Virus record (IMG/VR): IMGVR_UViG_3300031976_000907
Span: 1 to 64,000 of that record
DNA length: 64,000 nucleotides
Reading direction: 5' to 3' (one strand)
Source of the DNA: a virus
Part shown: positions 1 through 64,000 of the stretch, in pieces
Layout: every line of letters starts with the position of its first letter
Position numbering within the stretch: position 1 is the first letter of the stretch
The notes under the pieces: generated by a model
Databases searched by the model: none
The model's input: only the letters and a program-made list of their open reading frames with translations
What the model was told of the DNA's origin: nothing
Translations under genes and position numbers: made by a program

Positions 1-323
1 GTTGCCTCCGTAGGCTCGTCTACTGAAATGGTTTCAGCGACTACCTCTACAGGTTCAGACGCTTCAATCGTCTCTACCACAGTGTCTTCTTCAACGGCTT
101 CGACAACTGGTTCAGCTTTTTTACGGCTGCGTCCGTTAGTCTTTGCCGTTTTTGGTTTAGCAGGTGTTACAGGTTTATCACTGTTAGTGACCACTGCAAT
201 TTCTGCTTCACCATTGTCATTGATTGCAACATCTGCTGAATCAATATCAAGGGCTGGAAATGTCCCTGCCATGTACTGTCGTACAGCCAGTTCCATTTCA
301 CCTTGTGTAAGTGTGATAATCAT
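1..323 (-). CDS. Partial gene, N-terminus only; charged low-complexity protein of unknown function
   Basis: Open frame on the minus strand from an ATG at 323 to the window edge, so the C-terminus is missing (107 codons seen). The ATG is preceded by AGGA at good spacing. The first 40 residues look globular (starts MIITLTQGEMELAVRQYM); they are followed by a Lys/Arg/Pro-rich linker (KPKTAKTNGRSRKK) and a long Glu/Val-rich acidic stretch. It lies 5 bp after the RuvC-like gene, so it is probably the last gene seen of the replication operon. I do not recognise a family. The plus-strand frame over the same bases (28-384) is rejected as a shadow. Confidence 0.7.
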   Translation of the reverse strand, partial: MIITLTQGEMELAVRQYMAGTFPALDIDSADVAINDNGEAEIAVVTNSDKPVTPAKPKTAKTNGRSRKKAEPVVEAVEEDTVVETIEASEPVEVVAETISVDEPTEA

Positions 324-328
324 ATTGG

Positions 329-913
329 TTATCCTACGTGCATCGTGTATTGAGGTAAGCGTAAAAACGCTGTCATCTGTTTGAATTGATCACAAAGTAT
401 TCCAGCGTGGATAGCACCCACTGCATCAGCGATGTGCTCGTTCTTGTTACTCAACACCATCTCTCCCTTACTTTTATGACGTATCCAATCCGCATCCGGA
501 TAAAGATTCGTAGCCCAGTTGATCATTTCAGCTTTACTGGCAGTTTTAGAACCAACAGCAGCAAGCTTTACTTCACTGGGTGTGACTTGAATAAGGGGCT
601 TATTAATGGAAGCAAGTAAGCCTATGCAAACACCATAGCTCGCCATAGAGCGGGCTGATTGGCTGCCTACAGGCACTTCTACAAAGACTAGCTCAACATC
701 CTTAATAAACTCTTGAAAGCCGTCATACAGCGCTCTGGCGCGTCTGAGATCATCAGAGTTTTTGCGTACAGATTTGGCGCTGGTTTTATCAGCTTGAGAG
801 TTAACAAGTTCGAGTGCATCGATTGATGCAAGAGTAGGGGTGCCCGATAAATCGAGCGTCCCTTTAGCTAATCCAAAGTTGGATAAACTTGGATCAATGC
901 CTGCTATCAGCAT
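329..913 (-). CDS. RuvC-like Holliday junction resolvase / RNase H-fold endonuclease
   Basis: A 194-residue protein with the RNase H-fold signature of RuvC-type resolvases: an N-terminal strand with the first acidic residue (IAGIDPSLSNFGLA, D7), a central acidic strand (VFVEVPVGSQSARS, about residue 80), and a C-terminal His/Asp helix (NEHIADAVGAIHAG, about residue 160). Family members resolve branched DNA, which phages need to debranch replicating genomes before packaging. The start codon overlaps the stop of the SSB gene (TAATG), so translation is probably coupled. No separate ribosome binding site is evident. Specificity (four-way junction or other branched DNA) cannot be read from sequence. 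Confidence 0.82.
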   Translation of the reverse strand: MLIAGIDPSLSNFGLAKGTLDLSGTPTLASIDALELVNSQADKTSAKSVRKNSDDLRRARALYDGFQEFIKDVELVFVEVPVGSQSARSMASYGVCIGLLASINKPLIQVTPSEVKLAAVGSKTASKAEMINWATNLYPDADWIRHKSKGEMVLSNKNEHIADAVGAIHAGILCDQFKQMTAFLRLPQYTMHVG

Positions 914-1725
914 TAAGCAAACAAAGAGTTTACTGGTGCTGGTTTAGAGGCTGGCTGCATTGGAGCAGCAGCGTTAGCAGTTGGCGCAGACGCCATTTGC
1001 TTTTCTTCACGTGGGCGAAGTGCTAACTCTTTTGCAGTTTCAAACGGAACAAGCGCTTTCTCTTTAGCGTTACGACCATCAAAGACTGCATCAGTATTCT
1101 GATCTGTCCATGTGTTGATGTACGTTGCTTCAGGTGCTTGACCAGTGATCTCTGCAACTGTCATATCGTCAGATGCGCGGAACACTTTGTTGATCACGTA
1201 TTCAATACGGAAATCACCGTTTGGTACGTACATACCATCGTCAGATTGTGACGTCATAGCACGTACCTGTTTACGGATGCCCAATTTTACTGGCTTGTTT
1301 ACTAGATCAGTAAACATCTGCACAGTGGTTGGTACTTCCGCTTTTGCTTGGTAGTCGTACAGTTTGATGACTTTCTCTTCAGTAGAGATTTCACCGATAC
1401 CTTTACCTGCTGCAAGTAGCGCAAGGCTGTTGGCTACAACGAAGCCTGGAAGGTACTGTTTCTTACCATTTTTATCTACATAGTAGTTGTTACCGCCTTT
1501 GGCAGTACCTGATGTCATGTAGACAGTCTCACGGTAGTTTGCACCACCGCTTGATTTGAAATGCAGAGCCAATGCTAATGCACCAGACTTTGCAGTGTGT
1601 AGGTACGCGTATGTAATTGTACCGTCGTAGATTTTTGAAGCATCGATGCGCTCATAGCTAGCCGATACAACGTTAGTATCTAGTGCAATGGCGTCATCTG
1701 TTTGTAGTGCAGCTAGTGCTGTCAT
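913..1725 (-). CDS. N4-type single-stranded DNA-binding protein
   Basis: A 270-residue protein matching the size and genomic position of N4 gp45, the SSB that in N4 also activates host RNA polymerase at late promoters (established for N4 only). It is downstream of the primase and RecA-like genes, as in N4. The body is mixed alpha/beta with many aromatic and basic residues; the last about 35 residues are a Pro/Ala-rich disordered tail ending in NSLFA rather than the acidic tail of bacterial SSB. Strong ribosome binding site (TAGGAGG). Whether this homologue also controls late transcription is inference. Confidence 0.75.
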   Translation of the reverse strand: MTALAALQTDDAIALDTNVVSASYERIDASKIYDGTITYAYLHTAKSGALALALHFKSSGGANYRETVYMTSGTAKGGNNYYVDKNGKKQYLPGFVVANSLALLAAGKGIGEISTEEKVIKLYDYQAKAEVPTTVQMFTDLVNKPVKLGIRKQVRAMTSQSDDGMYVPNGDFRIEYVINKVFRASDDMTVAEITGQAPEATYINTWTDQNTDAVFDGRNAKEKALVPFETAKELALRPREEKQMASAPTANAAAPMQPASKPAPVNSLFA

Positions 1726-1740
1726 AATTACGTCCTCCTA

Positions 1741-2457
1741 TTAGGCGTAGTACTCATGTAAACGATCCAGAACTTTCTGGCAGTCGTTGTCGGTGAACGT
1801 CTCGTTAGTCTCAAACAATCCGATTGGGCCGCGTAGACGTTCGTTAGTAGTGTCTTTAGTGATCTTGGTTTGGAACACATATTTGAACCCAAGGGCTTCT
1901 TCTTCTGCTGTTACATTAAGCAGATCAGACTTGTAGCCTTCGAGGGTTTTGAGAGGCATCTTCTTCGTACCAATAACAATGGAGAAGTAGCTCTCAATAC
2001 CTTGGTTTTTCAGTGCACCTTTGACAGGTACATTGGTTTCCATCGACATAGTCGCTTCATTAAGCGTGTCGAGAGTGTGCGCCAAACAGATAACATTCTT
2101 AGTCGATTTGGCGACATGGTTCTGCATAAGACGCTTGAAGTACTGTGAGTATTCGCCCCACGCTTTCATGGTGTTGGCAGCGTTGAGGACGTACACAGAC
2201 TCGTACATATCCATTAAGTAAGTAATGGAGTCGATAACGATGGTATGAATGTCAGGCATGGTTTCAGCGTGCTGAAATGCCTCTTCAATCTGTAGCGGGT
2301 CTGTGATCGTGAATTCTTTGAATTTAGATCGGAAAGGAAGTTTCTTGCCGGATTCGCAGTTCAGATACATCACACCTTCTGGGTTTTTGATGTTCATGAG
2401 TGATGCGGATTTGCCGGACGCAGATTTGCCTCCGATCAATACGAGATGATCGTTCAT
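1741..2457 (-). CDS. RecA-like P-loop ATPase (Sak4/AAA_24-like recombination protein)
   Basis: A 238-residue ATPase with Walker A at the N-terminus (GGKSASGKSAS, residues 9-19), a Walker B strand (TIVIDSITYL, about residue 72) and a sensor-like strand (NVICLAHTLD, about 122). This compact RecA core resembles phage Sak4-type annealing/recombination ATPases and the N4 gp44 position between primase and SSB. The neighbouring SSB would be its natural partner in strand annealing. The ribosome binding site AGGAGG sits just after a strong terminator hairpin at 2474-2511, so expression may depend on read-through or a local promoter. Confidence 0.75.
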   Translation of the reverse strand: MNDHLVLIGGKSASGKSASLMNIKNPEGVMYLNCESGKKLPFRSKFKEFTITDPLQIEEAFQHAETMPDIHTIVIDSITYLMDMYESVYVLNAANTMKAWGEYSQYFKRLMQNHVAKSTKNVICLAHTLDTLNEATMSMETNVPVKGALKNQGIESYFSIVIGTKKMPLKTLEGYKSDLLNVTAEEEALGFKYVFQTKITKDTTNERLRGPIGLFETNETFTDNDCQKVLDRLHEYYA

Positions 2458-2473
2458 TGGTTCCTCCTGGAAT

Positions 2474-2511
2474 TAAAAAACCACATAAGGGGGCGGATGC
2501 CCCCCGTGTGG
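2474..2511 (-). terminator. Intrinsic terminator between primase and RecA-like gene
   Basis: Long GC-rich inverted repeat (CCACA...GGGGGC-GGAT-GCCCCC...TGTGG) followed on the minus strand by TTTTTTAATT. It sits between the primase stop and the ribosome binding site of the RecA-like gene. The hairpin tip contains one of six copies of the nonamer GCGGATGCC. Confidence 0.8.
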
Positions 2512-2518
2512 CAGAGTG

Positions 2519-4690
2519 TTAAGCAGCGGGTGCTAGACGAGCGTAGTGCTTAGCGGCAGTTACCATGATGGTGTTTTGAATCTCATCATCAGGTAGTGGA
2601 TCAGGCAGCTTCATGTTGAGGTTACGTACAGACTCTTCGACGTCGCTGAGGCTTTTACCGCCATCGACTAGCAGAAGTGCATAACGAATAACATTGTTAC
2701 TGCGATTACCAACGCCTGTGTTGTTTACAAACCAACGTTCTAAGTTGGAGAGGCTTTGCTGTGATATTAGACGTTCTTTACGTTCTTCGTTTTTAGAAGT
2801 GCGTGGAATGAACGCTAGTGGATCAAACATGATGCCATCTTGTGTAAACACGTTGCCTTGGAATGACTCCCACTTACGAGCACGTTGGCCCGTTTGGTCG
2901 TCAACACTGAATGGAAGCCAGTCGTAGACTGACTGCATAAACTCTTTGTAATCAGAAGAGTCTAGATTCAGTGTGTACTTCATTGGGATAACAATTCTGA
3001 AGCGATCTTCACCAGCCGTCTGATGACGTTTTGTGGTGTAGAACATAGCTTTATAGTCTTTTAACAGATCTTGAGCGACAGCAAGCGGAGTGCCGCCATC
3101 AACATCTATGACAATCAGATTGAATCCTGGTTTAGCCTTCTCTTCGCATCGATGGCCTTCAAGTACATGGTGGGCAACCCAGTGATATCCGTTGGCTTGG
3201 GTTAACTGTCCCAACTGATCCCATGTGATGGTTTCGTTGAGATAGTTGTAAGCAACGTGATCACTGTAAGCAACGGTTAGCTCATCTGTATTGGTTTCAT
3301 CTAAGGTTTCACCCTTGAGGAATTCAATACCTTCTTGGTAATTCTTTTTGATGATTACGTGGTTTGCGTAACCCCAAGCGATTGCCAAGGTGAGCATGTC
3401 TGCTTTAGCAGCAGCCGTACCTTTATAGAATGGTAAGTCCATATCTAAGTCAGCGTGAGTCAGTGGACGTTTCATCTCGCCAAGATACTTGGCAAGTTTG
3501 ACGTACGGACGATCACGAGTCATGAGCTTAGCAAGTTGTTCGCCGGACTCTTCTACTACCGCAACTGCGTTGTAGATATGGTCTGCGTTCACAACAGGGG
3601 AGCCGTCAATAAAGGCATAGGCTGCCGCTAGCTTCCGAGCTTTGAAATGGCGATGTTCCATTTCTGTACGACGAATAACGTCGAACTCCGCAAGCTCGTC
3701 TGCTCGATCTTGGCACCAGATTTGGTACTCAACACAGAGCAGTTCCTCATCACGCTCGATGAGTATTTTGCGGTTGAAATTGCTTGGATCAGCGAGGTTC
3801 ATCAAATGCTCGGCGAAGTCTTCAACCCACGTATATACGGTGGCGTCAGAACGAGCATCAAGTATTTCACGAGCCGATTTAGTACGGCTGCGATTTACTT
3901 CACGTGAGAATCCAAACAAGCTACGACGGGCATAGCCCTTTTCCTGCATTGAGTAAAACTCTTCTTCAGTCTTTGAGCCATCCAATAAAGAGGAGGGCGT
4001 ACCGAACATCAGAACGTTAGTTGGCGTAATGCCTTTTACTTCACTCAAGCGTTGGTTCTCTTTGGTATTTTTTACCAAGGATTCCTTGATCTCGCCTCTG
4101 TCGTAGAGTTCAAGTACCTTTGAGAACGCGTCTGCGTTGCCTGTTAGATTGTCGCCAATCTCGTCAATTTCAAAGTTAAGCGCACCGGCACTAGCTAGTT
4201 TCAGCTTGTGTCGGAATTGCTTTAGTGCTGCAGGCGTAGCGCTGTCGAATTCACTGAGCCATTCACCAGAGGCTTTAAACTCAGCTTCGAGCAGCGATAG
4301 CTCTTCATCGGGATCACTGGCATTACGAATTGCTTTGCGATTAGCAAGCTTAGCCATGTGAACACGCGATACATCAGGAAGGGTCTCCTCCTTAAAGCGA
4401 TCAAAGAACAAGTGAGTTACTTCACGTTCCATGAAACCTTTGGATTTACCTTTGCCTGCACCTGAAGGAGCTAGGTTGATGGCATATACGTTAACGGGGA
4501 GAGTACGCCCATTGTAGAGCTTAATCTCCGTACGCATTGTGGATGCCATCTTCGCAAAAAAATAACCAACCATGACACGGAAGAAGTTAGGGTCTTCGTT
4601 CTCACACTCTTGCATGAGTACTTTGACCAACTTTTCCTGAGCAGGATGGTAACTAATCTTAGACTGATCAAACTGTTCTAATTCACGCAT
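2519..4690 (-). CDS. Primase-helicase: DUF3987-like ATPase with C-terminal archaeo-eukaryotic-type primase region
   Basis: 723 residues, the size and position of N4 gp43 (primase). The N-terminal half has a P-loop (APSGAGKGKSKG, about residues 73-84) and resembles DUF3987-type phage helicase/ATPases. The C-terminal half has a primase-like catalytic signature, IDVDGG (about residue 525) followed by DRFRIVIP (about 560). Last comes a small helical PriCT-like domain. It would prime lagging-strand synthesis for the family A polymerase encoded upstream. Ribosome binding site GGGAGG at ideal spacing supports the ATG at 4690. The assignment to the precise primase superfamily is from motif pattern only. 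Confidence 0.78.
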   Translation of the reverse strand: MRELEQFDQSKISYHPAQEKLVKVLMQECENEDPNFFRVMVGYFFAKMASTMRTEIKLYNGRTLPVNVYAINLAPSGAGKGKSKGFMEREVTHLFFDRFKEETLPDVSRVHMAKLANRKAIRNASDPDEELSLLEAEFKASGEWLSEFDSATPAALKQFRHKLKLASAGALNFEIDEIGDNLTGNADAFSKVLELYDRGEIKESLVKNTKENQRLSEVKGITPTNVLMFGTPSSLLDGSKTEEEFYSMQEKGYARRSLFGFSREVNRSRTKSAREILDARSDATVYTWVEDFAEHLMNLADPSNFNRKILIERDEELLCVEYQIWCQDRADELAEFDVIRRTEMEHRHFKARKLAAAYAFIDGSPVVNADHIYNAVAVVEESGEQLAKLMTRDRPYVKLAKYLGEMKRPLTHADLDMDLPFYKGTAAAKADMLTLAIAWGYANHVIIKKNYQEGIEFLKGETLDETNTDELTVAYSDHVAYNYLNETITWDQLGQLTQANGYHWVAHHVLEGHRCEEKAKPGFNLIVIDVDGGTPLAVAQDLLKDYKAMFYTTKRHQTAGEDRFRIVIPMKYTLNLDSSDYKEFMQSVYDWLPFSVDDQTGQRARKWESFQGNVFTQDGIMFDPLAFIPRTSKNEERKERLISQQSLSNLERWFVNNTGVGNRSNNVIRYALLLVDGGKSLSDVEESVRNLNMKLPDPLPDDEIQNTIMVTAAKHYARLAPAA

Positions 4691-4701
4691 AAGAGCCTCC
4701 C

Positions 4702-4929
4702 TTAGACTGGGAAGGCATTGCGATCGAACTCACCGCGATAAATGCGGCGTAGAGTGCGTTCAGACTTATGCATGTGCAGTTCAGCGTTGATCACTTTGTA
4801 AAGATCAAATACGTCAGTGCATGGTACGCCTGCAACCGTTTTATATTTACGGTATTGAGAGTACATCATGCAGATTTGATCAAACATAGATTGTGTAATG
4901 ATTGCTTTGCAGCGTTTTTTACGAGCCAT
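4702..4929 (-). CDS. Small basic helix-turn-helix protein
   Basis: 75 residues, basic N-terminus (MARKKRCK) followed by helices that resemble an HTH (FDQICMMYSQYRKYK ... SERTLRRIYRGEF). It lies between the nuclease and primase genes with an AGGAGTT ribosome binding site, 11 bp before the primase. Probably a DNA-binding accessory or regulator; no specific family recognised. Confidence 0.65.
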   Translation of the reverse strand: MARKKRCKAIITQSMFDQICMMYSQYRKYKTVAGVPCTDVFDLYKVINAELHMHKSERTLRRIYRGEFDRNAFPV

Positions 4930-4937
4930 AACTCCTC

Positions 4938-5912
4938 CTAGAGTTTTAGTTCACCGGATGCAATGTACTTGTCTTTCTGAGTACAGACAGTAAATGCATC
5001 ACAGTATTTGCATGCGACGATCTCTCCAGGCACTTCTTTAACCTCACCGCCATTCATACTGGCGTGAGTGACTGCCTCGATTCGATCTTCGAAGTTTTTA
5101 GTTGCGCGTTTTTGTCCTGGTTTTTTGTAGTATTTATAAAGCGTTTTCTTACGCCATAGATCTTCGTCAGTACATTCAGGAATGTCCGACTCAGGTGCAT
5201 TTAAATACTTTTTAATTTCAGCGACACGAGTGCGAATATAATGCTCAGTTTCCGGTAAACTTTTTAACGGAAGCTTATATTGCATAACGCGAGTATCAGG
5301 ATATTTAGCTTCAACACGAGCACGTGCTGAGGCCCAATCAGTGAATATAAAATTAATCGACATTTCATCGTCGGTTATTTTAGTTGGATTAAGCCAGCGA
5401 TAAATACTGCCTTGCATAATATATTTATCGTCGTTGGTTTTATTTAAATAGGTATATACGGATGTAGATTTAAAATCCTCTACACGACCTTCAGCAATAA
5501 AGTCGAATTTACCGCTGATAATAAAACCATCTATTTCGCGCTCACTGCGTTGTTCTAAATAAACTGGTATTGCCCCGTTATTTAATTCGTCATCAGTTGG
5601 ATTAACTTTGACCCGATCAATAACTTTTTGTGGGACATTTAAATTAGCTAGGTTGGCTTTATAGTTATCAACCCAAGCACCTTCAATAGCATCGTGGATT
5701 GCCGTACCGATACGTGAAGCGATGACATCAGTAACGTCTGGTACTTGAGCATCTGGACTGACTCTAAGCCCTAGAATGAGCTGGCGCAAAGGCTTGATCA
5801 GGCTGGTAGCGCTAATATGATTAGCACGATCATCGTGATCGTAGGTGTCGTGAGTAAGCCATACAGCAAGTGATAAAGGCAGATTCGCCTTATTAGTATA
5901 GGCAACAGTCAT
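4938..5912 (-). CDS. PD-(D/E)XK nuclease, Cas4/RecB-like
   Basis: 324 residues. The nuclease core is visible at about residues 135-155: GKFDF supplies the Asp and VEDFKS supplies the E-x-K pair of a PD-(D/E)XK site. The C-terminus carries closely spaced cysteines (CKYCDAFTVC, about residue 305), reminiscent of the iron-sulfur cluster of Cas4/AddB-type exonucleases, although the fourth Cys is not obvious. Role in N4-like phages: processing of DNA ends for recombination or replication. It has a GGAG ribosome binding site and begins the nuclease-HTH-primase cluster. Its base composition is more AT-rich than its neighbours. Confidence 0.78.
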   Translation of the reverse strand: MTVAYTNKANLPLSLAVWLTHDTYDHDDRANHISATSLIKPLRQLILGLRVSPDAQVPDVTDVIASRIGTAIHDAIEGAWVDNYKANLANLNVPQKVIDRVKVNPTDDELNNGAIPVYLEQRSEREIDGFIISGKFDFIAEGRVEDFKSTSVYTYLNKTNDDKYIMQGSIYRWLNPTKITDDEMSINFIFTDWASARARVEAKYPDTRVMQYKLPLKSLPETEHYIRTRVAEIKKYLNAPESDIPECTDEDLWRKKTLYKYYKKPGQKRATKNFEDRIEAVTHASMNGGEVKEVPGEIVACKYCDAFTVCTQKDKYIASGELKL

Positions 5913-5962
5913 AATAAACTCCGTTGAGTTAAGAACGTATTAAACCCAACGGATGTTGGGTA

Positions 5963-6265
5963 TTAATCGACGAGTATAGGTTCGGTAGGAATAAAGCGAG
6001 GTGCTTTTTCAGTAATCATGAAGCCTAGCGTATTAATGTAGCTAAATCCATGATCAATATAGAGTTCGTTTTCAGCTTCAATAATAGACCAAACATGGTC
6101 ACGATCTAATTTATTTTCAGCTAAATAAGTTTCAGCATCGTATCTAAGCATTAGGCACGAGCCATTACCATAATCAAAACCCATGCCGGGTTTATATGGA
6201 TTGGGGATAGGATTTAATCCTATAAAGTCATTCTCAGTAAACTGAGTTTCATTTTTAATAAACAT
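5963..6265 (-). CDS. Conserved-looking hypothetical protein, acidic, 100 residues
   Basis: Begins MFIKNETQFTENDFIGLNPI with an AAGGA ribosome binding site. Soluble, acidic, rich in aromatic residues, no motif I recognise. It is preceded by a double hairpin (6283-6314) and followed by the nuclease gene; likely part of the replication operon. Confidence 0.6.
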   Translation of the reverse strand: MFIKNETQFTENDFIGLNPIPNPYKPGMGFDYGNGSCLMLRYDAETYLAENKLDRDHVWSIIEAENELYIDHGFSYINTLGFMITEKAPRFIPTEPILVD

Positions 6266-6282
6266 GAGAGCATCCTTAAATT

Positions 6283-6314
6283 AAAACCCACCGAAGTGGG
6301 CGGATGCCCACCGC
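6283..6314 (-). terminator. Double hairpin with terminator features
   Basis: Two stacked inverted repeats (CCCAC-CGAA-GTGGG and TGGGC-GGAT-GCCCA share the central GTGGGC) followed on the minus strand by TTTTAATTTAAGG. It closes the 6315-6773 gene and precedes the 5963-6265 gene. Alternative pairing of the two hairpins is possible, so it could act as a switch. Confidence 0.6.
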
Positions 6315-6773
6315 TTATAATCTACGCCAAAAGTGTTTAGCAGTATTAAATTTACTGCAGCGGATTATATGCGGGTTAATTAAAAATAGTTGGGAGTCAT
6401 CGCTTACAGATAAATCTAAGGCGATTATTTCATTGGATTTTAATTGTTTTAAAAACCCTAGTTTTTTAAGTTGAGTGAGTGCACGTGAGTGAAGTTTGTA
6501 GACATTGCCTGATCGACTTTCAAATGGCAGTGGGTAACAAGCGTAGTTGGTGTCTGTATCACGATAATGATTGATCTCTACGAACAATCGTTGTGATGCA
6601 GGAGGCAGCTGAACAAAGAGCTCTAGCAGATCGTATTTCTCATTTTTGGTAGACGTTGAGAAAGGTGAGATCGCTTGAAAGCGTCCTAGTGTGTTTCGTT
6701 GTTTGTGCTCAACAGTAAGCTTTACATCGGTTGGGAGTTCAACTCCCATCCATTTAGCGGTTTTTGTGGGCAT
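6315..6773 (-). CDS. Winged-helix protein, plasmid Rep-like or lysogeny regulator
   Basis: 152 residues. The C-terminal two thirds has the pattern of winged-helix replication initiators and regulators such as RepL: a helix (LVQLPPASQRLFVEI-like, about 50-70), a recognition-type helix ending in LTQLKKLGFLKQL (about 100-112) and a strand with LFLINPHII (about 130-138). It is divergent from the integrase across 668 bp holding attP. Two 19-bp palindromes lie 16 and 48 bp upstream of its ATG, which suggests autoregulation or a replication origin. As a candidate repressor or Rep of a temperate phage it is important, but the function is inference. Confidence 0.55.
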   Translation of the reverse strand: MPTKTAKWMGVELPTDVKLTVEHKQRNTLGRFQAISPFSTSTKNEKYDLLELFVQLPPASQRLFVEINHYRDTDTNYACYPLPFESRSGNVYKLHSRALTQLKKLGFLKQLKSNEIIALDLSVSDDSQLFLINPHIIRCSKFNTAKHFWRRL

Positions 6774-6788
6774 TCTATATCCTTAAAA

Positions 6789-6839
6789 ATCTACCTCTAA
6801 GGTAGATAATTAGCACAAAAATCTACTTCTAAGGTAGAT
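6789..6839. promoter_or_regulatory. Pair of palindromic operator sites
   Basis: ATCTACCT-CTA-AGGTAGAT at 6789-6807 (perfect 8-bp arms) and ATCTACTT-CTA-AGGTAGAT at 6821-6839 (one mismatch). Centres are 32 bp apart, three helical turns, which favours two dimers bound on one face. They overlap the expected promoter of the minus-strand winged-helix gene. The 3-nt spacer hairpin shape also resembles N4 virion RNAP promoters, but the loop lacks the purines expected there. Confidence 0.65.
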
Positions 6840-7066
6840 TTTTAAAATGCTAAGTTGTTGATTTTAAAAGGAATATTGGCGTGAAGACTGCCTATATATA
6901 TTTAAATAACTCTATTTAGTTGCTAAATCAAGTACTAATTTAACAAACCTAATCAACGTTACGGATGTAACGAGGGGCACTTTTATAACATAGATTATTA
7001 GTAACTTTAAATGAGTATAGGTTGTAGCCTATATGCTTAGCGAGCGCTTGGAGCACTGGAACGAGC

Positions 7067-7431
7067 ATGGACGTCAGTCCACGCGCAGTGTAGAGTGCGA
7101 GAAGAGATAGCGAGCTGCGCAGAGTATTAATAATAGTATTATTATAAGTACGTCTAAGAGTACGGGTTAGAGTACGAAGTACGGATTGCCAATGGACGTC
7201 AAGTGGGCGTCAGTAACGCTACAGATCCCATGTTTACTCAGTTCTAAAGTCCGGTCCGGGGCACCATTTTCAGATTTTCCATACCTTTACAAACTTCTAA
7301 TATTACCTTCTAAAGCCCAATATACGGGCATTTCAGGCAGTTAGTCTGCTTGCTATGGTTTTACTCTTACTGGCATAATTCCACACCTTTCTGCGATGAA
7401 GGACGTCAAAAGACGTCAAGTCGGACGTCAA
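7067..7431. other. Phage attachment site attP with arm-type repeats
   Basis: The 20-nt core 7247-7266 ends in CCGGGGCACCA and has the spacing of a tRNA 3' end: AAGT of a T-loop, 5-nt T-stem CCGGT, 7-nt acceptor strand CCGGGGC, discriminator A and CCA. With a preceding TTC this would be a typical tRNA-Leu end (TTCAAGT loop). Flanking direct repeats GGACGTCA occur at 7069 and 7195 (a weaker GGGCGTCA at 7205) on the left and at 7401, 7411 (AGACGTCA) and 7423 on the right, as expected for integrase arm sites. The integrase starts 10 bp after the last repeat. Confidence 0.68.
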
Positions 7432-7441
7432 TGGAGTGGTT

Positions 7442-8422
7442 ATGGCGACATTTAGAAAAAGAGGATTACGTTGGTTTGCTGAGGTGAAGCTTAATGGTGT
7501 GCGTAGGGGTAAAACCTTTGACACTAAAGCTCAAGCAAAGAACTGGGCTGCTGCCGAGGAAACTCGGATTAACAGCTTAGGGGCTGGTGTAAGCCAAACA
7601 CATACACTGGGTGATGTGATGGAGCGTTACTTAAGTGAAGTGTCTCCGACAAAGCGAGGAGCTAAGTGGGAGAGTAATAGAATTATTGCTTACCTTCGCC
7701 ATGAGATCTCTACAGTAAAGTTAATGGATCTGAAGCGAGAGCACTTTGAAGATTTAATCGAAGAACGTCTCAAGTCTGTTAAGCCAAGTACAGTTAACCG
7801 TGATCTGAATCTCATCAGTAACTGTCTGACGTATGCACGTCGTTGGAGGTTAATGGATCACAATCCATTTGATGACTTGAAGCGTCCAACCGATCCTAAG
7901 CACCGTGAGCGTCTTATCTCTGTTGAAGAAATCGAAGAGATATTAATTAGCTTGGGTTACGTAGAAGGGGTTAAGCCAACTCTAAAACAGCATTATGCAG
8001 GATATGCATTTTTGTTTGCGATAGAGACAGCGATGCGTTTAGGTGAATTAACTGGCTTACGTCCTGAAGATGTCAATCTTACAAAGCGTGTAGCGCACTT
8101 ACCATTAACTAAGAACGGCTCGGCTCGCTCCGTTCCACTCAGCTCCCGTGCCGTTCAGCTATTAACTATGTTAAAGCCGTGGGAGCATGAGACTATCTTT
8201 CAGATGTCTTCAGAACAATGTGGTGCGTTGTTTCGTAAGGGGTTAGTGAGAACCAGGATAGAAGATTTAACGTTTCACGATACTCGCCATGAAGCGATTA
8301 CTCGTTTAGCACGTAAGGTAGAAGTATTAGATTTGGCTCGAATAGTGGGCCATAAAGACATCAAGATGTTGATGCGGTATTACAACCGAACAGCTGAGGA
8401 TATTGCTGCTCAGTTGGATTAA
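7442..8422 (+). CDS. int: Tyrosine site-specific recombinase (phage integrase)
   Basis: 326 residues from ATG 7442 (GGAG at 5-nt spacing; a GTG at 7436 is the alternative). N-terminal beta-sheet arm-binding domain (RKRGLRWFAEVKLNGVRRGK, residues about 4-23), then a SAM-like core-binding domain (about 50-150) and the catalytic domain with all expected residues: R199 (AMRLGEL), K224 (LTKNG), H279-x-x-R282 (HDTRHE), H304 (GHKD) and Y313 (MRYYN). It should integrate the genome at a host tRNA gene using the adjacent attP. The stop overlaps the convergent AlpA-like gene by 4 bp. An intact integrase is unexpected in an N4-like phage. Confidence 0.93.
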   Translation: MATFRKRGLRWFAEVKLNGVRRGKTFDTKAQAKNWAAAEETRINSLGAGVSQTHTLGDVMERYLSEVSPTKRGAKWESNRIIAYLRHEISTVKLMDLKREHFEDLIEERLKSVKPSTVNRDLNLISNCLTYARRWRLMDHNPFDDLKRPTDPKHRERLISVEEIEEILISLGYVEGVKPTLKQHYAGYAFLFAIETAMRLGELTGLRPEDVNLTKRVAHLPLTKNGSARSVPLSSRAVQLLTMLKPWEHETIFQMSSEQCGALFRKGLVRTRIEDLTFHDTRHEAITRLARKVEVLDLARIVGHKDIKMLMRYYNRTAEDIAAQLD

Positions 8423-8679
8423 TGTTTTACAGCCCACTTAATAACGTCCTGAGCACGCCACAGAGCGTTGCTACGCTGTCCTCTACCGTTTGGTAGGCGT
8501 ATGGCTTGGGGAAAGCTTTCTTGCTTGCTAGTGTGGTCTCTGAACGTTGTAGGTGATTGGCGTAAGTAAAGTGCGCAATCCTTACCGTTCCAAAGAGTTG
8601 TTTCATCTGGATGGCTCACCGCCAACCGCTGCGCTATGGCGTTCGCCAATAGATCATAATCAATTGATAAATCAGTCAT
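8419..8679 (-). CDS. AlpA/MerR-type helix-turn-helix protein
   Basis: 86 residues from ATG 8679, chosen because GGAG lies 8 nt upstream (a longer frame to 8715 lacks this). It has the HTH_17/AlpA pattern: LWNGKDCALYLRQSPTTFRDH, then FPQAIRLPNG and a final W-R-x-x-DVIKW. Such proteins regulate excision or integrase genes of prophages and satellites. It is convergent with int, sharing four bases at the stop codons, and follows the Xis-like gene. Confidence 0.75.
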   Translation of the reverse strand: MTDLSIDYDLLANAIAQRLAVSHPDETTLWNGKDCALYLRQSPTTFRDHTSKQESFPQAIRLPNGRGQRSNALWRAQDVIKWAVKH

Positions 8680-8720
8680 TGTGTTCTCCAAAGGTAGTGC
8701 CTCTGTGCGAGGCACAAGCC

Positions 8721-8903
8721 TTAGTGAGTAGTTGAAGTTTCGTCTTCCATTTGGGAGACATCAACGTACCAAGAGGTGCCAATTTTTTGAGCATTTGGTA
8801 ACAGTCCGTTGTTTGCCCACCGTCTTACTGTTGCCGGTGAGGGCGGAGTCACAAAATACTCTTTTCGCCACTCTTCAAGTGCCATCAGTTTAGGGTGATT
8901 CAT
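8721..8903 (-). CDS. Excisionase-like small DNA-binding protein
   Basis: 60 residues. Resembles lambda-type Xis and related winged-helix excisionases: LEEWRKEYFVTPPSPATVRRW (residues 8-28, compare Xis with its L-x-EW and ETVRRW) followed by a wing GTSWYVDVSQME. Partner to the integrase for directional excision is the likely role. It lies between two other small HTH genes. The ribosome binding site is weak. A simple AlpA-like regulator is the alternative. Confidence 0.7.
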   Translation of the reverse strand: MNHPKLMALEEWRKEYFVTPPSPATVRRWANNGLLPNAQKIGTSWYVDVSQMEDETSTTH

Positions 8904-8914
8904 GATTATTCAGC

Positions 8915-9256
8915 TTATTTTAGTAAGCTGCCTTTGTTAGTGGTTTTAGTCTCTTTAGACCAATGAACACCAATCATGTTGCCAAGCAGTTTGGTAAACC
9001 AAGATGGTGCTTTATTTTGTGTAACCTCACCTTTGAATACGGTTTCAGTTTCCGTAATAGGTGCAGGTAAAGGAGGTGGTGTACGTACAGCAGTGCCACG
9101 AACATATTTTTCGTTAAAACACTTTTTGTAAATTGCAGAGCGAGTGCGGTTAAACACTTTTTCTAGCTCATAGATTGATACGCCAGCGGCGTACATATCT
9201 TTAAGCAGTTTTAATTCTTTGCGTGACCAAGCACGACGTTTGATTTGTGTAGTCAT
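8915..9256 (-). CDS. Myb/GcrA-like HTH DNA-binding protein
   Basis: 113 residues with GGAG ribosome binding site. Residues 6-50 form a SANT/Myb-like or GcrA-like three-helix HTH (RAWSRKELKLLKDMYAAG, then SIYELEKVFNRTRSAIYKK). A Pro-rich linker (TPPPLPAP) leads to a short C-terminal part with WFTKLLG. First gene of the small leftward regulator group beside int; a terminator lies immediately upstream, so it may have its own promoter. A role in the lysogeny decision is possible but unproven. Confidence 0.65.
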   Translation of the reverse strand: MTTQIKRRAWSRKELKLLKDMYAAGVSIYELEKVFNRTRSAIYKKCFNEKYVRGTAVRTPPPLPAPITETETVFKGEVTQNKAPSWFTKLLGNMIGVHWSKETKTTNKGSLLK

Positions 9257-9277
9257 AGTTTCTCCAAGAGTAAATAT

Positions 9278-9300
9278 CCAAAAACCACCGGATGGTGGTT
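9278..9300 (-). terminator. Intrinsic terminator upstream of the HTH gene
   Basis: CCACC-GGAT-GGTGG inverted repeat followed on the minus strand by TTTTTGG. It insulates the int-side regulator genes from thyX transcription. Confidence 0.7.
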
Positions 9301-9400
9301 ATTTATAATGTTTACTTTGTAATTTATTTAGGGTGTTATAATCCTACTTTAGCGCTCATTTTAAACCTTCATCACCCTTCTCTCGCCATAATGTGCAGTA

Positions 9401-9441
9401 ATCTGCTCACTAGCTTTGTTTTTTAGAGCTAATGAGCAGAT
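9401..9441 (-). terminator. Long hairpin after thyX
   Basis: ATCTGCTCA-c-TAGCT ... AGCTA-a-TGAGCAGAT: 14 base pairs with one mismatch around an 11-nt loop, 4 bp beyond the thyX stop. No clear U-run on either strand, so it may be a transcript-end stabiliser, a weak terminator or a protein site. Confidence 0.55.
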
Positions 9442-9445
9442 ATAG

Positions 9446-10084
9446 TTACATCAACAGATCAGTAATGATGGCTTTTACTTGCTTAGCAATTTCGATGTGC
9501 TCAGCCTGTGTACCATTACCTTCACGTACATCAATGTAGTGAAGCCATGAACGCAGTGTGCCTGCCATATACATGCGTGAGCGCGTATTGCCTTCAGGCA
9601 GTACAGCGCGAGCTTGTTCTTTAGCAATGCCATTTTGAAGTGCCCACTGGTACGCTGTTTCAGCGGCAGTAATGACACTGTCTTGACGGCGATCCCAAGC
9701 GTTTTGTAGATCCTGGTCTTTAACTGCAATTGAGTTCTGACGGTTCTTTTGATCCTGTAGGCGAGCTTCACGTAGATCAAAGCCTAGCTTTTCTGTAATG
9801 GGATCAGCGTAGCGTTGTGAGAACTCTTGGAAACTAAAGCTGCGATGGCGCAGTATCTGACGAGCGATGTCACGAGTTGTATTGATCTCCATAGTAAGAG
9901 AGACCATTTCAAACGGTGACCAGTGCTTTTCACGCATGAGATAGTTAAACAACTTCTCAGCTGTATCAGTGTTGTCTTGGTTCTTTGGGTTTGAGACACG
10001 TGCGCAAAAAACCACCAACTCTTTAAGAGTGGTGGCTTCTGGGATACACGGCTCACTTTTACAAACAAGTGAAACAGTGTTCAT
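9446..10084 (-). CDS. thyX: Flavin-dependent thymidylate synthase ThyX
   Basis: 212 residues. It carries the ThyX signature RHRSFSFQEFSQRY (about residues 78-91; family pattern RHRxxSxNxxSxR), the preceding HWSPFEM strand, and the C-terminal ARAVLPEGNTRSRMYMAGT and TQAEHIEIA segments that bind FAD and dUMP. It converts dUMP to dTMP with methylene-tetrahydrofolate and NADPH, supplying dTTP for phage DNA. AAAGGAAC precedes the ATG; it follows the phosphoesterase gene by 11 bp. Confidence 0.93.
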   Translation of the reverse strand: MNTVSLVCKSEPCIPEATTLKELVVFCARVSNPKNQDNTDTAEKLFNYLMREKHWSPFEMVSLTMEINTTRDIARQILRHRSFSFQEFSQRYADPITEKLGFDLREARLQDQKNRQNSIAVKDQDLQNAWDRRQDSVITAAETAYQWALQNGIAKEQARAVLPEGNTRSRMYMAGTLRSWLHYIDVREGNGTQAEHIEIAKQVKAIITDLLM

Positions 10085-10095
10085 TAAAGTTCCTT

Positions 10096-11253
10096 TTAAA
10101 TTTGGCTTATATTGACTGTGTGGCGTTCGACTTCACCGTACTCGATGTGAACCACGAGGGCTTTGGTGTCTTGTCCCGCTCTCCATCCACCGCTGTAGGC
10201 ATAATTGTCTTTGGCGGCAAGGGTTCGAAAGCTCTCCACGGTACATCCCCCGTACTCTTTGCGAGAGTCGTGGTGAATGTGTCCCGTTAACCAATAACGA
10301 TTGGCACAATCTCCCCAGTCAGTTGCTCTATCGGTAGCCATGACGAGAGGGAGTTTGTCAGCTTTGGCTTGGTGCCCGTGATGCACTCCAAAGAAATTAT
10401 TTCCAAATCGGAAATATTGGAACGCGTCGTTTTTACAATGAATAACGACTCGAGGTTCGTTTTCGTACATGTGTTTCAGTGCAACCATTAAGAACATTGA
10501 TGAAACATCATCGTGATTACCAATAGCGGTAATAACTTCGACGTGTTCATGGTGTTCAAGTGCTGACTTAATCATGCGACGCATAATCTTTACACCTACA
10601 TCGACCATGCTGAGATAGTCTTTGTCAGTATCAAGATGATGCCCGTTGCGGCTAGTAACGCCTGCTACGTTGTCGTAGTGGAAGTAGTCACCTAAGTTAC
10701 AAATGACTGCACGTTTACAGCTAGGAGTGGTTTTAACAATGCGATCAAACGCATTGAGAAAGACTTTTTCTGCAATCTCCAAGTCCCAATCGGTGCCTGA
10801 GATTTCTTTAAGCGCTGACATACCAATGTGTGGATCACCTAGTGGGTAGATCGCCATTAGATTGTGATCAGCATAACCTGTGTAGGCTGAAGGCTCTAGC
10901 TGAGGCAACTCAGCAACGAGCGCTTCAGACATGTCACTCATAAGACGCGCTTGAGCTTCTTTAGCAACATCCGTTTTAACCCACTGACTTTTGACGTTAC
11001 CGTCTTCGTCGTAAAGGGTAGAGACGCCTTTAACAATGTGAGATTTAGGTGCTGTGTGCGTCATGTCGTGCTCAGGTGCATAGCCCTGAATAGCTGCACG
11101 ATCTTTCATGCGTTTTACAGCTTTACGAATATTTCGTTCTGATACACCTAATGCTGTAGCAGCCGCTTTTTGCGTCTGATGTTCAACAAGGGCATCCAAT
11201 ACTTCGTGTTGTCGAATAGTTTCGGCGTACTCACGGTACTGTTCGTAGTTCAT
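10096..11253 (-). CDS. HTH domain fused to calcineurin-like metallophosphoesterase
   Basis: 385 residues. An N-terminal HTH (about 22-50: QKAAATALGVSERNIRKAVKRM) precedes a metallophosphoesterase domain with all metal-binding blocks in order: GDPHIG, NLGDYFHYDN, AIGNHDD, VHHGHQA and TGHIHHD. Similar HTH-phosphoesterase proteins occur in many phages; substrate unknown (DNA 3' ends, cyclic nucleotides or other phosphodiesters are possible). GGAG ribosome binding site. Co-directional with thyX, suggesting a nucleotide or DNA metabolism unit. Confidence 0.88.
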   Translation of the reverse strand: MNYEQYREYAETIRQHEVLDALVEHQTQKAAATALGVSERNIRKAVKRMKDRAAIQGYAPEHDMTHTAPKSHIVKGVSTLYDEDGNVKSQWVKTDVAKEAQARLMSDMSEALVAELPQLEPSAYTGYADHNLMAIYPLGDPHIGMSALKEISGTDWDLEIAEKVFLNAFDRIVKTTPSCKRAVICNLGDYFHYDNVAGVTSRNGHHLDTDKDYLSMVDVGVKIMRRMIKSALEHHEHVEVITAIGNHDDVSSMFLMVALKHMYENEPRVVIHCKNDAFQYFRFGNNFFGVHHGHQAKADKLPLVMATDRATDWGDCANRYWLTGHIHHDSRKEYGGCTVESFRTLAAKDNYAYSGGWRAGQDTKALVVHIEYGEVERHTVNISQI

Positions 11254-11297
11254 GCTGACTCCAAGTTAATTGGTGTCGGCTTTGGTTCTTCTCAGGT

Positions 11298-11714
11298 TTA
11301 TGCGCACTTATTAGCAGGTTTGCACATAGGGATCTCTTCAAGGAGAGCCGCTTGTGCTTTGAGCGCTTTGTTTTCAGTTTTAAGGTTTGCAATCTCTTCT
11401 TGCAGGATTTCAGTAATCACTGCCTGGTTAAGAGATTGCTGAGTTACTGGACGTTGAAAGTTCTCAGGGATCGCTTCTAGATCTTCTAGAAGACGGTTGA
11501 GATACACGTTATCGTCGTCAGTTCCTTCAAGCAGGGAGGTGATGCGTTCAAGATAGATGCGAGTTACTTCAAACACTTCAATGGCGTTCTCAAAAGAACG
11601 TAAGACTTCTGGAGAGTAGTCTGAACCAATGTCAGTGTGTGAGCGGTAGATCTCGCCATCAAGTTCTTCACCTAGTAGCTGAAGTTTGAGACGGATATCA
11701 GTTAGTGTGTCCAT
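11298..11714 (-). CDS. Helical protein with C-terminal coiled coil, unknown function
   Basis: 138 residues from ATG 11714, which overlaps the end of the HTH-Phd gene; the longer frame to 11765 would lie deep inside that gene. Mostly helical and acidic, with a coiled coil near the C-terminus (EILQEEIANLKTENKALKAQ) and a Cys-containing tail (MCKPANKCA). Translational coupling to the upstream regulator is likely. No family recognised. Confidence 0.6.
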   Translation of the reverse strand: MDTLTDIRLKLQLLGEELDGEIYRSHTDIGSDYSPEVLRSFENAIEVFEVTRIYLERITSLLEGTDDDNVYLNRLLEDLEAIPENFQRPVTQQSLNQAVITEILQEEIANLKTENKALKAQAALLEEIPMCKPANKCA

Positions 11715-12198
11715 GATTAAATTCCGCTTTACGTTCGATGTACTCGTCAATGGGAACCAAGACAAACCGAGGTTGTTGACGGTACGTTATTAAAAGTTTT
11801 TCATCTTGCGTGGCATCTTCTGTGATCTCTCTGCCAAGCTCGCTGGTTGAGACTTCACGAATGTTCAGTCCAAGGCGAGGTACAGAGCGAATGTTGTGCT
11901 CACGCATTTTGAGATAAACAATGCAGGTACTAAGACCCAGCACGTTTGCAATTTCTTCTGCGCTGTAACAGTTCTCCCAGAGAACGGTAATGTCGCTGAT
12001 TAATTTGCTATTTCTCATTTCTGATCCTGATGGAAAGCCCCAACGTGCCCTACGACACCAGATTGTGTCTTTGGTTACGCCAAAGTGGTGGGCAATTTTA
12101 GAGTCCGACCAGCCTTGCTTGATCATGCTAAGCACGTCGTCACGGTCGGTATCGAAAGGGGGTTTGTATAAAACCTTGTTCGGGCTTGTACGGGACAT
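11698..12198 (-). CDS. Tandem HTH protein fused to a Phd/YefM-like antitoxin domain
   Basis: 166 residues. Two HTH units are visible: residues about 20-52 (MIKQGWSDSKIAHHFGVTKD) and 76-100 (YSAEEIANVLGLSTCIVYLK). Residues about 115-157 follow the Phd/YefM dimerisation fold: VSTSELGREITEDA, KLLITYRQQPRFVLVPIDEY. Phd proteins are antitoxins and autorepressors; here no toxin gene is recognisable next door, so it may be a transcription regulator or an antidote against a host toxin. AGGAA ribosome binding site. The fusion is unusual. Confidence 0.7.
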   Translation of the reverse strand: MSRTSPNKVLYKPPFDTDRDDVLSMIKQGWSDSKIAHHFGVTKDTIWCRRARWGFPSGSEMRNSKLISDITVLWENCYSAEEIANVLGLSTCIVYLKMREHNIRSVPRLGLNIREVSTSELGREITEDATQDEKLLITYRQQPRFVLVPIDEYIERKAEFNHGHTN

Positions 12199-12213
12199 TC
12201 AGATTCCTGCGTA

Positions 12214-12513
12214 TTAGTGATTGCTAAGTTGTTCTAGCATCAGCTCGTACGCAAGAAGGAATCGTTCCTCGTCGCTTTCAGACATCAGTTTAGTAAGGGA
12301 TTCGCTGTAGAGTTGGGTAACTGGATCCAGCAGTACACATTCAAATTCTGTGTAACTGGAATCCGCCTCTCTCCATGAAAACGATTGCTGCGTTGCGTAG
12401 TGCACAACAGCGACAATACATTTTCGCGCTTTAACAGTTCCTTCAAACGTGTCTCGATACTCACTGAGTAGATTGACAGGCTTACAAGGTTGTTGGTTCA
12501 TCATGGTTGTCAT
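12214..12513 (-). CDS. Hypothetical protein, 99 residues
   Basis: Start at 12513 is supported by GAGGTG close upstream. Soluble, acidic C-terminal helix (SESDEERFLLAYELMLEQL). No recognised motif. Packed among small regulators, 8 bp after the zinc-finger gene. Confidence 0.6.
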   Translation of the reverse strand: MTTMMNQQPCKPVNLLSEYRDTFEGTVKARKCIVAVVHYATQQSFSWREADSSYTEFECVLLDPVTQLYSESLTKLMSESDEERFLLAYELMLEQLSNH

Positions 12514-12521
12514 ACTTCACC

Positions 12522-12722
12522 TCATTTACGGTGATATTTGTGGTAATCCTCACTGCAGTCAGCGTCACAAAAGATCTTCTGACTTGCGTGATCAAAGCGT
12601 TCGTCACACCAGTGACAATCGCCCTTTGGATTTAGTTCGCGTTGTTTGTTTCTAATTGCATTGATGCGTTGATCCAGAATGGCTTGTTCAATTGCATCAG
12701 TTGCGTCTAATAGATCACCCAT
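12522..12722 (-). CDS. Small zinc-finger protein of DksA/TraR type
   Basis: 66 residues: an N-terminal helix (DATDAIEQAILDQRINAIRNK) and a C4 zinc finger, CHWC-(x)n-FCDADC. This layout matches truncated TraR/DksA proteins of phages and plasmids, which enter the secondary channel of host RNA polymerase and alter promoter choice. The acidic tip residues are hard to place. Start overlaps the upstream stop (TAATG) with GAGG nearby. A plain treble-clef finger of other function is the alternative. Confidence 0.68.
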   Translation of the reverse strand: MGDLLDATDAIEQAILDQRINAIRNKQRELNPKGDCHWCDERFDHASQKIFCDADCSEDYHKYHRK

Positions 12723-13015
12723 TACGGTTCCTCATGTTCCAGTTCTAGAATGAATGCTAAACAGCACATAGCGTGTGATAGGTGAGGGAGGTTCGTTTCG
12801 GGATCTAGTAGCTCACCGGAACGGTAAGCATTTATGTGTCTTAGTGCAGCGGCTATGTAACGCTCTGAGGCGCTTTCTACGAGCCGCCAGTTGTTAGGGG
12901 CATACTTTGTTGCCCCAAAGGTTAAAACCTCTGCTAGAAGCTTCTCAGCCACAGGAGGGATTAAATCAAAGCGTGGTTTCTGTTGATCGTGCTTTACGCC
13001 TACAGAATTGACCAT
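12722..13015 (-). CDS. MazG-like dATP/dGTP diphosphohydrolase-type protein (DUF5664)
   Basis: 97 residues following the family pattern closely: KHDQQKPRFDLIPP, LTFGATKYAPNNWR, YIAAALRHINAYRSGE, DPETNLPHLSHAMCCLAFILEL. Members of this family are helical NTP pyrophosphatase relatives linked to purine dNTP pool control in phages. Start overlaps the previous gene; GGAG present. No PurZ-like gene is seen in the window, so a 2-aminoadenine pathway is not implied. Confidence 0.78.
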   Translation of the reverse strand: MVNSVGVKHDQQKPRFDLIPPVAEKLLAEVLTFGATKYAPNNWRLVESASERYIAAALRHINAYRSGELLDPETNLPHLSHAMCCLAFILELEHEEP

Positions 13016-13197
13016 TGTTTCACTCCTGATAGTGGAGTTCCGTCTTCAGCACGCTTATAAGCGGGATCTGAGTTATAAGAACGTACATAATCAGGGCGAA
13101 CAGCTTTTACTTCATCGCCATTTTGTAGACGTACGAGTAGTAACACTCCAGGGGAAGGGAAGTTACTTACGTCATGCCATAATCTTTCAACTGCCAT
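13000..13197 (-). CDS. DUF551-like small protein
   Basis: 65 residues, pattern RLWHDVSNFPSPGVLLLVRLQNG ... VKQWSIL as in small phage proteins with a W-x-P...VLV-x-G layout. Overlaps the start of the diphosphohydrolase gene by 16 bp. AAGGAA ribosome binding site. Function unknown. Confidence 0.6.
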   Translation of the reverse strand: MAVERLWHDVSNFPSPGVLLLVRLQNGDEVKAVRPDYVRSYNSDPAYKRAEDGTPLSGVKQWSIL

Positions 13198-13206
13198 AAT
13201 GGTTCC

Positions 13207-13683
13207 TTAGATCTGAATAAAGTTGCCAGCTTCATCACGTTTATAATCAAAAGCGCGATTATCTTTAAACAGCTTAAATAAATCTTTTTCGTTCCAGTCG
13301 GTATTATCTGGAACAGCGAGCCAACCTAAACTAATAATTTGTTTTTGGTTTTGCTCATTAAATAATCGTTCGTGATGTACATTTAAAACATCAACGAGTT
13401 CATCGTTGTAATAAGGCTCTTTTGTCTGAATAACTTCAGACTTTATATATTCTTGCCCATGCACGTCCTTACCAAATACTGCTATAAAAACTGACCAGTG
13501 ATATTGGAATTTAGTGAAGGCGTTAAATAACACTTCATCAAATAATATCTGCTTGTTGGTTTTTAAATTTACAGGTACAGGACTTTCACCTAGAACGTAG
13601 AGCATGCCTTTGTTTTTAAGGACTGCTTTGGAAGTGCGGCGGGCAGAATTATATGGGTTATACTTCTTAGTACGTTTCTTCAT
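13207..13683 (-). CDS. Hypothetical protein with basic N-terminus, 158 residues
   Basis: ATG 13683 chosen over 13704 because AAAGG precedes it. The N-terminus is strongly basic (MKKRTKKYNPYNSARRTSK), the rest soluble with many aromatics. AT-rich codon use compared with the neighbours. It lies after a terminator that closes the DNA polymerase gene. Nucleic acid binding is possible from charge only. Confidence 0.55.
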   Translation of the reverse strand: MKKRTKKYNPYNSARRTSKAVLKNKGMLYVLGESPVPVNLKTNKQILFDEVLFNAFTKFQYHWSVFIAVFGKDVHGQEYIKSEVIQTKEPYYNDELVDVLNVHHERLFNEQNQKQIISLGWLAVPDNTDWNEKDLFKLFKDNRAFDYKRDEAGNFIQI

Positions 13684-13751
13684 ATAAAACCTTTTGCAAA
13701 CCATAACTAAAATAAAATAAATTGCAATTTGTTTATGTTTTCTGCAACTAA

Positions 13752-13776
13752 TAAAAAAGCCCCTAAGAAGGGGCTT
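13752..13776 (-). terminator. Intrinsic terminator after DNA polymerase
   Basis: AAGCCCC-TAAGAA-GGGGCTT followed on the minus strand by TTTTTTATT, directly after the polymerase stop codon. Confidence 0.85.
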
Positions 13777-13784
13777 AATTATTA

Positions 13785-16343
13785 TTAGGCGGATGCCGCT
13801 TGTTTTAATTCTTCTTGGGAGACGTAATTAGGTAATTTAATTTCGTCAGCCCAAGTTGGATAAAACGCAGATAATTGTCCACCTAAACCTACTTCTGGAT
13901 GATATATGTCAGGCAAGTTTTGCCACTCCATACATTCAACCAAGTTATTATTTAAATACTCGATAACGTCGATATTATCTCTGACCAGAAAATACTGAGC
14001 GTCATGGATATGCGCTACAGGTAATATGTCGTATCGGTATTTAGAGTTAAAAACACGTTCTTGCAGATCAACTGCAGCACGGTTGTTTAACAAGCCGTAG
14101 GATTGTCCCAAGGCATTACCAGCAGTACGCCCTTCTGCAAGGGCTTCTCTGGGTGCCGTATCTTCGTGCATGATGCACTTGGCAATAATGGGAGTACGCA
14201 CGCGTAACCCAAATGCCACTTCAACGTAGCCAGTTTGTGAAGCTTTTTTGATCTTTTCTGCCACCCACTGATCTGATACTTCATACAGTTTGTGGTAGTT
14301 AGTTTCGATCTGTTTGGCTTCGTCTTCTGGCATGTTCTCGTTTTTCATCAACGTCATGTACGTGCCACCGTACGTGAGTGCAAAGGTAGGTGTCTTACTG
14401 CGCTGGCGCAGATCAGGGTACTTATCTTCGATTGAGTTGATGCTGCTTACACTGTTGGGATCTATGTCTGGCATTTCATCGCCAAAGTATCCATACGCAC
14501 GTAGACAGTGACCATCGTAGCCATCGGTGTACACCTTAAGCTTGTTAGGGTCTTTAGTTGTCAGTGCTGAGATGCGATCCTCTAGTGAGGCAAAGTCTGC
14601 GCCCATAAAGAGCCACCCTGGTGGCGCTTCGAAGCATTTCTTAATGGGCTTGGCATAACTTGATCGAGTACTGGGGATGTTTTGCAGGTTTGGGCCTGAA
14701 CTTGATAGGCGTCCAGAGACAGTCCCACCTAAGTTAAAGTTACCGTGCAAGTAATGCCATCCGGCTTTTTCGATGCTGTTATCTTCAAACGCTTTAACAA
14801 ATGTGCCTAAGATTTTGTCAGCCTCAAAGAAACGAACCAACACAGTGATTAGCTCTTTAAGATGCTCGTCTTCGGTGTAGTTTGTTAGCTTCTTAAGCGT
14901 TTTGGCTCCTACAGCTGGCGCTCTTGAATCTGTCGTATCAACTACTGGAAAGTTTAGATACTCATAAAAAAGAGACTGAAGCTGGGGAGCAGAGTTAGGG
15001 TTAAACTGAATATGAGAGAAATCCTCAATCGGTTTAACCTTCTTTTTGAGTTTAGCATTGGCTTTAGTTTGCTCCTGTTCACGTAACATGTACGTGTACT
15101 CTTCGATGATTGGTGATTGATCAAAGAACTCTCGACAGCTTTGAATTTCTTGTTCAAGTTCTTGTCGGGTTTTTGCCACTGTACGGAGGTTAAGCGGCAT
15201 GCCCGTCAGTTCCATTTGTAAAATGACTTTTACAGATGGCTTAAACAGTGATTCGTAGATGTCGAGTTGATCGTCTTCAATCATATTGACGAAGTGTTTG
15301 TTAAATACGTACCACGTGCTGAGACAGTCAACGAGGTTATACTCAAGTAACACATCTTCATCGATGAGTGAGATGTCATTAATGTCTGACTGGGCGTAGT
15401 TTCCGGCAAAAGCGTGAGCCTGATCTTTCAGGCTAAGCTTGTTGCCAGTAGTGGAATTCGTAGCCAAGTAGGTTATGAGCTTAGTGTCATGAAACCTTCT
15501 GGTTAGCTTTTGAATGCCATTTTGTTTGCCGTGTTCGTCAAGCATGTTGGACATGTACAGAACGTAAACCAACACTTTCATATCAAAGTTGGCGTTGTGG
15601 AAGATCAACGTACCTTGATACTCATCAAAGAAGTCACGCAATAGTTTGCGTACTTCATGATTTGGGTCGTCCTTAGCAAAGTCCACACGAAACGCTGTTC
15701 CATTATGCTGATCCCAAGCAAATGCAATCGTACCAATACCTGCTTCATTAAATTGCAGTGCATAGGTTTCGATGTCACAAGTAAGCTGCGGGTATTCATG
15801 CAGTTTTAGAAGAGTGTTTTCGATGTCGAACAGTTTGGTAGGGTAATGTGCAGAATGCACAATACCCGTGCCAATCGCTTGATACTTACCCTTGATATAA
15901 GACGCTAGAGTGTCTAACGCTAAATCCAATTTAGATTGGTTTTCAGGGGAGTAGAACAGTGATTGGTAATTCGGTGCGAGGACAACGTTAAAATGTTCAA
16001 ACCCGTCAACGGCACAAGGCACGACGTAGCCGTAATGTGGCTCAGCTTTGCGCTCTTTGGTAAGGGTTTTGAAGTAGTTACTATCGCAGACGAGGAGGGT
16101 AGTGATACCCAAGCTATCCAAGTCAGGTAATAGATTGGCAAGCCACTGCTTTTGAGTGGATGCTTTGACTTTCTTTGGATCATCATATTTTAGCCCTGCA
16201 GATAGCATGTGATCCGTGTCTACGTCTCGTAGTCCTAAAGGAGTGAAAACATACTGATCTAGATTTGGTTTACGCAATGCTGCGTCTTTAATAAGCACAG
16301 CAGTGGTAAACGATTGAGCGTTTGTATTAGTGATGTATCGCAT
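13785..16343 (-). CDS. Family A DNA polymerase with 3'-5' exonuclease
   Basis: 852 residues, near N4 gp39 in size. Proofreading domain: Exo I DIET (D190, E192), Exo II FHNANFD, Exo III YNLVDCLSTW. Polymerase domain: motif A GADFASLEDR (about 583), motif B RQRSKTPTFALTYGG (about 649), motif C HIHDAQYF (about 777). Replicates the phage genome. The ATG overlaps the stop of the upstream gene (TAATG), so it is translationally coupled to the 16343-16867 gene and lies in one operon with the helicase and the MoxR/VWA pair. Confidence 0.95.
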   Translation of the reverse strand: MRYITNTNAQSFTTAVLIKDAALRKPNLDQYVFTPLGLRDVDTDHMLSAGLKYDDPKKVKASTQKQWLANLLPDLDSLGITTLLVCDSNYFKTLTKERKAEPHYGYVVPCAVDGFEHFNVVLAPNYQSLFYSPENQSKLDLALDTLASYIKGKYQAIGTGIVHSAHYPTKLFDIENTLLKLHEYPQLTCDIETYALQFNEAGIGTIAFAWDQHNGTAFRVDFAKDDPNHEVRKLLRDFFDEYQGTLIFHNANFDMKVLVYVLYMSNMLDEHGKQNGIQKLTRRFHDTKLITYLATNSTTGNKLSLKDQAHAFAGNYAQSDINDISLIDEDVLLEYNLVDCLSTWYVFNKHFVNMIEDDQLDIYESLFKPSVKVILQMELTGMPLNLRTVAKTRQELEQEIQSCREFFDQSPIIEEYTYMLREQEQTKANAKLKKKVKPIEDFSHIQFNPNSAPQLQSLFYEYLNFPVVDTTDSRAPAVGAKTLKKLTNYTEDEHLKELITVLVRFFEADKILGTFVKAFEDNSIEKAGWHYLHGNFNLGGTVSGRLSSSGPNLQNIPSTRSSYAKPIKKCFEAPPGWLFMGADFASLEDRISALTTKDPNKLKVYTDGYDGHCLRAYGYFGDEMPDIDPNSVSSINSIEDKYPDLRQRSKTPTFALTYGGTYMTLMKNENMPEDEAKQIETNYHKLYEVSDQWVAEKIKKASQTGYVEVAFGLRVRTPIIAKCIMHEDTAPREALAEGRTAGNALGQSYGLLNNRAAVDLQERVFNSKYRYDILPVAHIHDAQYFLVRDNIDVIEYLNNNLVECMEWQNLPDIYHPEVGLGGQLSAFYPTWADEIKLPNYVSQEELKQAASA

Positions 16344-16867
16344 TAGATTTCCAGTGTGCGTCTGACAAGACTAGCACTGATCAGGCGAAGCGCTTGAGCG
16401 TAGGTTTGCTTGAATTCAGCGACTTGTTCTTCTGACAGTGCTTTTCTGTGCTGAGTGTCTTCTTTGGAAGAGACACCCCGTTTTTTAAGAGGTTGCAGTA
16501 CCTGATGCGGTAATACGCGGAAGAAATCTTCAGTACGTTTACATTTAATCAAGGCTTGCGTGATGCAGTTATCAACCAGCATGTGTTCGTGGTGATAATC
16601 TTTTTGGGCTTGTAGGTAGTCGTTGGCAGACTCTACAAGATCAGGGTGCAAGCGATTATAGCGAAAGTCTGGAAGCCAATCATTAACTGCATAGGTTTCG
16701 CCTTTGTAGCGGAAGCCGTAGTTAAGATTGCGAGTCTTCTCGGTTTGCTGTTTACACAGTTCGGTAAGTTGTTTGAGTAGCTGCTGCTTACGCGGTTGGT
16801 ACAGCCACTCCATAATATCCTGTTTAAATACGCGCCTAGCTTCAGGCGGATAATAACTTAGGTTCAT
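16343..16867 (-). CDS. Hypothetical protein between helicase and polymerase
   Basis: 174 residues from ATG 16867, which has GGGAG upstream; a longer frame to 16939 only overlaps the helicase. Helical and charged, with a basic C-terminus ending LVRRTLEI. It overlaps the helicase end by 26 bp and couples to the polymerase start, so a replication accessory role is plausible. No family recognised. Confidence 0.65.
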   Translation of the reverse strand: MNLSYYPPEARRVFKQDIMEWLYQPRKQQLLKQLTELCKQQTEKTRNLNYGFRYKGETYAVNDWLPDFRYNRLHPDLVESANDYLQAQKDYHHEHMLVDNCITQALIKCKRTEDFFRVLPHQVLQPLKKRGVSSKEDTQHRKALSEEQVAEFKQTYAQALRLISASLVRRTLEI

Positions 16868-18134
16868 ATTGGATACTCCCGTAATGTGGCGGCAAATTGC
16901 CGTACAGTACGACGCGCTTAGAGGCACGTGATATGGCAACGTATAGCATTCTTGCTACATCGCTACGCTCATAACACTTACCAATATCAGCAAGATCTAT
17001 AAAGACTGTGTCGTATGTACTGCCTTGGCTCTTATGAACCGTACAGGCGTACGGAGGACGCAGATCTAAAAAGTTATCTTTGATATCAAAGTATTTAGTC
17101 CACTCTTTCTTAGCCTTAAAAACTGCCAGTTTTTCTGACACTTTTTGTTGGTCATGTGGCAAGAAAGCCGTGATATCGTTGATCGTTACATACCGTCCTT
17201 CAATGTCGTAACCGCAGTCGCTGTGTGAGACGTGGCTAATGCGAACGATAGAGTCGGTTGGGATGTTCTTTTTATCAGCGATAATAGGTTTGTTGGTTTG
17301 GACGTATTCACCTTTTACGTAGTTTTCGCTCTGTCCAAATAGTTCTTCACGAACGTATTTGTTGTAAGCGTGTACTCGTTGGTTTGTCCAAGCCAGGATG
17401 CGTACTTTGTTGGCGTCAAACTGTGGATCGGTGTATGCCTCATCAATAGCAGCTTTAAAGCTTGCGCCATCAAAGTGGCAGACGTCAGTGTTATTAACAA
17501 TACAGTGTGGAAATTGATTGCTGATGACTGCCGCTTTGTAAGTGTGCGCCAGCTCTTCAATCAAACCACCATTGCGCATTACTGTAGTAAGTTGCGCAGT
17601 TTCTACGCCGTCATTAAAGACGGCTGAAGTACTGTCACTGGTGGGTAATAGTTGGTATGGATCTCCAACGTAAAGAATTTTTGCCCCTCTAGTTTTTGAG
17701 AGTATTTTTCCACGAAGTTCTTCGTTAACAAAACTGGCTTCATCGATGATGATCAGTTCGTTAGTGTACTTCTCGGATTTAGGGGTTTGTTCTAAGCGTT
17801 GCTCTCCTGTCCTGTAGTCGTTTACAACACGTAAGCCAAGTAAGCTGTGGATGGTTGTTGTCTCTTCACCTACTACGTCTTGCAGCACTTGCGCAGCTTT
17901 ACGCGTGGTAGCAGTGAAACGAATGTCTTCTACATGAAACACATCATCAGATAGGGATTTCACCATCATCTGTTTTACCCAGATCATCTGAAGTATGTGG
18001 CGTAGTAAAGTTGTTTTGCCTGTTCCAGCACTACCTTGTAATACAAACTCCCTACGAGAGGGGTTTGCATCAAATACAAATTCAAAGAATTTATCGGAAG
18101 CTGATTGCTGGCAGGCGTTCAGCGTGATTTCCAC
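16842..18134 (-). CDS. SF1 DNA helicase, RecD/Dda-like
   Basis: 430 residues from GTG 18134, chosen because AAGGAG sits 6 nt upstream and the first in-frame ATG (18194) would overlap the VWA gene. Motifs: I GSAGTGKTT (about residue 32), II LIIIDEAS (about 128), III VGDPYQLLPT, IV VMRNGG, V VHKSQGSTYDTVF and VI YVAISRASKR. This is the Dda/RecD2 pattern, a 5'-3' helicase expected to unwind DNA for the adjacent polymerase. Confidence 0.9.
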   Translation of the reverse strand: MEITLNACQQSASDKFFEFVFDANPSRREFVLQGSAGTGKTTLLRHILQMIWVKQMMVKSLSDDVFHVEDIRFTATTRKAAQVLQDVVGEETTTIHSLLGLRVVNDYRTGEQRLEQTPKSEKYTNELIIIDEASFVNEELRGKILSKTRGAKILYVGDPYQLLPTSDSTSAVFNDGVETAQLTTVMRNGGLIEELAHTYKAAVISNQFPHCIVNNTDVCHFDGASFKAAIDEAYTDPQFDANKVRILAWTNQRVHAYNKYVREELFGQSENYVKGEYVQTNKPIIADKKNIPTDSIVRISHVSHSDCGYDIEGRYVTINDITAFLPHDQQKVSEKLAVFKAKKEWTKYFDIKDNFLDLRPPYACTVHKSQGSTYDTVFIDLADIGKCYERSDVARMLYVAISRASKRVVLYGNLPPHYGSIQYEPKLLSA

Positions 18135-18144
18135 GATAAACTCC

Positions 18145-19290
18145 TTATATTGGATATTCGATTTGGCTGCCAAAGGGTTCTTGCCACTGCACATCAGATT
18201 TACGAGAGTGCAATGCCCATATAACTGGCTTCTGAGGATCTTTTAGATGTTCTGTACCAAAGTATCCATCCGTGAAAATGATGGATATGTCTGGTTTACG
18301 TTGATCCAGAATTTCACACACTTCGGTTAAGTCTGTTCCTCCGCCACCTTTAAACTCAAAAGTAAGCAGTTCCTGAGCGGATTCGATTTCGACGATTTGA
18401 TGTACGACGTAATCAAAGTCAATCAGCGTAAGCTTCTTTGGATTAAGGCGGGCAGCAATTTCATAGGTTTCTGATAGAAACGCCTGAAGTTGCTCATTAC
18501 TAATGGATCCACTGGTATCAACGGCTATTACAATCTCGTCTAGTGACTCTGAGTAAAGCGTTGGTAAGTAGAAGTCAGGTAGAAAACGGCGGTTTACTTT
18601 TCGCAGGCTGTAATCATCGGGCGATGTCGCTTTTAAAAAGTTTTCGAGTATCACGCCCCAAGGGAGTTTGGGATGTAATATGTCATCGATCCAGCGCTTT
18701 ATCTCTTTAGGGATAGCGCCAGGATCATCAGATGTCATTTCTGCGCGAACAGACGCTCGAATAATGATGTCTTTAATTTGCTCAGAGACGTCTTGAGACG
18801 TTTCACCTGCAGCATCGTTATTGGTTTCATCCGGTTCTTGTAAGTCAGGTACAAAATCTGGATGTTCAGCATTTTGATCTGGATCTTGTTCAAGAGCTTC
18901 ATACACTTCCTCCGATGACATTTCATCGTAGTTATAATCGAGTAGACCACCTTCAGGCATTTTTAAGCCTTGCTTATCAAGGATCAGGTTAATGACGTAG
19001 TCACACGCCATGTTCCATAAACGGAAGTCACGTTCGTTAACGCGTAGCATGTGCTCGAAAGCAACATGCCATGCTTCATGTAGCAGCAGAAAGATCTGCT
19101 CGTCTTTAGTGAGTGATTCCCAGAACTCTGGGTTGATTATGATATGTGTTCCATTGGTCGCAGCCGTCGGTACACTGTCACTCCACGAGAAGCGTAGAGA
19201 AAACAGTATGGTTGAGATGAACGTACTGTTCGCTTGGATCAGTACATTCATTTTGGCTCGTTCAAGTGATTTCTCTAGCTCAGTATTCAT
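18145..19290 (-). CDS. VWA-like metallopeptidase-domain protein (DUF2201), N4 gp25-like
   Basis: 381 residues. The N-terminal DUF2201 part has a zinc-protease-like HEAWHVAFEH (about 71-80); a long acidic linker (about 115-165) follows; the C-terminal part is a VWA-like domain with a MIDAS-type DTSGS (about 253). It pairs with the MoxR ATPase 9 bp upstream, an arrangement conserved in N4-like phages and widespread in bacteria, where MoxR/VWA pairs act as chaperone or metal-insertion machines. GAGG ribosome binding site. Whether the HExxH is catalytic is unknown. Confidence 0.85.
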   Translation of the reverse strand: MNTELEKSLERAKMNVLIQANSTFISTILFSLRFSWSDSVPTAATNGTHIIINPEFWESLTKDEQIFLLLHEAWHVAFEHMLRVNERDFRLWNMACDYVINLILDKQGLKMPEGGLLDYNYDEMSSEEVYEALEQDPDQNAEHPDFVPDLQEPDETNNDAAGETSQDVSEQIKDIIIRASVRAEMTSDDPGAIPKEIKRWIDDILHPKLPWGVILENFLKATSPDDYSLRKVNRRFLPDFYLPTLYSESLDEIVIAVDTSGSISNEQLQAFLSETYEIAARLNPKKLTLIDFDYVVHQIVEIESAQELLTFEFKGGGGTDLTEVCEILDQRKPDISIIFTDGYFGTEHLKDPQKPVIWALHSRKSDVQWQEPFGSQIEYPI

Positions 19291-19299
19291 GGTTTACCT

Positions 19300-20322
19300 C
19301 TAGGCAAAGAACTCGACTGCCTTATCATCAATCCACTTCGATACTGAAGCGTGTGAGAATAGGGCAGGTGTGCGTTTAATCGCACCTCGTAGAGTGATGT
19401 GCTGGAATTCAGGAGGTAGTCGCTCAACATACTCCATTAGTTTCTCGGCGTTATCTGGGTTCATGTGTGCGCCTACCGCACCTGCTACTGCGTAGCGTGT
19501 GCTCGGCTCACTAGGCACAATTGTTCCAGTAGGGTTTGAGATGATGCTTGAGATTTTAGGTAGCTGTTCAAATTCTCGACAGAATGCTACGAACTCTCGC
19601 GCAACACCTTCAGACACTGTGCCTGCAATGAGTGCAATTTTGGATTGATCAATCTCTTTCCAGTTCTTGATCAAACGTGACACGAATTCCCATGTACGAG
19701 GACATGCGAAGGTTCTATCGTTGTGTGATGGGCTGAACTGATAAAGGTTGTTTGGTTTGAACTCGATGTAAGAGGTTACACGAGTATCTATGTGTGCTTT
19801 ATGTGCCCACTCAAGCCATGCTTCAAAGTCAGTAGACAGTTCTAAGTGAACAAGTCGTGACTGCATAGCAGTTGATAGACGGTTCACAATAGCGTTGTCG
19901 GTTTGCAAGTTACCTGCACACATGACAATGACGTTAGGGTGAAGCTTATGTAAGCCCACCATACGATCAAGTGTCAGTTTGTATGCGGCTGCTTGAACTG
20001 CCATTGGTGCTGAGTTGAACTCATCTAAAAACAGTAACCAACCATCTTTACCATCAGGCAGACTATCTGTTTCTAGTGGGAAGGTGTTCATTGGCGCGTA
20101 AGACGCTTTATCACCTTCAACTCTTGGGAAGCCTAGTAGATCTGTTGGATCACATTGGCTTAGACGCATATCAATGACGTCTAGGTTATATTCTTTGGCA
20201 ATGTCGTAAACAATGCTCGATTTACCAATACCTGGTGAGCCTGTGAGCATCGGTACAAGCCGTGCTTTGAGGCAATCAACAAGTAGCTCAGTGGCTTGTT
20301 TAGTGTTAACTGTGATGCTCAT
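19300..20322 (-). CDS. MoxR-type AAA+ ATPase, N4 gp24-like
   Basis: 340 residues from ATG 20322 (AGGAGG 4 nt upstream). Walker A GSPGIGKSS (about residue 28), MoxR-style Walker B with LLFLDEFNSAP (about 88) and a sensor 1 region NVIVMCAGNLQTDN (about 120). Partner of the VWA protein immediately downstream. In N4 the homologous pair is made early; its target is unresolved. Confidence 0.9.
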   Translation of the reverse strand: MSITVNTKQATELLVDCLKARLVPMLTGSPGIGKSSIVYDIAKEYNLDVIDMRLSQCDPTDLLGFPRVEGDKASYAPMNTFPLETDSLPDGKDGWLLFLDEFNSAPMAVQAAAYKLTLDRMVGLHKLHPNVIVMCAGNLQTDNAIVNRLSTAMQSRLVHLELSTDFEAWLEWAHKAHIDTRVTSYIEFKPNNLYQFSPSHNDRTFACPRTWEFVSRLIKNWKEIDQSKIALIAGTVSEGVAREFVAFCREFEQLPKISSIISNPTGTIVPSEPSTRYAVAGAVGAHMNPDNAEKLMEYVERLPPEFQHITLRGAIKRTPALFSHASVSKWIDDKAVEFFA

Positions 20323-20330
20323 AGTTCCTC

Positions 20331-20702
20331 CTACCACCAAGGGTGGTAATAAATGGTTTTACCTTCGTTTAACAATCGCTCGATGTCGGGAATGATGTCG
20401 TTCACAAGCTCTCTGGCTTGATCAGATTCCCAATCATCGTCAGCGTAGGTAATAAAGTGATTCGCCCAGTTCTTCACATCGCTGATAGCATCAGGTGTGA
20501 TGGGAATTAGGCTGCAATTTATATCGCTATCGACTTCATGGTCGTTATCCCAAAACGTTTGGGCTTCTGCGATGAAGTCATTAAGTGAGTGAAATTTACG
20601 GTGATACCCGACATCACCTAGTTCGTGCTCGTAGCCTGTCAGTGAGGCTTCAAGCTTCTCTTTAGGGGTTGGTCCAGATAACCAGTATTGGTCGAGTCCC
20701 AT
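20331..20702 (-). CDS. Conserved phage hypothetical protein of the MGLDQY type
   Basis: 123 residues beginning MGLDQYWLSG, a start shared by a family of small phage proteins with a YHRKFHSLNDFI-like segment in the middle (here residues 33-44). Acidic and Trp-rich C-terminus (YYHPWW). AAGGAG ribosome binding site. Function unknown. Confidence 0.7.
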   Translation of the reverse strand: MGLDQYWLSGPTPKEKLEASLTGYEHELGDVGYHRKFHSLNDFIAEAQTFWDNDHEVDSDINCSLIPITPDAISDVKNWANHFITYADDDWESDQARELVNDIIPDIERLLNEGKTIYYHPWW

Positions 20703-20717
20703 GTGAATCTCCTTAAA

Positions 20718-20745
20718 AGCAAAAACCCACCGGAGGTGGGCTTTA
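20718..20745 (-). terminator. Intrinsic terminator
   Basis: CCCACC-GGA-GGTGGG followed on the minus strand by TTTTTGCTTTT. It overlaps the 3' end of the HTH/AT-hook gene and precedes the ribosome binding site of the next gene. Confidence 0.75.
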
Positions 20746-21066
20746 CTGTTGTTTAATCCAAGGCTGTGTCAGTGCCAGTTTTCTAGCTGGGCTGAGCGTG
20801 TCCATAAAGGAAGGCGGATGCCGTGTATTATCTTTGGATTTACGCCCCCGTTTCTTGGGCTTGTAATGGCTTGGGCGATCTTCGGAAGTGGTATTAGGGT
20901 TAATACTGAGGTTGTACATAGTGGCGTACACGCAGACTGTCGATGCACTCACACCGTAGATCTTAGCGATGTCTACGTATCGATAGTGCAAGTTTAAGTA
21001 GTTTTGGATGGTTCCGTCTTCGCATGCCATTTTAAATTTAGCAACGCGTTCTTTGCGTGTAGCCAT
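20743..21066 (-). CDS. HTH protein with AT-hook-like basic segment
   Basis: 107 residues. HTH at about 29-50 (YVDIAKIYGVSASTVCVYAT) followed by a basic AT-hook-like motif KPKKRGRKSKD (about 69-79). AGGAGGTAAC ribosome binding site. A small DNA-binding regulator in the middle-gene cluster; target unknown. Confidence 0.68.
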   Translation of the reverse strand: MATRKERVAKFKMACEDGTIQNYLNLHYRYVDIAKIYGVSASTVCVYATMYNLSINPNTTSEDRPSHYKPKKRGRKSKDNTRHPPSFMDTLSPARKLALTQPWIKQQ

Positions 21067-21074
21067 GTTACCTC

Positions 21075-21392
21075 CTAGTGTAACTCTTGCTCATCTAAGT
21101 CACCGTCAAGGTAGCTACCTAAGATGGCGGCTAATCGACTGGTGTCGTAGTTGGTTTCTTTGAGATGGTCGAAACATTCGTTGATCTCAGAGAGCAGAAG
21201 TGCTGCTAGGAATGGATCAGTTACGATTGAGTCGTCTCGGTGGTTGTAGCGCGTGCAGCTAATGATTTGATCAGCATCCAGAGTGTCTTGCTCCACCTCA
21301 TAAATAGCTTCATGGATAGAGTTAGCGTTGATCTGATGCATGGTGTAAGTTTTGCGATCATCAGTGGTGTAGATCCTGTACATGTACTTCAT
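21075..21392 (-). CDS. Hypothetical acidic protein, 105 residues
   Basis: Begins MKYMYRIYTTDDRKTYTMHQ; an N-terminal beta region and an acidic helical C-terminus. Its start overlaps the end of the upstream 73-residue gene; AGGAG lies 13 nt upstream, slightly far, so M4 (21383) is an alternative start. No family recognised. Confidence 0.6.
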   Translation of the reverse strand: MKYMYRIYTTDDRKTYTMHQINANSIHEAIYEVEQDTLDADQIISCTRYNHRDDSIVTDPFLAALLLSEINECFDHLKETNYDTSRLAAILGSYLDGDLDEQELH

Positions 21393-21582
21393 GGTTTTTA
21401 ATTAGCTCCTGTACGTGTTTGATAAGCGTGTTGTGATACACGTCGATGGCTTCATTGATGTCATGTCGGTGACTATCTGTGAGCACGGTGTGTGCCAGTT
21501 CTAGAGCCTCATCAAGGCTGCTTAGAGTAGGCGACAGGCGGAATTTCATTTGTTCGAGTTGGGTTTGTAGGTTCATAGGCAT
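21361..21582 (-). CDS. Small helical hypothetical protein
   Basis: 73 residues, helical, His-rich C-terminus (HEVHVQDLHH). Start at 21582 or 21576; neither has a strong ribosome binding site. A perfect hairpin GCTGCC-GGA-GGCAGC (21607-21621) lies 25 bp upstream. Confidence 0.55.
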   Translation of the reverse strand: MPMNLQTQLEQMKFRLSPTLSSLDEALELAHTVLTDSHRHDINEAIDVYHNTLIKHVQELIKNHEVHVQDLHH

Positions 21583-21632
21583 TCATAGAGGTTAGTTATC
21601 AAGACAGCTGCCGGAGGCAGCCGTTTAGGGAA

Positions 21633-21660
21633 TAAAAAAAAAGCCACCCGAAGGTGGCTA
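21633..21660 (-). terminator. Strong intrinsic terminator
   Basis: AGCCACC-CGAA-GGTGGCT with nine U residues on the minus-strand transcript, right after the alphaCTD-like gene. Confidence 0.9.
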
Positions 21661-21664
21661 ATTG

Positions 21665-22126
21665 TTATGGTCGTTTATTCATTTTGGGCTTTTCGGTAAA
21701 CCAGTAAGTGTTACCTTGGCTGTCGAAGCAAGCCCAAGTAGCATCTGGCGGTGCGTCATCCCAATTGGGTGCATAAGGTTTAACTCTTGCATTATCGATC
21801 CACTCAAGAATCTCATCGAGGGATTTGCGCCCTAAATTAGGGATTTCAGCAAAGTCATAGCCAGCATTAAATGCGTTAAGTACTTCCTCTTTTGTGTGGA
21901 AGTCATAACTACGTAAAGCGTTTGCAGCACGTGTAGATAGTTCAGCTTGTAATGGAGTTTGCGGGTAGCGTGACGGGCGTAAGTGGGATCGAACTAACTC
22001 TCCTACCCGTTGTGCTGTGATGCCAAAATGTGCGCCTATTTGCCCATAGGTAAACCCATTTTGATACATTTCAGCCATAGCTTCTCTACGTGCTAAGCTT
22101 TTTTGTTTAATCTCAAGCGCCTTCAT
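21665..22126 (-). CDS. HTH protein fused to an RNA polymerase alphaCTD-like domain
   Basis: 153 residues. Residues about 18-48 form a sigma region 4-like HTH (MYQNGFTYGQIGAHFGITAQ). Residues about 60-112 closely follow the C-terminal domain of bacterial RNAP alpha: ELSTRAANALR corresponds to ELTVRSANCLK and IPNLGRKSLDEI to TPNLGKKSLTEI. The alpha DNA-contact residues R265, N268, G296, K298 and S299 all have counterparts (R66, N69, G99, K101, S102). A soluble C-terminal tail follows. GAGG ribosome binding site; directly downstream of RNAP2. A phage transcription factor is the obvious inference. Confidence 0.8.
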   Translation of the reverse strand: MKALEIKQKSLARREAMAEMYQNGFTYGQIGAHFGITAQRVGELVRSHLRPSRYPQTPLQAELSTRAANALRSYDFHTKEEVLNAFNAGYDFAEIPNLGRKSLDEILEWIDNARVKPYAPNWDDAPPDATWACFDSQGNTYWFTEKPKMNKRP

Positions 22127-22142
22127 AAAGTTCGGTTCCTCT

Positions 22143-22167
22143 AAAAAATATGCCCTCCGAAGAGGGC
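22143..22167 (-). terminator. Intrinsic terminator after RNAP2
   Basis: GCCCTC-CGAA-GAGGGC followed on the minus strand by ATATTTTTTA, between RNAP2 and the alphaCTD-like gene. Confidence 0.85.
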
Positions 22168-22193
22168 GAAGTATATCAGCATTGCTGAGAGGC

Positions 22194-23390
22194 TTAACTC
22201 AATGCGTAATTGCTGTTAGCAATATACGTGGAGAGATTTGGTTCAAATTTGTTGATATGAACGTGGTAGCCACGTACTTGTGAGAGCAGATCAGAGAGTA
22301 ATTCACTGTCAGCCAGTTCACAGAACATGTCACGGTACGTTTCACGCAGTCTTTGCATATTGTTAGGGTGGCATTTGAATTCATCATGTACACACACAAC
22401 AGGGAAGGGCTTATGCGTTAGACACTTTTCAATCATTGCTTTTAAGCGAATGAGCGTACTAAAGCTGTAAGCCACTAGGTTGGTATGATTGATCTCATCG
22501 ACAAGCTTTAAGCTTACGAATTCAGACGTATCGACAACTGCAATCTCAATATCTTGTAGATACTCATCCAGTAGCTCGTGAACACGAGTCAATTGGGCTG
22601 GATTGTAGTTACAGCGACGATTCATCTCACGCACTAACATACCGTCAATTGAGTGGACAATGTTAGCGGCGATCGACAAGCCTGATTCAGTGCCTACGTT
22701 CTCATAGAAGCGGTGAGTGAACGTCATGTGATCGAGTTCATCGATCTCTACTTTCACATCGACTGCGTCCATTACCTTACATTTGGCTTCAAAGCCATCA
22801 GGTAGAACCCATTCATGGCTCAATTCGAACGGTTGCCAAGATTCAAGCAGTTTATCCATGACATCGACTGCACCAGGAGCGATAGTCGCTTGTGCCTGGT
22901 AGAAGCATTCCAGTTCTACAGTATCTTCACCAAAGATCTCTTTTGGCTTCGCATTAGAGCCATAGAAGTGAGTCATTAGAGCTTGTTTAACGTCTTTACG
23001 TGCTGGCGCTACAGATACGCCATGCTGTTTAAGCAAGTCGTTCATTACAGCAGTGCAATGCGTGTAGATATCAGCACGAGTGGTAGGATCAATCAGTCCT
23101 GTATTGGTACATGTCTCTGGATCACCAATGAGCGTACCCATTATTTGTAATCCGCTACTGCAAGCGTCCAGACCCACCATGTGTCCGGTTGGTTGTCCAT
23201 TTTGAGCAGCACGAAGTGCCATCACACCGGCTAGAAACAGTGGAGCGTCATCTGCTTTATCAATGAGTCCTTCTAGCTCATCAATGTGGGTATCAACCCA
23301 AGCAATACGGGCTTCAAACAGCTCTTTGTCCATACCAAAGGCGTTCGCAATATCAATCTTGATGTATTCGAATCCAGTAAATGTTTGCAT
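22194..23390 (-). CDS. RNA polymerase II subunit 2 (N4 gp16-like), catalytic part of a split T7-like RNAP
   Basis: 398 residues from ATG 23390 (GGAG upstream), close to N4 gp16 in size. It holds the catalytic half of a single-subunit RNAP: motif A GLDACSSGLQ (Asp about 74), motif B RKDVKQALMTHFYGS (Lys and Tyr, about 130-140) and motif C VHDEF (Asp about 336). With RNAP1, encoded 1 kb upstream, it should form the heterodimeric enzyme that transcribes middle genes in N4. A terminator hairpin lies just in front of its ribosome binding site. Confidence 0.92.
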   Translation of the reverse strand: MQTFTGFEYIKIDIANAFGMDKELFEARIAWVDTHIDELEGLIDKADDAPLFLAGVMALRAAQNGQPTGHMVGLDACSSGLQIMGTLIGDPETCTNTGLIDPTTRADIYTHCTAVMNDLLKQHGVSVAPARKDVKQALMTHFYGSNAKPKEIFGEDTVELECFYQAQATIAPGAVDVMDKLLESWQPFELSHEWVLPDGFEAKCKVMDAVDVKVEIDELDHMTFTHRFYENVGTESGLSIAANIVHSIDGMLVREMNRRCNYNPAQLTRVHELLDEYLQDIEIAVVDTSEFVSLKLVDEINHTNLVAYSFSTLIRLKAMIEKCLTHKPFPVVCVHDEFKCHPNNMQRLRETYRDMFCELADSELLSDLLSQVRGYHVHINKFEPNLSTYIANSNYALS

Positions 23391-23404
23391 AGGTTTCTCC
23401 TCAC

Positions 23405-23427
23405 AAAAGGGCACGGAGGTGCCCCTT
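23405..23427 (-). terminator. Terminator hairpin directly in front of RNAP2
   Basis: GGGCAC-GGAG-GTGCCC followed on the minus strand by TTTTGTGAGGAG, so the U-run runs into the RNAP2 ribosome binding site. Possible attenuation point between the early small genes and RNAP2. Confidence 0.65.
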
Positions 23428-23442
23428 GATTGTCCGGTTTAG

Positions 23443-23634
23443 TTATTCCATGAAATGGTTGGTTTGTTTGCGTAGCGCAACGATTTCTTGATCGATTTGG
23501 GCGATCTTTCGCTTATCTTGGTAGTAAGCTTGCCCATCTGCGTAAGGCAGTACCTCTAAGATGCTTTTTCTCTGTTTTTCCAGACTGGAAATCTTGTTTG
23601 AGAGTTCAGTCAGTACTGCTTGGTAATTACTCAT
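23443..23634 (-). CDS. Small coiled-coil protein
   Basis: 63 residues, predicted as a helical hairpin (LTELSNKISSLEKQRKSIL ... IAQIDQEIVALRKQ). GGAG ribosome binding site; overlaps the stop of the upstream gene. Lies between RNAP1 and RNAP2. Function unknown. Confidence 0.62.
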   Translation of the reverse strand: MSNYQAVLTELSNKISSLEKQRKSILEVLPYADGQAYYQDKRKIAQIDQEIVALRKQTNHFME

Positions 23635-23822
23635 GCTTTGTTCTCCGTCGTTAATTCACGCAGTAGATGTTCATTGCCATCAGCATCGTAGTACTGAACG
23701 CACAATTGCTGGTTCCAATACAGTTCTTGCAGATATACAAAGACTGTTTTGTCACTCACAATGTCGCCTTCATCGAACTCCAGTTCGACAACGGCTCGAA
23801 TATATTGTTTGGCTTGTTTCAT
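23631..23822 (-). CDS. Small hypothetical protein
   Basis: 63 residues, mixed alpha/beta, many aromatics (VFVYLQELYWNQQLCVQYYD). The leader GAGGGTGTATG is shared with the next two genes upstream. Start overlaps the upstream stop. Function unknown. Confidence 0.6.
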   Translation of the reverse strand: MKQAKQYIRAVVELEFDEGDIVSDKTVFVYLQELYWNQQLCVQYYDADGNEHLLRELTTENKA

Positions 23823-24010
23823 ACACCCTCTTCGTCGTCTTCAATCTCTATTAATTTAGGTTTTGATAAGTTATTGATGGATGCACCTCGATAAGCACTA
23901 GAAGCCGCTTCGTACATCCGTAACAACTCATCATCAGCAACGGTAAGTGCATGCCGTGGTGAATCAGCTTCCACAAACATCATTAGGTTTACTCGATAGA
24001 TTTTCTTCAT
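23819..24010 (-). CDS. Small hypothetical protein, acidic tail
   Basis: 63 residues with MKKIYRVNLMMFVEADSPRHALTVADDE, a pattern of small phage proteins, and an acidic tail (IEIEDDEEGV). AGGAGGGTGT ribosome binding site. Function unknown. Confidence 0.6.
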   Translation of the reverse strand: MKKIYRVNLMMFVEADSPRHALTVADDELLRMYEAASSAYRGASINNLSKPKLIEIEDDEEGV

Positions 24011-24018
24011 ACACCCTC

Positions 24019-24459
24019 CTACTTAATGGCAGTAAGGATTTTGTCGAGCTTGCCTGACTTTTCTAGCTCAGCCAGAGAAGACATTGCAGCTTCGGCACGC
24101 TCTAATAGAGCAACCATGCGTTCAAGACGCTCAAAGTTGGCAGTCTTTTCAATGCGCTGCACTCCATCTGAGATCCTTTGATAGGCGTCACGGACTTTGC
24201 CTGATACTTGCTTTACAGATTCAGTAATGGCTTTTTCTGATTGAGTGACGTCATCTGTACGTTGACGAATCACTTCTAAGTATTTATCTAGTTGCTCTGT
24301 TGCGTTGTTTAGATCATTGCTCATTTTTTTCACCCGTTTGGTTAAGTAGTTGCCAGCTTTGTCATCGTTTAGCATCGAAACGATAGCTTTAGTCACTGTT
24401 GTTTCTGCGAACAACGGTTCACCGCGTTCGATCTTCTCTATGCCGTTGTATTCGTACAT
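24019..24459 (-). CDS. Coiled-coil protein encoded between the RNAP subunits
   Basis: 146 residues. After a 35-residue head, residues about 45-140 are continuous heptad-like helix (MSNDLNNATEQLDKYLEVIR ... LERMVALLERAEAAMSSLAE). The ATG lies inside the end of the RNAP1 gene with GGAGGG 4 nt upstream, so it is translationally coupled to RNAP1. Could be an accessory factor of the polymerase or a structural adaptor; inference only. Confidence 0.65.
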   Translation of the reverse strand: MYEYNGIEKIERGEPLFAETTVTKAIVSMLNDDKAGNYLTKRVKKMSNDLNNATEQLDKYLEVIRQRTDDVTQSEKAITESVKQVSGKVRDAYQRISDGVQRIEKTANFERLERMVALLERAEAAMSSLAELEKSGKLDKILTAIK

Positions 24460-25352
24460 ACACCCTCCACTAGCTCTGGTTCAGCAAACTGAATCATCGC
24501 TTTTCTAAATGAATTACCTTGAGTGCTCACGTGATAGCCCTGAGCGTAGGTGCGACCACGTTTATCAACGCGGTGCGTTAGGTAAAACTCGTTACCTTGT
24601 TGGATTAGCTCCTTGTAGACTCGGTATGAGTCATTCACAAACTTCATCCACTGCTCACGTTGCTTACCATCTTTGAAATCACGCTTAGGCGTCTCTGAAA
24701 GGGTAGTCAGCAACTCAACATTCAAGGTAAGCGGTACTTGATTGAACTTATTGATACTGTCGAGGCAAATTTCACCTGTATGGAAGTTACCTTTACCCAG
24801 AATCATGCTTTCACGCTTGGTGAGATAGCCTGAGTCGTAATTACTGCGCACTTTGTTAGGTGGACAGATCATTGGAGGAAGGTATTGAGCCTGCATCATG
24901 TAACGACGCAGTTCTTCAGACAGATCGTAGTTCGATACAATGTAAAGCGAGGCAAACTTATCCTCTTTGATAATGTCCCAGACATCTGCTTCACACAGTA
25001 CAGCAAGTAGTTCACCCGCCATCTTTGCACCGTCACCTTTATCCGTCATACCAATGACAGAGGCGACTTCACCTACAACAGAGGTGTAAAGCTCAGGTAC
25101 TCTCTTTGGCACAACAACGTAGAAGATGTCATACACTAGCTCCAGCAAATCTGTCTTACGCTCAACAAACTCAGCTATGCGCTGGTTCTTTGAGTCGTAA
25201 TAGCTTTGGCTTACGTAATCTTGGATTAGATTGACGCACTCCAATGCCGAAGCGTGAAGCTCTGGGCACTCTGATATCTCCTGAATCAGTTTCTTCTTCA
25301 CAGCACGTTTGCTGTACATGTTCTCGATCTCGCGTTGGTTCTCTATGTGCAT
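24438..25352 (-). CDS. RNA polymerase II subunit 1 (N4 gp15-like), N-terminal part of a split T7-like RNAP
   Basis: 304 residues (N4 gp15 is about 270). It corresponds to the region before the catalytic palm of T7 RNAP: PPMICPPNKVRSNYDSGYL (about 160-178) matches the T7 VVPPKPW-GGGYW block and HRVDKRGRTYAQG (about 260-272) matches T7 DWRGRVY, ending about 25 residues later. The catalytic motifs are supplied by RNAP2. The ATG at 25352 has AGAGAGG upstream, but an overlapping frame from 25443 may encode a further N-terminal segment. Confidence 0.88.
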   Translation of the reverse strand: MHIENQREIENMYSKRAVKKKLIQEISECPELHASALECVNLIQDYVSQSYYDSKNQRIAEFVERKTDLLELVYDIFYVVVPKRVPELYTSVVGEVASVIGMTDKGDGAKMAGELLAVLCEADVWDIIKEDKFASLYIVSNYDLSEELRRYMMQAQYLPPMICPPNKVRSNYDSGYLTKRESMILGKGNFHTGEICLDSINKFNQVPLTLNVELLTTLSETPKRDFKDGKQREQWMKFVNDSYRVYKELIQQGNEFYLTHRVDKRGRTYAQGYHVSTQGNSFRKAMIQFAEPELVEGVCTNTTA

Positions 25353-25443
25353 TGCGCCATTCCTCTCTTAGAAACTGTTCTTCTTGCAGTTCAATACGAC
25401 CCCATTCGGCGTCTTCCCACTGCTCAATCAATGAATAAGGCAT
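25171..25443 (-). other. Overlapping upstream reading frame, possible out-of-frame N-terminus of RNAP1
   Basis: From ATG 25443, which has GGAG at 9 nt, a frame encodes MPYSLIEQWEDAEWGRIELQ and then QEEQFLREEWRNAHRE with normal phage codon use. After about residue 32 the product turns Cys/Arg-rich and unnatural, while the +1 frame (RNAP1) carries on with QREIENMYSKRAVKKKLIQ. Either the first 30 codons belong to RNAP1 through a +1 shift near 25336-25345, or there is a sequence error, or a short separate leader peptide exists. Confidence 0.45.
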
Positions 25444-25460
25444 CTGTCTGTGCTCCAAAA

Positions 25461-25485
25461 CAAAAGGGAGCCGAAGCTCCCTTTA
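25461..25485 (-). terminator. Intrinsic terminator closing the third early operon
   Basis: AAAGGGAGC-CGAA-GCTCCCTTT, nine base pairs, followed on the minus strand by TGTTTTGGAGC, which contains the ribosome binding site of the next frame. Confidence 0.8.
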
Positions 25486-25489
25486 TGGT

Positions 25490-25756
25490 TTATGCGAATG
25501 CCAGCTTAGGCGCTTCACTCTCTTCGTTAAGAAGATTAAGACTGACTTCGAACTTAGCGTTCTCAATCTGGTCAGCGTGCTCAACTAAGAAACGCTGGGT
25601 TTCACCAATACGACCACGTTTGTCACCGTACAGCGGAATACCACCAACCTGACGAGAACCGTCAGAAAGAACTACGTTCACGTTCAAGTAACCTACAACC
25701 TCAGAACGCTCTGAAGTGATAGAAGAAAGCTGTGCAGAAGGTTTACGAATAGCCAT
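25490..25756 (-). CDS. Early protein, 88 residues
   Basis: ATG 25756 chosen because GGAG lies 8 nt upstream; the frame extends to 25816 but would then overlap the promoter motif. Sequence MAIRKPSAQLSSITSERSEV, then a compact beta-rich body (VVGYLNVNVVLSDGSRQVGG). Sole gene of the third early operon, with a hairpin promoter candidate 40 bp upstream and a terminator right after. Function unknown. Confidence 0.68.
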   Translation of the reverse strand: MAIRKPSAQLSSITSERSEVVGYLNVNVVLSDGSRQVGGIPLYGDKRGRIGETQRFLVEHADQIENAKFEVSLNLLNEESEAPKLAFA

Positions 25757-25794
25757 GAGAATATCTCCGATAGTTAGAATAATTTGGGACGAAC

Positions 25795-25816
25795 CCACAC
25801 CTGCGCGACAGCGCAT
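25795..25816 (-). promoter_or_regulatory. Candidate early promoter 3 (hairpin type, virion RNAP)
   Basis: CCACACCTGCGCGACAGCGCAT on the plus (template) strand in two parts: CCACACCT, then hairpin TGCGC-GACA-GCGCA. Same layout as motifs at 26472 and 26899. Predicted leader to the ATG about 40 nt. N4 virion RNAP promoters are template-strand hairpins with a GC-closed small purine-rich loop. Confidence 0.6.
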
Positions 25817-25915
25817 TGCTTATAATTAAATCGAATTGATTGATCGAGAAAGGATCACTAAACTGCGGCGTTAGCTGCACCACCAGTGTTATGTTTAGTG
25901 AGTAGTGTTGTGTAT

Positions 25916-25937
25916 GGTAGAACCCCTGTGTTCTACC
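25916..25937. repeat. Inverted repeat in the early intergenic region
   Basis: GGTAGAAC-CCCTGT-GTTCTACC, eight perfect base pairs, 120 bp upstream of early promoter 3 and downstream of the second early operon terminator. No U-run on the minus strand. Role unknown. Confidence 0.5.
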
Positions 25938-25951
25938 GTATGTATATAGTT

Positions 25952-25971
25952 AAAAAGCTCCCGAAGGAGCT
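25952..25971 (-). terminator. Intrinsic terminator closing the second early operon
   Basis: AGCTCC-CGAA-GGAGCT followed on the minus strand by TTTTTAAC, 15 bp after the stop of the 30-residue membrane peptide. Confidence 0.85.
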
Positions 25972-25985
25972 AATTAATATATCGG

Positions 25986-26078
25986 TTAGGACCATGTAGA
26001 TAGTTCTAACAATATAGCGATAGTCCACACACCAAGGGTGAAGATGGTCAGTGGAAGCATTCGGTAGTTACCCATCAT
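25986..26078 (-). CDS. 30-residue membrane peptide, second early operon
   Basis: ATG 26078 preceded by AAGGAG at 7 nt. Product begins MMGNYRMLPLTIFTLGVWTI and continues hydrophobic, one predicted membrane segment. Last gene of the second early operon, before a terminator. The strong ribosome binding site and tight context argue it is real. A host-membrane or takeover role is a guess. Confidence 0.62.
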   Translation of the reverse strand: MMGNYRMLPLTIFTLGVWTIAILLELSTWS

Positions 26079-26089
26079 AATGAGACTCC

Positions 26090-26308
26090 TTAAGCAGCTG
26101 TTTGGTAGGCTTTAGACCATTGTTCATGAAGCTGGTCATAACGATACTCTTCGTTAGAACCCCCGTAGTTATCCATCTCGTAGTTAAGGCACTCGATATC
26201 GAGCATGATCTGCATTTGCTCATACGTATTAGGATCGTATGCGTCATAATGCTCACTGAGATGGAGATCGTTGTACATGTCTAAGATATGCGCTGGGTAA
26301 TCACACAT
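26090..26308 (-). CDS. Early acidic protein, 72 residues
   Basis: ATG 26308 has GGGAGG 9 nt upstream; a longer frame to 26338 lacks this. Very acidic and Tyr-rich: MCDYPAHILDMYNDLHLSEH ... LNYEMDNYGGSNEEYRYDQL. Possibly a DNA mimic or a protein-protein inhibitor from its charge. Its ATG overlaps the TGA of the preceding small gene. Function unknown. Confidence 0.65.
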   Translation of the reverse strand: MCDYPAHILDMYNDLHLSEHYDAYDPNTYEQMQIMLDIECLNYEMDNYGGSNEEYRYDQLHEQWSKAYQTAA

Positions 26309-26450
26309 TGTATAGATCCTCCCACTCGATAGAGTCACGGCTAAGTACCGTATCGATGTCGATGTTAATTAGTTCATCGTAATTAGAGACTTTAAATTCA
26401 ATTGAATTTTCATCAATGAATTCAGGTAATTGAACAGTTAATTCAAGCAT
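26301..26450 (-). CDS. Early acidic protein, 49 residues
   Basis: ATG 26450 with GGAGG at 7 nt. Product starts MLELTVQLPEFIDENSIEFK and is acidic throughout, ending WEDLYNV. First gene of the second early operon; its promoter candidate lies only 22 bp upstream. Overlaps the next gene by 8 bp. Unknown function. Confidence 0.65.
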   Translation of the reverse strand: MLELTVQLPEFIDENSIEFKVSNYDELINIDIDTVLSRDSIEWEDLYNV

Positions 26451-26471
26451 GGTAATTCCTCCGATTAGTTA

Positions 26472-26493
26472 CCTCACCTGAGCGACAGCTCTC
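26472..26493 (-). promoter_or_regulatory. Candidate early promoter 2 (hairpin type, virion RNAP)
   Basis: CCTCACCTGAGCGACAGCTC on the template strand: block CCTCACCT, then hairpin GAGC-GACA-GCTC. AGC-GACA-GCT resembles the N4 P2 hairpin core AGC-GGA-GCT in the same orientation relative to transcription. Predicted start about 22 nt before the first ATG. Confidence 0.62.
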
Positions 26494-26540
26494 TTACTTA
26501 TTAGAATGATCTATCTCTGATTGGTTGTGTTGTGTGAGCT

Positions 26541-26562
26541 TTAAACCCACCGAAGGTGGGTT
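26541..26562 (-). terminator. Intrinsic terminator closing the first early operon
   Basis: CCCACC-GAA-GGTGGG (or AACCCAC/GTGGGTT) followed by TTTAAAGC on the minus strand; overlaps the stop codon of the 30-residue peptide gene. Confidence 0.72.
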
Positions 26563-26653
26563 AGATGTAGCCTAGCGTTGCTGCTACTACAAGGGTAATG
26601 CCTGTGATGAGAGTGAGGACGTATGGTACGTCCTCCAGGAGAAGCTTAGTCAT
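26561..26653 (-). CDS. 30-residue membrane peptide, first early operon
   Basis: ATG 26653 lies inside the last codons of the 70-residue gene; AGGAG is 10 nt upstream. Product MTKLLLEDVPYVLTLITGIT then a hydrophobic stretch ending TLGYI: one membrane segment. It parallels the 30-residue peptide of the second operon in size, position and topology. Confidence 0.6.
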   Translation of the reverse strand: MTKLLLEDVPYVLTLITGITLVVAATLGYI

Positions 26654-26858
26654 CAAGACCAAGCTCCTTTGATAGATCGATGAGACGCTTACGAGTGCGT
26701 AGCTCATGCTCTTGATTCTCAGCACCTGCTTCACGCTCTACGATAGAGACGCCGTGATCAGTGGCTATTACCAATTTCTCTGTGGTATCCACAGCAAGAT
26801 TGAAAAGGTTTAGAAGCTTAAGAGTAGAAGACCAGAAAGCTGATAGTACTTCACGCAT
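26646..26858 (-). CDS. First early protein, 70 residues
   Basis: ATG 26858 with GGAGG at 8 nt. Amphipathic N-terminus (MREVLSAFWSSTLKLLNLFN) and a charged C-terminal helix (AENQEHELRTRKRLIDLSKE). Should be the first phage gene transcribed after infection, by position. Function unknown; may associate with membrane or host protein. Confidence 0.66.
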   Translation of the reverse strand: MREVLSAFWSSTLKLLNLFNLAVDTTEKLVIATDHGVSIVEREAGAENQEHELRTRKRLIDLSKELGLDD

Positions 26859-26898
26859 TGTTAATTCCTCCGAGGTTTGAATGCATTCGGCGAGATCG

Positions 26899-26920
26899 CC
26901 ATACCTAAGCGACAGCTAAC
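26899..26920 (-). promoter_or_regulatory. Candidate early promoter 1 (hairpin type, virion RNAP)
   Basis: CCATACCTAAGCGACAGCT on the template strand: block CCATACCT, then hairpin AGC-GACA-GCT. This is the outermost of three copies of the motif, 41 bp before the ATG of the first early gene. The stem is the shortest of the three (3 bp plus a distal pair). Confidence 0.6.
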
Positions 26921-27056
26921 GGTGGGTAGGGTAGTTGGAAATATTTCCAGATAAACGTATAGGGGGGGTAGTTCACCTGAAGTTGCTCTAAACACTACAG
27001 TAATGAACTCATCCTAATTTTTTAAAATCTGTAAAAAGTTGGTGTATAAATTTTGC

Positions 27057-27089
27057 ACAAAAAAAATCCCCGAACTTTCGAACGGGGAT
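27057..27089 (-). terminator. Terminator insulating the early region
   Basis: ATCCCCG ... CGGGGAT stem followed on the minus strand by a run of eight U after GGGGA. It would stop leftward transcripts entering from the late region. Confidence 0.8.
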
Positions 27090-27223
27090 AATCAACCATG
27101 AGAGTGAACCTACAAATATGTAAGCCAACGAGAGTTATATTACGTTGTGATCTAATAAAAACAATATTTATTTATATCGGTGCACTGGTATATTAAGCGC
27201 ATTACTTTGTTATTGGTTTTATT

Positions 27224-27931
27224 ATGTCTGACTTTACTGTCGATCAAATTCAAGCAGCCCTTCCTCCTTCTGTTAAAAAATCTGTGAATCAAGAAGTTAT
27301 AGATAATATAAATGCCTTGGTTCAAGATCCTGAGATGCGTGAAATATATCGTGAGAACTTAGTTTCTTATGTTCATGTATTACAGAACGGTAAGTTTAAA
27401 TTAACTAATTATTTAGACGCTGTGCGTTATGTTAGTTATAAATTGATGGGTGATACTAATATTGGGGCTTATACAAAAGCGTTCCCCGATAAAATACAGA
27501 GATTTGAGAAGCAGGGTGTAGCGAGTAAAGATATTGCGAGTTATGTCAGTGCTTATAATAAATCTAAGTTGGTTAATTTAATTTATGAGCAAACACTGGT
27601 TCCTTCTTGGGTATTAAACCAAGACTTATATCAGAAGGCGCTTAATGTGCAGGCAGAGTTAATGCTGACAGCTAAGAGTGAGAAGGTGCGCAGTGATGCT
27701 GCTAACTCGCTGCTGACGCAGCTCAAGCAGCCTGAGACACAGAAGGTGCAGTTGGATGTAGGTATTAAAGAGGACAAGACCATTGATGCTCTTAGAGCTT
27801 CTACGATGGAGCTAGTGGCACAGCAAAGGGCTATGTTACAGAGTGGTGCTATGCATGCCCAAGAGGTTGCTCATACGAAGTTAGTTGTTGATGCCGAGTA
27901 TGAGGATGTAAGTGATGCCAGTGGTTCTTGA
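27224..27931 (+). CDS. Putative terminase small subunit (N4 gp69-like)
   Basis: 235 residues, positioned directly upstream of the large terminase like N4 gp69. Helical, with a C-terminal part (LMLTAKSEKVRSDAANSLLT) similar in style to small terminases, and an acidic tail. No clear Shine-Dalgarno sequence before ATG 27224. Small terminase subunits recognise the packaging site. Assignment rests on position and size more than motifs. Confidence 0.6.
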   Translation: MSDFTVDQIQAALPPSVKKSVNQEVIDNINALVQDPEMREIYRENLVSYVHVLQNGKFKLTNYLDAVRYVSYKLMGDTNIGAYTKAFPDKIQRFEKQGVASKDIASYVSAYNKSKLVNLIYEQTLVPSWVLNQDLYQKALNVQAELMLTAKSEKVRSDAANSLLTQLKQPETQKVQLDVGIKEDKTIDALRASTMELVAQQRAMLQSGAMHAQEVAHTKLVVDAEYEDVSDASGS

Positions 27932-28061
27932 GTACCAAGCTATATTGTTGATGAGCTTGTTGATTGTAGCTGCCACACTAAGTGTGCTGGGCATGATGGG
28001 CATATTTATTGGGGTATTCCCTAGCTTTGATGACGAAGAGGATGACGATGAGCCTCAATGA
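27915..28061 (+). CDS. Small membrane protein overlapping both terminase genes
   Basis: 48 residues from ATG 27915, starting MPVVLEYQAILLMSLLIVAA, one membrane segment (about 8-34), then a very acidic tail FDDEEDDDEPQ. It overlaps the end of the small terminase by 17 bp and the start of the large terminase by 14 bp. The overlap at both sides and tidy membrane/acidic design support a real gene. Confidence 0.55.
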   Translation: MPVVLEYQAILLMSLLIVAATLSVLGMMGIFIGVFPSFDDEEDDDEPQ

Positions 28062-29640
28062 AGCCATGAAGGTTGAGGAATATCTCAATCAGACAGACTA
28101 CGGTGTTGATAAAGATTACGTTCCAAGTGACTTTGCACTGGAGTTTGTGACGTTTATTAAGCTGGTTAATGGTGCTGATGGTGAGGAGAACCTTACACCG
28201 TTAGTGCATTACAAGATGCTCGATACGATTACCAAGAATGGGACGAGGATTGCCAACCTGTGTCACCGTGGTATTGCTAAGACGACAGTAATGGGTGAGT
28301 ACTTGTTCTTGTATCTGGCAACGTACGGTGCGATTCCTGGTTTTGGTGGTGTAGATCTAGCGTTATACGTATCGGATTCTATCGAGAACGGTGTAAAGAA
28401 CATGCGTAAGAACCTTGAGTTCCGTTGGGAGAACTCAGAGTTTCTGAAACAGTACGTACCCTCCGCACGATTTACTGATATTCGCTGGGAATTTACGAAT
28501 GCTGATGGGCATACGTTTATTGTTAAGGGATATGGTGCAAAAACAGGTGTTCGTGGTGCCAAAGAGATGGGGCAACGTCCTACATTGGCGGTACTCGATG
28601 ACTTGATTAGCGATGAAGACGCACGAAGTGCGACTGTAATCGCTGCTATTGAAGATACTGTCTACAAAGCGGTGAACTTTGCACTACATCCACGTAAAAA
28701 TATGATTATTTGGAGTGGTACGCCGTTTAATGCGAAGGATCCACTGTATAAAGCGGTGGAATCTGGGGCTTGGGAGGTTAACGTCTTCCCGGTGTGTGAA
28801 CGATTCCCCTGTGAGCCGTCTGATTTCCGTGGATCATGGGCAGATCGCTTTACTTATGACTATGTTAAGGCGCAATACGACAGTGCCGTGAAGCTAGGTA
28901 AGGTTGATACGTTTAACCAAGAGCTTATGTTGCGGATTATGTCAGATGAAGATCGTCTGATTATGGATCACGACATCAGTTGGTATAAACGAGGTAGCGT
29001 TGTAAACAACAAAAACCTGTTCAACTTCTATATCACGACTGACTTTGCTACATCAGAGAAGACCAGTGCTGACTTTAGCGTAATAAGCGTATGGGCGTAC
29101 AACAACAACGGCGATTGGTTGTGGGTAGACGGTGTATGTAAGCGTCAGTTAATGGATGCCAACATCAACGATCTATTTAGATTGGCTCAAGAGTACCGAC
29201 CACAGCAAGTGGGTATCGAAGTCACTGGTCAGCAAGGTGGTTTTATACAATGGGTACAAGATCAAATGTTGCAGCGTAATATTTATTTTCCGTTGGCTTC
29301 AGAAGGTAATAACTCCCGCCCTGGTATTCGTCCGAATACTAATAAAATGGTTCGATTTAATACAATGGTTCCATTATTTAAAGCCAATAAAATATTTTTC
29401 CCGCAAGAATATAAAGAGAACCCAGTTATTATCGAAGCGCTCGATGAATTAACTTTGGCATCTCCTGCTGGTTTTAAATCTAAGCACGATGATTTTATCG
29501 ATACTATTTCAATGTTGAGTTCATTAATGCCTTGGAAACCTACTCAACACGGTAATTTAAAAAATAGTAGCGATGGCGATATTTGGGATGTGGATATTGA
29601 TACACAAGATGAAAACCGTATTACATCGTATATAGTTTAG
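28048..29640 (+). CDS. Terminase large subunit (N4 gp68-like)
   Basis: 530 residues from ATG 28048 (GAGG 6 nt upstream); the frame opens earlier at 28009 but without a ribosome binding site. ATPase: Walker A-like CHRGIAKTT (about 72-80) and Walker B LAVLDDL (about 180-186). Nuclease: TTDFATSEKTSADFS (about 330) and KHDDFID (about 480), the RNase H-fold acidic residues. Packages DNA into the prohead with the portal protein. Confidence 0.92.
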   Translation: MSLNEAMKVEEYLNQTDYGVDKDYVPSDFALEFVTFIKLVNGADGEENLTPLVHYKMLDTITKNGTRIANLCHRGIAKTTVMGEYLFLYLATYGAIPGFGGVDLALYVSDSIENGVKNMRKNLEFRWENSEFLKQYVPSARFTDIRWEFTNADGHTFIVKGYGAKTGVRGAKEMGQRPTLAVLDDLISDEDARSATVIAAIEDTVYKAVNFALHPRKNMIIWSGTPFNAKDPLYKAVESGAWEVNVFPVCERFPCEPSDFRGSWADRFTYDYVKAQYDSAVKLGKVDTFNQELMLRIMSDEDRLIMDHDISWYKRGSVVNNKNLFNFYITTDFATSEKTSADFSVISVWAYNNNGDWLWVDGVCKRQLMDANINDLFRLAQEYRPQQVGIEVTGQQGGFIQWVQDQMLQRNIYFPLASEGNNSRPGIRPNTNKMVRFNTMVPLFKANKIFFPQEYKENPVIIEALDELTLASPAGFKSKHDDFIDTISMLSSLMPWKPTQHGNLKNSSDGDIWDVDIDTQDENRITSYIV

Positions 29641-29655
29641 CAACGTAATCTATAC

Positions 29656-29690
29656 AATGAACCTCATATATTAACGCGTTGAGGTTCATT
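29656..29690 (+). promoter_or_regulatory. Perfect 11-bp inverted repeat covering the connector gene ribosome binding site
   Basis: AATGAACCTCA at 29656-29666 pairs exactly with TGAGGTTCATT at 29680-29690, loop 13 nt. The second arm contains the Shine-Dalgarno GAGG and abuts the ATG at 29691, so the folded RNA would hide the start. There is no U-run, so it is not a terminator. Confidence 0.7.
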
Positions 29691-30323
29691 ATGTTTTTGG
29701 CTGACATCTTTCAGTATTTATCACGAGGAGAACTCTCGCAGTTTGCCTTGGGTACTGAAAATAGTGGACGTGTTTCTGAAGATGATTATGAGCAGATTAT
29801 TACTCATATTAATCTTGGTCTAACAAACTTATTTTCTCGTCTGCCAATTAAACAAAAGCAGCAGATATTTACGCTTAAAGCAGCCCAAACTGAATATACA
29901 GTCGATTCAGATGTTTTACGTATCGAAGAAGTTTACTCAGAAGCCGGTAATAAATTCGCATTGAACGACTCATCAAACGATGAATCTCTGTTCACTCCAG
30001 CATTCAACACACTACAGGTTCCAAATCCAGTTGACGGTACACGTATCGCAGTTCTCTATCGCGCTAACCACGAGCGTATTCCCGCTAAACGAGGAATCGA
30101 TCCAAAGAGTGTGGTTGTCGATATGCCTGACATTCTGATTGAACCTTTACTAGCGTACGTCGTGAGCCGAGTGATGCAGAGCCGTGGAACGGCGGAAAGC
30201 ATCGGTGAGGCGAGCGCGTACATGCAGAAATACGAAATGCTTCTACAGCAGATTCAGTCTACTGGGCTGTACACCGCTGATATGCAAACCAATACCAAAT
30301 TGAGGGATAACGGATGGGTATAA
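29691..30323 (+). CDS. Head-tail connector protein (N4 gp67-like)
   Basis: 210 residues from ATG 29691, following terminase as N4 gp67 follows gp68. It has the style of podovirus connector/adaptor proteins: DYEQIITHINLGLTNLFSRL near residue 30, EYTVDSDVLRIEEVYSEAG near 75, then VVVDMPDILIEPLLAYVVSR near 150. It should form the ring under the portal. Its ribosome binding site is inside a perfect inverted repeat. Confidence 0.75.
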   Translation: MFLADIFQYLSRGELSQFALGTENSGRVSEDDYEQIITHINLGLTNLFSRLPIKQKQQIFTLKAAQTEYTVDSDVLRIEEVYSEAGNKFALNDSSNDESLFTPAFNTLQVPNPVDGTRIAVLYRANHERIPAKRGIDPKSVVVDMPDILIEPLLAYVVSRVMQSRGTAESIGEASAYMQKYEMLLQQIQSTGLYTADMQTNTKLRDNGWV

Positions 30324-30718
30324 CAAGTACCTTTACGTCTGCTGATAGCACCGCTACAGAGGCTACCGAATCTGCGTACGAAGCCATTGCTACCTACAAA
30401 TATGTACAAGGTGACACTGGCCCACAGATTCGTTTGACGTTTACAGATGAAGACACAGGCACAGTTACTGATCTGACTAATGCGACTGTAACGCTTCACT
30501 TCCGTGCACAGGGAACAACTACTGCATTGTTCTCACGTGAGCTATTTGTAAACGCTGATACTGCTACCAATGGTCAAGCCATCCTTGCATGGGATGCAGG
30601 TGATCTAGACCAACCAGCTGGTGTTTACGAAGGTGAGATCGAAGTTGTTCGTGCTTCAGGCATTCGTGAAACGTTGTACAACGTCTTGAAGTTCGAGATC
30701 CGAGCTGAATTCGCATGA
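30314..30718 (+). CDS. BppU-like tail/baseplate protein
   Basis: 134 residues. An Ig-like beta domain of the BppU N-terminal type is visible: GDTGPQIRLTFTDEDTG, VTLHFRAQG and AGVYEGEIEVV. GAGGG ribosome binding site; overlaps the connector gene end and the next start. Probably a tail or fibre attachment protein; a second copy of this fold is encoded at 45371-45706. Confidence 0.68.
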   Translation: MGITSTFTSADSTATEATESAYEAIATYKYVQGDTGPQIRLTFTDEDTGTVTDLTNATVTLHFRAQGTTTALFSRELFVNADTATNGQAILAWDAGDLDQPAGVYEGEIEVVRASGIRETLYNVLKFEIRAEFA

Positions 30719-32268
30719 AAATCAAATCAGAACTCATAAGCAAAACGCAGCTTAAAGCGCTAGAGCGCTTAGGTACTGACGTTGAAGCTAAGGTTATTAA
30801 TGCCCTCGACGTTGCCGTGCAACGTCTTGGCTTAAAAGCTGCGAGTTCTGAAATTGCTCGACTATCTGTTGCTACAGAGTTGGGTCACTTCCTGATTGAA
30901 CGTGTCATCGACGGTAAGTTGAATGTCAGCGATATGACTACCAACGTTGATGAATTCATCATGGAATTCTTCAAGTCGCTTACTGATGAGAGTGGTGTTG
31001 CAGAAGCTATTTCAAACCACTTAAACAAGGTGCTTGTAGATACTGGTTTAACTACTGACATCCAGAAGATGGCGTTCTTCAAAGCTGCCATTGATAGCGT
31101 TGGATCAACTGACTCACACTTTACTGAGTTCTCTAAAGCACTGCGCGATGCGTCAAGCGCCAGCGATACGCAGAGCGTGCATCTGCTTAAACCATTACTA
31201 GATGCTGGCGCAATGAACGATGTTCAAACGTTCCACAGCATCAAGGTATTAAAAGAGATTTCAGAGCTGTCAGAGCACTACGCTATGGCGCTCTCTAAGC
31301 CTCTCACAGATGAGTCGAGTGCTACCGATACAAACACTCTAGCGTTCACCAAACAGCGTTCAGATGAGAGCGTATTAAGCGACACAGACTACCTAAGCGT
31401 AGGTAAAGCTCTTGTTGATGGATCGTCGTTTGGTGAGCGTTTAGTTAGCGATATAACTAAGCCTCTAACTGAAGGTACAAGCACAGATGATGTGCACACT
31501 CTGTTTACCGTTAAGCCTCTTGGGGACGTGGTAAACAGTGTAGAGGATCACGCGTTTATCTTGACTCGTAAACTGCGTGAAAGCTTTACAAGCACGTTAG
31601 ATACCCAAGTACTTCATACCAACAAAGCCAGACACGATGACGCTGGCTTAACTGATGTTGAGTACTTAAGTGTCGGTAAAATTCTGGAAGAAGCCAGCAC
31701 ACTATCAGACAAGCAATACCGCGTTGTATTCAAAGCACTGACAGACGCTCTTGGCGTAACTGATGACTGGGATGGTGAAGCATCAATCCTGGACGACCAG
31801 GAGATGATCTTTCACAAGCAGCGTAAAGAGATTGCGACAGTTAATGATGAGATCTATATACGTGCCCAGTTCTTCCGTCAGTTCTTAGACAGTGCGCAGC
31901 TAACTGACGTTGCAGCACTGGCAACAAATAAATTGCTTCAAGACACTGGGCTTATCAGTGAAAGCCGCTACACCGCTACAAACAAGGGCTTATCAGAGGT
32001 TTCAGCAGTACAAGACGCTACAGCCCATGCAACACATAAGTTTACTGCCGACACTTCAACACTTACTGAGACGCACAGCTTTACCTTACTTAAGCGCATC
32101 TCTGATGAAGTGTCAGTGGCTCAAGAATTCGGCATGGTGCGCAATCGCGCTCAACAGCCAGCCGAAACCGCTTCGTTTTCCGACACGGGGCGTCTAATTA
32201 GTCAGGGGTATGTCTCTGATGCAACTTACTTTGCGGATGACTATGTCGGAGCGTCCAGAACTTTCTAA
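30715..32268 (+). CDS. Repeat-rich tail protein with about 20-residue units
   Basis: 517 residues. Residues about 85-480 consist of some twenty degenerate repeats of about 20 residues with the consensus K-x-L-x-D-x-S-x-x-x-D, for example LSKPLTDESSATDTNT, FTKQRSDESVLSDTDY, ITKPLTEGTSTDDVHT. Such regular short repeats suggest a fibrous or solenoid structure. ATG overlaps the upstream stop. Sits at the place of N4 tail/appendage genes; exact role unknown. Confidence 0.62.
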   Translation: MKIKSELISKTQLKALERLGTDVEAKVINALDVAVQRLGLKAASSEIARLSVATELGHFLIERVIDGKLNVSDMTTNVDEFIMEFFKSLTDESGVAEAISNHLNKVLVDTGLTTDIQKMAFFKAAIDSVGSTDSHFTEFSKALRDASSASDTQSVHLLKPLLDAGAMNDVQTFHSIKVLKEISELSEHYAMALSKPLTDESSATDTNTLAFTKQRSDESVLSDTDYLSVGKALVDGSSFGERLVSDITKPLTEGTSTDDVHTLFTVKPLGDVVNSVEDHAFILTRKLRESFTSTLDTQVLHTNKARHDDAGLTDVEYLSVGKILEEASTLSDKQYRVVFKALTDALGVTDDWDGEASILDDQEMIFHKQRKEIATVNDEIYIRAQFFRQFLDSAQLTDVAALATNKLLQDTGLISESRYTATNKGLSEVSAVQDATAHATHKFTADTSTLTETHSFTLLKRISDEVSVAQEFGMVRNRAQQPAETASFSDTGRLISQGYVSDATYFADDYVGASRTF

Positions 32269-32283
32269 CAGAGGAAAATCTCG

Positions 32284-32739
32284 ATGATTAACGAAAAATT
32301 GAAGCTTGCTGGTCACGTAAGCATTGAACTGAAAAAGGCAGATGGTTCTGTCGAAAACACTGAGATCCGTAACCTTGTGGTTGATGCTGGTCTTGCTTAC
32401 ATCGCAAGCCGCATGGTTGGCACTGGTAAAGGTGTAATGACTCACATGGCGTTGGGTTCATCTACTACTCCAGCAGCAGCGGGTGATACTGATCTTGGTT
32501 CACTACTGGGTGTACGTGAAGCGATCGACACTACAACTATTACTGGCTCACTTGATGAGAAAGTTGAATACGTTTGTACGTTTGAAGCTGGCGATGCTAC
32601 TGGTGCAGTAACTGAAGCAGGCATCTTTAACGATGGTACTTCTGGCGACATGCTTTGCCGCACTGTATTCCCAGTAGTTAACAAAGCAGCTGACGACATC
32701 ATGACTGTCACTTGGACAATCACTCTGTCTGCAGCGTAA
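32284..32739 (+). CDS. Tail-fibre-associated structural protein
   Basis: 151 residues. Pattern IRNLVVDAGLAYIASRMVG followed by MALGSSTTPAAAGDTDL and a beta-rich end is shared by small tail proteins of marine and T4-like phages. AGAGGA ribosome binding site. Likely a structural component of the adsorption apparatus. Confidence 0.65.
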   Translation: MINEKLKLAGHVSIELKKADGSVENTEIRNLVVDAGLAYIASRMVGTGKGVMTHMALGSSTTPAAAGDTDLGSLLGVREAIDTTTITGSLDEKVEYVCTFEAGDATGAVTEAGIFNDGTSGDMLCRTVFPVVNKAADDIMTVTWTITLSAA

Positions 32740-32760
32740 TCAGTGAGTGAGGGGTAAACC

Positions 32761-32979
32761 ATGTCAACAATAGTTACTCGTTCGGGTAAGGGTGCACCCC
32801 TCACTAACACTGAGGTAGATGCAAACTTCACCAACCTTAACACCGACAAACTGGAAACCAGTGTTTGGACGTCTTCTGAAGCAGCAAGTATTACTGCAAC
32901 TGATACGGCTAAGTGGGACTCAGTAGAAAATAAAGCATCAGTTGATGATGCAACAGCTTTAGCAATTGCGTTGGGGTAA
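32761..32979 (+). CDS. Short tail-fibre N-terminal-type protein
   Basis: 72 residues starting MSTIVTRSGKGAPLTNTEVD followed by ANFTNLNTDK, a motif normally found at the N-terminus of large fibres (GKG-PLT-EVD-NF-NLN). Here it stands alone, so it may be a split-off attachment module. GAGGGG ribosome binding site. Confidence 0.65.
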   Translation: MSTIVTRSGKGAPLTNTEVDANFTNLNTDKLETSVWTSSEAASITATDTAKWDSVENKASVDDATALAIALG

Positions 32980-32982
32980 AAG

Positions 32983-33288
32983 ATGGCAAACGTATTTAAG
33001 AATTACACAGGCAGTGCTACCACAGCGGGCGCAGGTATATACACCGTGCCTACGGGTACTACGTCTATATTGCTTGGCTTATCGCTAGCAAACACTACAA
33101 ATACAGGTACATACGTGTCAGTTCAGCTTGGCTCAACTTACATTGTAAAAGATGCGCCTGTCCCTACTGGTTCTTCTCTTAGCGCAATTGACGGCAAAAT
33201 TATTGCAGAAGCTGGCGAGGTTATTACTGTGACTGCATCTACAGATTCTGCCATTGATGCAATCATTTCAGTAATGGAGCAGAGCTAA
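32983..33288 (+). CDS. Small beta-rich tail structural protein
   Basis: 101 residues, beta-rich (YTVPTGTTSILLGLSLANTT, VSVQLGSTYIVKDAPVP), like small virion proteins of cyanophages. Ribosome binding site GGGG. Its TAATG stop-start overlap couples it to the next fibre gene. Confidence 0.62.
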   Translation: MANVFKNYTGSATTAGAGIYTVPTGTTSILLGLSLANTTNTGTYVSVQLGSTYIVKDAPVPTGSSLSAIDGKIIAEAGEVITVTASTDSAIDAIISVMEQS

Positions 33289-35042
33289 TGGCGTCATATA
33301 TTGGTAATACTCCAACACCGCGAGCAACACAACGTCGTCAATCTATAACGGCAGTTGCAGGGCAGACATCATTTATGACTTCTGGCTATACGCCAGGATT
33401 TTTGGATATTTACCTCAATGGTGTCCATTTAGAACCAATCGACTTTACAGCTACAGACGGCGTACACATTGAACTAAGCGCTGAATGTGAAGCGGATGAC
33501 ATTCTAACCTATGTTTCGTTTACAACATTTGAAGTAGGCGATATTACAGGCTTTGCAACAGAGTCTTATGTAGATGCAGCTGTATCTAATGCAGATGTAA
33601 CAGACGAGCTAGCTACGTTATCCGCAAATTACCAAAGCGGTGACAGCTCCACACTAGCTTCTGCAAAAGAATACACAGACTCAGCTAAGACTGCAGCGAT
33701 TAATACAGCAGCTGCTGACGCGACAGCAAAAGCAGATGCGGCTGAAAGTTCGGCTAACTTGTACACAGACCAATCTGTAGCAGATCTAATTGATTCATCA
33801 CCTGCCACACTAGACACACTTAATGAGCTTGCAGCAGCGCTGGGAGACGACCCTAACTTTGCTACCACAGTCAGTGCGCAGATAGGGACTAAAGCAGACG
33901 CTGTACATGGTCACACAATTAGCCAAGTCACTGGATTGCAGGCAGCTTTAAATTCTAAACAAGCTAGTGGCAATTACGCTAATGCAGTACATGGACATGC
34001 AATTAGTGATGTTAATGGTTTACAGACTGCATTAAACGGTAAGGTTGATGACTCTCAAGTATTAACTAACGTACCTGCCGGTGCTGTGTTTACTGATACT
34101 GTGTACACGCACCCTACGTACGCAGGCGATGACATAAACCTAGATACTGGTGCAATGTCAGGTGCGAAAGTCATTAGTGATTTGGATTTCAACGTAACGA
34201 CAGACACAAAGGGTCACGTTACTGATGCTAACGCTACGTACTCTATACGTAACCTTACGTCTTCTGATATAGGTGCGGCTCCTGTTAGCCATACACATGA
34301 TGATCGTTACTATACTGAAAGTGAAATCCAAACATTTATAAATCGCAGTTATGTTACTAACCACTCAGCACGTAACTTAGCTGTGGGTTGGTATACCATT
34401 GCAACTAACTCAGGCGACAGAGCCAGCGCAAGGTTTGGTATTTGGGACACTAACAGTAGTGATCACCAATCTGTAACTTTTTACGCTGCACACCACTTCG
34501 GTACTGATTCATCTAACACACTAACTGTCTTAGATAACTCTTATTATAACGGTACCCCATTTAGACACATCCGTATAAAAGATGCAGGTACGTATGACGG
34601 TGCGGCACTTCAAATTTATATCGATGATTCCTCGAATACGGTTAATTGTGCAATCCTCGGTGATAACTTCCAAGGATCTGGTTGGCGGTTATGTGATTGG
34701 ATACCTGATGCGACTACACCTCCAAATGTAAGTAATTACGGAAACTTTGGTGAGCGTAGTAAGGTCGACTTAAACACTATTGTTCAAGGCGGTTTTGCTA
34801 CTACAGGTGAAATCTTTGCGGGTGGCGATACTTCACAACACAGAGTATGGCACGCAGGTAACGATGGATCAGGATCAGGTCTAGATGCTGACAAACTAGA
34901 TGGCTACCAGGCTTCTTCATTCACTCAAGTCTCAACATTTAACGCAGCAGTAAATGATTTGGAAAACCAAATTACAACTGTAGCGGAAAGTGTTAGCAGC
35001 AGTGGAGACGGTAAATCACTTGCGCTTGCGCTCTTGTTCTAA
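33288..35042 (+). CDS. Tail fibre protein 1
   Basis: 584 residues. The N-terminus (MASYIGNTPTPRATQRRQSI, then QTSFMTSGYTPGFLDIYLNG) is the attachment domain used by many marine phage fibres. The middle (about 100-200) is coiled coil and repeats such as VHGHTISQVTGLQAALNSK; the C-terminus has a pyocin-knob-like domain with GWYTIA. Likely host recognition. Confidence 0.78.
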   Translation: MASYIGNTPTPRATQRRQSITAVAGQTSFMTSGYTPGFLDIYLNGVHLEPIDFTATDGVHIELSAECEADDILTYVSFTTFEVGDITGFATESYVDAAVSNADVTDELATLSANYQSGDSSTLASAKEYTDSAKTAAINTAAADATAKADAAESSANLYTDQSVADLIDSSPATLDTLNELAAALGDDPNFATTVSAQIGTKADAVHGHTISQVTGLQAALNSKQASGNYANAVHGHAISDVNGLQTALNGKVDDSQVLTNVPAGAVFTDTVYTHPTYAGDDINLDTGAMSGAKVISDLDFNVTTDTKGHVTDANATYSIRNLTSSDIGAAPVSHTHDDRYYTESEIQTFINRSYVTNHSARNLAVGWYTIATNSGDRASARFGIWDTNSSDHQSVTFYAAHHFGTDSSNTLTVLDNSYYNGTPFRHIRIKDAGTYDGAALQIYIDDSSNTVNCAILGDNFQGSGWRLCDWIPDATTPPNVSNYGNFGERSKVDLNTIVQGGFATTGEIFAGGDTSQHRVWHAGNDGSGSGLDADKLDGYQASSFTQVSTFNAAVNDLENQITTVAESVSSSGDGKSLALALLF

Positions 35043-35061
35043 CCCAAATTAAGGAATAGCT

Positions 35062-36099
35062 ATGACTATCAATATCACATCATTTGAGAGCGCATTGCAG
35101 ACAAGGTTAAACAACCTTGGTGCAACCGCAGAAACATCTGATTTTGCATTACTAGCTAAAGCAGTTGAGCAACTAGAAACTAACGTCACGTCTTCGTACG
35201 CAACGTTTAATGATCTACCAACTGCGGCAAGCTATGAAGGACGTGTAGTTCACGTTCGCATTACTAACCGTATTTACTACTCAGACGGTAATGAGTGGGT
35301 AATGTTGGCTACTTCACAGAATCCAGACTTCACACGTGCACGTCTAGAAAATGAAGTAGTTCCAACTCAAGACTTTGGTTTGATTACTCAGTCTGTCACT
35401 TCAAGTGCAGATTTCTCTGGCCTTACAACTTCAGCTACAGCTACACAAGACAAAGGTTACTTGCGTATTGGTAACAAAGGTATTGCGGCTGAAATTTATA
35501 TTGATCCATTAGATTGGGCCTTTACAATCTATGATGGTGAGACACGCAATGGTATCAAGCACATGCGTGCCGATCGCAACAACCAGAACTTTGAGACAAT
35601 GAGTGCCCATAACCAAGGCGTTGCTCATTTGATCAAGAGCAATAACACAACAGCTCCATCAGGCACACCTACTCCAATTCCTTTCAACATAACGCAAATC
35701 AATGACACTCGAATGGGTTACCTAAGCTCAAACGGGTTCTACAAAACCAATGTAGAAGGTTGGTACGAAGTAACAGTTGACGGTTATGTAAGCGGTAACT
35801 GTTGGATAGGTTTGGGTACTGCAGGTGACTGGAACGATGGCTACGGTACAACAGCCCAAGGTCCAGACATGTACACACAAATGTACCTTAACCGTGATGG
35901 TGCGTTCGAGATCAAGCGTATGGTTTACGCTCCGATCAATACCGAGGTTGTGCTTTACCTGACAGGACCAGATGCAGCGACTAGCCGTGTTATGTATGGC
36001 GATACTGCAACAAATCCTAACGAATCATTTAAGTACTTCACGCAGATGAACCTACGATTTTTGGGTTCTGATACTGCAACAAACTCATACCAAGTGTAA
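35062..36099 (+). CDS. Tail fibre protein 2
   Basis: 345 residues. N-terminal trimerisation-type region (ALQTRLNNLGATAETSDFAL), then a beta-rich body and a C-terminal half with the style of C1q/TNF-like head domains (NGFYKTNVEGWYEVTVDGYV). AAGGAA ribosome binding site. Part of the adsorption cassette. Confidence 0.7.
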   Translation: MTINITSFESALQTRLNNLGATAETSDFALLAKAVEQLETNVTSSYATFNDLPTAASYEGRVVHVRITNRIYYSDGNEWVMLATSQNPDFTRARLENEVVPTQDFGLITQSVTSSADFSGLTTSATATQDKGYLRIGNKGIAAEIYIDPLDWAFTIYDGETRNGIKHMRADRNNQNFETMSAHNQGVAHLIKSNNTTAPSGTPTPIPFNITQINDTRMGYLSSNGFYKTNVEGWYEVTVDGYVSGNCWIGLGTAGDWNDGYGTTAQGPDMYTQMYLNRDGAFEIKRMVYAPINTEVVLYLTGPDAATSRVMYGDTATNPNESFKYFTQMNLRFLGSDTATNSYQV

Positions 36100-36118
36100 A
36101 CCCAGGAGAGACTAAACT

Positions 36119-36832
36119 ATGTCTACACAAACTCGCCTCCGTCGAGGCACTACTACCCAACACCAGTCTTTCACTGGTGCTGAGGGTGAAGTAACAGTCG
36201 ATACTACTAAAGATGTCGTTGTTGTCCACGATGGCTCAACAGCTGGCGGCGTACCAATGGCTCGTCAAGATCGCCCACGCGGTTGGACAAAACTAGAGCA
36301 CTTCACTAGCTCAGGTACTTGGACTAAAGCAGGTAAAACTGATCTTAAGCGTATTCGTGTAACCATCTGGGGTGGCGGCGGTGGCGGCGGCTCAAATAAC
36401 TCAGGCGGCGGCGGCGGTGGTCAAGGCGGCTACGGCTATATCATGCTTGAAGCATCACAGCTTTCTACTAACGTGTCAGTTACTGTAGGTGGTGCAGGTA
36501 GTAACGGTGGTGGCGCAGGTGGACAATCAGCGTTTGGTTCATACATCTACGCAAATGGTGGCGTGGGTGGTTCAAACTCAAACGCGGGTAACGGCGGTAA
36601 CCCTGGCACAATCTCTGGATCAGGTGCTATTGAGCTAGGCGGTGAAGCTGGTTCTTCAGGTAGCTACTCTGCAACAGCAAACGCAAACTACGGTTGGGTA
36701 GGCGGTGCAGGTGGTGGTCCAGGCGCAGGTCGTGGTCAATCTGCTCGCGGTGTTTGTGGTGGTGGTGGCGGCTGTGCCGGTGCTGGTGCGCAAGGTTCAG
36801 TAATGATTGAAGAAATTTACGGAGACGTATAA
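36119..36832 (+). CDS. Tail fibre tip / adhesin with glycine-rich domain
   Basis: 237 residues. The N-terminus TRLRRGTTTQHQSFTGAEGE-VTVD is the well known fibre head motif. The C-terminal half is glycine-rich, with GGGGGGG, GGQGGYGY and GGAGSNGGGAGG segments, as in T-even-like gp38 adhesins where polyglycine sandwiches carry host-binding loops. AGGAGAG ribosome binding site. Prime candidate for the receptor-binding tip. Confidence 0.75.
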   Translation: MSTQTRLRRGTTTQHQSFTGAEGEVTVDTTKDVVVVHDGSTAGGVPMARQDRPRGWTKLEHFTSSGTWTKAGKTDLKRIRVTIWGGGGGGGSNNSGGGGGGQGGYGYIMLEASQLSTNVSVTVGGAGSNGGGAGGQSAFGSYIYANGGVGGSNSNAGNGGNPGTISGSGAIELGGEAGSSGSYSATANANYGWVGGAGGGPGAGRGQSARGVCGGGGGCAGAGAQGSVMIEEIYGDV

Positions 36833-37089
36833 TGCAAGTGTATGTAATTAAAGATGGCGTCGTTGTTAACAACGAGCTTTGGGAAGAGCTACCTCAAAAT
36901 ACAGACGAGCTAACTTACATTGAAGTTGCTCCAGGACACCCAGCACAAATAGGTTACCTTTTTGACGGTGAAACATTTACTTGGGCAGGTGACCACGATC
37001 AAGCAGATCCTGGGCGTGCTCTAGTAGTTACTTTATCAGGTGAAGTAACTTCGAGTGCACCACCGGCTGAAGAGGTCGAATCAGACTAA
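36832..37089 (+). CDS. Small protein after the glycine-rich fibre, possible assembly factor
   Basis: 85 residues, MQVYVIKDGVVVNNELWEEL, acidic Pro-rich C-terminus (APPAEEVESD). ATG overlaps the fibre stop (TAATG), so coupled translation. Resembles small fibre-associated proteins in cyanophages. A chaperone or tail-tip partner role is inferred from linkage only. Confidence 0.58.
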   Translation: MQVYVIKDGVVVNNELWEELPQNTDELTYIEVAPGHPAQIGYLFDGETFTWAGDHDQADPGRALVVTLSGEVTSSAPPAEEVESD

Positions 37090-37104
37090 TCAGCAATTCC
37101 TTCC

Positions 37105-37131
37105 AAGGGGCACATTCAGTGCCCCTTACTT
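37105..37131 (+). terminator. Hairpin between fibre and oxygenase genes
   Basis: AAGGGGCAC-ATTCA-GTGCCCCTT, nine base pairs, but followed by ACTTAATAAAG rather than a U-run. Weak terminator or mRNA-processing structure. Confidence 0.55.
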
Positions 37132-37148
37132 AATAAAGAGATACAAAT

Positions 37149-37730
37149 ATGACCCCACGTTTTGAAGATTTTGTAGGCATTTACGATAACTTTATGTCAG
37201 CAGAGTTCTGCCAAGCAATTATTGATCGCTTTGCGTATGCAGAAGCTAACGGGTATACGCAAACTCGTAAAGTTGCAGAAAAAGCATCAAGCGTAGAAAA
37301 ACAAGATACGGCCCTATTCACAGCAGACTCAATTGACGGTGATTTAGTTCATCAACAAAACAGGACATTTTTACAAGAGTTTTGGGCTGAAGCGTATCCA
37401 GCGTATGTAGACAAATACGGGATTTTAAATAACTTTGAAACACACCGTGTGTACCACACTAAAGTGCAGCGTACGCGTCCTTCAGAGGGCTATCATGTGT
37501 GGCATTGTGAAGATAGTTCACGCGAATACAATTCACGCATTATGGCTTACATTCTCTATTTAAACGACATTGCAGAAGGCGGTGAAACAGAGTTCTTGTA
37601 TTACGGGAAACGTATTAAGCCTGAGACAGGCAAATTAGTTCTATTCCCGGCAGGATACACACATGCTCATCGAGGAAACCCTCCACTTAACGAGACCAAA
37701 TACATACTGACAGGGTGGGTTGAGCTGTAA
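37149..37730 (+). CDS. 2OG-Fe(II) oxygenase, prolyl-4-hydroxylase-like
   Basis: 193 residues with the double-stranded beta helix pattern of P4H-type enzymes: EGYHVWHCEDSSREYNSRIM (proximal His and acidic residue), YILYLNDIAEGGETEF, GKLVLFPAGYTHAHRG (distal His) and KYILTGW (2OG-binding basic residue). The canonical HxD appears as H-x-E/D (HCED), which should be checked. Oxygenases of this type are common in marine phages. Placed among fibre genes. Confidence 0.82.
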   Translation: MTPRFEDFVGIYDNFMSAEFCQAIIDRFAYAEANGYTQTRKVAEKASSVEKQDTALFTADSIDGDLVHQQNRTFLQEFWAEAYPAYVDKYGILNNFETHRVYHTKVQRTRPSEGYHVWHCEDSSREYNSRIMAYILYLNDIAEGGETEFLYYGKRIKPETGKLVLFPAGYTHAHRGNPPLNETKYILTGWVEL

Positions 37731-38314
37731 TGGTGAAGTTTATATTCCCAACGCCTATCTACACAGACAGTCTCTCGGAACAAGAGTTAAGTAATGTCAG
37801 TACAGATATTCAAACTTATTTGGATTCAGGCGAAGGATTTAAACCATCACTATTTGAAGATGGTGGGGATCACTTATTAAGTGATCCAACCTTCTCTGAA
37901 AATGTCATAGCGCAGTACAAAATGCAGCATCTAAGTGATGTGATTATGCAGCACACTGCAAGGTATCTGCGGCATTTAAACCCCCATTTTCTAGCGTACA
38001 ACTCGCTGAATATTAGTACGTCTTGGATTACTTATACGCCAGCAAACAAACACACGTTACCGCACGCACATAACCCACATGAAATATCGGGCGTGTATTA
38101 CCACAAAGTTCCTGTTGGTTCGGGTGATTTGGCTCTACATTCACCAAACAACTGTCACACAACAACGCCCTCAATAGGCGGTGGTGATCGATACATAGTT
38201 AAAGCGGAGCAAGGAACACTTGTTCTATTCCCCAGTTGGCTTGTCCATCACGTCAAAACCAATATGAGTGATTCAGAACGAATATCTGTCTCATTTAATT
38301 TAGATATTGCGTAA
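37730..38314 (+). CDS. 2OG-Fe(II) oxygenase, PF13759-like
   Basis: 194 residues, different family from its neighbour: SWITYTPANKHTLPHAHNPH (H-x-H), EISGVYYHKVPVGSGDLALH, then GTLVLFPSWLVHHVKTN (distal His) and ERISVSFNLD (2OG-binding Arg). ATG overlaps the stop of the first oxygenase. Tandem unrelated oxygenases in a fibre cassette suggest modification of virion proteins or of host surface components; the substrate is unknown. Confidence 0.85.
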   Translation: MVKFIFPTPIYTDSLSEQELSNVSTDIQTYLDSGEGFKPSLFEDGGDHLLSDPTFSENVIAQYKMQHLSDVIMQHTARYLRHLNPHFLAYNSLNISTSWITYTPANKHTLPHAHNPHEISGVYYHKVPVGSGDLALHSPNNCHTTTPSIGGGDRYIVKAEQGTLVLFPSWLVHHVKTNMSDSERISVSFNLDIA

Positions 38315-38401
38315 CCAACGCAGTAATAAATACGCCTCATGAAGTTATATAAACCGACTCATATAATGGGCAATAGGTATTAATTAACGTAGGAGCGTTA
38401 C

Positions 38402-40102
38402 ATGAGATATTCAAAAGCGTGGCTTGCTGCACGCTGGATGGCTCGTCTTCGCCAAGCTGCAAACAACGTTATCGAACATGCTGAGGAAGCAGATCGCGTT
38501 ACACAGCTTGAAGAAGAGAAAGCAGCACTAGAAGCCAAAGCAGCAGCCGATAAAGCCGCTCTTGAAGCTCAACTGGCAGCTGAAGCTCAAGCTCGTGCAG
38601 ATGCACTGGCAGCAGCGGAGGCGCAGCGTCTAGCGGATGCCGCAGCGACTGCAGCAGCATTACAGGCAGAGAAAGAAGCTTTAGCAGCTGAAACGGCTCG
38701 TCTAGCAGCAGAAGCAGAAGCTAAACGTATTGCAGACGCAGAGGCAGCAGCAGCTGCCTTGGAAGCTCAACGTGTTGCGGCGGAAGCAGCACTAGAGGCA
38801 CAGCGTATTGCAGCGGCTGAAGAAGCAGCTCGAATTGAAGCGGAAGCTCAAGCAGAGTTGGCAGCTGAAAAAGCCGCACTAGAAGCTAAGATTGCAGCGG
38901 AGAAGGCAGCTCAGGAAGCTGCTCTTGAAGCACAAAGAATCGCAGCAGCGCAAGAGGCTGCACGTATCGAAGCTGAAGCAGCTGCAAGACTGGCTGCAGA
39001 AAAACTGGCTCTTGAACAAGCTATGGCACAAAAGGCTGCAGAACAGGCAGCTGCTATGGCACAACAAGAAGCCGAAGCAGCCGCAGCACTAGCTGCTGAG
39101 AAAGCTGCATTAGAAAGCCAAATGGCTCAAGCAGCTACAGATGCAGCCGCAACATACTTACCCAAAACAGGTAAGTCGGTTGATTCAGATAAACTAGATG
39201 GTATTGATTCATCAGGCTTCTTACGTAGCACGGCTAAAGCGGCTGACTCTAATTTATTAGACGGCATTGATTCAAGTGGATTCCTACGTTCTACAGGTAA
39301 AGCTGTAGACGCAGACAAGCTTGATGGTTACGACTGGATGCAGTCAGGTAAGAATATTCGTGGTTCGGATATTTACGCTGATAACTGGTTCCGTAACTAC
39401 AATTCAGGAGAAGGTCTGTACAACGAAGGTACAGGTGCTCACTGGGTATCTGACGCAAATGCGTCTTGGACAATGCGTGATAGTGCTAGCTCTATCCGTA
39501 TGCGTATGAAAACCAATGGAACAAGTGAGCGTGGATCTGTTTATGCAGACAATGCTAATGCTATTGGTTTTTTAGATGCAGGCGGTAGCTGGGCTGTTAA
39601 ACACGTAAACGATAACGGTACTTACTTTTACACTGACGGCACAACTGAAGAGTTTAAAGTAGGGCGTGATGCTGTATCAGGCAACTACGGTACTGTCCAA
39701 ACAAGCACAAACAGAGGTGGTTGGGGCGGATACAGTATTGCTGGTAAATACGTTTTCATGTCTGATCACAGCAGTACTGCAGGTGTCTACAACGATGTTG
39801 ATAACGAGTGGATGCAACGTTGGATTCGTAATGGTGCAACCCACCTTTACTATAATGGCTCAGATAAATTTCAGACGACGAGTACTGGTGCAAACATTAA
39901 TGGTGAGTTGACCATTAACGGTTCTCCCTTGAAAGTATCGTCTAGCAGCTTTACTGGCTTACGTACGACTTCTAATGGAACGCTTGAACTGTTTAAAGCA
40001 GCTGATGGCGACTCTGTTGATGCAGAAGACTGGGGACAATGGTACTCCCAGGATCTCGATCTTTCCGTTGATTCAAACGGACACTTAATTCTAACTGTAT
40101 AA
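38402..40102 (+). CDS. Fibre protein with TolA-like alanine-rich coiled coil
   Basis: 566 residues. Residues about 25-250 are an uninterrupted Ala/Glu/Lys/Gln helix (units like AEKAALEAKIAAEKAAQEAA and LEAQRIAAAEEAARIEAEAQ) similar to TolA domain II. Then come three SGFLRSTGKAVD-type repeats (about 255-310) of fibre proteins and a beta-rich C-terminal half. A helical shaft of this length would be over 30 nm. AGGAG ribosome binding site; own promoter possible in the 87-bp gap upstream (TATAAT at 38362). Confidence 0.75.
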   Translation: MRYSKAWLAARWMARLRQAANNVIEHAEEADRVTQLEEEKAALEAKAAADKAALEAQLAAEAQARADALAAAEAQRLADAAATAAALQAEKEALAAETARLAAEAEAKRIADAEAAAAALEAQRVAAEAALEAQRIAAAEEAARIEAEAQAELAAEKAALEAKIAAEKAAQEAALEAQRIAAAQEAARIEAEAAARLAAEKLALEQAMAQKAAEQAAAMAQQEAEAAAALAAEKAALESQMAQAATDAAATYLPKTGKSVDSDKLDGIDSSGFLRSTAKAADSNLLDGIDSSGFLRSTGKAVDADKLDGYDWMQSGKNIRGSDIYADNWFRNYNSGEGLYNEGTGAHWVSDANASWTMRDSASSIRMRMKTNGTSERGSVYADNANAIGFLDAGGSWAVKHVNDNGTYFYTDGTTEEFKVGRDAVSGNYGTVQTSTNRGGWGGYSIAGKYVFMSDHSSTAGVYNDVDNEWMQRWIRNGATHLYYNGSDKFQTTSTGANINGELTINGSPLKVSSSSFTGLRTTSNGTLELFKAADGDSVDAEDWGQWYSQDLDLSVDSNGHLILTV

Positions 40103-40113
40103 GGAGGCTCTTC

Positions 40114-41448
40114 ATGGGCATCAGCGTTGATCTCGGTAAGATCAAATTTAACTGGCGTGGTGACTGGTCTCCCAGCACTGCGTACACAAAAGATGATGTT
40201 GTTAACTACAATGGCGCATCCCTAGTTTGTGTTGCTGACAACACAGGACAGACACCTAACATCGGCGGTAATACATCTTACTGGCACGTAATGCTTAAAG
40301 GTGATGGTTCATTTGCATCGTCTGACATGGGTAACCCACAGAAAGTGTTCCGCTCTCGTCAAAACCAACGCAGACGTTACTACGATTACTCAGAAGAGGC
40401 TCGTACAGACTCTGGTGTTGTTAACCCGTACTCACTAGAGCAGATGTGGAACGATGGACGTTTCACTAATGAGGGTATTTCTAACTCTACTTCTCACAGA
40501 ACATCTAACCCTTGGAACGGGCGTCAAATGGTTGAGATAGGTTGGTCACAGAATAACTTTAACTACGGTCCTTTGATTACTGTTCCAGCAGGTACAGACG
40601 TTGTTCAGTTCTACGGTTACGGTAACTCTAACGACCGTGGTGAGATTATGTCACTAACTGATCCATCAACTGGTAAAGGTGTTTGCTATAACAACTGTGG
40701 TTACGACAATCGTCATTATGCTATGGGTGGATGGCACACAGGTGGTTCAGCACTTGCTGAGTTTGGTAGAGAAAATGGCAACAACTATTACGGCTCTATT
40801 ATGTTGATGGTTCCTCGCCTAAGCTACGATAAACAATATCGTCTTGTTCGCGGACATCATGCGCGTAACATGAGCTGGTATGGTTGGGTTGGTGGATTCT
40901 CTTTCCAAGATAACCCATCTGGTTTTGTCTTCCACCACAGCGGCACACAGTATGAACGCTTCAATGGTGGTGATGATATTTGGCATAGCTCTTGGAATAC
41001 CCATGAGATGGGGCAGATGTACATTCATTACGATCACACTCGTACTATTAAAGTCCCTGTTGCTCCACGTAACAACGCGCCTAGCGATGATCGTGTATTG
41101 TGGTTCTACGTTCATGGTAACGGACACGACCAAAGCAATATGCGCTTAATCATTAATGGTAAAGACTACACATTATCTACTGATTTGCGCCATCCAGTGG
41201 TTGAGTACTTGCATAACTCTAAAAACGACAGAGATCACTACCGCGTAGTGGCTTGTGTTGTAGCAGCAGAAGACATCCCAGCTAATGTACGAAGCGGTGG
41301 CGGTGTAATGGATGTAACCATTGATAACCACGGTGCTTCTGATAATGGTCACGGCAGCCATCACTGGTATTTTGGTACTAACGGTACTTGTTACCTTGAG
41401 CCAGAATCAACGTCTATTGATAACGGACGCATCGGCGTAAGCGCGTAA
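40114..41448 (+). CDS. Tail fibre/spike with N-terminal carbohydrate-binding-like module
   Basis: 444 residues. N-terminus FNWRGDWSPSTAYTKDDVV-NYNG resembles CBM5/12-type modules often found in fibres. The rest is beta-rich, with many His, Asn, Tyr and Trp residues (GYDNRHYAMGGWHTGGS, GHGSHHWYFGTNG). AAGGAGG ribosome binding site. Candidate receptor or polysaccharide binding protein. Confidence 0.72.
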   Translation: MGISVDLGKIKFNWRGDWSPSTAYTKDDVVNYNGASLVCVADNTGQTPNIGGNTSYWHVMLKGDGSFASSDMGNPQKVFRSRQNQRRRYYDYSEEARTDSGVVNPYSLEQMWNDGRFTNEGISNSTSHRTSNPWNGRQMVEIGWSQNNFNYGPLITVPAGTDVVQFYGYGNSNDRGEIMSLTDPSTGKGVCYNNCGYDNRHYAMGGWHTGGSALAEFGRENGNNYYGSIMLMVPRLSYDKQYRLVRGHHARNMSWYGWVGGFSFQDNPSGFVFHHSGTQYERFNGGDDIWHSSWNTHEMGQMYIHYDHTRTIKVPVAPRNNAPSDDRVLWFYVHGNGHDQSNMRLIINGKDYTLSTDLRHPVVEYLHNSKNDRDHYRVVACVVAAEDIPANVRSGGGVMDVTIDNHGASDNGHGSHHWYFGTNGTCYLEPESTSIDNGRIGVSA

Positions 41449-41459
41449 GGAGATAGCTA

Positions 41460-41903
41460 ATGTTTTACCGAGTAACTAACACAGACATGTCTCCTAAGTT
41501 TGACAAGCTAATGTCAGCAGAAGAGGTAGCTAACTTCTTTAACGCTGTAATGCGCGTCAACGAAGAAGGCACATGGCTTATTGACGGTGATGTAGTCGAA
41601 GAAGGTACTGTAGAAGCTATTGAAGCAACCTTCAAAGCTCCTGAAGCAGCACCACTTCACACTGTATACCGCAAATACCCATCTATTGGTGAACAGCTAG
41701 ACATGATCTACAAAGACATTATGGCTGGCACTTTAGACGCAACAGGTGAGTTTGCTACAGCAATTACTGCAATTAAAGAAGCTGTCGCTAAGACAGAAGA
41801 AACAATTGTAGTTGAGACTGTATTTGAATCTCCTGAAGCGCCTGAACCTAACACCGACTCAGAGTACGTTCCTCCCCCAGCGGAAGAACCTGAAGAAGCT
41901 TAA
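41460..41903 (+). CDS. Small fibre-linked protein with XkdW-like motif
   Basis: 147 residues. The segment RKYPSIGEQLDMIYKDIMAG (about 63-82) is the XkdW-type motif found in tail proteins. Acidic Pro/Glu-rich C-terminus (VPPPAEEPEEA). AAGGAG ribosome binding site. Probably a tail component or fibre assembly factor; ends the first adsorption block before a terminator. Confidence 0.65.
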   Translation: MFYRVTNTDMSPKFDKLMSAEEVANFFNAVMRVNEEGTWLIDGDVVEEGTVEAIEATFKAPEAAPLHTVYRKYPSIGEQLDMIYKDIMAGTLDATGEFATAITAIKEAVAKTEETIVVETVFESPEAPEPNTDSEYVPPPAEEPEEA

Positions 41904-41908
41904 ATAAA

Positions 41909-41933
41909 TAAACCCTCTTCGGAGGGTTTTTAT
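41909..41933 (+). terminator. Intrinsic terminator
   Basis: AACCCTC-TTCG-GAGGGTT followed by TTTATTATC on the plus strand. Confidence 0.92.
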
Positions 41934-42030
41934 TATCTGATAAATCTACAAGTTGGTTTAAAGCTATTTGAGTATTGGCTCAATATAATCAGATTTTATT
42001 ACTAAACTTTTATTTATCTTGGGATCCAAT

Positions 42031-42312
42031 ATGTCAGAACAAATCGAACATCACGATATTAATCGTCGTTTGACGCGTCTTGAAGATGCGGATTCTGAGA
42101 TGAATACTACGCTTACTAAGCTCCTCATTAATACTGAAACCATGAACAACACATTACAGCAGCTTGTCGATATTGAGCCGCGTGTACGTAAGCTAGAGCT
42201 AACCAGTGTTAATAACTCTTTAGTAGTTAATGCGGTTAAGTGGCTTGCTATAACGGCAGGTGGAAGCGCTGTTGTAATGTCGATGACGTATTTATTTTCG
42301 AGGTTGAATTAA
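42031..42312 (+). CDS. Coiled-coil protein with C-terminal membrane segment (XhlA-like)
   Basis: 93 residues from ATG 42031 (GGGA upstream). Helical coiled-coil head (RRLTRLEDADSEMNTTLTKL), then one membrane segment near the C-terminus (WLAITAGGSAVVMSMTYLF). This is the layout of XhlA/hemolysin-type holin partners. Precedes another membrane protein, so the pair may take part in lysis. Confidence 0.65.
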   Translation: MSEQIEHHDINRRLTRLEDADSEMNTTLTKLLINTETMNNTLQQLVDIEPRVRKLELTSVNNSLVVNAVKWLAITAGGSAVVMSMTYLFSRLN

Positions 42313-42674
42313 TGCTAGACGTATTTCAATGGCTCATTTTGGCGTTATTCGCCAGCGTTATTTACTGTGCGTTAAACAATCTACTCTACGCACACAAAGC
42401 ACATAACGTACCAACGCTTGTTAAATGGATTGGGATTACTAACAGTATTATGATCTTACAGGCAGCAAGTTACATACTGCTGCAGGTAGAATGGATTGTT
42501 GAAGACCACGGAAATGACGTCGGTGATACGACGGATGTACTGTGGCTTTTTTATGACTACTTCACAGGCTTTTGTTTATTAGCTTACGCCAAGACATTAA
42601 GCGTCTACCTACGCTGGCAAAGTGAAGCGACAGGGCAAGACTATCATGGACGTAGACGAGTAACAGACGCATAA
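42312..42674 (+). CDS. Multi-pass membrane protein, holin candidate
   Basis: 120 residues from ATG 42312, overlapping the previous stop. About three membrane segments: FQWLILALFASVIYCAL, WIGITNSIMILQAASYILLQ and LWLFYDYFTGFCLLAYAK; basic C-terminus (GRRRVTDA). Size and topology fit a holin. A second holin-like gene lies on the other strand at 43011-43505. Confidence 0.6.
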   Translation: MLDVFQWLILALFASVIYCALNNLLYAHKAHNVPTLVKWIGITNSIMILQAASYILLQVEWIVEDHGNDVGDTTDVLWLFYDYFTGFCLLAYAKTLSVYLRWQSEATGQDYHGRRRVTDA

Positions 42675-42677
42675 AAG

Positions 42678-42702
42678 AACGGGAGCATTAGCTCCCGTAT
42701 TT
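42678..42702. terminator. Bidirectional terminator between convergent genes
   Basis: ACGGGAGC-ATTA-GCTCCCGT between the rightward membrane gene and the leftward 42688 gene; the minus-strand stop codon TAA lies in its loop. T-rich on one side and A-rich on the other. Confidence 0.7.
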
Positions 42703-42897
42703 AGTTTTACGCAGTACCCGTTTCTCAATCCAACCCTGAATGGAATCTTCACTTAATAAGCCATGGCTTAAAAGATCATTGATTGATTCACACGTTGCAT
42801 CGATAGTCCATTTACCTTGGGTAAATACAGCAAGCTGTGTTTCACCTTCTATAGTTACTAGGCTATATCGGCGGATGTCTACTACGGTTGCAGTCAT
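42688..42897 (-). CDS. Small hypothetical protein at the end of the leftward lysis operon
   Basis: 69 residues from ATG 42897; the alternative ATG 42912 is itself part of a 15-nt repeat also found at 27098. Begins MTATVVDIRRYSLVTIEGET. No motif recognised. Possibly separate from the holin gene by 113 bp of noncoding DNA that may hold a promoter. Confidence 0.55.
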   Translation of the reverse strand: MTATVVDIRRYSLVTIEGETQLAVFTQGKWTIDATCESINDLLSHGLLSEDSIQGWIEKRVLRKTKYGS

Positions 42898-43010
42898 TAG
42901 GTTCACTCTCATACTAAATTTTGGTTGTATATGTCTCTCTCTGGAGACGTATTACCAATATAGTTGAAAAGTAAATTAAACCTAATGAAACATCTTCATC
43001 ACGATTTGTA

Positions 43011-43505
43011 TCAATTTGAGCGAATTAGTTTGGTTTTGTCGCTAGATGAGCGAGTTGTACCGACCCAATATGAAATTGATGCAGCCCAAAGTGCAGATGC
43101 TTGACCAAATAGCATGTAAGCCACTTCTTTATTTGATTCAGGAATCTCAAAACTAAAGAGTGTGTACAGTAACCCACCTAAGATAAGCGTCATTGCAACG
43201 GTTATAAACGCAGGCATGTTACTGTCTTTATGGTTCTTACGAGCATCAGCAGTATCTGCAAGCTCCGCACGAAGCGTCTCAAGGCGAATAGACTCTAAAC
43301 GTTCTTGGTGTTCGTACGCCCAACGTTGCAGCTCAGCAGCCTTGTCTGGATCTCCTAGAGCACGCATAACGGCAGCAGGTGATTCTTCAACACCTAGTGC
43401 ACCAGCAACCAACGAACCAACTGCAGAACCAGCAGGCCCGCCAAGCAGCGTACCGACCAGGGGAGCTGCGCTGGCAACTGTCTCTTTAATGTCAGACCAG
43501 TTCAT
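43011..43505 (-). CDS. 3-TM phage holin family protein
   Basis: 164 residues from ATG 43505 (GGAGGG upstream), matching the GTA/3-TM holin family: a glycine-zipper-like N-terminal hydrophobic stretch (LVGTLLGGPAGSAVGSLVAG), a helical middle (QRWAYEHQERLESIRLETLR), two C-terminal membrane segments (FITVAMTLILGGLLYTLF, ASALWAASISYWVG). Next to the endolysin gene; it should time lysis. Confidence 0.78.
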   Translation of the reverse strand: MNWSDIKETVASAAPLVGTLLGGPAGSAVGSLVAGALGVEESPAAVMRALGDPDKAAELQRWAYEHQERLESIRLETLRAELADTADARKNHKDSNMPAFITVAMTLILGGLLYTLFSFEIPESNKEVAYMLFGQASALWAASISYWVGTTRSSSDKTKLIRSN

Positions 43506-43864
43506 TACTTTCCCTCCCAACGAGCCTTATTCGAGCGCGTATCGACGTGAGTAAATGTGTTGTAGCTTCCTAAACCATATTGGTTAGGGAACTTAGCGTT
43601 GAGGTAATCAAAAACGATTGCAGGTGAAACACCGTTTACAACAATGTCAGCTGCTCGACCAAACTGGTGTTGAGATCGAGGAGATCCACCAATCTTAGTG
43701 TTATGGTTTGGGCATCGACACCCAGAGTTGATGGTGACAGAGTGCGCGAAGTGCTCACGAACAATCGTAAGCACCTCCAACAGTTCTGCATCAACGGTGT
43801 TATACCCACAGCCACATTCACACTCGAATTCGCTACGGTTAAAGTACTCGTTGAACTGTGTCAT
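43505..43864 (-). CDS. Endolysin, M15-type peptidase
   Basis: 119 residues. Peptidase M15 (PF08291-like) zinc site: SQHQFGRAADI supplies His and Asp (about 62-73) and THVDTR the third ligand (about 108-113). Cleaves peptidoglycan peptide cross-links. No signal peptide, so it depends on a holin. Its stop touches the holin start. An additional Cys cluster near the N-terminus (CECGCGYN) is typical of the subfamily. Confidence 0.88.
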   Translation of the reverse strand: MTQFNEYFNRSEFECECGCGYNTVDAELLEVLTIVREHFAHSVTINSGCRCPNHNTKIGGSPRSQHQFGRAADIVVNGVSPAIVFDYLNAKFPNQYGLGSYNTFTHVDTRSNKARWEGK

Positions 43865-44331
43865 GAGAAGACTGGCTCCTTAAAGTTTACGGATTTAAGA
43901 AGCTTGCCTGCAGGGTAGTTTTTACCGTCAAAGCCTGTTTGATCGGCTGCAGATACAACTGCAGTAATTCCACTGGCTGGCGTACGGTAACTACATTGCA
44001 CACCTAACTTCTCATATTTATGAGCTGTCTGTACCGCTTCAAAGCGATCACTACAGAACTTACTCATATTCGATTGATGGACTTCATCCATATCTGCATC
44101 GGCGTTAACACCAGCACGGTATGCCAACCCATAAGTAGTAACGAGGACGTCAGCAATTGCGTCGCGTACTTCGGTGAAGTTATGCTCTTTGATTGCATCA
44201 ACTAGCTCCTGAAACTCTTCTTGGATTAGTTCTAGCTGAGACGCGAGTGCGTCCCAGTCTGGAGATGTAGGGTTACCTTGCGTATTACCAATGAGGTGGT
44301 TTAATTCACACACGTCAGTAAAGTTGCTCAT
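43861..44331 (-). CDS. MazG-like / PRA-PH-type nucleotide pyrophosphohydrolase
   Basis: 156 residues. Helical NTP-PPase signature EFQELVDAIKEHN, EVRDAIADVLVTTYGLAYRAG and a conserved DADMDEVHQSNMSKF (about 35-95). Hydrolyses NTPs or (p)ppGpp-like substrates in relatives; the substrate here is open. Overlaps the endolysin gene by 4 bp and the glutaredoxin gene by 1 bp. Confidence 0.82.
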   Translation of the reverse strand: MSNFTDVCELNHLIGNTQGNPTSPDWDALASQLELIQEEFQELVDAIKEHNFTEVRDAIADVLVTTYGLAYRAGVNADADMDEVHQSNMSKFCSDRFEAVQTAHKYEKLGVQCSYRTPASGITAVVSAADQTGFDGKNYPAGKLLKSVNFKEPVFS

Positions 44332-44561
44332 TAAACGCCTCCCAGTTCTTTGTGAAGTTCCTGGAAGCCGCCAATGTGACGTTCACCCTCAAAGATCTGA
44401 GGGACAGTACTAAAGCCTTTGGCTTTAAAATCTTGCAACAGCTGTTCGTTACCTTCTGCCGTTAGATCGACATATTCGTACGAGACGAATGTACGGTTAC
44501 ACAACTGTTTAGCTTGTTCGCACCATGTGCAGGTTTTTGATCCGTAGATTGTTACTTCCAT
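44331..44561 (-). CDS. Glutaredoxin / NrdH-like redoxin
   Basis: 76 residues: thioredoxin fold with active site CTWC (residues 11-14), cis-Pro loop TVPQIF and GGFQEL glutathione/substrate loop. Would supply electrons for ribonucleotide reduction; no ribonucleotide reductase is present in the window, so it probably serves the host enzyme. Coupled to neighbours by stop-start overlaps. Confidence 0.9.
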   Translation of the reverse strand: MEVTIYGSKTCTWCEQAKQLCNRTFVSYEYVDLTAEGNEQLLQDFKAKGFSTVPQIFEGERHIGGFQELHKELGGV

Positions 44562-45277
44562 TAAATAAGTCCTACCTCTGAGAAGCCCATTACCAACTCT
44601 TTACACACATCACTGCGAACAATGTCATCGAAAGAGTTGAAGTCTATGTGTTGAATGCAACGCTTAAGGCGAGGCGATTCTTCACGAATTGTTAAGAACT
44701 GGCGTAAACCAGATCCGCTTGAAAGATCACACTGAGCGACGTCGCCACACAGTACGAGTGTTGAATTTTTACCGACACGGGTAACGATGGATTTGAGTTC
44801 AGCCATCGTGCAGTCTTCTGCTTCATCCACAATGATGAAGGCGTTATCCCAGCTATTACCTTTCACGTTTTCTAAGGGTACGAAATCCAGCATCTGAATC
44901 TCTTCTTTAAGCATGTAGCTCAATTGACCATGTGAAAACTCTTGCTGCAGCGCGCCTAATACTGGACGAAGCCAGTGACGCATTTTTTCTTCGTGGGAAC
45001 CTTTAGCGAAACCAACTGATTTAGATGCTGAGACAGCAGGGCGCATTAATATAATGTTGGTGATCGCACTTTGTTTTAACCATAAAGATGCAATTCGTGT
45101 GGGAATATAAGTTTTAGATGTTCCGGGATAGCCTGTGGCAAATGTGATGGGAGAAGATTTAATACACTCAATATATTCAGACTGTATTTGATTTAATGGT
45201 TCAAGTGGAGCAGCTGGTTGCCAAGCACTCTCTGCCTTTTCGTGGCGAGTTGGTGCTTTCCTTGAGTTTTTACCCAT
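44561..45277 (-). CDS. PhoH-like P-loop ATPase
   Basis: 238 residues. Walker A GYPGTSKTY (about 49-57), RPAVSASKSVGFAKGSHEEK as in PhoH (about 78-97), Walker B IIVDEAED (about 148) and CGDVAQCD (about 177). PhoH-like genes are very common in marine phages; biochemical role in infection unresolved (ATPase, RNA-linked). First gene of the leftward lysis/metabolism operon. AAGGA ribosome binding site. Confidence 0.9.
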   Translation of the reverse strand: MGKNSRKAPTRHEKAESAWQPAAPLEPLNQIQSEYIECIKSSPITFATGYPGTSKTYIPTRIASLWLKQSAITNIILMRPAVSASKSVGFAKGSHEEKMRHWLRPVLGALQQEFSHGQLSYMLKEEIQMLDFVPLENVKGNSWDNAFIIVDEAEDCTMAELKSIVTRVGKNSTLVLCGDVAQCDLSSGSGLRQFLTIREESPRLKRCIQHIDFNSFDDIVRSDVCKELVMGFSEVGLI

Positions 45278-45370
45278 ACGGAAAAGATCCTTAAATAAAT
45301 AATAAAATAGAAATAGTTAGATTGCATTTATATACTGACCCATATTCTGTTATTTAAAGGTATTTCTCTC

Positions 45371-45706
45371 ATGAGTAGATTAACTATTACGGCAGATAAC
45401 CATTACATTCTCAAGCTCGTTTATAAAGATGGTGATGGCTTTCCCGTAGATTTATCAGGTGCAAGTGCTAAATTTGTTTTAAGACGAAGCATGTACTCGC
45501 CAATATTAATTGAACGCAGTGCCGTTATAACTGAGGCGGAAGGTGTTATTAAAATAGCACTGGTTCCGGCTGATACGGTAGATTTATTAGATAATGTTTT
45601 AGAAGAAACATTTATTTACGGCGTACAGCTTACTCAAGCCGATGGTATTAAAACTAATATCGTTGATGGTGAAGCTGTTATTCAACAAAACATCGTTCGA
45701 GGTTAA
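45371..45706 (+). CDS. BppU-like tail protein, second copy
   Basis: 111 residues with Ig-like pattern LKLVYKDGDGFPVDLSGASA, FVLRRSMYSP and ETFIYGVQLTQADG, related in style to the 30314-30718 protein. Starts the second adsorption block, divergent from PhoH. AAAGGT ribosome binding site. Confidence 0.65.
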   Translation: MSRLTITADNHYILKLVYKDGDGFPVDLSGASAKFVLRRSMYSPILIERSAVITEAEGVIKIALVPADTVDLLDNVLEETFIYGVQLTQADGIKTNIVDGEAVIQQNIVRG

Positions 45707-45708
45707 TA

Positions 45709-47310
45709 ATGGCTGACAACACTATTGAGTTGGTTCAAAAAGAGAATGACGTAGTTCATATCTACGATCCGACAATGGGGATGAAGTACTCAGCAAGTGC
45801 TTCTAACCCGTTTACTAAAGCAGAAGCGACTGAAGCAACTATCAATAGTATTGCAGTCCTTGAAGGCATGTCGCAGATCCAGCTTCTCTGGACGCAGTCC
45901 GACGAAGCTGATCACGACTACACAGAGATTTACCGATCAGAAACAGATGACCCAAATACAGCACTGTTAGTTGGGACATCAAAAGCGACAGCCTACAACG
46001 ACTCAGTTGATGCGGGCGTAACTTATTACTACTGGTTACGTCCTGTTAGCTATAACGGTGAGTACGGTGCACTGTCTGATGGTGTTACAGCGACAAGCGG
46101 TAACAACCCATCTCGTTTTGCACAAGCATTGGGAACAGCACTGACAGACGATAACTTATCGCCGTCTATGATATCGGCAATTGAAGATCTTATTGCTGAT
46201 GCGACAGACTCAACTTTGTTATCACTGCAAGCCAGTATTGAAACGTTGAACGTAGACTTAGCAGGTTTGAGTAACCTTGCTAGCCTAGTTACATCGATCA
46301 ATACACTACGTGCTGAGTTAGAAGCTGAAGACGTTGCCATTCGTGCTGAGATGACTGAGAAGTTCACAGCATTGGCTACAAACGAGACAGCGTTTCTAAA
46401 CCAAATTGAATCACTGGAAACTGCACTTTCTAACGAAGAGCGTTCTCGTATAGCAGCAATCGAGCAGGAGCAGACACTGCGTGCCAACGCATTGGCTGTG
46501 ACGGCTGAGAACATTACGTCAGTCAGTGCAGACTTGGTAACAGAAGCTCAGGAACGCGCTGCAGCGATTGAAGCAGAAGCCCTGGCTCGTACAACAGATA
46601 TTGCATCGGTATCCAGTGACATTACGGCACTTACCGCATCACTATCTACAACAGCACAAGAACTGAACTCAGCGATTAGCTCTGAGGCTCAACTACGTGT
46701 TAGCGAAGATACGTCGTTAGCCTCGTTGATTAACTCGTTGTCATCAACATTAGATAACGCAATCAGCGATGTACAGGCAGCCATCTCAACAGAGTCTGCT
46801 ACACGAGTGTCTACAGTTAATGCATTGGCTCAAACTGTTAGTAACTACACCACAACGTTAAACGGCAACACATCGTCTATATCAACGCTAACAGCCTCTG
46901 TAGATGGCTTACAGGCTGAGTACGCTGTGAAGACAGATGTGAATGGTCGTGTTGCTGGTATTGGCTTAATGAATGACGGAACAACGTCTACTTTTGCTAT
47001 CGAAGCAGATAACTTTGAAGTCTACGATCCAGATAGTGCTGATCTAGTATTTGGTACATCTAATGGCGTCACCATGATTGATGGTGCGTACATTAAAGAT
47101 GCATCTATTGGCTCAGCGTCTATTGAATCTCTCGATGCTGCCAAGATCTCTGCAGACACGCTCTCAGCGATTCGAGCAGACATGGGTACGATTACAGCAG
47201 GGTACATGGCAAACAACACAGGACGCTTTGTTATTGATTTAAACAACAATTCTCTAAAAGTATTTGATGCCAGTGGTGTTCTTCGAGTACAGCTTGGAGA
47301 TCTTGGCTAA
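45709..47310 (+). CDS. Tail protein with FN3-like and lambda-J-like (DUF1983) domains
   Basis: 533 residues. An FN3-like domain at about 45-130 (IQLLWTQSDEADHDYTEIYR ... YYYWLRPVSYNGEYG), a long coiled coil (about 150-395: repeated ...LRAELEAEDVAIRAEMTEKF, ALSNEERSRIAAIEQEQTL), then the C-terminal domain of host-specificity protein J: EYAVKTDVNGRVAGIGL, IEADNFEVYDPDS and GTITAGYM. J-type tips are typical of siphoviruses, so its presence in a podovirus is notable. Confidence 0.75.
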   Translation: MADNTIELVQKENDVVHIYDPTMGMKYSASASNPFTKAEATEATINSIAVLEGMSQIQLLWTQSDEADHDYTEIYRSETDDPNTALLVGTSKATAYNDSVDAGVTYYYWLRPVSYNGEYGALSDGVTATSGNNPSRFAQALGTALTDDNLSPSMISAIEDLIADATDSTLLSLQASIETLNVDLAGLSNLASLVTSINTLRAELEAEDVAIRAEMTEKFTALATNETAFLNQIESLETALSNEERSRIAAIEQEQTLRANALAVTAENITSVSADLVTEAQERAAAIEAEALARTTDIASVSSDITALTASLSTTAQELNSAISSEAQLRVSEDTSLASLINSLSSTLDNAISDVQAAISTESATRVSTVNALAQTVSNYTTTLNGNTSSISTLTASVDGLQAEYAVKTDVNGRVAGIGLMNDGTTSTFAIEADNFEVYDPDSADLVFGTSNGVTMIDGAYIKDASIGSASIESLDAAKISADTLSAIRADMGTITAGYMANNTGRFVIDLNNNSLKVFDASGVLRVQLGDLG

Positions 47311-47594
47311 TGGCTCAGGGTCTTCGTTTACTCAACGATAATGGGGTGTCGTACTTCGACACCTCTAAAACCACATGGAACTTTGTAAAGTATCTGGTTG
47401 CGCCGGAAGGTACAGATATCAGTTGGGAAGTTCCTGAGATGAATAACTTTACTGACATTATTATCAGTACGCAGTTACTTGATGCTCTTTGGGGTGGTCA
47501 AGAAAACTACGTTCACACGGTGTCTCGTTCTGGTGACACTATTACCGCGACAGGCGGTGCTATTGCTACGGCTATTCTTATTTTAGGACGCTAA
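47310..47594 (+). CDS. Small tail-tip-linked protein
   Basis: 94 residues: GLRLLNDNGVSYFDTSKTTW, like small proteins encoded after J-type genes in lambdoid and Vibrio phages. Start overlaps the upstream stop (TAATG). Likely structural. Confidence 0.6.
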   Translation: MAQGLRLLNDNGVSYFDTSKTTWNFVKYLVAPEGTDISWEVPEMNNFTDIIISTQLLDALWGGQENYVHTVSRSGDTITATGGAIATAILILGR

Positions 47595-47595
47595 T

Positions 47596-48555
47596 ATGTA
47601 CGGTATCTCGGTACGTAATGAAGACAACCATATACTGGTTAGTTCAGACATACGTTCGTTTCACTTCATGGGTGAAGCAGCTCTCTTCTCTAATGACGAC
47701 TCAGGCTTAACAACCTTCACAGGTTACGGTGGTGATGGATTACTGTCTGGACGGTGTACTTATACTTTTCGTATAGCTGCAATTAACGATCAGTCTCCGC
47801 TCGTCTTTATTCGTCCGGGGGCGCACGATACGCGTTACGGCGTATTACGTACCTGGTACGAAACTGGTTACTGGTACTTTAAGATCTTACAGCATGGCCC
47901 AACGTTTCAGCACCCACGAGTGTATGCGTTTACACAGTTAAGCGGTGTGACTGAACCTGTGGCTGACACTGGGCTTGTAACCTATCTGGATAACGGTGAA
48001 GTAGCGTTTGATTCTGGACGACGCCCTATGGCAATCCACGACGTTGCTATGGCTATACCGCCAAACATGCCTTGTGATACGACACCTACAAATTACAGTT
48101 ACGGTAACTGGAACCAAAGCAGTTGGTTAAGTAGCTACGGCGATTACCACTGTGACACGACTTTTAATACGTATGATGTAGCTCCTGCAGCACGTGAAGA
48201 CATCGCTTTTCTGGCGCCTTCTATTGCAGAGTCTGTCATTGATAACGTGTACTCAGGTTATTACAAATCATGTGGTTACGGTGGCTCATGTCAGGAACAC
48301 CGCGCTTACACATGGTGGTGGGCTATGTACCACGCTGCTTATGGATTGCAGGGAGGCGACTCTGGTCTCCAACTGACAGCGGGTTGGTCAACAATTCGTG
48401 CTGGTTACTCTTTTAACCAGAATGCAGAAGGTGGCGGTTGGTTTGGTGGTAGTGGTAAATCTTACTCATCAGGTGCACGTCCTTACTCTGAAAAGACCAT
48501 TAACCTTGTGACTAACCCAATAATCTTAATTAACGCGAGTCATTACGATGCCTAA
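47596..48555 (+). CDS. Aromatic- and Cys-containing tail protein of unknown fold
   Basis: 319 residues, rich in Tyr, Trp, Gly and Ser; contains a Cys-rich patch SCGYGGSCQEHRAYTWWWAM (about 225-244). Follows the J-like and small tail genes with only 1 bp of spacing and overlaps the next gene by 8 bp. Probably part of the adsorption tip; no family recognised. Confidence 0.6.
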   Translation: MYGISVRNEDNHILVSSDIRSFHFMGEAALFSNDDSGLTTFTGYGGDGLLSGRCTYTFRIAAINDQSPLVFIRPGAHDTRYGVLRTWYETGYWYFKILQHGPTFQHPRVYAFTQLSGVTEPVADTGLVTYLDNGEVAFDSGRRPMAIHDVAMAIPPNMPCDTTPTNYSYGNWNQSSWLSSYGDYHCDTTFNTYDVAPAAREDIAFLAPSIAESVIDNVYSGYYKSCGYGGSCQEHRAYTWWWAMYHAAYGLQGGDSGLQLTAGWSTIRAGYSFNQNAEGGGWFGGSGKSYSSGARPYSEKTINLVTNPIILINASHYDA

Positions 48556-49732
48556 GTTCCATGAAGTCGTCTATTACAACGAAGGTGCTGTCTACAAAGA
48601 AAAGACTCACCATCAGTTAATGCAAGAATATACATTCAGCCAAGATGCTGACCCTATCTTTAACCAAGTGAAAAACGACAATAAGCGTTATTGGGTAACT
48701 GAACAGTTCAAAGCGTTTTTCCCACCTAGTGACGTAGCGCCAGCTGAACTAGAGCATTACCCACTAGCACCTGCAGTAACACTTTGGCTTTGTGTAGCGG
48801 TTAAAGAGAAGTGGGATCAAGATAACTTTGATCTCTTTTTTGCTATTGATAGTGCTGAAGCGCTTAGTGATATTGCTGATTTCTATGGTTTACCTAATCC
48901 AAGTACAGACGAACTGAACCAAGTCATCGATGGAGCACCTGAAACCATAGCCATGTACAACGTAGAAGGGCGTCCCGTTGTAGTCGGTGCGGTTAAATAT
49001 GTTGATGGCTCACCAACATTCTTAAAGCTCTACACTTACCCTAAAGACATTGGTGCTTGGGATTTGTGGATGAAGGGTACGGCTTACTACAACCAAGGTA
49101 AGGTGTGGGAAGAGGGCGGTTACTTTAAACGTTTATGTGGTGGTGTAACGACGCCTGGTAGTGATCACAATGGTCGTATGTCTGATATGACTGAAGTTAA
49201 AATCCGCTCACGTCGTGCAGATGGCATACGTACACAATACCGATTCTTTGATGCCGAAGCAGATAATCCATTTATTGCTTGGGCTGGTTTTGAATCAGAC
49301 GGAAGTAAACGAGTGTTTGAACCGTCTAAGTATATTTATTCAGTATTGGGTTCATTTGCTGATAAAGGTATTAACTTTGAAGACGAGCATGATTTATCAG
49401 AAGCGTCAGCACTTTGGTTTGCAAGATCCCATTACGGGAACCCAGAAGAGTTTGCTGAAGTATATTTTGCTGCAACAAGTTCTGATCAAGTTAAACAAGT
49501 TTCTGACTACTATGGTTTACAAACACCATTAAATGAAACACTGGCAGCAGAATTAGATTCAGGTAACGGGCGCTTTCGAGTAAGGCATTATAATTTTGGT
49601 GATTCGTTAATATGTATTAACGCAGGCTCTGTAATATTTAAGCAGGGTGTACCTATCAAAATATTATTTTATGCGTTCCAACGTCCTTGGGAATATGAGG
49701 ATGAACTTATAGCACCCACACATTTAATTTAA
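48548..49732 (+). CDS. Hypothetical late protein with internal duplication
   Basis: 394 residues. Two related segments, FFAIDSAEALSDIADFYGLP (about 97-116) and YFAATSSDQVKQVSDYYGLQ (about 307-326), suggest an internal duplication of a domain. Last gene of the second adsorption block, before a terminator. Function unknown. Confidence 0.6.
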   Translation: MPKFHEVVYYNEGAVYKEKTHHQLMQEYTFSQDADPIFNQVKNDNKRYWVTEQFKAFFPPSDVAPAELEHYPLAPAVTLWLCVAVKEKWDQDNFDLFFAIDSAEALSDIADFYGLPNPSTDELNQVIDGAPETIAMYNVEGRPVVVGAVKYVDGSPTFLKLYTYPKDIGAWDLWMKGTAYYNQGKVWEEGGYFKRLCGGVTTPGSDHNGRMSDMTEVKIRSRRADGIRTQYRFFDAEADNPFIAWAGFESDGSKRVFEPSKYIYSVLGSFADKGINFEDEHDLSEASALWFARSHYGNPEEFAEVYFAATSSDQVKQVSDYYGLQTPLNETLAAELDSGNGRFRVRHYNFGDSLICINAGSVIFKQGVPIKILFYAFQRPWEYEDELIAPTHLI

Positions 49733-49737
49733 ATAGA

Positions 49738-49760
49738 AACCCGCTTAGGCGGGTTTTTTA
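49738..49760 (+). terminator. Intrinsic terminator closing the second adsorption block
   Basis: ACCCGC-TTAG-GCGGGT followed by TTTTTATT. A 155-bp AT-rich gap with likely late promoter (TTGTTT at about 49808, TAGAAT 18 bp later) follows before the portal gene. Confidence 0.9.
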
Positions 49761-49917
49761 TTACTTAAAACACAACATGTAGTGGTATTTATGTAAATAA
49801 ATTTGTTTATATTGTGTTTAAGTCGTTAGAATGCCTGTCAAAGACTGATATTTAATATCAAGCCGACAAGGGGCTTTTATAATAGCTCTTTTATTTAATT
49901 ACAGGTACGGACGTAAT

Positions 49918-52056
49918 ATGAAAGACGCTGATATGCAATATACGGCGCTGAGTATTCAAAAGCTTACTGAGTGGTCAAATGAACCCTCAGTTGCAGAGCT
50001 TAAACAAGATTACTCAGATGCCAAAAACGAAACAGATTCTCACGTATCTGATGTAAACCGTTGGCTTGATAATCTACACGTAAAAGGATCTGCGAAGCAG
50101 GCTTATTCAAAAGGTAAGTCCAGCATCCAACCAAAACTAATTCGCAAACAAGCTGAGTGGCGCTACTCAGCACTGAGTGAACCGTTTTTATCGACACCTG
50201 ATGTATTTAATATCTCTCCAGTTAGTTGGGAAGATAAAAAGTCTGCACAGCAGAATCAGATGGTATTGAACAACCAGTTCAACACTAAGATTGAAAAGAC
50301 TAAGTTCATTGATGAGTACATCCGTACTGCAGTGGACGAAGGCACCGTCATTGTACGAGTGGGTTGGGATTATGAAGAGCGTGAAGAGACGCGCACTGAA
50401 ATCCTTTACGACTTTGTGCCTGCAAATGATCCCTCCATCGCTAACCAGTATCAGCAACTGGCTCAGTTACTTCAGAGCAATCCTGAAGCTTTTGCACAGC
50501 AAGTTCCATCCGAAATCCAGGAAGCTCTCCAGCTTTCAATCGAGAATGGGCAAGTGCTTGTACCTGTAGAGTCTGGCGAAGAACAGGTTACTGAAACAGT
50601 GCCTGTTCGGAACCAACCTACTCTAGAGATTTGTGATTACCGCAACGTTGTTATTGATCCGTCATGCGGCGGTGATATGGAAAAAGCACGGTTTGTGGTT
50701 TACACCTTTGAAACGTCACTTGATGAACTACGTCGTGACGGCAAGTACAAAAACCTAGATGCGATTCGTGTTACCAACAGTTCAATACTGGGTAACCCTG
50801 ATCATGTCTCTGAAGACAACAGTGCCTTTAACTTCAATGATGAGCCACGTAAGAAATTCATGGTTCATGAGTATTGGGGTTACTGGGACATCGATGGCGA
50901 AGGTTTGGTTAAACCAATTGTTGCAGCTTGGGCAGGTGATGTACTGATCCGTTTGGATGAGAACCCATTCCCAGACGGTAAGCTGCCGTTCGTTGTCGTA
51001 CCTTATCTCCCAGTCCGTAAAAGCCTCTACGGACAGCCTGACGGGGAACTACTGGAAGATAACCAGAAGATTCTCGGAGCCGTTACCCGTGGCATGATTG
51101 ATATCATGGGTAAAAGTGCAAATGGTCAGACTGGTGTACGTAAAGACGCCCTCGACCTGACCAACAAGCGCCGCTTCGATCAAGGCATGGATTACGAGTT
51201 CAATACGAACGTAGATCCTCGCCAAGCAATCTTCATGCACACCTATCCAGAGATCCCTAACTCAGCTCAGATCATGCTTCAACTCCAGAATGCTGAAGCT
51301 GAATCACTGACTGGTGTCAAAGCGTTCAATAATGGTATCAGTGGTCAGGCGCTGGGAGATACCGCAACAGGCGTACGAGGTGCATTGGATGCAGCCTCTA
51401 AACGTGAGTTGGGTATCCTACGTCGTCTAGCTGACGGCATCATTCAGATTGGTCGTAAGTTCATTGCGATGAACGCAGAGTTCCTTTCTGAAGAAGAGGT
51501 GATTCGAGTTACTAATGATGAGTTTGTAACGATTCGTCGTGACGACCTTGCGGGTAACTTTGATCTACGCCTCTCAATCTCAACTGCTGAAGAAGATAAC
51601 GCTAAAGCTCAAGAGTTGGCATTCATGCTACAGACGATGGGTAACAACATGGATCCATCTATGTCGAAGATGATCCTGTCTGACATTGCACGTCTACGTA
51701 AGATGCCAGAGTTAGCGAAACGTATTGAAGAGTATCAGCCACAACCTGATCCAATGGCTCAGAAGAAAGCTGAACTTGAGATCATGAAGCTGCAAGCAGA
51801 GATCCAAGAACTACAGAGCCGTGCTGCTGAGAACCAAGCAAGTGCTATGTTGGATCAAGCTAAAGCAGGCATGGAACAAGTTAAAGCTGGTAACGTCCAA
51901 GCTGATACTGATCTGAAGAATCTTAACTTTGTAGAGCAAGAAGCTGGCGTTAAGCAAGAGCGTGATCTGCAAAAGCTAGGAGAACAAGCCAAAGCAAACG
52001 CTAAGCTTGAAGTTGTTAAGGCGAGCCTAAACGACAAAACCGCAACACCACAATAA
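49918..52056 (+). CDS. Portal protein (N4 gp59-like)
   Basis: 712 residues (N4 gp59 is about 760). Podovirus portal pattern: RKQAEWRYSALSEPFLSTPD near residue 75, an EICDYRNVVIDPSCGGDMEK block near 240, VHEYWGYWDIDGEG near 315 and DNQKILGAVTRGMIDIMGKS near 385; a long C-terminal coiled coil (about 610-700) is like the portal barrel of other podoviruses. Starts the capsid operon. Confidence 0.85.
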   Translation: MKDADMQYTALSIQKLTEWSNEPSVAELKQDYSDAKNETDSHVSDVNRWLDNLHVKGSAKQAYSKGKSSIQPKLIRKQAEWRYSALSEPFLSTPDVFNISPVSWEDKKSAQQNQMVLNNQFNTKIEKTKFIDEYIRTAVDEGTVIVRVGWDYEEREETRTEILYDFVPANDPSIANQYQQLAQLLQSNPEAFAQQVPSEIQEALQLSIENGQVLVPVESGEEQVTETVPVRNQPTLEICDYRNVVIDPSCGGDMEKARFVVYTFETSLDELRRDGKYKNLDAIRVTNSSILGNPDHVSEDNSAFNFNDEPRKKFMVHEYWGYWDIDGEGLVKPIVAAWAGDVLIRLDENPFPDGKLPFVVVPYLPVRKSLYGQPDGELLEDNQKILGAVTRGMIDIMGKSANGQTGVRKDALDLTNKRRFDQGMDYEFNTNVDPRQAIFMHTYPEIPNSAQIMLQLQNAEAESLTGVKAFNNGISGQALGDTATGVRGALDAASKRELGILRRLADGIIQIGRKFIAMNAEFLSEEEVIRVTNDEFVTIRRDDLAGNFDLRLSISTAEEDNAKAQELAFMLQTMGNNMDPSMSKMILSDIARLRKMPELAKRIEEYQPQPDPMAQKKAELEIMKLQAEIQELQSRAAENQASAMLDQAKAGMEQVKAGNVQADTDLKNLNFVEQEAGVKQERDLQKLGEQAKANAKLEVVKASLNDKTATPQ

Positions 52057-52068
52057 CCCCCCCACATA

Positions 52069-52093
52069 GCACCCCTTCGGGGGTGCATCTTTT
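52069..52093 (+). terminator. Intrinsic terminator after portal
   Basis: GCACCCC-TTCG-GGGGTGC followed by ATCTTTT. Confidence 0.85.
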
Positions 52094-52122
52094 ACTACCT
52101 ATCTCTCACGAGGACACAAGTA

Positions 52123-52464
52123 ATGTCACAAGATCTTGAAACGATCGAACTATCTATCAAGCACGCTAAAAAGTCTGTTGATCTAATGAAGTCTTTGGAT
52201 CGCCTAACACGTAATCGTGACTTTAAAGCGCTATTCCTGGAAGGCTACTTTGAGAAAGAGCCTGTTCGCCTGGTGACTCTTAAAGCTGATCCGAACATGC
52301 AAGATGCTGAGAGCCAAGAAGCCATCATTAAACAGATGGATGCAATTGGCACAGTACGTCAGTACCTATCTGGCATTCTGCAGATGGGACGTATGGCTGA
52401 GAAAGCCATTGCTGATGACGAAGCAACTCGTGAAGAGATGCTAGCAGAGGAGCTTGATGCATGA
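52123..52464 (+). CDS. Small protein between portal and scaffold (N4 gp58-like position)
   Basis: 113 residues, helical: IELSIKHAKKSVDLMKSLDR, then FKALFLEGYFEKEPVRLVTL and a C-terminal acidic helix. The position corresponds to N4 gp58. GAGG ribosome binding site. The start of the next gene overlaps its end. Likely a capsid assembly or portal-associated protein. Confidence 0.68.
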   Translation: MSQDLETIELSIKHAKKSVDLMKSLDRLTRNRDFKALFLEGYFEKEPVRLVTLKADPNMQDAESQEAIIKQMDAIGTVRQYLSGILQMGRMAEKAIADDEATREEMLAEELDA

Positions 52465-53651
52465 GTGATGAGCTGCTGAAGAATGATGATAGCTTTTTAG
52501 AGCTATCAGATGACGAAATCATGAACATGGATTTCGATAGTATTCCCAGCGGCACTGAAGCAGAAGAGGGCGATCAGCCCTCGGAAGCTGAAAGTGACGA
52601 TGCGGTAGAAGCTGAAGAACCAACTGAAGAGGCACCTGAAGATGATGTGCCAGAAGATACTGATGATTCAGATACTGCTGCTGATGACAGCAGTGATACC
52701 GATGATGATTCTGCGGAAGATAAAGTAGATACGCAGGATGTATTTGACGGTACAGATGAGCCTGCAGAGTCGGTAGACGACGCTGAGGACGATGCACAAG
52801 ACGAACCAGAGTCAGACAAGACTGATGACGGTATCGACTATAAAGCTGAGTACATGAAGGTATTGGCTCCATTCAAAGCCAATGGTAAAGAGATCAAAGT
52901 AGACTCCGTCGATGAAGCGATTCAGCTCATGCAGATGGGCGCCAACTATACAAAAAAGATGTCTGGCTTAAAACCACACATGAAATTGTTAAAGATGTTG
53001 GAGAACAATAGTTTACTTGAAGAATCTAAGCTAAATTACCTCATAGATCTGGACAAGAAAAATCCAGATGCTATTCGTAATCTTATCAAGGAAAGCGGAA
53101 TTGACCCACTTGATATAGATACTTCTGATAAGACGAGCTACAAACCCCAGTCTTACACTGTGGATGAGCGGGAGATTGAGTTAGATTCGGTACTTGAAGG
53201 CATTCAGCACACCGACTCTTACGGCAAGACTGTCGATCTCATCAGCAATAAGTGGGATGAAGCAAGTCGCAAAATCATCGTGCAAAACCCCCAAGTTATT
53301 CAGGTTATCAACGAGCACATGTCTAACGGCATTTATGCTCAGATCGACGCTGTAATGACGAAGGAGCGAGCACTTGGTCGGCTAAACGGTAAATCTGATA
53401 TTGAGGCTTATCGTGAAATTGGTGACAGGATATTTGCGCAAGGTGGATTCGCACAGCAACCCGCAGTGAAAGAACCTGCCAAACCCACTCCTAAACCTAA
53501 GAAGCAAGCTGATCCTAAAGTCGTTAATCGCAAGAAAGCGGCAGCCCCTACTAAGACGGCACCAACCTCTCAAGCGAAAGATTCAGACTTTAACCCATTA
53601 AGCATGTCGGATGATGAATTCGACAAATTAGTTGCAAGCAAGTTTCTCTAA
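52461..53651 (+). CDS. Scaffold-like protein (N4 gp57-like position)
   Basis: 396 residues. Residues about 25-130 are extremely acidic and Ser/Glu/Asp-rich, followed by a folded middle (AEYMKVLAPFKANGKEIKVD) and a basic Pro/Lys/Ala-rich C-terminus (AKPTPKPKKQADPKVVNRKK) ending in an acidic helix. Acidic and basic segments with a helical end fit a scaffolding protein located just before the major capsid gene. Confidence 0.7.
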   Translation: MSDELLKNDDSFLELSDDEIMNMDFDSIPSGTEAEEGDQPSEAESDDAVEAEEPTEEAPEDDVPEDTDDSDTAADDSSDTDDDSAEDKVDTQDVFDGTDEPAESVDDAEDDAQDEPESDKTDDGIDYKAEYMKVLAPFKANGKEIKVDSVDEAIQLMQMGANYTKKMSGLKPHMKLLKMLENNSLLEESKLNYLIDLDKKNPDAIRNLIKESGIDPLDIDTSDKTSYKPQSYTVDEREIELDSVLEGIQHTDSYGKTVDLISNKWDEASRKIIVQNPQVIQVINEHMSNGIYAQIDAVMTKERALGRLNGKSDIEAYREIGDRIFAQGGFAQQPAVKEPAKPTPKPKKQADPKVVNRKKAAAPTKTAPTSQAKDSDFNPLSMSDDEFDKLVASKFL

Positions 53652-53669
53652 ATATTAAGGAGCGAGAAA

Positions 53670-54836
53670 ATGGCACAGTCATACAACGATCCAATTGGTG
53701 GATCTAACTCATCTGTAGGTACTCAGCTACGTACTGATTACTTCTACAAGAAAGCACTTATCGAAGCTAAAAAAGAGCAGTACTTCTCTCAGCTAGCTGA
53801 CGTAACTGCAATGCCTAAGCACATGGGTAAAACCATCAAGCTTTTCCACTACATGCCTCTACTTGACGATCGCAACGTCAACGACCAGGGTATCGATGCT
53901 AACGGTGTAGCGATTGCTGACGGTAACCTTTACGGTTCATCTAAAGACATCGGTACTATCTCAGGCAAAATGCCAGCTCTTTCTGAGAACGGTGGTCGTG
54001 TTAACCGCGTTGGCTTCAAGCGTCTTGAACTTGAAGGTTCTATCGAGAAATTCGGTTTCTTCGATGAGTACACTCAAGAGTCTCTAGACTTCGATTCTGA
54101 TGCAGAACTTGAAATGCACGTTGCTCGTGAGATGGTTAACGGCGCATCTGAAATCACTGAAGATGCTCTACAGATCGACCTTCTAAACGGTGCAGGTGTT
54201 GTTCGTTACGCTGGTGCAGCTACTGCTAACGCTGGTATCGACGAAACTGCTGTTGTTACTTACGACGACCTTATGCGTCTAGCGATCGACCTAGATAACA
54301 ACCGTACTCCTAAAGGTACTAAAGTTATCACTGGTACTCGTCTAGTTGACACTAAGACTATCGCAGCTGCTCGTATCATCTACGTTGGTTCAGAACTTCT
54401 TCCAACTCTACGTGCAATGACTGATCTACACGGCAACCCAGCATTCGTTCCAGTACAGCAGTACGCTGCAGCTGGTAACACTGTGACTGGTGAAGTTGGT
54501 TCTATCGACCAGTTCCGCATCGTTGTAGTTCCAGAAATGCTTAAGTGGGCTGGTGAAGGTGCTGCTGACGTAAACGGTACTGCTTACGAAACTGGCGGTA
54601 ACGTTGACGTATTCCCAATGCTTGTTGTTGGTGATGGTTCATTCACTACTATCGGTTTCCAGACTGATGGTAAATCAGTGAAGTTCAAGATCACTCACAA
54701 GAAACCAGGTGAAGCGACTGCAGATCGTAACGATCCATACGGCGAAACTGGCTTCATGAGCATCAAGTGGTACTACGGTTCACTTATCCTACGTCCAGAG
54801 CGTCTGGCTGTAGTTAAAACTGCTGCAGTACTTTAA
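53670..54836 (+). CDS. Major capsid protein (N4 gp56-like)
   Basis: 388 residues (N4 gp56 about 400). HK97-fold style of N4-like capsid proteins: [20 protein letters not shown] near the N-terminus, [20 protein letters not shown] (about 52-71) and a C-terminal [13 protein letters not shown]-like end. Codon use is strongly biased and GC-richer than neighbours, as expected for the most highly expressed gene. AAGGAG ribosome binding site; a strong terminator follows. Confidence 0.9.
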
Positions 54837-54847
54837 GTACTAGCATA

Positions 54848-54880
54848 AAGCCCCATCCCAGTGATGGGGCTTCCTTCCTT
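54848..54880 (+). terminator. Intrinsic terminator after the major capsid gene
   Basis: AAGCCCCATC-CCAGT-GATGGGGCTT, ten base pairs, followed by CCTTCCTT. The U-tract is interrupted, so termination may be partial and let downstream genes be read. Confidence 0.75.
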
Positions 54881-54911
54881 CTAATCCACGCTAAACAAGA
54901 GACTATCCCCT

Positions 54912-55460
54912 ATGTCTGATATTTCCCTCGATGATTTGAAAACACTAGCTGATGAGATGGGCTTGAAATACCACCCAGCTATTGGACGCGACAAACTAAT
55001 CGCAAAGATTGAAGAAGCTCGTTCTGAGAATGCTATTGCTGATGCAGTAGCTGAAGTTGTTCCTGAGAAGCCAGAAGTTAAAAAAGAGACTCCTGGGCAG
55101 AAGCGTCAACGCCTTCAGAAAGAAGCCGCTAAATTGGTTCGCCTACGCGTAACCAACATGAACCCAAACAAGAAAGAGTGGGAAGGTGAGATCTTCACTG
55201 TATCTAACTCTGTTGTGGGTACATTCAAGAAGTACGTTCCATTTGGTGTTGAGTGGCATGTACCACACATCATCTATGAAGCGATTGTTGCTCGCCAGTG
55301 TCAGGTATTCACAACTGTGAACGGGCCACGTGGTAACAAGATGCGCAAAGGCAAAATGATTAAAGAGTTCAGTATTGAAGTATTGCCACCTCTGACTGAA
55401 GCAGAAATTAAAGATTTGGCTCAGCAACAGGCAATGTCTGGCGCAATCGATCAGGAGTAA
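54912..55460 (+). CDS. Structural protein downstream of capsid (N4 gp55-like position)
   Basis: 182 residues. N-terminal SAP/HeH-like segment (LDDLKTLADEMGLKYHPAIG), charged linker and a beta-rich C-terminal domain (LVRLRVTNMNPNKKEWEGEI). Position matches N4 gp55. Probably a head-associated protein; some phages use SAP-like domains in such proteins for nucleic acid or capsid contacts. Confidence 0.68.
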   Translation: MSDISLDDLKTLADEMGLKYHPAIGRDKLIAKIEEARSENAIADAVAEVVPEKPEVKKETPGQKRQRLQKEAAKLVRLRVTNMNPNKKEWEGEIFTVSNSVVGTFKKYVPFGVEWHVPHIIYEAIVARQCQVFTTVNGPRGNKMRKGKMIKEFSIEVLPPLTEAEIKDLAQQQAMSGAIDQE

Positions 55461-55463
55461 CAC

Positions 55464-56462
55464 ATGGCGATTACTGCAGTAACTGAAGGTACTCTCAACG
55501 GTAAAGGTGTATTTGATGTCCTTATGCGGGCAGCAAAAGAGCACCTAAATGAAGAGTTCAAAAAGAACCGCTTCTCCGGTGAAGACTACGCAAACCTTTA
55601 CTTGGGTACGATGAATGCAGTTCTGCAGCAATCGATCCAATACGCACTGACAGCCGATCAATCGGCTGCTCAGGCGTCTCTATTAGCAGCTCAAACTGAT
55701 AAGACTCGCCGTGAAGAAGCTGTGGTTGCACAGCAACTGGCTAACCTTGCAACAGAAGGTAAGAACCTTATCAAAGTTGGTTTGAAGCTAGATGAAGAAG
55801 TTCAGCTAACCGCAGAGCAGATTAAAAAGCTGGCTGCTGATATTGCACTGACTGAACAGCAAGAAGATAACTTGAAGCTTGAAGGTACGATCATTCCTCT
55901 GCAGGGCATCAAGGTACAAGCTGATATCAACATGTCTCAGTATGCTCAAGAGAAGTTACAGGAAGAGACTCTACTCGTTGAACAGCAGCGTCAAAACGCT
56001 TCCGCAGAGGGCTTAAACATTCCTAAGCAGGGTTTGTTGATTGATGCACAAACGGCTAAGACGAATGCAGATGCAGCAGCTTCAACCGCTAATGTAAACG
56101 TATTGACGGCTACAGCTGGAAAAGTCACAGCAGACGAAGCTCAGATCCAAGCAGCAATTGCCAAGATCAACAAAGAAGTTGAAGTGCTGGATCAACGTCG
56201 TAAGACAGAGATTGCACAGACAGCAGATATGGTTGATGGCATCACAGTAGGCGGTGTACTTGGTAAGCAGAAAGCATTGTATGCAGCTCAGACAGATGGT
56301 TTCCAACGTGACGCTGAGCAGAAGCTTGCGAAGCTTATGGTGGATGTCTGGTCTGTACAGCGTACTACCGACGAAGGTATTTCACCTGCAGGTGCTGGTC
56401 TATCAGACGCTGAGATTCAGCGTGTGGTTCAAAAAGCTAAAACAGGCATTGGCGTAGTCTAA
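55464..56462 (+). CDS. Minor virion protein with helical repeats (N4 gp54-like position)
   Basis: 332 residues, mostly helical and Ala/Gln-rich (LLAAQTDKTRREEAVVAQQL, EAQIQAAIAKINKEVEVLDQ). Starts MAITAVTEGTLNGKGVFDVL like homologous N4-type virion proteins. CAGGAG ribosome binding site. Likely part of the neck or internal structure. Confidence 0.7.
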   Translation: MAITAVTEGTLNGKGVFDVLMRAAKEHLNEEFKKNRFSGEDYANLYLGTMNAVLQQSIQYALTADQSAAQASLLAAQTDKTRREEAVVAQQLANLATEGKNLIKVGLKLDEEVQLTAEQIKKLAADIALTEQQEDNLKLEGTIIPLQGIKVQADINMSQYAQEKLQEETLLVEQQRQNASAEGLNIPKQGLLIDAQTAKTNADAAASTANVNVLTATAGKVTADEAQIQAAIAKINKEVEVLDQRRKTEIAQTADMVDGITVGGVLGKQKALYAAQTDGFQRDAEQKLAKLMVDVWSVQRTTDEGISPAGAGLSDAEIQRVVQKAKTGIGVV

Positions 56463-56490
56463 TGCTTAAACGAGTTAGCGTGAGGGGGTT

Positions 56491-56516
56491 GGGGGGCGTT
56501 TAGCCCCCCTTTTTTT
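56491..56516 (+). terminator. Terminator hairpin directly upstream of the 769-residue gene
   Basis: GGGGGGC-GTTTA-GCCCCCC followed by seven T and ACT, then the ATG at 56520. It separates the Shine-Dalgarno-like GAGGGGG (56482-56488) from the start codon. Confidence 0.88.
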
Positions 56517-56519
56517 ACT

Positions 56520-58829
56520 ATGGGATTATTCAGTTCAAAAAAGAAGATCAGCGTATCTTCAACTTCAGCGCCACTGATTGGTATTGAGCCACAGCTTATT
56601 ACTAAAGCTGTACTTAATGTTATCCGTAATGGTGACAACCTTACTGAGCGTTTGATCCAAGATATGTTGGATGGGGCAGGGCCAAAGGTACGCCGTGCCT
56701 ATCGCTATGCGCGTGATAACTACACCTTGGGATTGCCGCAAGGTTACTCAGAAAGCCTGAACTATGATGACACTCAGATAGAAGGTGTCATTGAAGCATC
56801 GATTGGTGAGCCAATCACACTACGAGATTCTATATTGGATTATGGAGATCCTGGTTTTCAGTTCATGAAGTACGTGAACGAAAACTATGATTGGGACTTT
56901 GAAACCAATGATGTAACGACTACTGAAAAAGGGTCGGCTGATGGTATTGCTCGTTTAATCGAATTCCGTGATGCACTAAGTGACGCCTCTGTTGCGGCAT
57001 TGCCTGAAGCTGAAGCGCCTACGACAGGAACATACGAGAACGGTATTCAGTGGAAACGTACGGTTACGTACAATCGTAACGTAGATTTTGTACTGGGCGC
57101 AGACAGCGCAGTATTTACCAGTAAGCTTGATAACGTTGTATTTAGCGAGTACGACGCTGAGTTAGAACAGGTCGATGTTAGCTACGACTTTGTGTACACA
57201 TTAGCTACATCTTTCTCAGGCGGATATGTAATTACTCGTATTGAGAAACTTGAAACGTGGGCAGTTGGATTGGATCCAACAGTCGATGATCCATCGTTAA
57301 CTACCTTTACTAAAACCTACACTGAAGACTCTTTATTTGAATCGTACTTTGATGAGTGGAGTACTACTCAGTCTCTGAGCATCACAGATTATACGCTTCA
57401 AGATTACTATTACTTTGCGACGTACCGTTTAGCAGATGGCTCACCTAAAGTGTGGCTATACAAAGTTGAAGACGGGACTTACCCAGAATTAGCGTTTACA
57501 ACCTACACAGGAAACAGCTCGCCGTTTTACCCAATTGTTCCTATTCGTAGACACAATGTAGATCTATGCGCAGAAGGGTACTGGGAAACAGAACTGTACA
57601 AGACGAGTAAAAAGTTACTCGACAAGATTGAAATTGATATCCAAGACATCCGTACAGCAATCAATGAAAACCCTGATGTGGGTGAGATTGATCACGCCAT
57701 ACTGATGTTTGGCACACGTCTGAATACTGACAACAAAGCAGCTATTGAATACTTGGCTCGATTCTGGGATCGCATGTACGGACAGTACGTGAGTGATACT
57801 GGCAGCAGTGCTAATGGCTCGTTTAAAGTACAAGACTCTGTACTCGATCTTCGCATTTCTTGGAGCGATATCGACGTTGAGACAGTAACGGGTAGAGCAC
57901 ATCCTACTGAAGAAGCGGCACGTGACTTTGAAGAAGGTTACGTAGAGTTTCGTTTACAGACAGGAGACAATCGCTATAAGCGTATTAAGGTGTACAACCC
58001 TGTACTGACTAACTACGTTTATTCAGGGCACACAGTAGTTACCAACCTTAGTGATGCTCAGTCAGAAGATAACAATAACTTTGTTATTCCCCTGCATTAC
58101 GACATTGTCGATTCAATGGGCGCATTGAAGCGCAACTCATTGTATTACGACTCACTTCAAATGGTGTTCAACTCTTACAAAGTTACCAAAGTGAAGTGGT
58201 ATCAAAGGAGCTTCTTTCAAACTCTTCTCAAGATAGCGGCTATTGCCCTTACTATCTACACGATGGGTTCTGGATCGTTCGCAGCAGCGATTGTCGCAGG
58301 CGACTACGCTGCCGCTGCCATGATATTGATTGAAGCCATTGTCGTCTCATACGCTATATCTGTTGGTTTTAAATACCTTGTTAAAGCGCTTGGTATTGAG
58401 AACTCATTTATTGTTGCAGTCATTGCAGCAGCGATTGCGGTATATCAGCTATCAGTTTCTGGTTGGAATATAGATCAGGCTGCTTGGGCAGATGTTTTAT
58501 TACAGGCTGCTTCAGGATTAAGTTCTGGAATATCAGCAAACCTTGGTGAAGCATTTAAAGATTTACAAAATGACTTCGATGTTTTCGAGGAGGAATATAA
58601 AGAAAGCCTCGATGCATTAAAAGAAGCACAGGAATTATTATCAGTTGACGGATTAATAGACCCAATGGAGTTTGTTTATTCAGAACCAATGATAAACTTT
58701 AATGAATATCCGTCTGACTATTATGAACGAACTATTCATTCAGGAAATACAGGCACTTTAGGTTTTAAAATAATGTCGAATTACCACGACCTTATGCTTG
58801 ATTTGCCAAAACCTAATTACGGTTTATAA
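56520..58829 (+). CDS. Large internal virion or tail protein (N4 gp53-like position)
   Basis: 769 residues starting MGLFSSKKKISVSSTSAPLI. The first 450 residues are soluble; residues about 565-650 contain strongly hydrophobic segments (LKIAAIALTIYTMGSGSFAA, AAMILIEAIVVSYAISVGF, SFIVAVIAAAIAVYQLSV). This fits an internal protein that inserts in the host membrane during ejection. No normal ribosome binding site; a terminator hairpin abuts the ATG. Confidence 0.68.
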   Translation: MGLFSSKKKISVSSTSAPLIGIEPQLITKAVLNVIRNGDNLTERLIQDMLDGAGPKVRRAYRYARDNYTLGLPQGYSESLNYDDTQIEGVIEASIGEPITLRDSILDYGDPGFQFMKYVNENYDWDFETNDVTTTEKGSADGIARLIEFRDALSDASVAALPEAEAPTTGTYENGIQWKRTVTYNRNVDFVLGADSAVFTSKLDNVVFSEYDAELEQVDVSYDFVYTLATSFSGGYVITRIEKLETWAVGLDPTVDDPSLTTFTKTYTEDSLFESYFDEWSTTQSLSITDYTLQDYYYFATYRLADGSPKVWLYKVEDGTYPELAFTTYTGNSSPFYPIVPIRRHNVDLCAEGYWETELYKTSKKLLDKIEIDIQDIRTAINENPDVGEIDHAILMFGTRLNTDNKAAIEYLARFWDRMYGQYVSDTGSSANGSFKVQDSVLDLRISWSDIDVETVTGRAHPTEEAARDFEEGYVEFRLQTGDNRYKRIKVYNPVLTNYVYSGHTVVTNLSDAQSEDNNNFVIPLHYDIVDSMGALKRNSLYYDSLQMVFNSYKVTKVKWYQRSFFQTLLKIAAIALTIYTMGSGSFAAAIVAGDYAAAAMILIEAIVVSYAISVGFKYLVKALGIENSFIVAVIAAAIAVYQLSVSGWNIDQAAWADVLLQAASGLSSGISANLGEAFKDLQNDFDVFEEEYKESLDALKEAQELLSVDGLIDPMEFVYSEPMINFNEYPSDYYERTIHSGNTGTLGFKIMSNYHDLMLDLPKPNYGL

Positions 58830-58843
58830 GAGGTTTATATTAA

Positions 58844-59380
58844 ATGAATTACACATCACCAGATTTTGGTTTGCAGAGCATGCAGAACTGGGGTAACTGG
58901 CAAGCACCAACGACACCAGCAATGGGCATGGACATGTCAGGCTGGAGTGCAGGTAACGTACCTGCGTATTTGTTAGCTGAGAACGGTTACCAAATGTCAC
59001 CACAGACATCATGGAACAGCTTTACTTCAGGGCTAAGCAATACACTAGGTGATTTTGGCTCAGGCGTATCTGAATTCATGAACGGTGACTTTATGAAAGG
59101 CGCTTTGGGTTACAAGGATGCAAACGGTGTACAGCAGCAGGGTTGGGGTGCTCCTCTACTAGGCGCTATCAGCGGCATTGGTCAATCTTGGTTGGGTATG
59201 CAGCAGCTAGATCTTGCACGTGATCAGTTTGCATTGAAAAAGGATTTGGCTATGACAAACCTTGCAAACCAACAGAAGCTAACGAATGCGTCACTTGAAG
59301 ATCGCCAGCGTGCACGTCTCGGTGCAAACCCAACAGGTTACCAGTCAGTTGGTGACTACATGAAGAAAAACGGAGTTTAA
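58844..59380 (+). CDS. Internal virion protein, T7 gp14-like style (N4 gp52-like position)
   Basis: 178 residues, Gly/Trp/Gln-rich with an amphipathic stretch (GWGAPLLGAISGIGQSWLGM, about 100-119) and a Gln/Arg/Lys-rich end LANQQKLTNASLEDRQRARL. Sequence style matches small ejection proteins. GAGG ribosome binding site. It sits with the next gene immediately upstream of the virion RNAP. Confidence 0.65.
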   Translation: MNYTSPDFGLQSMQNWGNWQAPTTPAMGMDMSGWSAGNVPAYLLAENGYQMSPQTSWNSFTSGLSNTLGDFGSGVSEFMNGDFMKGALGYKDANGVQQQGWGAPLLGAISGIGQSWLGMQQLDLARDQFALKKDLAMTNLANQQKLTNASLEDRQRARLGANPTGYQSVGDYMKKNGV

Positions 59381-59382
59381 TT

Positions 59383-60720
59383 ATGCCGATCACCTGGAAG
59401 AACATTAATGCTCCAAGCTTCACTGATGTGAACAGCTCAGCCGCAGCCGCAGCTAAGATGATTACAGGTGGTCTGGGTAAACTCGCAAGTACTGCTGAAG
59501 ACTATTCTCAAGGGCAACAAGAAGCATGGGAGCAGACTAAAGCAGCTAACACGCAAAACGTTCTTAATGAGGTTGCAGGACTGAATGATCTAGCAGGGTA
59601 CGACGCACTACAGCAGCGTCTTAACCCACAAGCTCTTCAGCAGCAGTACGGTGCACAGGTTGATACTTCTAAGATCTTGAGTGCATTGGGTCAGCGCGAT
59701 AATCAGTTAATGCAGGATGAGACTGATGCATACAACTACCAAAACACTTTGGCTGAGCGTACTGCCGCACCTTTGCGTAACCAGTTCAACGCACTATTGG
59801 GTGCTAACGACTACAAGGGCGCTCAAGCGTTCCTAGACGCTAACAAAGACATCATTCCGAACGCAGGCGAGTTGTATAACACACTTGAAACAAACCAGCG
59901 TGAAGACAGCGATTACAACTACACAACTGGTCAGCGCAATATGAAGGACTCTGCTGCGACGATCATTCAAGATGTAGCGCGTAATGTAGACGATGAATCC
60001 AAAGTGATGGGTGAGTTGGCTAGTCGTTTGAAAGAAGCAGGCGTTAGTGGTGCTGCTTACAATGCTGCATTGAACGAAGGTCGTCAGACTTGGGGCAGTT
60101 GGAACCAGTTAACTGAACAGCAACGACAAGAACAGTCAGCGCTTCAAGCATCAGGTGAACAGAACCTAGAAGTTCTTGGACGTGCCTTAGATCGTCAACG
60201 CGAAAACCTTAACATTCGCTTCAGTGAAGACGAGATCCAAGGTTGGATGAACGATGAAAATATTCAGCAAGCGGATGCCTATAGATACGTTGGTGAGAAT
60301 GCAGGTGAGTCGAGTCTGTTTACTCCCGATGATTGGTTTGCTGACGGTAAGCAAGGTGCTGAAAATGTGGTACCTGCCATGCAAGACCTTGTCAGCGAGC
60401 TAGAAACTAAACTGATTCGTAGTAAAAACCCACTTATTGAACAAACAGGTAATAGTATTCCCGGTGCGGTTATCAAACGTGCGTTTGATATGATCGGTAA
60501 AGACAAAGATGGGCAGACTTACATGTCTCAGTTTAAACGCAACCTTAAAAAGGTATGGGATCAATATTCATTGGCTCGTGCTGATATTGAAACGTTACGT
60601 GCATTTAATTATAACGCCGATCAAGCACGCACAGCTGCTGAATCTAAATTAGCGGGTGACTTAAGTGCATTAAAACAATTGCAGCGACAAACGATTATCG
60701 ATAATAAACGAACTAGGTAA
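59383..60720 (+). CDS. Internal virion protein (N4 gp51-like position)
   Basis: 445 residues, helical, Gln/Ala/Asn-rich (AQQLNP-type repeats), MPITWKNINAPSFTDVNSSA at the N-terminus as in many podovirus internal proteins. GGAG ribosome binding site 2 bp after the previous gene. Ends shortly before a terminator. Probably ejected with the virion RNAP. Confidence 0.65.
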   Translation: MPITWKNINAPSFTDVNSSAAAAAKMITGGLGKLASTAEDYSQGQQEAWEQTKAANTQNVLNEVAGLNDLAGYDALQQRLNPQALQQQYGAQVDTSKILSALGQRDNQLMQDETDAYNYQNTLAERTAAPLRNQFNALLGANDYKGAQAFLDANKDIIPNAGELYNTLETNQREDSDYNYTTGQRNMKDSAATIIQDVARNVDDESKVMGELASRLKEAGVSGAAYNAALNEGRQTWGSWNQLTEQQRQEQSALQASGEQNLEVLGRALDRQRENLNIRFSEDEIQGWMNDENIQQADAYRYVGENAGESSLFTPDDWFADGKQGAENVVPAMQDLVSELETKLIRSKNPLIEQTGNSIPGAVIKRAFDMIGKDKDGQTYMSQFKRNLKKVWDQYSLARADIETLRAFNYNADQARTAAESKLAGDLSALKQLQRQTIIDNKRTR

Positions 60721-60743
60721 TTAAAAATTAAATAGTTCATAAT

Positions 60744-60770
60744 AGCCCGTATATTTTACGGGCTTTTTTA
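60744..60770 (+). terminator. Intrinsic terminator before the virion RNAP gene
   Basis: AGCCCGT-ATATTTT-ACGGGCT followed by TTTTTATTTATT. Confidence 0.88.
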
Positions 60771-60792
60771 TTTATTCGAGGATTAATATTAA

Positions 60793-63700
60793 ATGAGCAG
60801 CAACAATCCTTATTCCCCTTTAATAACTCCCCCTACAAAAGAAGACGCAGTTAATAATGCATCCGTTGAAAAACAGAATATATTAACGCAGCGCGTTAAC
60901 CCTTTATCTCAACAAGAATTAATCCAGCAAAACGCTGACTCTATTCGTGCCCGTCAATATGAACAAGCGGTACGTGAATCAGATTCTTGGGTTACTGATG
61001 AAGGTTTGGATAGTTTTGGGGGAACGGTTGCTAACTCAGTTGCTGCTGCTGTTGAAATAGGGGTTCCTCGACTATTAAGCCAAACACTTGGTTTACTGCC
61101 TAATGCTGTCAGCGCCATGCAAATTCGTGGCGTGCCTGATGCTGCTATTGAAAGCTACAACAAGCAGATGGGCATTGATGGTATGACTCGTGAGCTTGAT
61201 CGTCAGCGCCGTTTGGCAATGGCAGACAGCATCATGGGCACACTGTCAGCAGATGATTACCAGAACCGTATGGCATTCTTGGATCAGAAAGCTGCAGAGA
61301 TCCCTACACTGCGTCCTGAAGAGAATGCTCTACTTGATCAAGTACTTCAGCAAGATGAAGGCCCATCGATTGATGAGTTCTCTCAAGAAGACACTTCAGC
61401 GCCAGCAGGTAACCCTGTTACGTATCGCTCTAAATTGAACGCTGCTCTTCGTTCAAGCAATGCGGCAGCTGAGATTGATAAGTTCTTTATGGAAGATACG
61501 ATTGTATCTGGCATCTTCAACGACTCAAGCCGTAAAGATTTAATCTCTGAAATAGAGACTGCATGGAATATTAACAGTACTGGCTTTGATAAAGCTGATG
61601 CTGCTGAAGCCAAAGGTAACTACGGAGAAGCTACTTGGGAAGGTGTTAAAACCTTAGCAGGTTTAATTGCAGACGGTGGTTCAGCTATTGCAAGCAATCC
61701 TGGTGCATCTGTTGAATACGCAATGGAGAATGCTCCACGGTTATTAACGGGCTTGTTTGGTAAGAGTGCGCTGGCGCTAACGAATACTGGTTACGCGATG
61801 GATACTTACCGTCGTGGTCTTGAAGCTTACCAATCTGAAAATAACGGCAACCTTCCTGATAAAGATACTCAGGGCAAAATGCTGATGTCAGCGCTTGCAG
61901 CTGGCGGTGTTGAAATGGTGGCAGACTCGGCGCTATTGAAAGCAGCGGGTCTAGGTAAAGCAGCACCTAATCCAACACAAACATTGAAAGGCGCGTTACT
62001 AAGCAGGGCTACAACACCGGTTACATCAGGTATTGGTGAAGGTGTTACTGAAGGTATTCAGACTGGCTTAGAACAACTTGCTGAAGGTAAGTCACTGGAC
62101 GAAATTGATGGTGGTGAAGTCTATGCTGGTGCAGTTATTGGTACAGCTGCAGGTGGTGCTACAACAGTTCCAGGATCTGCATTAGGCGCAGTTGGTGACA
62201 CAGTTCGTAAGACAGCGATAGAGCCGCTACAAAAGCGTGCAATTAAAGCTGCAGCTGAACAGCAAGTCGAAGATGCTAAGAACGCTGAGATCGATGAAGC
62301 CATTAATACAGCAATTGGTACTAAAGTACCAAGTCCAGTTATTAAATCTACTTCTGAAGGCGAAAATCAGTCTGATTTTGCAATATCAGATGTGCTCTCT
62401 AGAATTGCCGCCCGTCATAAATCTGTCACACAGCCTTCGGAAGAGGGTAGTGAGCCAAATCTAGAGGAGGGTAAAAAACTTGTTACAGCAGCACGTCAAA
62501 CGATGGTGGCTGCACGTAACAAAGCAGAGCAAGTCTCTGATCAAATTGATGCCCTCGATAAGCAGTACGAAGGTACTGAACTACCTGCCGACGTTGCCGA
62601 ACAACGTGAATCGCTTATTAGGGAAGAAGAAAGCCTTCAGGCTGAAGTCTCTGATAACGCGCAAGCCTTTAAAGATCTTGTTGCTGCACAGAACAGCCTG
62701 ACCAGCACAGAAGAAGATGTGAATACTGTAGTCAACGCAACGGAGCAGACTCAGCAGTTCAAGATCGCAAAACAACAAATAATTGACAAGACACTGAGTT
62801 CTATGGAGTCGGTTACGGTTGAGCAAGTAAGGAATGTACTTGATAAAGCCTCAACACTTCTATCAGAAGAAGAGCGTAACCAGTTAGAAAACTATGCAGA
62901 AACAAAGGAGCGATTAGACGCTGCTAAATCAGTTGATGAAGTAAACCAACTAATCATTGAAGGCGGAACAGATACAAACGGGCGAGTGTACAAAGGTGCT
63001 GAAGAGTACCGAGATGAAATTACACTGGCAGTCCAGACAGGCGATACGCGCAAAGCGCAGATGAGCCTGATCAAACTAAGAGAATTTACTGAACGACATC
63101 GTGCGAAAGCCAATGCGTTTAAGAAAGCGTTTGCCCCGTATGCAAGAGCACGTACTCAAGCAAGCAAGCTAGCCCCGACCAAGGAAGAGCTTGATGCAAA
63201 ACAATACGTAGAAGAGAACTTCCAAACGCAATCTGGCAAGGCTTACGATGTAGGATTTAATTTTGGATCAATTGCACAAGCTACTGTGTACGAAGCGTCA
63301 GCCTTAGAAGCAACGTTACGTGAAGCAGAAGCATTGGTTCAAACTAAGAAAATAGATGATGTAACAACTGAAACAGAGACAGCCGCTGATCCATTAGTGA
63401 CTGAGGATACTTCAACGACACCCGACGCCAATCAAGTAGTCGAAGAAGCATCCCAGTCTCCTCAGCAAACTGAGGAACTTATTCCAGAAGAACAAGCGGC
63501 TGAAACTTTACAGGAACCGACAAGTAGTCAACAAGAGACTAATTCTCAAGAAGGTACTGTAGATGAAAATATTAGTCAGACCAGTAATGAAAGTGCTGTT
63601 AGTGGGTTAGTACGTCCAATTTCTGACGAAAGCATTGAACTATCTGCTGATCAAAAAGTTGAACAAATCAACATCATAGATCGCAGTTTTAAAGTCAAAA

Positions 63701-64000
63701 ATATTGTAGGCAGTGTGCTACATGGTATGCAGAACTTAGCTGAAACATTAGCTAAGTCTCCCCAAGAAGCACTTAAGTACCTTGAAATAGATTCACTTAC
63801 AACCAAGCAAGAAGCGGCAGTTGCGCATTTTGCGGCATTTGTACCACAAGTGAGTGAGGCATTAAGTTCTATATTTGAGCCTAGCAAGTTCACTGTACGT
63901 AACTACATGAACAATCTTGTAAACGAAGATGGTTCATTACGTGACGGTGTCACTGAAGCGATTGCAGCAACGGTGTACAACTGGGCAGCTACTCGTTCAA
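60793..64000 (+). CDS. Giant virion RNA polymerase (N4 gp50-like), N-terminal part only
   Basis: Uninterrupted frame from ATG 60793 (GAGGA upstream) to the window edge, 1069 codons seen. By position and size it matches N4 gp50 (about 3,500 residues), whose polymerase domain lies roughly in residues 1000-2100, so the catalytic motifs should start just beyond the window. The visible part has amphipathic, membrane-like segments (LTGLFGKSALALTNTGYAMD about 316-335; VIGTAAGGATTVPGSALGAV about 450) and long helical stretches, as expected for an injected protein. It would transcribe the three early operons. Confidence 0.82.
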   Translation, partial: MSSNNPYSPLITPPTKEDAVNNASVEKQNILTQRVNPLSQQELIQQNADSIRARQYEQAVRESDSWVTDEGLDSFGGTVANSVAAAVEIGVPRLLSQTLGLLPNAVSAMQIRGVPDAAIESYNKQMGIDGMTRELDRQRRLAMADSIMGTLSADDYQNRMAFLDQKAAEIPTLRPEENALLDQVLQQDEGPSIDEFSQEDTSAPAGNPVTYRSKLNAALRSSNAAAEIDKFFMEDTIVSGIFNDSSRKDLISEIETAWNINSTGFDKADAAEAKGNYGEATWEGVKTLAGLIADGGSAIASNPGASVEYAMENAPRLLTGLFGKSALALTNTGYAMDTYRRGLEAYQSENNGNLPDKDTQGKMLMSALAAGGVEMVADSALLKAAGLGKAAPNPTQTLKGALLSRATTPVTSGIGEGVTEGIQTGLEQLAEGKSLDEIDGGEVYAGAVIGTAAGGATTVPGSALGAVGDTVRKTAIEPLQKRAIKAAAEQQVEDAKNAEIDEAINTAIGTKVPSPVIKSTSEGENQSDFAISDVLSRIAARHKSVTQPSEEGSEPNLEEGKKLVTAARQTMVAARNKAEQVSDQIDALDKQYEGTELPADVAEQRESLIREEESLQAEVSDNAQAFKDLVAAQNSLTSTEEDVNTVVNATEQTQQFKIAKQQIIDKTLSSMESVTVEQVRNVLDKASTLLSEEERNQLENYAETKERLDAAKSVDEVNQLIIEGGTDTNGRVYKGAEEYRDEITLAVQTGDTRKAQMSLIKLREFTERHRAKANAFKKAFAPYARARTQASKLAPTKEELDAKQYVEENFQTQSGKAYDVGFNFGSIAQATVYEASALEATLREAEALVQTKKIDDVTTETETAADPLVTEDTSTTPDANQVVEEASQSPQQTEELIPEEQAAETLQEPTSSQQETNSQEGTVDENISQTSNESAVSGLVRPISDESIELSADQKVEQINIIDRSFKVKNIVGSVLHGMQNLAETLAKSPQEALKYLEIDSLTTKQEAAVAHFAAFVPQVSEALSSIFEPSKFTVRNYMNNLVNEDGSLRDGVTEAIAATVYNWAATRS

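Follow-up and report, generated by a model that had tools for sequence, protein, structure and literature searches.

A probable tRNA-Leu integration module among the replication genes of an N4-type phage

N4-like phages are treated as lytic, which is why they are employed in therapy or proposed for it. The locus described here, which lies at positions 6,315 to 9,256 of a 64,000-nucleotide stretch of viral DNA (the window), raises the question of whether a phage of this kind can also enter a bacterial chromosome. Judging from sequence, we consider it very likely (a probability of about 0.9) that this phage is a temperate member of the Schitoviridae (N4-type) and that the locus holds its complete module for site-specific integration. 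Its gene set, the anatomy of its attP site and the existence of integrated relatives with both junctions are established by comparison.

The phage and its integrase module

The window belongs to a circularising contig of 71,350 bp with a terminal overlap of 91 bp, which is within the ~60-80 kb size range of Schitoviridae. The genome has two divergently transcribed halves, the left mostly on the minus strand and the right on the plus strand. There are two phage RNA polymerase genes, RNAP1 at 24438-25352 (phrog_2166, ‘N4-like RNA polymerase’, E 8.5e-96) and RNAP2 at 22194-23414 (phrog_2051, E 1.3e-146). A 3354-aa ORF (G000:60793-70857) is a candidate vRNAP by its size and by its homology to the ORFs in the vRNAP position of the two prophages discussed below. 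The DNA polymerase, primase and portal are of N4 type (phrog_17, phrog_2135 and phrog_1216, all E < 1e-150), and the portal and primase match 465-497 phage records, the matches listed being N4-like phages. By these sequence matches, the window phage is a member of the Schitoviridae. The module and its flanks comprise the following features.

2519-4690: primase (gp43-like), in one flank
4938-5912: exonuclease (gp42-like), in the same flank
6315-6773, minus strand: 152-aa winged-helix-like protein on the P-arm side of attP, candidate lysogeny-region regulator
7442-8422, plus strand: tyrosine integrase (Int), 326 aa (PF00589, E 8e-21; phrog_1, E 7e-61)
8419-8715, minus strand: 98-aa convergent Int partner (phrog_4996, unknown function), candidate recombination directionality factor or regulator
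8721-8903, minus strand: 60-aa excisionase-family protein (PF07825, Exc, E 7.5e-9; phrog_629, excisionase, E 1.6e-13)
8915-9256, minus strand: 113-aa putative HTH protein (phrog_323, D5-like regulator, a weak match at E 2e-5 only)
9446-10084: thyX, in the other flank

An earlier note, made from the letters of this DNA, had placed the module between thyX and the replication genes; its coordinates hold, and the flanking exonuclease and primase are confirmed as gp42/gp43-type. In the lytic Erwinia phage vB_EamP-S6 and Pseudomonas phage Ab09, the replication genes follow the same order around DNA polymerase, (thyX), the gp42-like exonuclease and the gp43-like primase, but unlike the window phage these two are without an integrase. 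In vB_EamP-S6, only 51 bp lie between thyX and the exonuclease gene, where the window phage holds the module.

The integrase is intact, as had been claimed: the family matches are joined by a full set of catalytic residues (R199, K224, H279, R282, H304 and Y313/Y314, numbered from the ATG at 7442), all invariant among the aligned relatives. This ATG is preferred over the GTG at 7436 because the relatives begin with MATF. Divergence among integrases is concentrated at third codon positions (0.64 vs 0.34 and 0.25), and therefore indicates purifying selection. Pseudomonas phage Riah (47.6%) and Acinetobacter phage TRS1 (43.8%) carry integrases of the same family; they are likened to the window phage by the Int match alone, and their names and sizes (40-45 kb) set them apart. 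A single-sequence search of viral contigs with Int gave one match only, to a non-N4 phage. XerC/XerD-type models match Int weakly. Some Int relatives carry the annotation ‘shufflon recombinase’.

The 98-aa partner has a homologue that adjoins the integrase of the Marinobacterium litorale prophage (46%) and others in >30 of 80 Int loci at E<=1e-8, many of them in temperate phages, so that Int with this partner is a pairing common to ordinary (non-N4) temperate phages. There are thus two candidates for the directionality factor, namely this conserved partner and the PF07825 protein, the latter bearing out the Xis-like protein of the earlier note. Two of its other labels have been dropped for want of family support: the ‘AlpA-like’ protein at 8419-8715 is without a Pfam AlpA match and matches phrog_4996 only, and the ‘Myb/GcrA-like’ protein at 8915-9256 has the weak phrog_323 match alone. 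A homologue of the latter protein is found in neither the M. litorale nor the Alteromonas prophage.

The attachment site

An attP site, which the earlier note overlooked, is found between the 152-aa gene and the integrase. Six arm-type repeats flank its core.

7070-7076, plus strand: distal P-arm repeat GACGTCA, -180 from the core
7195-7201, plus strand: P-arm site GACGTCA, -55 (TACAGCA at that offset in the M. litorale attR)
7206-7212, plus strand: P-arm site GGCGTCA, -44 (same offset in the M. litorale attR)
7247-7270, plus strand: attP core AAGTCCGGTCCGGGGCACCATTTT, identical to the 3' end of tRNA-Leu(UAA)
7402-7408, plus strand: P'-arm site GACGTCA, +152
7412-7418, plus strand: P'-arm site GACGTCA, +162
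7424-7430, plus strand: P'-arm site GACGTCA, +174

The core was proposed to be a tRNA 3' end from sequence alone, before any host had been seen, and the M. litorale prophage was later found in tRNA-Leu(UAA). All 24 nucleotides are identical to the empty tRNA-Leu(UAA) of L147, a relative of M. litorale, and 21 of them (7248-7268) are identical to the attL of the M. litorale prophage. The longest matches to that part of the tRNA are 21 nt at the core, <=13 nt in other window bins of equal size and <=11 nt in 500 shuffles. The core is present only once in the window, and an exact search of viral contigs for it gave no match. The P'-arm triplet with its exact 10/12-nt spacing occurred in 0 of 2000 shuffles at <=4 mismatches, and its geometry recurs upstream of related integrases. 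Arm offsets agree between the window and M. litorale (-55, -44, +150/152, +160/162 and +172/174), although the sequence differs.

This architecture suggests how the module might work. Int would bind the GACGTCA arm sites that flank the core on either side, probably assisted by a host bending protein (a perfect IHF consensus is found in the M. litorale attL only), and the core would recombine with the identical 3' end of the host tRNA-Leu(UAA). Because attP carries the tRNA 3' end, the host tRNA would be restored. The circular genome would be opened between int and the 152-aa gene, which would place int next to attL, on its inner side, and the 152-aa gene likewise next to attR. Excision would require Int and a small directionality factor, perhaps the product of 8721-8903 or that of 8419-8715.

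One possibility is that Int has another job, such as the resolution of genome multimers or the inversion of a segment. The XerC/XerD-type matches and the shufflon annotation would fit such a role, which nevertheless appears very improbable given that the core is a single-copy tRNA 3' end flanked left and right by arm sites, and that the phage of a sister enzyme is integrated at that exact tRNA.

Integrated and free relatives

There are three relatives that are most informative for the proposed integration module, two of them prophages of marine bacteria in culture.

Marinobacterium litorale DSM 23545 prophage: C16, C25 and NZ_AUAZ01000052; partly IMG/VR 2522572179_000012
Alteromonas sp. BMJM2 provirus: NZ_JAPVOT010000007.1; complete, 72.7 kb, in tRNA-Leu(GAG)
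L152: IMG/VR 3300003780_000003; free-form, 73 kb

The M. litorale prophage sits exactly in tRNA-Leu(UAA), with attL and attR both present. It is colinear with the window from Int to vRNAP over ~30 genes (C16:44376-100274), with identities of 61% for the integrase, 68% for the portal and 59% for RNAP2. Its attR, on C25, reads host gene, core, 161-aa gene, orf100 homologue, exonuclease and primase start. Thus it shares with the window phage the opening point, the tRNA, the arm geometry and the colinear genome, but its arm-site sequence is different, homologues of thyX and of the Exc-type and 113-aa proteins were not found, and a poorly similar 161-aa gene stands in place of the 152-aa gene. Its primase is interrupted by an IS630-like element, and the prophage is therefore probably defective.

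The Alteromonas provirus has a perfect 30-bp attL/attR pair at 22699 and 95378, an intact tRNA-Leu(GAG), and host secG/tpiA/glmM/folP-like genes beyond these sites; it is opened at the same gene junction as the window module. L152 has the order found in the window, that is int, tRNA-Leu core, 152-aa homologue, exonuclease and primase. Both resemble the window phage in their N4-type core, their tRNA-Leu and the 152-aa homologue beside attP. However, their integrase is of another type (417-421 aa, with an Arm-DNA-bind_2 domain); it is oppositely oriented, and its 3' end abuts the core.

The earlier note had called for a search of bacterial genomes for related integrated phages and attL/attR pairs, and had named a lack of any related integrated genome as grounds for refutation. 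Both turned up in M. litorale and Alteromonas; these colinear N4-type prophages support its inference of a temperate phage. Matches in metagenome-assembled ‘genomes’ L016-L030 (phage-sized or short contigs) were left out of the integration evidence. Integrated copies are seen in sister phages only, and the window phage itself was not found integrated. Together, the gene set, attP and the two prophages with attL/attR strongly support the temperate reading, under which the window phage itself, in contrast to N4, would lysogenise. Such prophages are rare: of 117 genomes from the M. litorale family, 2 alone have RNAP2. A clear integrase is likewise found in 1 of 27 N4-like records surveyed (plus one weak match) and in 0 of 8 isolates.

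Perhaps the window is a chimaeric assembly that joins an N4-type phage to a temperate phage, as might be suspected from relatives of the integrase cassette in non-N4 temperate phages. This we regard as scarcely credible, because the contig closes on itself and the same locus with the same gene order recurs in M. litorale, Alteromonas, L034 and L152, which are independent sources. It is also conceivable that the module is a recent passenger, with int and attP intact and the N4-type lytic programme unregulated, so that the phage would in practice grow lytically and integrate seldom or abortively. Two independent N4-type prophages stably kept in cultured strains make this unlikely, as do the long purifying selection in the N4-type lineage indicated by Int divergence and the 152-aa gene next to attP, which different lineages keep even as their integrase type varies. 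The commonness of Int and its partner in ordinary temperate phages, the scarcity of integrases among N4-like relatives, the broken M. litorale prophage and a search of the module ORFs that found no CI-like repressor are the observations in its favour. We therefore retain the reading of a functional module, in which an integrase-plus-partner cassette of the ordinary temperate-phage type has probably been exchanged at this spot during N4-type evolution. That two integrase types have replaced each other at a single locus, next to a 152-aa gene that is kept, indicates that these phages can swap lysogeny as a module.

The view that N4-like phages are strictly lytic, on which the earlier note relied, is outdated: lysogeny genes were reported in 54 N4-like genomes and proviruses by a 2023 mSystems study (PMC10654107). 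Its examples comprise Schitoviridae-type genomes that carry an integrase, and copies integrated in bacterial contigs, mainly of Moraxella. Its main text contains no attL and no Marinobacterium, its sole mention of tRNA concerns host prediction, and Alteromonas appears only in the title of a cited reference. What is new here is the anatomy at the level of sites, together with the swapping of integrase types at a single locus. The case supplies exact attachment sites, hosts and junctions for the integration of some N4-like phages.

Possible control of the integrated state

These observations raise the question of how the prophage of an RNA-polymerase-injecting phage stays quiet. In N4, the early genes depend on the vRNAP that is packaged in the virion, the middle genes on RNAPII, which itself requires early genes, and the late genes on the SSB, a middle-gene product (PMC4496689). 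The packaged vRNAP is among the late products. By this dependence, a prophage would be silent by default as long as no virion enters the cell. We tentatively suggest, at less than even odds, that N4-type prophages are silenced by their own transcription cascade and not by a CI-type repressor. If so, integration and exit would be decided solely by the attP region, with int and the 152-aa gene, which the host would transcribe.

Family searches of the module ORFs gave no CI-type repressor match, and the 152-aa protein is without a match in Pfam, NCBIfam and PHROG. Nor did tblastn with the 152-aa and 98-aa proteins give a match in 50,697 phage records. The AlphaFold model of the 152-aa protein has a pLDDT of 54 with an HTH-wing-like order of elements, and PDB fold-search matches to TubR, CodY and MarR types were non-significant; the protein is therefore given no family. 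Homologues in the Alteromonas provirus (L013:8528-8950, 34%), L034 and L152 hold the same place, beside attP/attL and ahead of the exonuclease and primase. A consensus sigma-70 scan did no better than chance (4 vs 6.7 in shuffles). Two predicted operators lie nearby.

6789-6807, unstranded: operator 1, ATCTACCTCTAAGGTAGAT, upstream of the 152-aa gene
6821-6839, unstranded: operator 2, ATCTACTTCTAAGGTAGAT

The earlier note had described a winged-helix gene with paired operators. The operators are real, but the winged-helix label depends on a low-confidence model with no family match. The 152-aa protein with its two operators is a candidate lysogeny switch or repressor. The operators are near-identical palindromes (shuffle expectation 0.00), and within the window they are found exclusively upstream of the 152-aa gene.

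Module genes of an N4-type genome

The window covers bases 1 to 64,000 of a 71,350-bp IMG/VR virus record. A 91-bp direct repeat is present at both ends of that record, and therefore the assembly closes as a circle. The genome is N4-type (Schitoviridae). In addition to the two RNA polymerases listed below, there are family matches for a DNA polymerase, a gp42-like exonuclease, a gp43-like primase and a portal, and an ORF of 3354 amino acids occupies the vRNAP position beyond the window in the same record. The closest annotated portals are approximately 60% identical and come from N4-like phages of Klebsiella, Salmonella and Vibrio.

Module genes, their flanks and the RNA polymerases
4938-5912, exonuclease
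5963-6265, 100-aa protein (orf100), no family matches
6315-6773, minus strand, 152-aa protein, no match in family searches
7442-8422, tyrosine integrase (Int), PF00589 (E 8e-21) and phrog_1 (E 7e-61)
8419-8715, minus strand, 98-aa protein, phrog_4996
8721-8903, minus strand, 60-aa excisionase-family protein, PF07825 (E 7.5e-9)
8915-9256, minus strand, 113-aa protein
9446-10084, thyX
22194-23414, RNAP2, phrog_2051 (E 1e-146)
24438-25352, RNAP1, phrog_2166 'N4-like RNA polymerase' (E 8.5e-96)

The module is bounded by thyX and the exonuclease gene, and a non-coding stretch of approximately 660 bp separates the integrase and 152-aa genes. This agrees with the earlier note, which had placed a lysogeny-like gene set between thyX and the replication genes and had described an Xis-like small protein and a tyrosine integrase with its catalytic residues. 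The integrase most likely starts at the ATG at 7442, and all catalytic residues are found (R199, K224, H279, R282, H304 and Y313/314). In the lytic Erwinia phage S6, by contrast, the gap between thyX and the gp42-like gene is just 51 bp, and thus the module fills a junction that is left empty in that relative.

Relatives of Int are frequent in non-N4 temperate phages. Homologues of the 98-aa protein adjoin int in more than 30 of the best 80 Int loci, and also in Marinobacterium litorale. The 98-aa and PF07825 proteins are therefore equally good candidates for the directionality factor. Differences between Int and its M. litorale counterpart fall at codon positions 1, 2 and 3 with frequencies of 0.34, 0.25 and 0.64, similar to the portal (0.26, 0.18 and 0.61), and this bias indicates that Int has been under purifying selection.

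Attachment site and integrated relatives

An attP core absent from the earlier note's account, AAGTCCGGTCCGGGGCACCATTTT, is located at 7247-7270 inside the non-coding stretch. It was read as the 3' end of a tRNA, with T-arm, acceptor stem and CCA, before any host sequence was seen. Measured from the core TCCGG, GACGTCA or GGCGTCA repeats occur on a single strand at -180, -55, -44, +152, +162 and +174.

A profile search with N4-like primases against 84,980 genomes yielded 20 loci, including one in M. litorale DSM 23545, whose integrase is 61% identical to Int (E 4e-123) and sits directly behind an intact tRNA-Leu(UAA) sharing 21 nt of its 3' end with the window core. The 56 kb from this tRNA to the contig end are colinear with the window genome from Int to vRNAP, with approximately 30 genes in order (RNAP2 59% and portal 68% identical). 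The second junction is on contig C25, where a host sensor-like gene leads to the core; beyond it follow a 161-aa gene, homologues of orf100 (47%) and the exonuclease (55%), and the beginning of the primase gene. The remainder of the primase and vRNAP are carried by NZ_AUAZ01000052. The primase is split, and the assembly broken, by an IS630-like transposase gene, whose DDE-type reading frame is seen at the ends of both contigs (L151, G003:C25:50000-55384, from approximately 5050 to the end, and L015:1-333), and the prophage is therefore probably defective. A hydrophobic, membrane-like 152-aa protein adjoins the int partner in this prophage (L132:5625-6083) and is possibly a lysogenic-conversion or exclusion gene.

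The M. litorale arm sites differ in sequence (TACAGCA) but keep the same offsets, with attR carrying those at -55 and -44 and attL those at +150, +160 and +172. The 10/12-spaced triplet lies 40-47 nt before the int start and is exact in several further relatives, and none of 2000 shuffles gave it with four or fewer mismatches. In a more distant relative (54%) the triplet spacing is 11/12, and arms at -56, -45, +138, +149 and +161 surround a different tRNA-Leu-like core. Judged from these sequences, unchanged geometry with altered arm sequence is what co-evolution of Int and its arm sites would leave.

A second integrated N4-type genome, also with its junctions, is the complete prophage of Alteromonas sp. 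BMJM2, on the 233-kb contig NZ_JAPVOT010000007.1, where it is bounded at 22699 and 95378 by perfect 30-bp repeats. An intact tRNA-Leu(GAG) has one of these repeats as its 3' end. Genes resembling secG, tpiA, glmM and folP lie outside the prophage. Its primase, portal and DNA polymerase are 58%, 61% and 56% identical to those of the window. The prophage opens at the same point: beside attL its genes begin with a homologue of the 152-aa gene (34%, E 1e-21), and at the other end the integrase gene directly adjoins attR. This integrase is of a different type, with 421 aa and an Arm-DNA-bind_2 domain, and has the opposite orientation. The same integrase type occurs in a free-form 73-kb record (IMG/VR 3300003780_000003), where next come a core that matches the 3' end of a tRNA-Leu and then, in order, the genes for the 152-aa homologue, the exonuclease and the primase. 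Another N4-type locus, L034, has these last three genes as well, together with the end of an integrase. These comparisons indicate exchange of the integrase cassette at a locus that was itself retained, along with the 152-aa gene.

Frequency, earlier reports and hosts

An integrase scores above the Pfam cut-off in only one of the 27 N4-like records surveyed, with a weak match in one more, and in none of eight isolates. Tyrosine recombinases are present in two other N4-like metagenome records (G019:C1:49826-50308, loci L094/L145, and G015:C1:3613-4065), the former approximately 17 kb from the primase and thus at another place than the window module. The view that N4-like phages are strictly lytic, on which the earlier note relied, had already been overtaken in 2023 by a report in which lysogeny genes were described for 54 N4-like genomes and proviruses, and in which 40 proviral regions were listed, mainly from Moraxella (PMC10654107). 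The window phage is therefore a well-documented addition to a known, little-studied kind, and what the present analysis adds is the site-level anatomy. The main text of that report mentions neither attL nor Marinobacterium, and refers to tRNA just once, for host prediction.

In G075, whose genome belongs to the M. litorale family, an unoccupied tRNA-Leu(UAA) has 24 nt in common with the window core, and the 24-base pattern with at most one mismatch is found in only one of 392 genomes of the order. By this core match, G075 represents a candidate host. On an 865-kb chromosomal contig of Moraxella macacae (L032), the N4-like primase match is confined to residues 320-717, and so that provirus may be decayed or split. 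Contigs of phage size that were assigned to bins of Caryophanon, Gastranaerophilales and Clostridia (L027, L019 and L022) also carry N4-like primases, which reflects either unusual hosts or binning errors.

Regulation and neighbouring genes

The earlier note had also proposed a winged-helix gene with paired operators. Two 19-bp operators are indeed present upstream of the 152-aa gene, but the tentative winged-helix label for its product comes from a weak model. The operator sequence was not found elsewhere in the window. Paired palindromic repeats between attP and the gene in the 152-aa position are also present in L034 and M. litorale, and Alteromonas has repeats of similar appearance. This placement suggests autoregulation or a local switch rather than control of many operators by a repressor like that of lambda. 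In N4, the virion vRNAP is needed for early genes, RNAPII with its early cofactors for middle genes, and N4SSB for late genes; the packaged vRNAP is among the late products (PMC4496689). If this cascade applies to the window phage, an integrated copy would perhaps be silent by default.

Two neighbouring genes have HTH-like N-termini. The 385-aa product of 10096-11253 (weak KORA/HTH matches) carries a calcineurin-like phosphoesterase domain and has copies approximately 54% identical in the N4-like loci L016, L101 and L106. The 166-aa product of 11698-12198 combines an HTH_23-like N-terminus with a weakly Phd/YefM antitoxin-like C-terminus. Its homologues are found in the M. litorale and Alteromonas prophages (39-48%), and overlapping matches in the latter suggest an internal repeat.

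Follow-up and report, generated by a model that had tools for sequence, protein, structure and literature searches.

The window, i.e. the 64,000-nucleotide stretch of viral DNA analysed here (positions 1 to 64,000 of IMG/VR record IMGVR_UViG_3300031976_000907), carries a tRNA-like core surrounded by repeated GACGTCA motifs and followed by the gene of a tyrosine integrase. The core, AAGTCCGGTCCGGGGCACCA, occupies positions 7247-7266 of the plus strand, corresponds to the 3' end of a tRNA-Leu(UAA) from the T-loop to CCA, and is present in a single copy in the complete 71,350-bp record according to an exact search. The integrase gene (7442-8422, plus strand, 326 amino acids) begins 175 bp after the core. 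Its start had been set at GTG 7436, which gives the longer mechanical reading; the ATG at 7442 is the better choice, with GGAG five bases before it and with agreement to the MATF/MATI starts of related integrases. The protein matches the profiles PF00589 (E 8e-21) and phrog_1 (E 1e-60) and possesses the R-K-H-x-x-R-H-Y catalytic domain of tyrosine recombinases, residues R199, K224, H279, R282, H304 and Y313/Y314 being conserved in an alignment of 10 sequences.

On the minus strand, a gene encoding a 98-amino-acid protein (8419-8715) ends over the integrase stop codon. This protein is likely an excisionase or recombination directionality factor, a putative assignment that relies on its position and its homologs. 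It is 46% identical to a protein located at the equivalent place beside the closest related integrase, found in the bacterial genome G049, and homologs were also identified around the integrases of three further genomes (L036/L055, G449 and G145). It matched nothing in Pfam or NCBIfam. Its low-confidence model follows a helix-helix-strand-strand-helix order; as a single-sequence model it was too poor for a structure search.

The GACGTCA motif is found at positions 7070, 7195, 7402, 7412 and 7424, and a copy differing at one base, GGCGTCA, is present at 7206. The 5 copies of GACGTC within 362 bp compare with 0.08 expected from the frequency of this motif across the genome (Poisson P about 2e-8), and among 60 Markov-simulated genomes no 7-mer was clustered more than 4 times within a span of that length. 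On the left side, a GACGTCA/GGCGTCA pair (7195-7212, plus strand) with a spacing of 11 bp lies 52 and 41 bp from the core. On the right side, a GACGTCA triplet (7402-7430, plus strand) with spacings of 10 and 12 bp ends just before the integrase start. Putative arm sites thus flank the core on both sides, as in a heterobivalent attP of the lambda type. The copy at 7070-7076 (plus strand), 177 bp to the left of the core, may be a distant P-arm site; it is the least certain of the putative sites because no counterpart was detected within 300 bp upstream of the attR-like junction of G049, described below. IHF sites between core and arms are a feature of lambda-type attP sites; here no IHF consensus (0-1 mismatch) was detected between the core and the right arm, although more divergent sites may be present.

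A search of 84,980 collected genomes retrieved the exact 20-mer core in 6 contigs. In 5 of them it forms the 3' end of a tRNA-Leu(UAA) gene, and 3 of these 5 belong to Marinobacterium. The sixth is a Brevundimonas contig, where the match lies outside any tRNA and was taken as a chance occurrence. No exact match was retrieved in viral contigs. The identity extends past CCA into the T run, reaching 23 nt (L002, L003) or 24 nt (L006) with the Marinobacterium tRNA gene. Consistently with the original prediction, which saw the exact 3' end of a tRNA-Leu in the core and expected a match in a marine gammaproteobacterium, the core matches a tRNA-Leu(UAA) gene of Marinobacterium. The anticipated tRNA start, GCCCCGG, is found in three other tRNA-Leu genes (L004, L005 and G049), whereas Marinobacterium itself reads GCCCTGG, with a G-U pair. 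The 20-mer core also suggests that the host of this uncultivated virus is Marinobacterium or a close relative. Within the same genus, another element of 11,191 bp (L032, contig G008:C406) occupies the same tRNA-Leu site; it has one-mismatch copies of the 20-mer at both ends and encodes a different integrase-like protein of 467 amino acids. A degenerate core copy was also observed at L045:5175 (G333), 3.9 kb behind a tRNA-Leu attL, accompanied by a pair of TGCGAA units spaced by 11 bp, and possibly delimits a small integrated element.

We compared the layout of the region with that of related integrases, defined as those 39-61% identical to the window's and found in the family and order of Marinobacterium. 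A complete tRNA gene lies directly upstream in nine relatives (tRNA-Leu(UAA), at a distance of 157-188 bp, in 8 and tRNA-Phe in 1). Overall, 156-189 bp separate CCA from the integrase start codon. A triplet of repeats spaced by 10 or 11 bp and then by 12 bp precedes the integrase start in the window and in L021, L036, L038, L040-L043 and L022, and in each case 0 of 300 shuffled sequences matched it. The full triplet is absent from L037 and L039 and marginal in L008 (8 of 300 shuffles), and none was found beside six outgroup integrases (about 33-35% identity). The repeat units differ between relatives (GGACGTCAA, ATTACAGCA, ATTACGT, AGCACCATT, TGCACCG, ACTAGA) and therefore it is the spacing that is kept. 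The offsets of the triplet (-40, -30 and -18) are shared between the window and L021, an integrated relative. The left pair is likewise matched, at -54/-43 in the attR of G145 and at -55/-44 in the attR-like junction of G049, where it reads ATTACAGCA/AGTACAGCA. Unlike the right arm of the window, 4 of the 9 relatives (L021, L037, L038 and L039) exhibit IHF-consensus sites of the AATCAATGACTTA type, located 43-54 bp past the end of the tRNA.

The GACGTCA copies are best read as integrase arm sites because their spacing is kept while their sequence has diverged, and because the less related integrases are devoid of the triplet. The arm-site reading of the original prediction thus gains support from comparison. 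The copies could also be thought of as repressor operators controlling the integrase gene, the tRNA-like core alone serving integration, since GACGTC is perfectly palindromic and the integrase start directly adjoins three of its copies. We consider this very unlikely: copies also lie to the left of the core, away from the integrase promoter, the relatives keep the spacing with units that are not palindromic (ATTACAGCA and AGCACCATT among them), and G049 has the same unit on both sides of its core. With the copies taken as arm sites, this integrase clade illustrates clearly how the spacing of arm sites can be conserved while their sequence changes freely.

Duplicated core ends around prophages had also been anticipated. 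Exact duplications are present at both prophage ends in two relatives, over 19 nt in G449 and 20 nt in G145, and G049 adds an attL and an attR-like junction. When viral contigs were searched with one query protein, L008 was the only integrase recovered. A tRNA-like stretch near the L008 integrase runs in the opposite direction.

The genome carrying this attP is a complete N4-like virus (Schitoviridae), placed there by its hallmark genes, an assignment that was not part of the original prediction. A 3,354-codon frame (60793-70854 of the record; phrog_2206, E 0) encodes the virion RNA polymerase and agrees with the giant size of about 3,400 amino acids typical of Schitoviridae. N4-type RNAP1 and RNAP2, portal, major capsid protein, primase and terminase are all present, and the primase is 49% identical to those of Schitoviridae such as pYD6-A and Stoningtonvirus VBP47 (Fuhrmanvirinae, NC_020848). 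A protein containing the C-terminal domain of the bacterial RNA polymerase alpha subunit (PF03118, E 1e-8) is encoded at 21665-22126, next to the N4-type RNA polymerase genes. Because it closes with a 91-bp direct terminal repeat (positions 1-91 of the window and 71260-71350 of the record), the 71,350-bp record is best read as the complete circular map of the free form. Phage genes are found on both sides of the attP, and the claim that the genome is not integrated holds on these two grounds.

An N4-like genome with this cassette is found integrated at tRNA-Leu(UAA) in G049, a bacterium of Marinobacterium's family that carries the closest integrase (61% identity). Its 100-kb contig C16 exhibits tRNA-Gly, tRNA-Cys and a complete tRNA-Leu(UAA) with the integrase gene directly behind, followed in the window's order by the excisionase-like gene, PolA, helicase, HNH, ATPase, RNAP2, RNAP1, TerL, PhoH, portal, capsid and the start of the virion RNA polymerase. 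Identity to the window is 79% for TerL, 68% for the portal and 74% for the capsid protein. More of the virion RNA polymerase, SSB, Sak4 and primase are found on contig C48. Contig C25 comprises the primase N-terminus, the exonuclease (56%) and, 2.5 kb from the latter, an attR-like core that retains 18 of the 19 core bases and is accompanied by arm copies of the ATTACAGCA type, the same arm motif as on the integrase side. We infer the joining of the three contigs, so the integrated state with both an attL and an attR-like junction is documented for the lineage in this relative only and with that joining assumed. The contigs end in insertion-sequence-like DNA, and because these ends look like transposase genes when read from their translations, the G049 prophage is probably defunct.

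No integrated copy of the window's own phage was found, and no N4-like primase was detected in 390 genomes sampled from the order. Another genome of Marinobacterium's family harbours an N4-like contig of 74,901 bp (G024:C35; L150, L152, L153) whose primase is 41% and PolA 48% identical. In addition, a 75,126-bp record of Acinetobacter baumannii that is catalogued as a plasmid (NZ_CP110465.1) encodes an N4-like primase (46%) and may be an N4-like phage genome. That the relative is broken by insertion sequences and that this phage is not known in integrated form would fit a core that is a mere remnant, left by a lineage which once integrated here and whose system is now inactive. This seems very improbable to us given that the integrase is open with all its catalytic residues, the putative excisionase is open, the arm arrays are regular and the core is identical to the tRNA gene of a living Marinobacterium.

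Among 48 N4-like records, PF00589 was detected in 8, including that of the window. The closest of these by primase (62-66%) are three IMG/VR records, G494, G495 and G496. They resemble the window in having an integrase in the same slot and a homolog of a 152-amino-acid protein described below, but their integrases have no similarity to that of the window (tblastn at 1e-3). In G496, a tRNA-Leu-like 3' end, TTCAAGTCCGGCCCCGGGCACCA, lies 50 bp past the different integrase (L145:4904-4925) and is likely a second tRNA-Leu attP in N4-like viruses. The difference in integrase family from the nearest N4-like relatives would fit the cassette of an unrelated prophage having been misassembled into an N4-like genome. 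However, G049 has N4-like genes behind the same cassette, in an unchanged order and within a single 100-kb contig, and its exonuclease lies near the attR-like junction; the probability that the region is such a chimera is accordingly negligible.

The 152-amino-acid protein (6315-6773, minus strand) is winged-helix-like, is common to the integrase-bearing N4-like relatives and is nearly absent from the other N4-like loci compared. It retrieved nothing in Pfam or NCBIfam, and its model matched nothing in Foldseek at E below 0.001; VIA-align gave only middling matches, many of them to winged-helix domains (best Z 5.9). Two near-identical, operator-like 19-bp palindromes (6789-6807 and 6821-6839) lie before its gene. 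We treat the protein and the palindromes strictly as candidates for a regulator and its operators; no proven repressor was identified. A homolog was looked for near the attR-like junction of G049 and not found, and a VBP47 gene beside the exonuclease, tried as a counterpart, is not a homolog.

Phage N4 injects a giant RNA polymerase, so that early transcription begins at once. One may speculate, with considerable doubt, that there are temperate N4-like viruses with a lysogeny module between the nucleotide-metabolism genes and the exonuclease, which would combine exchangeable integrase cassettes repeatedly targeting tRNA-Leu(UAA) with a winged-helix protein acting on two 19-bp operators, and would thereby silence a virus whose injected polymerase would otherwise start the lytic programme.

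Taken together, the region 7070-7430 is read as the attP of the tyrosine integrase, with a core copied from the 3' end of the host tRNA-Leu(UAA), in a temperate N4-like virus captured in its free form (probability of about 0.94). The identity of the core, the anatomy of the site, its conserved geometry and the collinear relative integrated at the same tRNA are established. From these we infer how the site would work. The N-terminal domain of the integrase would bind the GACGTCA arms, two or three on the left and three on the right, and strand cutting and exchange would take place inside the core and the part of the host tRNA gene that is identical to it. Insertion of the phage, which would thereby become lysogenic, would restore the tRNA 3' end, and the 98-amino-acid protein would probably direct excision. 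Autoregulation is a further possibility: the triplet overlaps the start of the integrase gene and may allow the enzyme to damp its own expression. With a complete attP, a host target and a relative integrated there, lysogeny in the N4-like family becomes directly testable.

The site can be compared with several known systems. VBP47 shares with the window the order exonuclease, primase, Sak4, SSB, RuvC and virion RNA polymerase. Its slot between thymidylate synthase and exonuclease contains MazG and ribonucleotide reductase genes, with no integrase annotated there, whereas the equivalent slot of the window contains the attP, the integrase and the putative excisionase. The integrase family profile matches, with weak similarity, the solved phage integrase structures 5c6k (which we take to be a P2-type Int), HP1 Int (1aih) and 1z1b (presumably lambda Int). 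The attP of lambda has an arm-core-arm layout, which the attP of the window shares. It differs from the lambda, P2 and HP1 systems by its arm motif, and by its target, and no IHF consensus was detected between its core and right arm.

N4-like viruses have long been regarded as strictly lytic. A 2023 study (PMC10654107) proposed temperate members on the basis of 54 genomes encoding hallmarks of lysogeny (an integrase, transposase or DGR), together with 40 integrated N4-like proviruses. The Schitoviridae proviruses of that study resemble the case of the window in combining an N4-like genome with an integrase and in having integrated relatives. A term search of its text found no mention of attP, and no earlier mapping of att sites in Schitoviridae was found in the literature searched, most subscription journals being outside its coverage. 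Whereas that study describes integrase genes and proviral regions, the present analysis adds a resolved attP with its core and arms, the host gene that it targets, and an integrated relative for which both junctions are described.
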